From JBHIBR01 sp046759145 [NCBI: Nitrospinota bacterium] (lineage in GTDB: Bacteria; UBA8248): a DNA stretch of 14,063 nucleotides. The stretch's first letter is position 1. Every line of letters begins with the position of its first letter. The DNA is taken from positions 1 to 14,063 of the forward strand of contig JBHIBR010000010.1 of assembly GCA_046759145.1 (NCBI GenBank). The letters are read 5' to 3'. Below the pieces are notes generated by a model. The model ran no database searches. It was not told the origin of the DNA and saw nothing but the letters and a program-made list of their open reading frames with translations. Of this stretch, positions 1-14,063 are shown one piece after another. Both the position numbers and the translations under genes were made by a program.

Positions 1-221
1 AGGGAGAGAGGGCGCGGCCCATCAGGGGCGTCCTCGCGGCGGGGGGCCACTCGGCCGCCCTCCTGGTGGGCCCCGAAGGGGGCCTTACGGCGGGTGAGGT
101 GGAAGAGGCCCGGCGGGCGGGTTTCCTCCCCGTGGGCCCGGGGCCGCGCACCCTCAGGGCCGAGACGGCGGCCCTTGCCCTGATCACCATCGTCCAGCAC
201 CGGCTGGGCGACATGGGGTGA
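1..221 (+). CDS. rsmE: 16S rRNA (uracil-1498-N3)-methyltransferase RsmE, 3' part
   Basis: The 5' end lies outside the window. About 72 C-terminal codons are visible and end at TGA 219-221. RsmE is a cytoplasmic SPOUT-fold enzyme that uses S-adenosylmethionine to methylate N3 of U1498 in 16S rRNA of the 30S subunit. What is seen: the frame contains the signature GPEGGLT (from about position 69) and, near the end, LRAETAALALI followed by a short tail QHRLGDMG. These are the two SAM-binding knot motifs that define the family's C-terminus. The order and spacing of the motifs are normal. The next gene, purD, begins 5 bp after the stop, so the two are probably co-transcribed. Nothing suggests damage. 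Family assignment is secure although only the C-terminal third is visible. Confidence 0.9.
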   Translation, partial: GERARPIRGVLAAGGHSAALLVGPEGGLTAGEVEEARRAGFLPVGPGPRTLRAETAALALITIVQHRLGDMG

Positions 222-226
222 GGCAG

Positions 227-1525
227 ATGGGCGCGAAGGTGCTGGTGGTGGGGGGCGGCGGGCGCGAGCACGCCCTGGCCTGGAAGCTCTCCCAGAGCCC
301 GGAGGTGGCGGAAGTCCTCTGCGCCCCTGGGAACGGCGGCACGGCCGGGGTGGCCCGCAATGTCCCGACCTCGGCCGAGGACGTGGAGGGCCTCCTCTCC
401 CTCGCCGCCAGGGAGGGGGTGGACTTCACCGCCGTCGGCCCCGAGGCGCCCCTCGTGGCGGGGATCGGGGACCGCTTCGCCGAGCGCGGCCATCTCCTCC
501 TCGGCCCGACGGCAGCGGCCGCCCGCATCGAGGGGAGCAAGGCGTTCGCCAAAGAGCTCATGCGCGAGGCCGGGGTGCACACGGCGGAGTTCCACATCTT
601 CGACTCGGCCGCGGAAGCCAAGGGCTTCCTCCGGGGCTGCTCGCCGAAGGCCAATTGGGCCGTCAAGGCAGACGGCCTCGCGGCGGGCAAGGGCGTCCTC
701 CTCTGCCGCAGTCGGGAGGAGGCCCTGGCGGCGGTTGAGGCCATCATGGAGAAACGGGCTTTCGGCGAGGCGGGCAGCCGCGTGGTGGTGGAGGATCTCC
801 TGGGGGGAGAGGAGGCTTCCTGCCTCGCTCTCTCGGACGGGGAGCGTTTCCTCCTCCTTCCCTCCTGCCAGGACCACAAGGCCATCGGAGAGGGAGACAC
901 CGGACCGAACACGGGCGGCATGGGCGCCTACTCGCCCGCTCCCGTGGTGGCCCCCGAAGTCGAGGAGAAGGTCCGCACGAAAGTCCTCGCGCCCACCCTC
1001 CGCGCCCTGGCCCGACGGGGGACGCCCTACCGCGGGGTGCTCTACGCGGGCCTCATGGTGGTGGAGGGGGAGCCTCTCGTCCTGGAGTTCAACTGCCGCT
1101 TCGGGGACCCCGAGGCGCAGCCCCTTATGGTTCGCCTGGAGGGCGACCTCCTCCCCGCCCTTCGGGCCGCCGCCTCGGGCGACCTCCGCGGCGTAGAGCT
1201 CCCTTTCTCGCCGGAGCCTGCCGTCTGCGTCGTGATGGCCGCCGAGGGCTACCCGGGCCCCTACCGCAAGGGAGATCTCATCGAAGGGCTCGAAGAGGCG
1301 GCGAAGGTCGAGGGCGTCACCCTCTTCCACGCCGGGACCGCCCGGCAGGGCGAGCGCCTCGTCACCAGCGGCGGCAGGGTGCTCGGCGTCACTGCCCGGG
1401 CCCCGTTCCTCCCGGTCGCCCTCGAGCGGGCCTACCGGGCGACGGGCCTCATCCGCTGGCGGGGTGCCTACTACCGGCGCGACATCGGCGGGCGAGCCCT
1501 CGCCCGCTGGAGCGGGCCGGGATAA
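227..1525 (+). CDS. purD: Phosphoribosylamine--glycine ligase (GAR synthetase) PurD
   Basis: PurD joins glycine to 5-phosphoribosylamine using ATP, the second step of de novo purine synthesis in the cytoplasm. The 432 residues match the usual 420-430. The N-terminal nucleotide-binding loop GGGGREHAL is at residues 9-17. The ATP-grasp part contains VKADGLAAGKGV, the substrate-site motif NTGGMGAYSP (228-237) and FNCRFGDPE (288-296), which carries the Mg-binding Asn and Glu. The C-terminal domain ends with GAYYRRDIGGRAL. I chose ATG 227 because the protein then starts MGAKVLVVGGGGREH, as in homologues, with GTGAGG just upstream. A GTG at 218 that overlaps the rsmE stop would add only three residues and cannot be excluded. 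The last 30 codons overlap two perfect hairpins. No other purine genes are in the window. Confidence 0.96.
   Translation: MGAKVLVVGGGGREHALAWKLSQSPEVAEVLCAPGNGGTAGVARNVPTSAEDVEGLLSLAAREGVDFTAVGPEAPLVAGIGDRFAERGHLLLGPTAAAARIEGSKAFAKELMREAGVHTAEFHIFDSAAEAKGFLRGCSPKANWAVKADGLAAGKGVLLCRSREEALAAVEAIMEKRAFGEAGSRVVVEDLLGGEEASCLALSDGERFLLLPSCQDHKAIGEGDTGPNTGGMGAYSPAPVVAPEVEEKVRTKVLAPTLRALARRGTPYRGVLYAGLMVVEGEPLVLEFNCRFGDPEAQPLMVRLEGDLLPALRAAASGDLRGVELPFSPEPAVCVVMAAEGYPGPYRKGDLIEGLEEAAKVEGVTLFHAGTARQGERLVTSGGRVLGVTARAPFLPVALERAYRATGLIRWRGAYYRRDIGGRALARWSGPG
1489..1517. repeat. Two overlapping, mutually exclusive palindromes at the end of purD
   Basis: CGGGCGAG (1489-1496), a 2-nt spacer and CTCGCCCG (1499-1506) form a perfect 8-bp stem. 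GCCCGCT (1502-1508), GG and AGCGGGC (1511-1517) form a perfect 7-bp stem. The two share GCCCG, so only one can fold at a time. They sit inside the last codons of purD and no T-run follows, so a standard terminator is not supported. They may be REP-like, a chance result of high GC, or a 3'-end stabiliser. Confidence 0.45.
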
Positions 1526-1536
1526 GGGTCCATCCG

Positions 1537-1545
1537 TGCTACACT
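1537..1545 (+). promoter_or_regulatory. Candidate extended -10 promoter element in the purD-lipoprotein gap
   Basis: The 221-bp gap at 1526-1746 holds no gene I can support. It contains TGCTACACT, which reads as an extended -10 (TG, one base, TACACT). I see no good -35 at the expected distance. A second weak match, TGGTATACG, lies at 1619-1627, also without a -35. Either could drive the lipoprotein gene, with a leader of roughly 110-200 nt. Low confidence. Confidence 0.25.
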
Positions 1546-1746
1546 CCCCTGGCGGGCTGACTCCAACCCTGTGCGGCGCGGGCGAACCTGTAGGGCGGTG
1601 TCCTGTTGCCGCGCCCCGTGGTATACGTTCCCGGGGTAATGGTCTGGACCTCCTCCCTGGATTGCTTTGCGGCCAGTCGCCCGCGGGTCCTGGGCACACA
1701 GCAGGGCCGGGGGTGAGGCGATGAGCGCAGGGCGGCCGAGCGGGGC

Positions 1747-2367
1747 ATGGCGACCCAAGCCCACAACAAAAAAAGGGCCCTGACCTTCCTGGCAGGGTTG
1801 CTCCTGCTGAGCGGATGTGCCTATCGGACCGACGCCCGCGCGCTGGTGGGGCCCCCCGATGGCCTGCCCGCGAACGTACTCCTGGTCGCCCCCCTCGCTT
1901 ACGAGCACGACTGGACGGGCTTCTACCGGGCCATGTTCCGCGGCCTGCGAGTCGAGCCGAGGGGGGAGCGGAGGGTGGAGAGGCGAGAGCTCACCTTCCT
2001 CCTCGAGGATCTGTTGACTCGCCGGGGGTACGAGGTGCGGGCCTGGAAGAAGGAGTGGGGGGAGGGGAGGCTCCCGCCTGCTTCGTGGGAAGGCGCGGGC
2101 CTTCGGGGGTTCATCGAGAGGCGCCGGGCGCTGCTCGAGGGGACGGGGGCGCAGGCCCTCGTGTTCAACCACGCCCTCAGCCGGTGCACCTCCCGCAGGC
2201 GCTGCGAGGCGGCCCTCCAGATCGCAGTGGTGGACCTGAAGGAGGGGACCCTCCTGTGGCGAGGCTCGGCGAGGGCCGAGAGCTACTTCGACCAGGGGGA
2301 CGAGATGCGGGCGGCCCTGGAGGCGGCCCTCGAGCGGTTCCCTCCTCCGGCCTCACGGCCCAGGTAG
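1747..2367 (+). CDS. Putative lipoprotein of unknown function
   Basis: This is a 206-residue protein I cannot name. The N-terminus is a classic lipoprotein signal: basic residues K8-K9-R10, a hydrophobic stretch 11-20, then the lipobox L21-S22-G23-C24. Cys24 should be acylated after signal peptidase II cleavage, leaving a protein of about 180 residues anchored to a membrane. The mature part has a strand-like segment (ANVLLVAPLAYEHDW), a basic/acidic helix region (about 70-90), a pair of cysteines in SRCTSRRRC, and a C-terminal segment IAVVDLKEGTLLWRGSARAE. That last segment resembles envelope lipoproteins of the GNA1162/DUF799 and DUF4136 type, but this is a resemblance, not an assignment. 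The start is ATG 1747 because it places the signal peptide correctly; its ribosome site is weak (GAGCGGGG). The gene has normal GC and stands alone between purD and the kinase operon. Confidence 0.7.
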   Translation: MATQAHNKKRALTFLAGLLLLSGCAYRTDARALVGPPDGLPANVLLVAPLAYEHDWTGFYRAMFRGLRVEPRGERRVERRELTFLLEDLLTRRGYEVRAWKKEWGEGRLPPASWEGAGLRGFIERRRALLEGTGAQALVFNHALSRCTSRRRCEAALQIAVVDLKEGTLLWRGSARAESYFDQGDEMRAALEAALERFPPPASRPR

Positions 2368-2455
2368 CTGTGTCTCCCTCGCCCTGAGCCAGCAGCGGCC
2401 GGGAGGGACCCGGGGCGGGGGACCATCGGGAAGGGCTCCCCGGTCTTTGGCCCGC

Positions 2456-2461
2456 AGGAGG
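2456..2461 (+). promoter_or_regulatory. Consensus Shine-Dalgarno AGGAGG that fixes a TTG start
   Basis: A perfect AGGAGG lies 7 nt before TTG 2469. No ATG or GTG occurs in this frame in the preceding 50 bases, so this site decides that the sugar isomerase-like gene starts with TTG. The gap 2368-2468 shows no convincing promoter or terminator. Confidence 0.7.
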
Positions 2462-2468
2462 CCACGGA

Positions 2469-3293
2469 TTGGGCTTTTCTCTCTCTGCCCACCTCTTCGC
2501 CCGCGAGCCCCTGGAGGAGGAGCACCTCGGCCAGGCGGCCGCGGCAGGCTTCCGCCGCCTGGAGCTCTGGGCCATGCGGCCGCATCTGGACTACAGGAGC
2601 AAGAGGGTGGTGGCGGGGCTCGCGAGCTGGCTTGCGAAAAACGGCCTCTCCGCACCCACCCTTCACCTCCCCTTTTACGCCCATCTGGAAGAAGCCCGGG
2701 CGGGCAGGTGGCTCTCCCTGGCCCACCCGGACGAAGGGGAACGCCGGAGGGCGCTGGAGGAGTGCCGCCGGGCGCTGGTGGCCCTCACCCCCCTGGGCCC
2801 TTGGGTCGCCATCCTCCACCCCTCCCGTCCCCGCTCTTCCGACGACCGAGTTGCGTTGCGCGAGAGTCTGGAATCCCTCCTCCCCCTGACGGAGGGGCTG
2901 GGCGTGCGGCTCGCCCTCGAGAACATCCCCGCCCCCGGCGGGGACACGGCCTCGGTGGCGGAGGTCATCCGCGAGGTGGGCGCGCCAGGCCTGGGGGCGT
3001 GCCTGGATGCGGGCCACGCCCACCTCACCGACGACCCTGTGGAAGGGCTGGGACGGGTGGCGCCCTTCCTCCTCGCCACCCACCTCCACGACAACGACGG
3101 CCGGGAGGATGCGCACCTGGTCCCGGGCGGGGGGCGGATACCCTGGGGGCGCTTCCGCGAGGCTCTGAGCCTTTCGGGCTACCGGGGCCCCCTCACGGTG
3201 GAGACGAGGAGGATGCCCTCCGAGGACTACGAAAAGGCCCTGGCCCGCGCCTGGGCCTCCCGGCGGCACCTGGGCGAGGGGGCTGAGCCATGA
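2469..3293 (+). CDS. Sugar phosphate isomerase/epimerase-like TIM-barrel protein
   Basis: The 274 residues belong to the xylose-isomerase-like/AP-endonuclease-2 TIM-barrel superfamily, which includes ketose 3-epimerases, inosose dehydratases and hydroxypyruvate isomerases. What is seen: an N-terminal strand FSLSAHLFA, LENIPAPGGD with Glu151, LDAGHAHL with Asp180 and His183, THLHDNDGREDAH (204-216, with His205 and His207), PGGGRIPW (219-226) and TVETR with Glu245. By analogy with ketose epimerases, Glu151, Asp180, one of the two His and Glu245 should bind a divalent metal. The exact substrate cannot be read from the sequence. Translation starts at TTG 2469 behind a consensus AGGAGG. The stop overlaps the next start (ATGA at 3290-3293), so it is translationally coupled to the kinase, which points to a sugar substrate. 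No signal peptide is visible, so it is probably cytoplasmic. Confidence 0.85.
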   Translation: MGFSLSAHLFAREPLEEEHLGQAAAAGFRRLELWAMRPHLDYRSKRVVAGLASWLAKNGLSAPTLHLPFYAHLEEARAGRWLSLAHPDEGERRRALEECRRALVALTPLGPWVAILHPSRPRSSDDRVALRESLESLLPLTEGLGVRLALENIPAPGGDTASVAEVIREVGAPGLGACLDAGHAHLTDDPVEGLGRVAPFLLATHLHDNDGREDAHLVPGGGRIPWGRFREALSLSGYRGPLTVETRRMPSEDYEKALARAWASRRHLGEGAEP

Positions 3294-4555
3294 GAGCCCG
3301 CCCCCTCCTCCCGCCCGCGCTGGGGAAGAAAAAAGAAGCCCTGGCCTCGCTCCTGCGCTCCGCTCTGGGGTCTGGGCTGGAGGTGGCGGCCGTGGAGGCG
3401 CTCCCCGGCGACGCCTCGGATAGGCGCTACTATCGCCTGCGGCTCGAAGGGGGAGGGGCCGCGCGGCCCCAGGCGAAGCGCCAACTCTCCCGGCCCCTAC
3501 TTGCCAGCCGGGGCTCGAAAAAAGTGGGCCCTTTCGCTCCGCCCGGGTGCCGGCGGGCACCCCGGTGGCCGGGGGCGCAAGGGAACGCCATCCTCATGGA
3601 AAGCGACTCCCCGCCCGGACCCGAGCCTTTCCTGAACGTGCGGGCGTTCCTGGAGCTCAAGGGTCTCCCCGTCCCCTCCCTCTACGGGGCGGACGGGGAA
3701 GAGGGGCTTGTCCTCCTCGAGGACTCCGGGGAGGAGACGCTGGAGGAGTGCCTCCGGAGGGAACCCCACCGCGCCGAGGCACTCTACGAGCAGGCGCTGG
3801 AGCTGCTCCTCACGCTCCAGGAGCGCTGCACCGAGGTGAGCGAGCCCGACTCCGGCCACCCCTGCCGCGCCCTCCGCTACGCCTTCGATGCGGACACCTT
3901 CGCGGGAGAGCTCCATCACACCCGCCGCTTCGCCTTCGAGGGCCTCCTGGGCCTGCGCGCCCCGGCCGAGGAGTGGGAGGAGGACTTCCGCTGGCTCGCC
4001 CAGGCCCTGGTGGGGAACCCCAGCGCGCCTGCGCGCTGGGGACCCCTGGCGGGGCGCCCCAAGCGGCAGGCCGCTTGGAGACCCCTGGCGACGCCTCCCC
4101 TCGTCTTCACCCATCGCGACTACCACAGCCGCAACCTCCTCGTCAGACCCGACGGTGAGCTTGCCCTGCTCGACTTCCAGGACGCACGCCTCGGCCCTCC
4201 TCTCTACGACCTGGCCTCGCTCCTGTTCGACGCCTATCGGAGGCCCATCGGGGAGCTCTCCGAGCGACTCGCGCGCCGCTTCCGGGAGGGGAGCCCCGGG
4301 GCAAGGGCGTCGGGGAGGAAGGACGCCTTCGACCGGGCGCTGCGTCTCGCGGGCCTACAGCGGGACCTCAAGGCCATCGGCACCTTCGCCTACCAGAAGC
4401 TGGTGCGGGGGACGGACCGCTATCTGCCCGCCATCGGGGCAGCCACCCTCCTCGTCCGGGAGCACCTGGAACACCTCCCCGAGGCGAGGGGGTTCGCCCG
4501 GAGGCTCGCCCCAATCCTCGATCGCCTGGCTCAATTCTCAGGAGAGGACGGATGA
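3290..4555 (+). CDS. AmgK-like anomeric sugar kinase (APH fold) with two palindromic insertions
   Basis: A phosphotransferase of the aminoglycoside/choline kinase fold, closest in pattern to AmgK, which phosphorylates MurNAc and GlcNAc at C1 in peptidoglycan sugar recycling. Seen: LPGDASDRRYYRL (about 38-50), LLEDSGEETLEE, the catalytic loop HRDYHSRN (275-282, Asp277), the metal site DFQDA (295-299, Asp295), and the tail LQRDLKAIGTFAYQKL plus DRYLPAI, which is typical of AmgK. The protein is 421 residues against about 340-360 for the family. The excess sits in two blocks, residues about 57-98 and about 243-268, that are Arg/Pro/Gly-rich, palindromic in DNA and absent from the expected motif pattern. 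Without them it would be about 353. Both keep frame and all catalytic residues survive, so it may be active. It overlaps both neighbours by ATGA. The usual partner nucleotidyltransferase MurU is not in the window. Substrate is inferred. Confidence 0.85.
   Translation: MRARPLLPPALGKKKEALASLLRSALGSGLEVAAVEALPGDASDRRYYRLRLEGGGAARPQAKRQLSRPLLASRGSKKVGPFAPPGCRRAPRWPGAQGNAILMESDSPPGPEPFLNVRAFLELKGLPVPSLYGADGEEGLVLLEDSGEETLEECLRREPHRAEALYEQALELLLTLQERCTEVSEPDSGHPCRALRYAFDADTFAGELHHTRRFAFEGLLGLRAPAEEWEEDFRWLAQALVGNPSAPARWGPLAGRPKRQAAWRPLATPPLVFTHRDYHSRNLLVRPDGELALLDFQDARLGPPLYDLASLLFDAYRRPIGELSERLARRFREGSPGARASGRKDAFDRALRLAGLQRDLKAIGTFAYQKLVRGTDRYLPAIGAATLLVREHLEHLPEARGFARRLAPILDRLAQFSGEDG
3455..3583. 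repeat. In-frame palindrome-rich insertion 1 in the kinase gene
   Basis: This block encodes about residues 57-98 of the kinase, between the RLEGGG strand and AILMES, which are normally close together. It opens with the perfect 16-bp palindrome GGGGCCGCGCGGCCCC (3455-3470). It also holds GGCCCC/GGGGC arms near 3493-3515, and CCGGGTGCC with GGCACCCCGG near 3543-3565. GGCTCGAA occurs just before it (3441-3448) and again inside it (near 3512-3519). It reads like a REP or palindromic element tolerated inside a coding region. The exact ends are not certain. Confidence 0.55.
4012..4090. repeat. In-frame insertion 2 in the kinase gene: two hairpins and a 39-bp direct repeat
   Basis: Hairpin A: CCCCAGCGCG (4018-4027), loop CCTG, CGCGCTGGGG (4032-4041), a perfect 10-bp stem. 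It can be extended by GGGG 4012-4015 pairing with CCCC 4043-4046. Hairpin B: CCAAGCGG (4059-4066), loop CAGG, CCGCTTGG (4071-4078), a perfect 8-bp stem. GACCCCTGGCG occurs at 4041-4051 and again at 4080-4090, exactly 39 bp (13 codons) apart. The block encodes about residues 243-268, just before the catalytic HRDYHSRN loop, where the family has a short linker. Confidence 0.65.
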
Positions 4556-5136
4556 TGGGCCGCTGGCCCGCATTCCTTTACCGGGACACGCGCCTTTGTC
4601 TTTACGACTTCATCTTCCCGGGCGAGATCCCCCCGGTGGAGGCGCGGGTGCCCCTCCGCCTGGCCACCATCGGCGCAGGCTCTCCCGAGCTAGAGCTCAT
4701 CGCCTCCGTGCAGGGGCGCCGCCGGGTAGAACGCCGCCTCGGGCGGAGGGAGCTCTGCTTCGCCGCCCTGCACCGGGAGCGGGTGATCTCCTACATCTGG
4801 CTCTCCCAGGCCACAGTGGGCATCGAGGAGGTGGACCTCTCGATCGAGGTGCAACCCGATGAGGCTTATCTCTACAACGCCTTCACCCTGGAGGCGTGGC
4901 GCGGGAGGAACCTCTACCCCGCCGTGCTGCGGGGCACCCTGGAATATTGCCAGAAGCGGGGCCTCTCGCGGGCGCTCATCTTCGTGGCCGAGGACAACCA
5001 TCCCTCCCGCCGGGGTGTCGTCAAGGCGGGCTTCACCCTCTTCCAGACCATTACCTGCCACCGCGTCCTGGGGAGGTCGTGGCACAGCTACGGCCCCCGG
5101 CTGGAGGCCCACCCCCCGGTGCGGCTTGTGGGCTAG
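4552..5136 (+). CDS. GNAT-fold N-acetyltransferase family protein
   Basis: This 194-residue protein has a C-terminal half that follows the GNAT acyl-CoA-binding fold. A strand AYLYNAFTLEAWRG (105-118) is followed by the helix RNLYPAVLRGTLEYCQKRG, then a strand ALIFVAEDNHPSRRGVVKAGF, where Asn-x-x-Ser and the KAGF turn are typical of GNAT motif B. The pyrophosphate loop (R117-G-R-N-L-Y-P-A) departs from the textbook Q/R-x-x-G-x-G/A. The acceptor cannot be predicted. The N-terminal ~100 residues (FLYRDTRLCLYDFI and onward) are not recognised. There are two adjacent ATGs, 4552 and 4555. I give 4552, which overlaps the kinase stop (ATGA) and has GGAG 7 nt upstream. Coupling to a sugar kinase and a sugar isomerase suggests acylation of a sugar or sugar-linked amine, which is inference. 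The operon seems to end here, as a strong hairpin follows the stop. Confidence 0.75.
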   Translation: MMGRWPAFLYRDTRLCLYDFIFPGEIPPVEARVPLRLATIGAGSPELELIASVQGRRRVERRLGRRELCFAALHRERVISYIWLSQATVGIEEVDLSIEVQPDEAYLYNAFTLEAWRGRNLYPAVLRGTLEYCQKRGLSRALIFVAEDNHPSRRGVVKAGFTLFQTITCHRVLGRSWHSYGPRLEAHPPVRLVG

Positions 5137-5163
5137 GGCCGTTCCCACCTGTGGGAGCGGGCC
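5137..5163 (+). terminator. Hairpin directly after the kinase operon
   Basis: The arms GTTCCCAC (5141-5148) and GTGGGAGC (5151-5158), separated by CT, pair along their length with one G-U. Outer GGCC 5137-5140 and GGCC 5160-5163 can extend the stem across one bulged G. It begins at the first base after the GNAT stop codon. The following bases are not T-rich, so this is either a weak intrinsic terminator or a 3'-end stabilising hairpin. The remaining bases to 5194 show nothing else I can support. Confidence 0.4.
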
Positions 5164-5207
5164 ACATCCTATGCAGAGCGCGGGGAGGGGCCGGGGGGAG
5201 GTAAACC

Positions 5208-6116
5208 ATGCGAGTGGGTTTCATCGGCCTGGGCCTGATGGGCAAGCCCATGTGCCGCAGGCTCCTCGGGGCAGGCTTTGAGCTCTACGTACACAATCGC
5301 AGCCGTCCCGCGGTGGAGCTCCTGGCGGCCGAGGGCGCGAGAGCTTGCCGCTCGAGCCGGGAGGTGGCCGAGCGCGCGGAGGCGACCATCACCATGCTGC
5401 CGGGCGCCCCCGAGGTGGAGGAGGCGGCGCTGGGCGATGGAGGGATCCTGGAGGGGGCCCGGCCCGGCTCGCTCTATATCGACATGACCTCCAACGACCC
5501 CGCCTGCGTGGAGCGCGTGGCCCAGGCGTTGGGCGCGCGGGGGGTGGCGACCCTCGACGCCCCGGTATCGGGCGCCCCCGAGGGGGCGGAGGCGGGCACC
5601 CTCTCCATCATGGCGGGGGGGCCGAGGGAGGCCTTCGAGCGGGCCTTCCCCCTCTTCCAGGCCATGGGCCGCACCATCGTCCACGTGGGAGAGAGGCCGG
5701 GGGCGGGCTGCTACGCCAAGATCGCCAACCAGATCCTTGTGGGCATCACCTTCCAGGGGGTGGCCGAGGCGCTGCTGTTCAGCGCCCGCGCCGGGCTGGA
5801 GCTGTGGGACCTCGTGCGGGCGCTCTCGGGGGGGCTCGCCAGGTGCGGCGCCCTCGAGGTCAAGGCCCCCAAGGCGCTGGCGGGGGATTTCGCCCCGGGG
5901 GCGAAGGTAGTCACGCACATCAAGGACCTCACCTACGCCCTCGAGCACGCCCGCAAGTTCGGCCTCCCCCTGCCCGCGACCGCCATGGTCCAGCAGCTCT
6001 TTCTCTCAGTGGCGGCCTCGGGGGGGGAGGGCTGGGACCACATCTCCATCATCACCGCCCTGGAAAAGCTGGCAGGACTGGAGGCAAGAGCCAGGCCGCC
6101 AGAGGGCTCCCGCTGA
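5208..6116 (+). CDS. NAD(P)-dependent oxidoreductase, 3-hydroxyisobutyrate dehydrogenase family
   Basis: The 302 residues are the standard length for beta-hydroxyacid dehydrogenases. These cytoplasmic enzymes oxidise 3-hydroxyisobutyrate (valine breakdown) or reduce tartronate semialdehyde and related acids. Seen: a Rossmann start MRVGFIGLGLMG with the Gly pattern at 7, 9 and 12; the substrate-binding signature DAPVSGAPEGAEAGTLSIM (117-135, Ser121 and Gly122); and GAGCYAKIANQ (165-175) with the catalytic Lys171. The C-terminal helical domain includes HIKDLTYALEHARKFGLPLP. ATG 5208 is preceded by GGGAGG with a spacing of about 6, a strong ribosome site. It is likely its own transcription unit, separated from the previous operon by a hairpin and convergent with the next gene. 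3-hydroxyisobutyrate is plausible given the CoA-transferase and acyl-CoA dehydrogenase nearby. Glyoxylate or succinic semialdehyde reductase activity is an alternative. Confidence 0.9.
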   Translation: MRVGFIGLGLMGKPMCRRLLGAGFELYVHNRSRPAVELLAAEGARACRSSREVAERAEATITMLPGAPEVEEAALGDGGILEGARPGSLYIDMTSNDPACVERVAQALGARGVATLDAPVSGAPEGAEAGTLSIMAGGPREAFERAFPLFQAMGRTIVHVGERPGAGCYAKIANQILVGITFQGVAEALLFSARAGLELWDLVRALSGGLARCGALEVKAPKALAGDFAPGAKVVTHIKDLTYALEHARKFGLPLPATAMVQQLFLSVAASGGEGWDHISIITALEKLAGLEARARPPEGSR

Positions 6117-6175
6117 TTGGCCCAAACCAAGGGGCCCTTCGGGCCGCAGCCGAAGAGAAAGGATAGGACGAAGGC

Positions 6176-6203
6176 AAAAAGGAGGCCCGGCGCCGCTTCG
6201 CCG
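6176..6203 (-). terminator. Possible terminator of the retropepsin-like gene in a convergent gap
   Basis: The 122-bp gap 6117-6238 separates two convergent genes. Read on the minus strand, a CGGCG/CGCCG stem (6188-6203, loop 6) is followed 7 nt later by TTTTT (complement of 6176-6180), a weak intrinsic terminator for the minus-strand gene. On the plus strand, GGCCC-TTC-GGGCC (6133-6145) lies 17 nt after the dehydrogenase stop, but no T-run follows it. Confidence 0.3.
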
Positions 6204-6238
6204 CGAAAGTCCCGCTCACAGACGGGGGTGGGGGCACC

Positions 6239-7477
6239 TCACTTCCGCACCAGGATGAGCTGGCCCTGGGCTGAGTCGATGGTGACGTCGAAGTGCCGCA
6301 AGAAGCTCAGGCCTAGGAGTCCGGCCAACGCCTTCCCGGGCCTGCCCATGCTGTGGACCACCGCCTCCACGTCCCGGGCCTCGGCCGTCCGCACCCGCAC
6401 CGAGCTCAGCCGCACGAGGGGCGCCTCCACCACCTCGCCCAACGCCGTGGTCAGGCGCACCCGCTTCGCATCCTTGGGGATGGAGAGGCCAACGGCCCGG
6501 GCGAGCTCGGGACTGATGGTGGTGAAGGTGGCCCCGGTGTCCAGAATGAAGGTCGCCCGCTTGCGGCGGTTGATCTCAACGGGCACCAGGATGGCCGTCC
6601 CCTTCTTCTGGAAGGGGACGACAACCCGGCCGGCTCTCGCCTCCCGGGCGGCTCCCGCGGGCAGCCAGCCCACCCCCAGCCGGCGGAGCCTCTCCTCGAA
6701 GGCCTCTCCGCCGCTCACCCGCCCGGCCGGGAGGAAACCCCGAAGCAGGCCGCCCTCCCCCCGGGGGTCCTCGGCCTGCACGTGATACCAGGCTCCCGCG
6801 GTGACCCGGATGCGGTGGAGGAAGCGCACCAGCGTCCCCTCGGACAGCAGGGCCACCACGCCCGACTCCGACGATGTGCCGCGATAGAGGGGGCCCCCGC
6901 CCGGGCCGACCCGTAGGGAGAGGGCGCCCCATTCGGCCTGCGGGGTGAGCTCGAGGGAGTAGAGGCACCGCCGAAAATCCCCCACGAAGCGGGCCCATTC
7001 CGCAGCCTTCGTGCGCGCCACCACCCGGAGCGCCCTGTCCCGGTGAACGGCCAGGAGGTCCCACACCTGCTGCCGGGCCTTGCCCTTGCCATACTGCCGC
7101 ACGAACTCGAAGACCAGCGCCTCTCCCAACCGGCGGTAGCCCTGGCGCACCAGGCGGTATTTCTCTCGCTTGTGGAGGGCGAAGTCCGCGGCCAGGCGCT
7201 CCTTCACCCACTCGGAAAGCGAGAGCCCGCGCAGGGGGAAGGAGGAGACTTCCACCGAAGCCCGGGCCCGAGGGCCCGGGGCGTCGCGGAAGGCGGTCTG
7301 GACTCCCGCCAGGGGCTCCGTCTCGATGCCCCACCCGGGTGGCACCGCAAGACGGAAAAAGCCGCCCGGGTCCCGGTAGAAGAGCGCCGCGCCGGCGTCC
7401 CGGACCGAGAGGAAGCCCGCGAGGCTGAGGACCACCGCATACGCCAGGGCGCTTCGAATGTGCGTCACACGAGCCAC
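6239..7477 (-). CDS. Exported retropepsin-like aspartyl protease with SH3-type and PsbP-like regions
   Basis: This 412-residue protein is predicted to be exported. Residues 1-30 are a signal peptide (hydrophobic LAYAVVLSLAGFL, cleavage near AGA30). Residues about 32-176 start YRDPGGFFRLAVPPGW, a pattern like PsbP/DUF1795-type surface domains. Residues about 184-252 look like a bacterial SH3 domain (LRVGPGGGPLY, then VVALLSEGTLVRFL, WYHVQ and GFLPAGRV). Residues about 284-412 are a retropepsin-like domain with the active-site loop FILDTGATFTTIS (Asp313-Thr-Gly-Ala) and GLLGLSFLRHFDVTID (386-401). One Asp per chain implies action as a dimer. The start is GTG 7477 with GGGAGG 7 nt upstream. It may process or sense envelope proteins; the target is unknown. 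A good promoter lies just upstream. The protein is a mosaic of three modules, so a scaffold or receptor role rather than a protease is possible. Confidence 0.82.
   Translation of the reverse strand: MARVTHIRSALAYAVVLSLAGFLSVRDAGAALFYRDPGGFFRLAVPPGWGIETEPLAGVQTAFRDAPGPRARASVEVSSFPLRGLSLSEWVKERLAADFALHKREKYRLVRQGYRRLGEALVFEFVRQYGKGKARQQVWDLLAVHRDRALRVVARTKAAEWARFVGDFRRCLYSLELTPQAEWGALSLRVGPGGGPLYRGTSSESGVVALLSEGTLVRFLHRIRVTAGAWYHVQAEDPRGEGGLLRGFLPAGRVSGGEAFEERLRRLGVGWLPAGAAREARAGRVVVPFQKKGTAILVPVEINRRKRATFILDTGATFTTISPELARAVGLSIPKDAKRVRLTTALGEVVEAPLVRLSSVRVRTAEARDVEAVVHSMGRPGKALAGLLGLSFLRHFDVTIDSAQGQLILVRK
7261..7280. repeat. Perfect 9-bp inverted repeat inside the retropepsin-like gene
   Basis: CCCGGGCCC (7261-7269), GA, GGGCCCGGG (7272-7280). 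It lies in the codons for residues about 66-72 of the minus-strand protein, at the linker-like DAPGPRARA segment. The 2-nt loop is tight, so in RNA the stem would open to 8 bp. It resembles the palindromes in purD and the kinase in type but not in sequence. Confidence 0.4.
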
Positions 7478-7515
7478 CGGCTTCCCTCCCTCTCGGAGAT
7501 GGCGGACACGGCCGG

Positions 7516-7544
7516 AATCTATCAGGGAAACTCCGGGGCGTCAA
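7516..7544 (-). promoter_or_regulatory. Sigma70-like promoter of the retropepsin-like gene
   Basis: On the minus strand TTGACG (complement of 7539-7544) is followed by a 17-nt spacer and TAGATT (complement of 7516-7521). TG one base upstream of the -10 makes it an extended -10. The match is 5/6 for the -35 and 4/6 for the -10. The predicted transcript start, about 7509, leaves a leader of about 30 nt before GTG 7477. This is the best promoter in the window. Confidence 0.6.
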
Positions 7545-7557
7545 CGGCGGTGTCGCC

Positions 7558-7587
7558 TTGCGGCCCTTTCGACGGGTGGGCTATCCT
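7558..7587 (+). promoter_or_regulatory. Candidate promoter of the CoA-transferase gene, divergent from the retropepsin promoter
   Basis: TTGCGG (7558-7563), an 18-nt spacer and TATCCT (7582-7587). The match is 3/6 and 4/6, so weak, but placement is right for ATG 7636. It lies 14 bp beyond the -35 of the opposite promoter, so a regulator bound at 7545-7557 could affect both. Confidence 0.35.
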
Positions 7588-7635
7588 GGCCCTGGCCTAA
7601 AGGGAGGAGGTTCCCACCCTTCGCGGAGCGCAGCC

Positions 7636-8814
7636 ATGCCCCTTCCCCTGGATGACGTCCGCGTGCTCTCCCTGGGGGTTTCCATCAGCGCTCCCCTGAC
7701 GGCGCGGTACCTGGCTGACCTGGGGGCCGAGGTGATCAAGGTGGAGATGCCGGGCAAGGGGGACCTGGCCCGGGAGTGGGACACCGTGGTGCGGGGCGAG
7801 AGCGCCGCCCACTTCTGGGTGAACCCCAACAAGAAGAGCATCACGGTGAACCTGAAGGCCCCGAAGGGGCGAGAGATCATCCTCCGCCTGGCCGCTCGCT
7901 CAGACATTTTTTTGGAAAACTTCAGCCCCGGGGCGGTGGACCGGCTGGGCCTGGGCTACGGGGCCATCCGGGAGGTGAGCCCCCGGATCATCTACCTCCA
8001 CGCCTCGGGCTACGGCCAGGACGGGCCCTACCGGGAGGGGAAGGCCTTCGACATGCTCATCCAGGGGGAGGCGGGCTTCGTAGACCCCACTGGAACCCCC
8101 GAGCAGCCCTGCAAGGTGGCCGTCTCGATATGCGACGGCCTCACGGGCCTGTGGGGGGCGCTCTCTCTCCTTGCGGCCATCCGTCACCGCGACCGCACGG
8201 GAGAGGGCCAGGAGCTGGACCTGAGCATGTTCGACTGCGCAGTGAGCATGCTGGGATATTTCCCTTTCTACTACTGGTACCGGGGGGAGGTGCCCACGCG
8301 GGAGGGCATCCGCCACTGGATGATCATCCCCTACGGGGGCTTCCGGGCGGCGGACGGCAAGTGGGTGAGCTTCGCCTGCGGCAGCCAGGTCCTGTGGGAG
8401 AAGTTCTGCGAGGTGGTGGGACGGGAGGAGTGGCTCTCCGACCCCCGCTTCTCAGACAACGAGGCACGGGTGCGCAACCGTGAGACGCTGAACGCCGAGA
8501 TCGAGCGGCTCATCGCGGCCGCGCCCCGGGATGCGTGGCTCGAGAAATTCCGCCAAGCGGGCATCCCCTGCGGGGCGGTGAACAACCTGGCCGAGGTGTG
8601 CGAGCACCCCCAGACGCTCCACCGCAACCTCTTCCCCGAGGTAGAGGGGCCCTACGGCAGGGTGCACATCGGGAAGTTCCCCGTCCGCATGGGCCGCATC
8701 ACACCGCGCCTCGCCCCTCCCCCGCGCCTGGGGGAGCACACCGAGGAGGTCCTGCGCGAGCTGGGCTACAGCCCACAGGAAGTGGAGGCGATGCGGCGGG
8801 AGGGGATAATATGA
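7636..8814 (+). CDS. CaiB/BaiF (class III) CoA-transferase family protein
   Basis: The 392 residues match the family length of about 400. Class III transferases move CoA between acyl groups through an aspartyl-CoA intermediate. Relatives act on carnitine, oxalate, benzylsuccinate, bile acids, or racemise 2-methylacyl-CoA. Seen: the family start DVRVLSLGVSISAPLTARYL, then LGAEVIKVEMPGKGD, NKKSITVNLKAPKG, LENFSPGAVDRLGLGY and ASGYGQDGPYREGKAFD, followed by Asp139 in FDMLIQGEAGF, the likely catalytic carboxylate. The C-terminal part has VAFACG-like FACGSQVLWEKFCEVVG and the tail LGEHTEEVLRELGYS. I chose ATG 7636 because GGAG lies 7 nt upstream and the protein then begins MPLPLDDVRVLSLG. The frame is open further upstream (GTG 7576, TTG 7558), but those additions are not family-like. 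The substrate is not readable; an acyl-CoA dehydrogenase follows after 134 bp. Confidence 0.92.
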   Translation: MPLPLDDVRVLSLGVSISAPLTARYLADLGAEVIKVEMPGKGDLAREWDTVVRGESAAHFWVNPNKKSITVNLKAPKGREIILRLAARSDIFLENFSPGAVDRLGLGYGAIREVSPRIIYLHASGYGQDGPYREGKAFDMLIQGEAGFVDPTGTPEQPCKVAVSICDGLTGLWGALSLLAAIRHRDRTGEGQELDLSMFDCAVSMLGYFPFYYWYRGEVPTREGIRHWMIIPYGGFRAADGKWVSFACGSQVLWEKFCEVVGREEWLSDPRFSDNEARVRNRETLNAEIERLIAAAPRDAWLEKFRQAGIPCGAVNNLAEVCEHPQTLHRNLFPEVEGPYGRVHIGKFPVRMGRITPRLAPPPRLGEHTEEVLRELGYSPQEVEAMRREGII

Positions 8815-8840
8815 GGCGGACCTCGAATCCCTTGTCACGG

Positions 8841-8864
8841 GGGAGGGCGGCCTTGAGCCCTCCT
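8841..8864 (+). terminator. Hairpin between the CoA-transferase and acyl-CoA dehydrogenase genes
   Basis: GGAGGGC (8842-8848) and GCCCTCC (8857-8863) form a perfect 7-bp stem with an 8-nt loop, plus one G-U at 8841/8864. No T-run follows. It could attenuate or separate the two genes. The rest of the 134-bp gap 8815-8948 shows no promoter I can support. Confidence 0.35.
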
Positions 8865-8948
8865 GTCGATTCCGGGTTCAGAAGAAGTTAGAGGGGCGTG
8901 CGCACCGGCTCCGCCAAGGGTTCGTAGCACGCTCTATGAGGGTGAAGC

Positions 8949-10103
8949 GTGGACTTTTCCCTCAACGAGGTTCAGCGCGGCGTGCAGCGCCTGGTCCGGG
9001 AGTTTGTGGACAAAGAGGTGATGCCCGTCGCCGTAGAGCTGGAGCTGGAGGACACCTACCCCACCCAGCTCGTGGGGCGGATGCAGGAGCTGGGCTTCTT
9101 CGGCTTCCCCATCCCCGAGCGATACGGGGGGGCGGGGATGGATTGGGTGAGCTACGCCATCCTCATGGAGGAGCTGAGCCGGGGCTGGATGAGCCTCACG
9201 GGGGTGCTCGGGACCCACCACATCACCACCTGGATGATCGAGAAGTTCGGCAGCGAGGAGCAGCGCCAGGAGTACCTCCCCCGGCTGGCCACGGGCGAGT
9301 GGCACAGCGGGATGGCCCTCACCGAGCCCGGCTGCGGCTCCGACGCGGCCGCGCTCAGGACCACCGCCCGGCGCGAGGGGGAGGTGTACATCGTCAACGG
9401 GACGAAGATGTTCATCACCAACTCCGAGCACGGCACCATGTTCAGCACCTTCGTCCGCACCGACCCCCATGCGACGCCCAAACACCGCGGGATCAGCTGC
9501 CTGCTCATCCACAAGGGCACGCCCGGCTTCACCGTGAGCCGCCACCTCCGGAAGATGGGCTACCGGGGGCTCCGGACGGGGGAGCTCATCTTCCAGGACG
9601 CCCGCGTTCCGTGCGAGAACCTCCTGGGGGAGGAGGGGAAGGGTTTTCGCTACATCATGGCGGGCCTGGAGGGGGGGCGGATCAACGTGGCCGCCCGCTC
9701 GGTGGGCCTCGCCCGCGCCGCCTTCGAGGCCTCGATCCGCCACGCCCAGGTGCGGGAGACCTTTGGCAAGCCCATCTGCCAGCACCAGGCCATCCAGTTC
9801 AAGCTGGCCGACATGGCGACCCGCATCGAGGCGGCCCGGCTCCTCACCCACCAGGCCGCCGCCCTGAAGGACCGGGGCGAACGTTGCGACCTGCAGGCGG
9901 GGATGGCGAAGCTCTTCGCCTCGGAGGTCTCGGAGTTCTGCGCCTCGGAGGCCGTCCAGATCCACGGGGGGATGGGCTTCATCCAGGAGGGCCCGGTGGA
10001 GCGGTATTTCCGCGACTGCAAGCTCCTCACCGTGGGCGAGGGCTCGAACGAAATCCAGCGCGTCATCATCGCCCGAAGGCTCCTGGAGCTCTACCCCGTC
10101 TAG
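8949..10103 (+). CDS. Acyl-CoA dehydrogenase family protein
   Basis: The 384 residues are a normal length for this FAD enzyme family, which introduces an alpha-beta double bond into acyl-CoA and passes electrons to electron-transfer flavoprotein. Seen: an N-terminal helical domain (MDFSLNEVQRGVQRLVREFV), LGFFGFPIPERYGGAG, the FAD/substrate signature ALTEPGCGSD (123-132), a middle beta-domain with GTKMFITN, and a C-terminal helical domain with RETFGKPI, QIHGGMGF, YFRDCK and VGEGSNEIQR. Glu364 in that last motif is at the position of the catalytic base of medium-chain enzymes, so the active site looks intact. GTG 8949 is used, with GAGG 7 nt upstream. Chain specificity (short, branched or cyclic) cannot be told. 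It is downstream of a CoA-transferase with the same orientation, fitting activation then dehydrogenation of an organic acid. Confidence 0.93.
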   Translation: MDFSLNEVQRGVQRLVREFVDKEVMPVAVELELEDTYPTQLVGRMQELGFFGFPIPERYGGAGMDWVSYAILMEELSRGWMSLTGVLGTHHITTWMIEKFGSEEQRQEYLPRLATGEWHSGMALTEPGCGSDAAALRTTARREGEVYIVNGTKMFITNSEHGTMFSTFVRTDPHATPKHRGISCLLIHKGTPGFTVSRHLRKMGYRGLRTGELIFQDARVPCENLLGEEGKGFRYIMAGLEGGRINVAARSVGLARAAFEASIRHAQVRETFGKPICQHQAIQFKLADMATRIEAARLLTHQAAALKDRGERCDLQAGMAKLFASEVSEFCASEAVQIHGGMGFIQEGPVERYFRDCKLLTVGEGSNEIQRVIIARRLLELYPV

Positions 10104-10112
10104 GAAACCCCG

Positions 10113-10232
10113 ATGAAGCTCGACCTCCCCATCCGGGGGAAGACGGTGATGGCCGAGGGCGAGGTGGTGGGAAAGGCCGGTTTTAGGAGGCACCCGGGGT
10201 GCTTCCCCGGAGGGGCAAGGGAGCTCTCTTGA
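10113..10232 (+). CDS. Small ORF of 39 codons after the acyl-CoA dehydrogenase, possibly a remnant
   Basis: ATG 10113 opens 9 bp after the dehydrogenase stop and ends at TGA 10230-10232, giving 39 residues beginning MKLDLPIRGKTVMAEGEVVG. The first 24 residues look like the start of a folded protein; the last 15 (RRHPGCFPGGARELS) are low-complexity and coincide with a GCACC/GGTGC hairpin (10188-10204). One reading is a larger gene cut off by a palindromic insertion or deletion; another is a non-coding spacer. No clear ribosome site precedes it. I do not recognise a family. AGGAGG at 10185-10190 lies inside it but has no convincing gene behind it. Confidence 0.3.
   Translation: MKLDLPIRGKTVMAEGEVVGKAGFRRHPGCFPGGARELS
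10188..10204. repeat. Hairpin with GGCACC/GGTGCT arms upstream of the MBL gene
   Basis: AGGCACC and GGTGCTT pair over 7 bp (one G-U) around a 3-nt loop. The arms resemble the GGGTGCC/GGCACCC arms of kinase insertion 1 (3544-3563), and both copies are followed closely by GCAAGGGA (10215-10222 here, 3577-3584 there). Shared origin is possible but short GC-rich matches arise by chance. Confidence 0.3.
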
Positions 10233-10248
10233 ACGAGGGGGAGGGGTA

Positions 10249-10986
10249 ATGCGCTGGTTCTGCATCTGGTTCGCAGTCGGTTTCTGTCTCTCCTCCTCCC
10301 CTCCGGCCGAGGCGCAGGGCGAGGTGCGCCTGCGCTGGTACGGCCACAGCTTTTTCCTCCTCACATCGGCCGCGGGCGTGCGGGTGGCCATCGACCCCTT
10401 CGGCCGGATCGGCTATCCCCTGCCCCGCGTGGGAGCCGACGTGGTGGCCCTCAGCCACGAGCACTCCGACCACAACAACGCCGCCCTCATCGGGGGCAAC
10501 CCCCGCGTCCTGCGGGGCCTCGCGCCCGGGGGCAGCTGGGCGAAGGTGGACTTCACCCGCAAGGACGTGCGCATCCGCTCTCTGCCGGGATTCCACGACG
10601 AGGCGGGGGGAAGCAAACGGGGGAGGAACGGGATTCTCTTGCTGGAGGTGAGCGGGCTGCGCATCGCGCATCTCAGCGACATCGGGGCCATCCCCGATGA
10701 AGAGGTGCTGAGGACGCTTGAAGGGTTGGACGTGCTGCTCGTGCCCGTGGGGGGCTACTTCAGCATCGACGGGCCGCAGGCGGCCGACCTCGTGCGGCGC
10801 TTGCGGCCCCGGGTTGCGATCCCCCATCACTACAAGACCCCCGCCACAGCCGACTGGCCCATCGCGGACGAGAGGGCCTTCCTGGCCCGCTTCCCCCGGG
10901 CGAGGCGGCTGGGAGTCTCCGAGTTGCGCCTCGAGGCGGGGCGGCTCCCTGCGCCCACCGAGGTGTGGGTGATGGACTACCGGTAG
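10249..10986 (+). CDS. Exported metallo-beta-lactamase-fold hydrolase, UlaG-like
   Basis: The 245 residues begin with a signal peptide (MRWFCIWFAVGFCLSSSPPAEAQ, likely cleaved near AEA22), then start the MBL fold with LRWYGHSFFLLTSAAGVRVAIDP, which is typical of UlaG/UPF0173-type hydrolases. The metal site is complete: H70-E-H72-S-D74-H75, H116 in PGFHDE, D144 in HLSDIG and H193/H194 in PHHYKT. Two divalent metals are expected. UlaG relatives open a sugar-acid lactone and others hydrolyse phospholipids, but the substrate here is unknown. Most members with this pattern are cytoplasmic, so the signal peptide is notable and suggests a periplasmic role. ATG 10249 has GGAG about 5 nt upstream. No close functional link to the acyl-CoA dehydrogenase is evident. 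This is the last gene with the high-GC host composition. Confidence 0.88.
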   Translation: MRWFCIWFAVGFCLSSSPPAEAQGEVRLRWYGHSFFLLTSAAGVRVAIDPFGRIGYPLPRVGADVVALSHEHSDHNNAALIGGNPRVLRGLAPGGSWAKVDFTRKDVRIRSLPGFHDEAGGSKRGRNGILLLEVSGLRIAHLSDIGAIPDEEVLRTLEGLDVLLVPVGGYFSIDGPQAADLVRRLRPRVAIPHHYKTPATADWPIADERAFLARFPRARRLGVSELRLEAGRLPAPTEVWVMDYR

Positions 10987-11016
10987 ACAGAGCGATGGAT
11001 GACAGGTGAGCCGCTA

Positions 11017-14000
11017 ATGTCGGCCGAAAGGGTGCAAACAGCACTTCAAGAATACGCTTCAGGCATTAGATCGATCCGCCTTGATCCCAATCATCACCCA
11101 GAAACCTCTCTCTACACCAAGTTCGAAGAAGTACTGCGTGAAATAGCCAAAGAACTGGGGCTACCCATTGAGATTATCCAACAGTACACGGCCGGAGAAG
11201 CAGGCGCGCCGGACTTTGGGATAAAACGCCCTCGATTCGCGCTAATAGGGCATATCGAAGCCAAGGAACCGGAGAAGAATCTGGACCATCTCACTGGGCG
11301 GGACCGGCAGCAGTTTGAACGCTACCTCGACTTGCCTAATTGGATCCTAACGAATTTCTGGGAGCTCCGCCTTTACCAAGATGGCAAACTGGTTGACCGG
11401 GCGGAGTTGGTTCCCAAGGTCGCCCTCGACCCCGCCCGCAAAAAGGCAGTCGTGCCCCATCACGATCCGCACAAGGCTTTGTTCCTTCTAGAGGCATTCT
11501 TAAGACGTAGCCCCTCGCCCATTAAAAATGCCGCACAGCTATGCGCGGAGCTTGCCCGAAGCGCCAGGCTTGTTCGAGCAGCGGTTTGCGATGCATTGGA
11601 ATCGCCGGACTCCGGAAATGCTAAAGCCCTCCGCCAGGTTTTTGACGAATTCAAGGATGCCCTTTTCTCCGATTTGGACGAGGCAAAGTTCGCGGACGCC
11701 TATGCGCAGACCCTCGCCTATGGGCTCCTTCTTGCCCGCAAGACAACGGGAAAGGAGCTTGAACTGGAAAGCGCCCATAGGTTCGTGGACGAGATGCAGC
11801 ACCGGCTCCTTTCAGCAACGCTCCGTCTTCTCGCCCAACCCGAGGTGACGAGGATCATCGGTTGGACCACCCGGTCCCTGATTGACCTCGTGAACCGGGT
11901 GGATCCGGCGATCCTTCTAGTGGACAGGCTTGGCCGAGACCCCATTCTATACTTCTACGAGGACTTTCTGGCCGCATACGATGAGGCTTTGCGAAAACAG
12001 GCAGGAGTCTATTACACCCCACCTCCCGTCGTCAACTTTCAGACCCGCTGCATCCAAAGACTCCTTCGAGAGGTGTTCGGAAAACCCCTCGGCTTCGCCG
12101 ATGATGGCGTAGAGGTACTGGACCCAGCAGTGGGGACCGGGACCTATCTCGTGTCCGCCCTGAAAGAAGGAGCCCAAGCGGTAGAGAGCGCAATGGGGGA
12201 AGGGGCGGTCCCACAATACGTTTCCTCGATGCTCGACCATCTCCACGGCTTCGAGCTTTTAGTTGGGCCATACACAGTCGCCCATTTCCGTCAGGCCACG
12301 GCCGCTCAAGAACTTGGCGGGAGTCCATCGGCTCGACTCCCCATTTTCCTCACAGATACCCTTGAACCAGCCCATACCAAAAAGGCCTTCATGGGAAGCT
12401 TTGGCTTCATGTCGGCTCCGATTACGGAGGAGCGACAAGAAACCGATCACGTAAAGAGCGAAGTTCCCATCATGGTCATTCTTGGCAATCCGCCTTATGG
12501 TCGCGGCAAGGCCATATCCGGTTGGGTTTGGGAAGAGCTATTGGAAGATTTCCGCAAGCAGGTCCCGAAAGAAGAGCGAGTGAACTTGAAGAACCTTGCA
12601 GAGAAATACGTATACTTCTATCGTTGGGCCACTTGGAAACTATTCGAGCAGGACTCTTCGCCAAAACGCGGCATCCTCAGTTTCATTTCCAATCGCTCCT
12701 TCCTCGAGGGTGGAGCCTTTTCCGGCATGCGAGCCATGTTTCGGAAGCGGTTCGAGCGTATCTTCGTCATAGACCTGCACGGGAATAAGAGACCGGCCCT
12801 GCCTGCACACGTGGCGAGAGATGAGAATGTATTTCCAGAAACTCAAGTCGGCATCACAATTACCTTCTGTATCGCAGGCGGAAAAAAGACGTCTCACGAG
12901 GCCGAGGTTTATTATACAGAGGTTTGGGGAGACGCGGACCAGAAAGATCAATGGTTGAATAGGGCTGATCTTTCCACGATAGAGTACGTACCAGTAGAGG
13001 GACAAGGAATTGACCCTTTTTTGCCCAGTCTCACCAAGGTATTTGGGGAATGGCCTGAATTGAAGGGCGAAGTGTTCCGAAAAGCATTTAGCGGTATCGA
13101 GACGAACCGAGATTCGTTTACGGTTGCCCCTGATCCCAGGATTCTGGAGCATAGGTTCGGAGTATTCAAGGCTTCCCGTCCCGCACAGAGGCGAGAAATT
13201 TTCCATGAATCCAGGGATCGCGGTGCCGGTGCAGTGGCCGCTCTTGTACTTAATAAAAAGTGGATATCACGATACGGCTACCGACCGCTAGATCGCCAAT
13301 TCTTTATTAACCACAGAGCATTCATCGACTGGACGAGGCCATCTTTGCAGAAGGCATGGGGGGATAAAAACGTCGCCATTGCGACGCTCCCGAAGGGGCA
13401 TGGCACCGGCCCTGTAGTATTTGCCCACTGCTTTCTTCCAGACAGGCATTGTTTTCGCGGGAGCTACGGTGGCCACATATTCCCCCTATGGATTCGCGAT
13501 GGCGCACAAGAAGAAACTGACCCCAACGACGCCCATAATTTTCGACTAGAGCTAGTCCAGGCCCTACAGAAGGGCTTGAGGAAAGCCATTTCGGCGGATG
13601 AGTTCTTTGCCTTTTGTTACGCTGTCCTTGCATGTGAAGCCTATTCGCGCCGTTTTGGGCGCGATCTGGCTCGAAGCTTCCCCAGGGTGCCGTTTCCGAA
13701 ATCCACGACCCTTTTCTCGGCTGGGGCGGCTCTCGGGAAACGTCTCCTGGCCCTCCACACATTTGAAGAATCCTATCCGAACGACGGCAGCATCGGGCTC
13801 GAGGGAAAACCAAAGACAATCGGCACGCCTGAATATCTCGACGAGCCTCAGGTGCTCCTCATTGGGGAAAATGCCCGGATTAGACCTGTTACCCCGGACG
13901 CCTGGGGTTACCAAGTGAGCGGCTATGAGGTGCTCCGGCAGTGGCTGGAGCGGCGAGAAGCGTTATCGCTCGATAGACGCATGATCCGCGAGCTTTTCAA

Positions 14001-14063
14001 CGTAATCTGGGCCTTGGAGCAAACCGTCGCCATGCGACAGGACCTAGAGACCTTTCTCGAATC
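11017..14063 (+). CDS. Type ISP/IIG single-chain restriction-modification enzyme, 3' end cut by the window
   Basis: One frame runs from ATG 11017 to the window end: 1,015 codons without a stop. AGGTGAG lies 6 nt before the ATG. Residues about 1-150 hold a PD-(D/E)xK nuclease site: P65-D66 then E81-A-K83 (IGHIEAK). A helical linker follows (about 150-310). The N6-adenine methylase core has FYEDFL, then AGVYYTPPPVV (329-339), SAM motif I DPAVGTGTYL (369-378) and catalytic NPPY (491-494). The C-terminal part matches the ISP specificity region: YGYRPLDRQFF (753-763), a YAVLACEAY segment with PRVPFP, and VSGYEVLRQWLERR near the end. Such enzymes methylate one adenine and cut unmodified foreign DNA. 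No Walker A motif or helicase block is visible, unlike LlaBIII-type ISP enzymes. The near-complete C-terminal pattern implies the stop lies close beyond the window. Codon use is far more AT-rich than in the genes upstream, indicating horizontal transfer. Confidence 0.9.
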   Translation, partial: MSAERVQTALQEYASGIRSIRLDPNHHPETSLYTKFEEVLREIAKELGLPIEIIQQYTAGEAGAPDFGIKRPRFALIGHIEAKEPEKNLDHLTGRDRQQFERYLDLPNWILTNFWELRLYQDGKLVDRAELVPKVALDPARKKAVVPHHDPHKALFLLEAFLRRSPSPIKNAAQLCAELARSARLVRAAVCDALESPDSGNAKALRQVFDEFKDALFSDLDEAKFADAYAQTLAYGLLLARKTTGKELELESAHRFVDEMQHRLLSATLRLLAQPEVTRIIGWTTRSLIDLVNRVDPAILLVDRLGRDPILYFYEDFLAAYDEALRKQAGVYYTPPPVVNFQTRCIQRLLREVFGKPLGFADDGVEVLDPAVGTGTYLVSALKEGAQAVESAMGEGAVPQYVSSMLDHLHGFELLVGPYTVAHFRQATAAQELGGSPSARLPIFLTDTLEPAHTKKAFMGSFGFMSAPITEERQETDHVKSEVPIMVILGNPPYGRGKAISGWVWEELLEDFRKQVPKEERVNLKNLAEKYVYFYRWATWKLFEQDSSPKRGILSFISNRSFLEGGAFSGMRAMFRKRFERIFVIDLHGNKRPALPAHVARDENVFPETQVGITITFCIAGGKKTSHEAEVYYTEVWGDADQKDQWLNRADLSTIEYVPVEGQGIDPFLPSLTKVFGEWPELKGEVFRKAFSGIETNRDSFTVAPDPRILEHRFGVFKASRPAQRREIFHESRDRGAGAVAALVLNKKWISRYGYRPLDRQFFINHRAFIDWTRPSLQKAWGDKNVAIATLPKGHGTGPVVFAHCFLPDRHCFRGSYGGHIFPLWIRDGAQEETDPNDAHNFRLELVQALQKGLRKAISADEFFAFCYAVLACEAYSRRFGRDLARSFPRVPFPKSTTLFSAGAALGKRLLALHTFEESYPNDGSIGLEGKPKTIGTPEYLDEPQVLLIGENARIRPVTPDAWGYQVSGYEVLRQWLERREALSLDRRMIRELFNVIWALEQTVAMRQDLETFLE

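Follow-up and report, generated by a model that had tools for sequence, protein, structure and literature searches.

The window analysed here, the whole stretch of 14,063 nucleotides, carries on its forward strand a reading frame of 421 codons (3290-4555) that encodes an AmgK-like kinase with the APH fold and hosts two insertions. Pfam PF01636 (APH) matches the frame with E 1.4e-19, and the two AmgK models of NCBIfam are its best matches there, at 78 and 75 bits, with cut-offs (500 and 550) that lie far above these scores. The sole solved structure that matches the kinase by sequence is PDB 3csv (E 3.8e-19). The catalytic motifs, HRDYHSRN and LDFQDA, are both intact. An AF2 model calculated from 20 sequences has a mean pLDDT of 83.7 and a pTM of 0.86, with pLDDT of at least 90 in 249 of the 421 residues, which we read as a predicted fold kept despite the insertions; the kinase is probably still functional.

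Relatives of the kinase were found 42 times in genome contigs, of which 17 were aligned in full, and of 18 genomes from one phylum, 15 had kinase matches, ten of which were aligned. The 27 orthologue rows used below are the sum of these 17 and 10, with some rows coming from the same genomes in both alignments; seven further matches, from 77 genomes of another phylum, lie outside the 27 rows. The top-scoring relatives belong mostly to metagenome-assembled genomes labelled Nitrospinota, and viral contigs gave no match to the kinase. PurD identity was 59-62% in the six phylum members tested, and the species of the window is therefore close to none of those six. At the far end of the window, which truncates it, lies a Type IIG restriction-modification-like gene (11017-14063, plus strand), with matches to Type_ISP_C (E 4e-57) and to REase_MTase_IIG of PADLOC (E 3e-178). 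The GC content beyond 11000 is about 0.55 (by subtraction) as against 0.71 before it, and this gene was possibly acquired horizontally.

The first insertion (insertion 1; 3455-3583, plus strand) lies between strands beta-2 and beta-3 and comprises 39-42 codons, whose DNA is non-coding-like. The first-pass annotation had placed here about 42 extra codons between two kinase motifs that should be adjacent, with the frame unbroken, and had proposed an alignment with orthologues as a check. The alignments bear this out: the window protein has about 38-42 extra residues between the motifs GDASxRxYxRL and S/NxxxM, the reading frame stays open, and a block of this size is absent from the same place in all 27 rows. 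Insertion 1 is thus a real in-frame insertion relative to the aligned orthologues. One orthologue (L061) has 12 extra residues at the same place, made of a PGGAAI tandem repeat. If the flanking copies of GGGGC (3455-3459 and 3572-3576) are the ends, insertion 1 is 117 bp (39 codons) long; by the count of the first-pass annotation it is up to 126 bp, both ends being approximate. Among direct repeats within or next to it, the best are two 8-bp pairs with spacings of 71 and 72, about what chance would give by a rough estimate; no direct repeat longer than 8 bp surrounds it, and a scan of 3420-3620 revealed neither an internal period nor a long duplication (best, 8 bp). An organization of the 117 bp as three 39-bp units was rejected, because no repeat at spacings of 39, 78 or 117 reached the listing threshold. 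Another kinase orthologue (L014, ORF 5941-7035) has a different in-frame palindromic insertion, at about codon 126 and so in another place than those of the window; it reads CCCCCCCTTATAAAGGGGGGG, with 9-bp arms, and apparently lies inside longer arms (CTACCCCC/GGGGGTAG).

We compared the composition of the insertions with that of the kinase. The GC content at codon positions 1, 2 and 3 is 0.77, 0.74 and 0.79 in insertion 1, with no codon-phase pattern, as against 0.78, 0.44 and 0.92 in the part of the kinase gene that separates the insertions; the second insertion (0.77, 0.85 and 0.81) is also without a coding pattern. On a measure of codon adaptation, each insertion scores 0.52, and the remaining parts of the kinase score 0.58, 0.75 and 0.62. 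In the AF2 model, block means of pLDDT fall to 47-66 for residues 61-100, between the strands at 46-54 and 98-104. Given the flat codon-position GC and the low-confidence loop in the model, insertion 1 resembles a non-coding sequence that was acquired in frame at a surface loop. The same results bear on whether it could instead be a conserved functional domain of a kinase subfamily. The intact frame would suit such a domain, but the composition, the low-confidence loop and the absence of the block from the 27 aligned rows all speak against it, and we regard this reading, already disfavoured, as very improbable.

The perfect 16-bp palindrome reported at 3455-3470 (GGGGCCGCGCGGCCCC) is confirmed, and the window has no second one of 16 bp. 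In third-order Markov sequence, 11 kb would contain 0.63 palindromes of 16 bp on average, and at least one occurred in 48% of 400 shuffles; the chance of one falling inside the 135-bp block 3449-3583 is 0.025 (3000 dinucleotide shuffles). Further inverted arms are present at 3545-3551/3556-3562, a hairpin (GGGTGCC-GGCG-GGCACCC, 3545-3562), and at 3454-3461/3491-3498. The block holds two hairpins with arms of at least 7 bp, with 0.37 expected (P 0.053). RNA folding is ordinary on the plus strand (z 0.36) and mild on the minus strand (z -1.9, 11 of 300 shuffles being as low). Of the annotation's view of insertion 1 as a palindromic block, the further arms stand, but with a palindrome that common in random sequence the case for such a block is marginal.

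The second pair of arms belongs to a 47-bp GTAGGGGC...GCCCCT pair on the minus strand (3454-3500, 8-bp arms AGGGGCCG/CGGCCCCT), which resembles the GTAG-tagged palindromes of relatives described below. From 500 Markov sequences, the number of such pairs to be expected in the window is 0.032, a post hoc figure, since the pair was noticed after the GTAG family had been seen in one of the relatives (G015). As a tie between insertion 1 and that family the pair is only suggestive.

We searched for further copies of insertion 1 in 392 genomes from three phyla (18, 77 and 297), the source genome being outside this set. By the annotation's own check, multiple copies with conserved palindromic ends in a BLASTN search would support a mobile element; among the candidates scored in the relatives the matches were all partial, and the best of these is single-copy in its genome. 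Among the best candidates per genome, the 18 genomes (up to 40 candidates each) gave partial matches of at most 34 bp (E 3e-5), the 77 genomes (up to 11 each, run without a positive control) gave none, and four of the 297 (up to two each) gave partial matches of 35-45 query bases at E<=1e-4. As the searches scored only part of the candidates, they are weak evidence either way. The best match among the 297 genomes (G207; 43 bp, E 5e-8 for that one genome) lies inside an open frame; it occurs once in its genome, where nothing else matched better than E 0.4, and was set aside as unexplained and possibly a coincidence. The best matches in two of the 18 genomes (G016 and G001) are a common 34-bp GC-rich stretch, coding-like and without the palindrome block, and were also set aside. 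The encoded motif KKxGPF occurs five times in six frames of 2.6 Mb, with no occurrence of its reverse; two of the five are the same G207 place counted twice and the other three look unrelated. The palindrome GGGGCCGCGCGGCCCC does not recur in 273 loci, and no sequence of the pattern GGGTGCC(2-6)GGCACCC occurs in the DNA examined from G015, G014 and L001-L042. Blastn of insertion 1 gave a best E of 0.4 against plasmids and 0.5 against phages, tblastn of its encoded peptide a best E of 9 and 2, respectively, and viral contigs lack an exact 22-mer of its GTAG part. Rfam, searched with 3300-4300 up to E 5, gave seven matches, all below gathering scores and none on insertion 1. A convincing second copy of insertion 1 was thus not found among the best candidates from the 392 relatives' genomes.

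It is possible, if rather unlikely, that insertion 1 is a non-mobile expansion of the loop, formed by duplication, slippage or a GC-rich patchwork, with the palindrome as a by-product of a GC content of 78%. The chance expectation of 16-bp palindromes would agree with this, as would the missing copies in the relatives' genomes searched and the PGGAAI tandem that enlarges the same loop in L061. Against such an expansion stands that the stretch shows no internal period or long duplication; the flat codon-position GC speaks against an origin from coding sequence, and the GTAG pair also counts against the expansion.

The same kinase gene carries a second insertion (insertion 2; 4013-4090), outside the coordinates of the first-pass annotation, and it is this insertion, not 3455-3583, that supplies the evidence for a repeat family, being the stronger and better-formed case. 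It consists of 78 extra bases, built of two 31-bp hairpin elements and 8-bp direct repeats at 39 bp per unit. A first copy of the direct repeat (CCCTGGTG, 4005-4012, period 39) is followed by element 1 (GGGAACCCC-AGCGCGC-CT-GCGCGCT-GGGGAC, 4013-4043), which is absent from the orthologue rows, a second copy of the repeat (CCCTGGCG, 4044-4051), element 2 (GGGCGCCCC-AAGCGGC-AG-GCCGCTT-GGAGAC, 4052-4082), which is the hairpin that is multi-copy in relatives, and a third copy of the repeat (CCCTGGCG, 4083-4090); all are given on the plus strand. Insertion 2 corresponds to a 26-residue gap in every other aligned row, while its flanks match the length of the orthologues, and both of its strands fold strongly (z -3.7 and -3.9). 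The arms of element 1 (AGCGCGC/GCGCGCT) have no match in the G015 and G014 DNA examined. We infer that the 8-bp repeats are target duplications.

The hairpin of element 2 is dispersed in three of the 18 genomes of the phylum. With up to two mismatches, CCAAGCGGC-AG-GCCGCTTGG matches G013 15 times, G014 13 times and G015 15 times, both strands being counted and the number of actual places therefore being smaller. G017 has a single match, with two mismatches, and the other 14 genomes have none; the reversed pattern gave three hits over all 18 genomes and none in G013-G015. Blastn of 4005-4095 agrees with this distribution (E 5e-7, 8e-9 and 1e-5 in G013, G014 and G015; no better than 0.02 in the others). 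GGGGTCC precedes the hairpin in five of the 22 distinct copies listed, and the elements of the window have nearly the same sequence on the minus strand. Of the 22 copies that lie elsewhere than in the window, only three have coding-like composition on both flanks, and the lone G017 match is among them; the G015 copy with such flanks lies in sequence without a Pfam match. The kinase orthologue of G013 has a copy of the hairpin immediately upstream (L081 1501/L050, G013:C120).

The clearest comparison of a filled and an empty site comes from G013, where a copy adds exactly 39 bp, in frame, to a gene of the FGE-sulfatase family (PF03781), whose G014 orthologue lacks it. The extra sequence includes an exact 10-bp flanking repeat. 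The GC contrast is 0.30 downstream of it and 0.06 upstream, so that the upstream flank is not clearly coding by this measure, while the PF03781 match spans that flank. Palindromic elements do therefore lie in frame inside genes of relatives, in line with what the first-pass annotation had supposed for this lineage. G014 has a 54-bp insertion (18 codons) of two hairpins just before a region of dnaB homology (PF00772, from residue 54 of the frame), which is absent from the 86%-identical region of G015. As its coding test (0.12) is below the threshold of 0.15, this insertion may lie in an N-terminal extension or precede the true start.

We then asked how common such insertions and repeats are. 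Comparison of 49 G014 and 11 G013 loci with G015 revealed 14 indels of at least 12 bp in 98 kb aligned, one of them hairpin-built; the contig of this one had been chosen for its hairpin hit, and the survey thus gives no insertion rate. Strong flanking or tandem repeats (score at least 8) accompany 5 of 26 AAGCGGC-type and look-alike hairpins, compared with 10 of 290 mixed-flank controls, although two of the five are the tandem of the window itself and two belong to a 36-bp tandem array in G014. G015 contains 658 hairpins with arms of at least 8 bp in 1.2 Mb, as against 349 in controls, and 11 rows (eight distinct places) of hairpins with flanking repeats of at least 9 bp, as against a mean of two rows in Markov controls (n=3). 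Repeat-flanked hairpins are modestly enriched in G015, and part of them may simply be tandem repeats; in 42 loci of other genomes another scan gave five such rows, all at one conserved site. G014 has three tandem copies of the AAGCGGC hairpin at a spacing of 36 bp (L070 1501-1592, G014:C93), and at one of the eight places in G015 a poly-C run faces a poly-G run between direct repeats (L207 11933-11958, G015:C30), a possible assembly artefact. From the dispersal of the hairpins and the one clear pair of filled and empty sites, we infer that hairpins of the insertion 2 type are mobile. The 39-bp period at two unrelated genes, in the window and in G013, suggests a unit in which 31 bp are joined by a duplication of 8 bp, or 29 bp by one of 10 bp; where to place the division is our own reading. 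The small share of hairpins with strong repeats (5 of 26) speaks against a general validity of this unit.

The relatives contain a second, solid family, the GTAG palindromes. The pattern GTAGGGGC N(4-34) GCCCCTAC occurs in 11 of the 18 genomes, with 98, 29 and 151 matches per strand in G013, G014 and G015, while the reversed controls gave zero to two per genome; among the copies listed, nearly all are 28-29-bp palindromes with interchangeable complementary inner stems. Pairs of the GTAGGGGC...GCCCCT type number 150 in 1.59 Mb of G015 (both strands counted), compared with one in Markov sequence, and G015 also has GTAG pairs that span 50-59 bp. The Y1 (RAYT) transposase family, PF01797, has no match over threshold in the draft genomes G013, G014 and G015, and has a match over the cut-off, at 22-25 bits, in four of the 18 genomes. 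One GTAG palindrome of G015 (L115 10456-10489) has an exact 9-bp direct repeat on both sides. Direct repeats at the flanks are not known to be a feature of HUH (Y1) transposition, and would be unexpected for elements moved in that way.

These families raise the possibility, which we hold to be somewhat doubtful, that insertion 1 was pieced together in more than one step from several REP-type elements (one of GTAG type at 3454-3500, and an unrelated hairpin at 3545-3562). Such an origin would account for the GTAG pair and the further arms, and draws on the abundance of GTAG palindromes in the relatives, where compound hairpins are known as well (the 54-bp insertion of G014 and the longer GTAG pairs of G015); REP clusters inside genes that encode 43-82 amino acids are described in PMC3733652. 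It fits less well with the 47-bp length of the pair in the window, unlike the 28-29-bp palindromes that dominate the listed copies, or with the second hairpin, which found no match in the G015, G014 and L001-L042 DNA.

An origin of insertion 1 from a mobile palindromic element is plausible, the arguments for and against it being about even. The explanation that we prefer, with a similarly balanced degree of belief, is that palindrome-rich non-coding DNA was inserted in frame into a surface loop of the AmgK-like kinase, where it would be tolerated, since this loop is not part of the catalytic core. Its source would most likely be the process by which 4013-4090 received its 31-bp hairpin elements: non-autonomous REP/MITE-like palindromes may be spreading through the genomes of the phylum and sometimes landing in genes, where they would persist provided that the net addition is a whole number of codons and that the resulting peptide, rich in Pro, Arg and Gly, can remain disordered. 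A bolder and improbable version is that the phylum harbours a minute mobile palindrome of 31 bp which, with an 8-bp target duplication, adds 39 bp or 13 codons per hop and so keeps the frame by design, its arms varying while their pairing is kept; insertion 1 would then be an older or composite product, and the transposase one that is not yet recognised. The single filled/empty orthologue pair fixes the inserted length, 39 bp, directly. If this unit were general, it would be a compact example of selfish DNA that adds peptide segments without breaking proteins. The findings add a deep, uncultured lineage to those with palindromic repeats inside apparently working genes.

The first-pass annotation had proposed an undescribed family of palindromes that invades genes, on the precedent of Rickettsia palindromic elements (RPEs) and some REPs. 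The precedent holds, as intragenic REPs and RPEs are already described in PMC3733652 and PMC10969869, and the elements were not found in open-licence papers on palindromic repeats of Nitrospina or Nitrospinota; 'undescribed' can thus apply only at the level of sequence. The evidence for a family comes from insertion 2, but 3455-3583, for which the family was proposed, has no convincing copy among the candidates scored in the relatives' genomes. MITEs of bacteria are non-autonomous and palindromic, with direct-repeat flanks when young (PMC10969869), and 70-300 bp long according to PMC3733652, whereas the insertion 2 element has 31 bp. Candidates for target duplications of the MITE kind are the 8-bp repeats with their 39-bp period in insertion 2 and the exact 10-bp repeat in the G013 gene, the repeats at insertion 1 not exceeding 8 bp. 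The GTAG REPs of PMC3733652 are short hairpins, single or grouped, with subfamilies that have alternative complementary stems, and more than half of their intragenic inserts are dimers or groups that encode 20-30 amino acids. The GTAGGGGC palindromes abundant in the relatives fit this superfamily, and insertion 1 holds a GTAGGGGC...GCCCCT pair on the minus strand, recognized post hoc and different from the common palindrome form. Unlike GTAG REPs, the insertion 2 elements are without a GTAG tag, and the RAYT (Y1) associated with such REPs was not seen over threshold in the G013-G015 drafts. RPEs are about 150 bp long and encode a conserved peptide (PMC10969869), and those of R. conorii end in CGTC (PMC3733652), a tag that we did not notice here by eye; the elements of the window are 31 bp long (insertion 2) or single-copy so far (insertion 1). 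As to copy number, the insertion 2 hairpin is multi-copy in three of the 18 genomes, and insertion 1 has no convincing copy among the candidates scored in relatives. Like RPEs, which are palindromic insertions that keep the frame of unrelated housekeeping genes and are read as extra peptide (PMC10969869 and PMC3733652), both insertions of the kinase are in frame and missing from the 27 orthologue rows.
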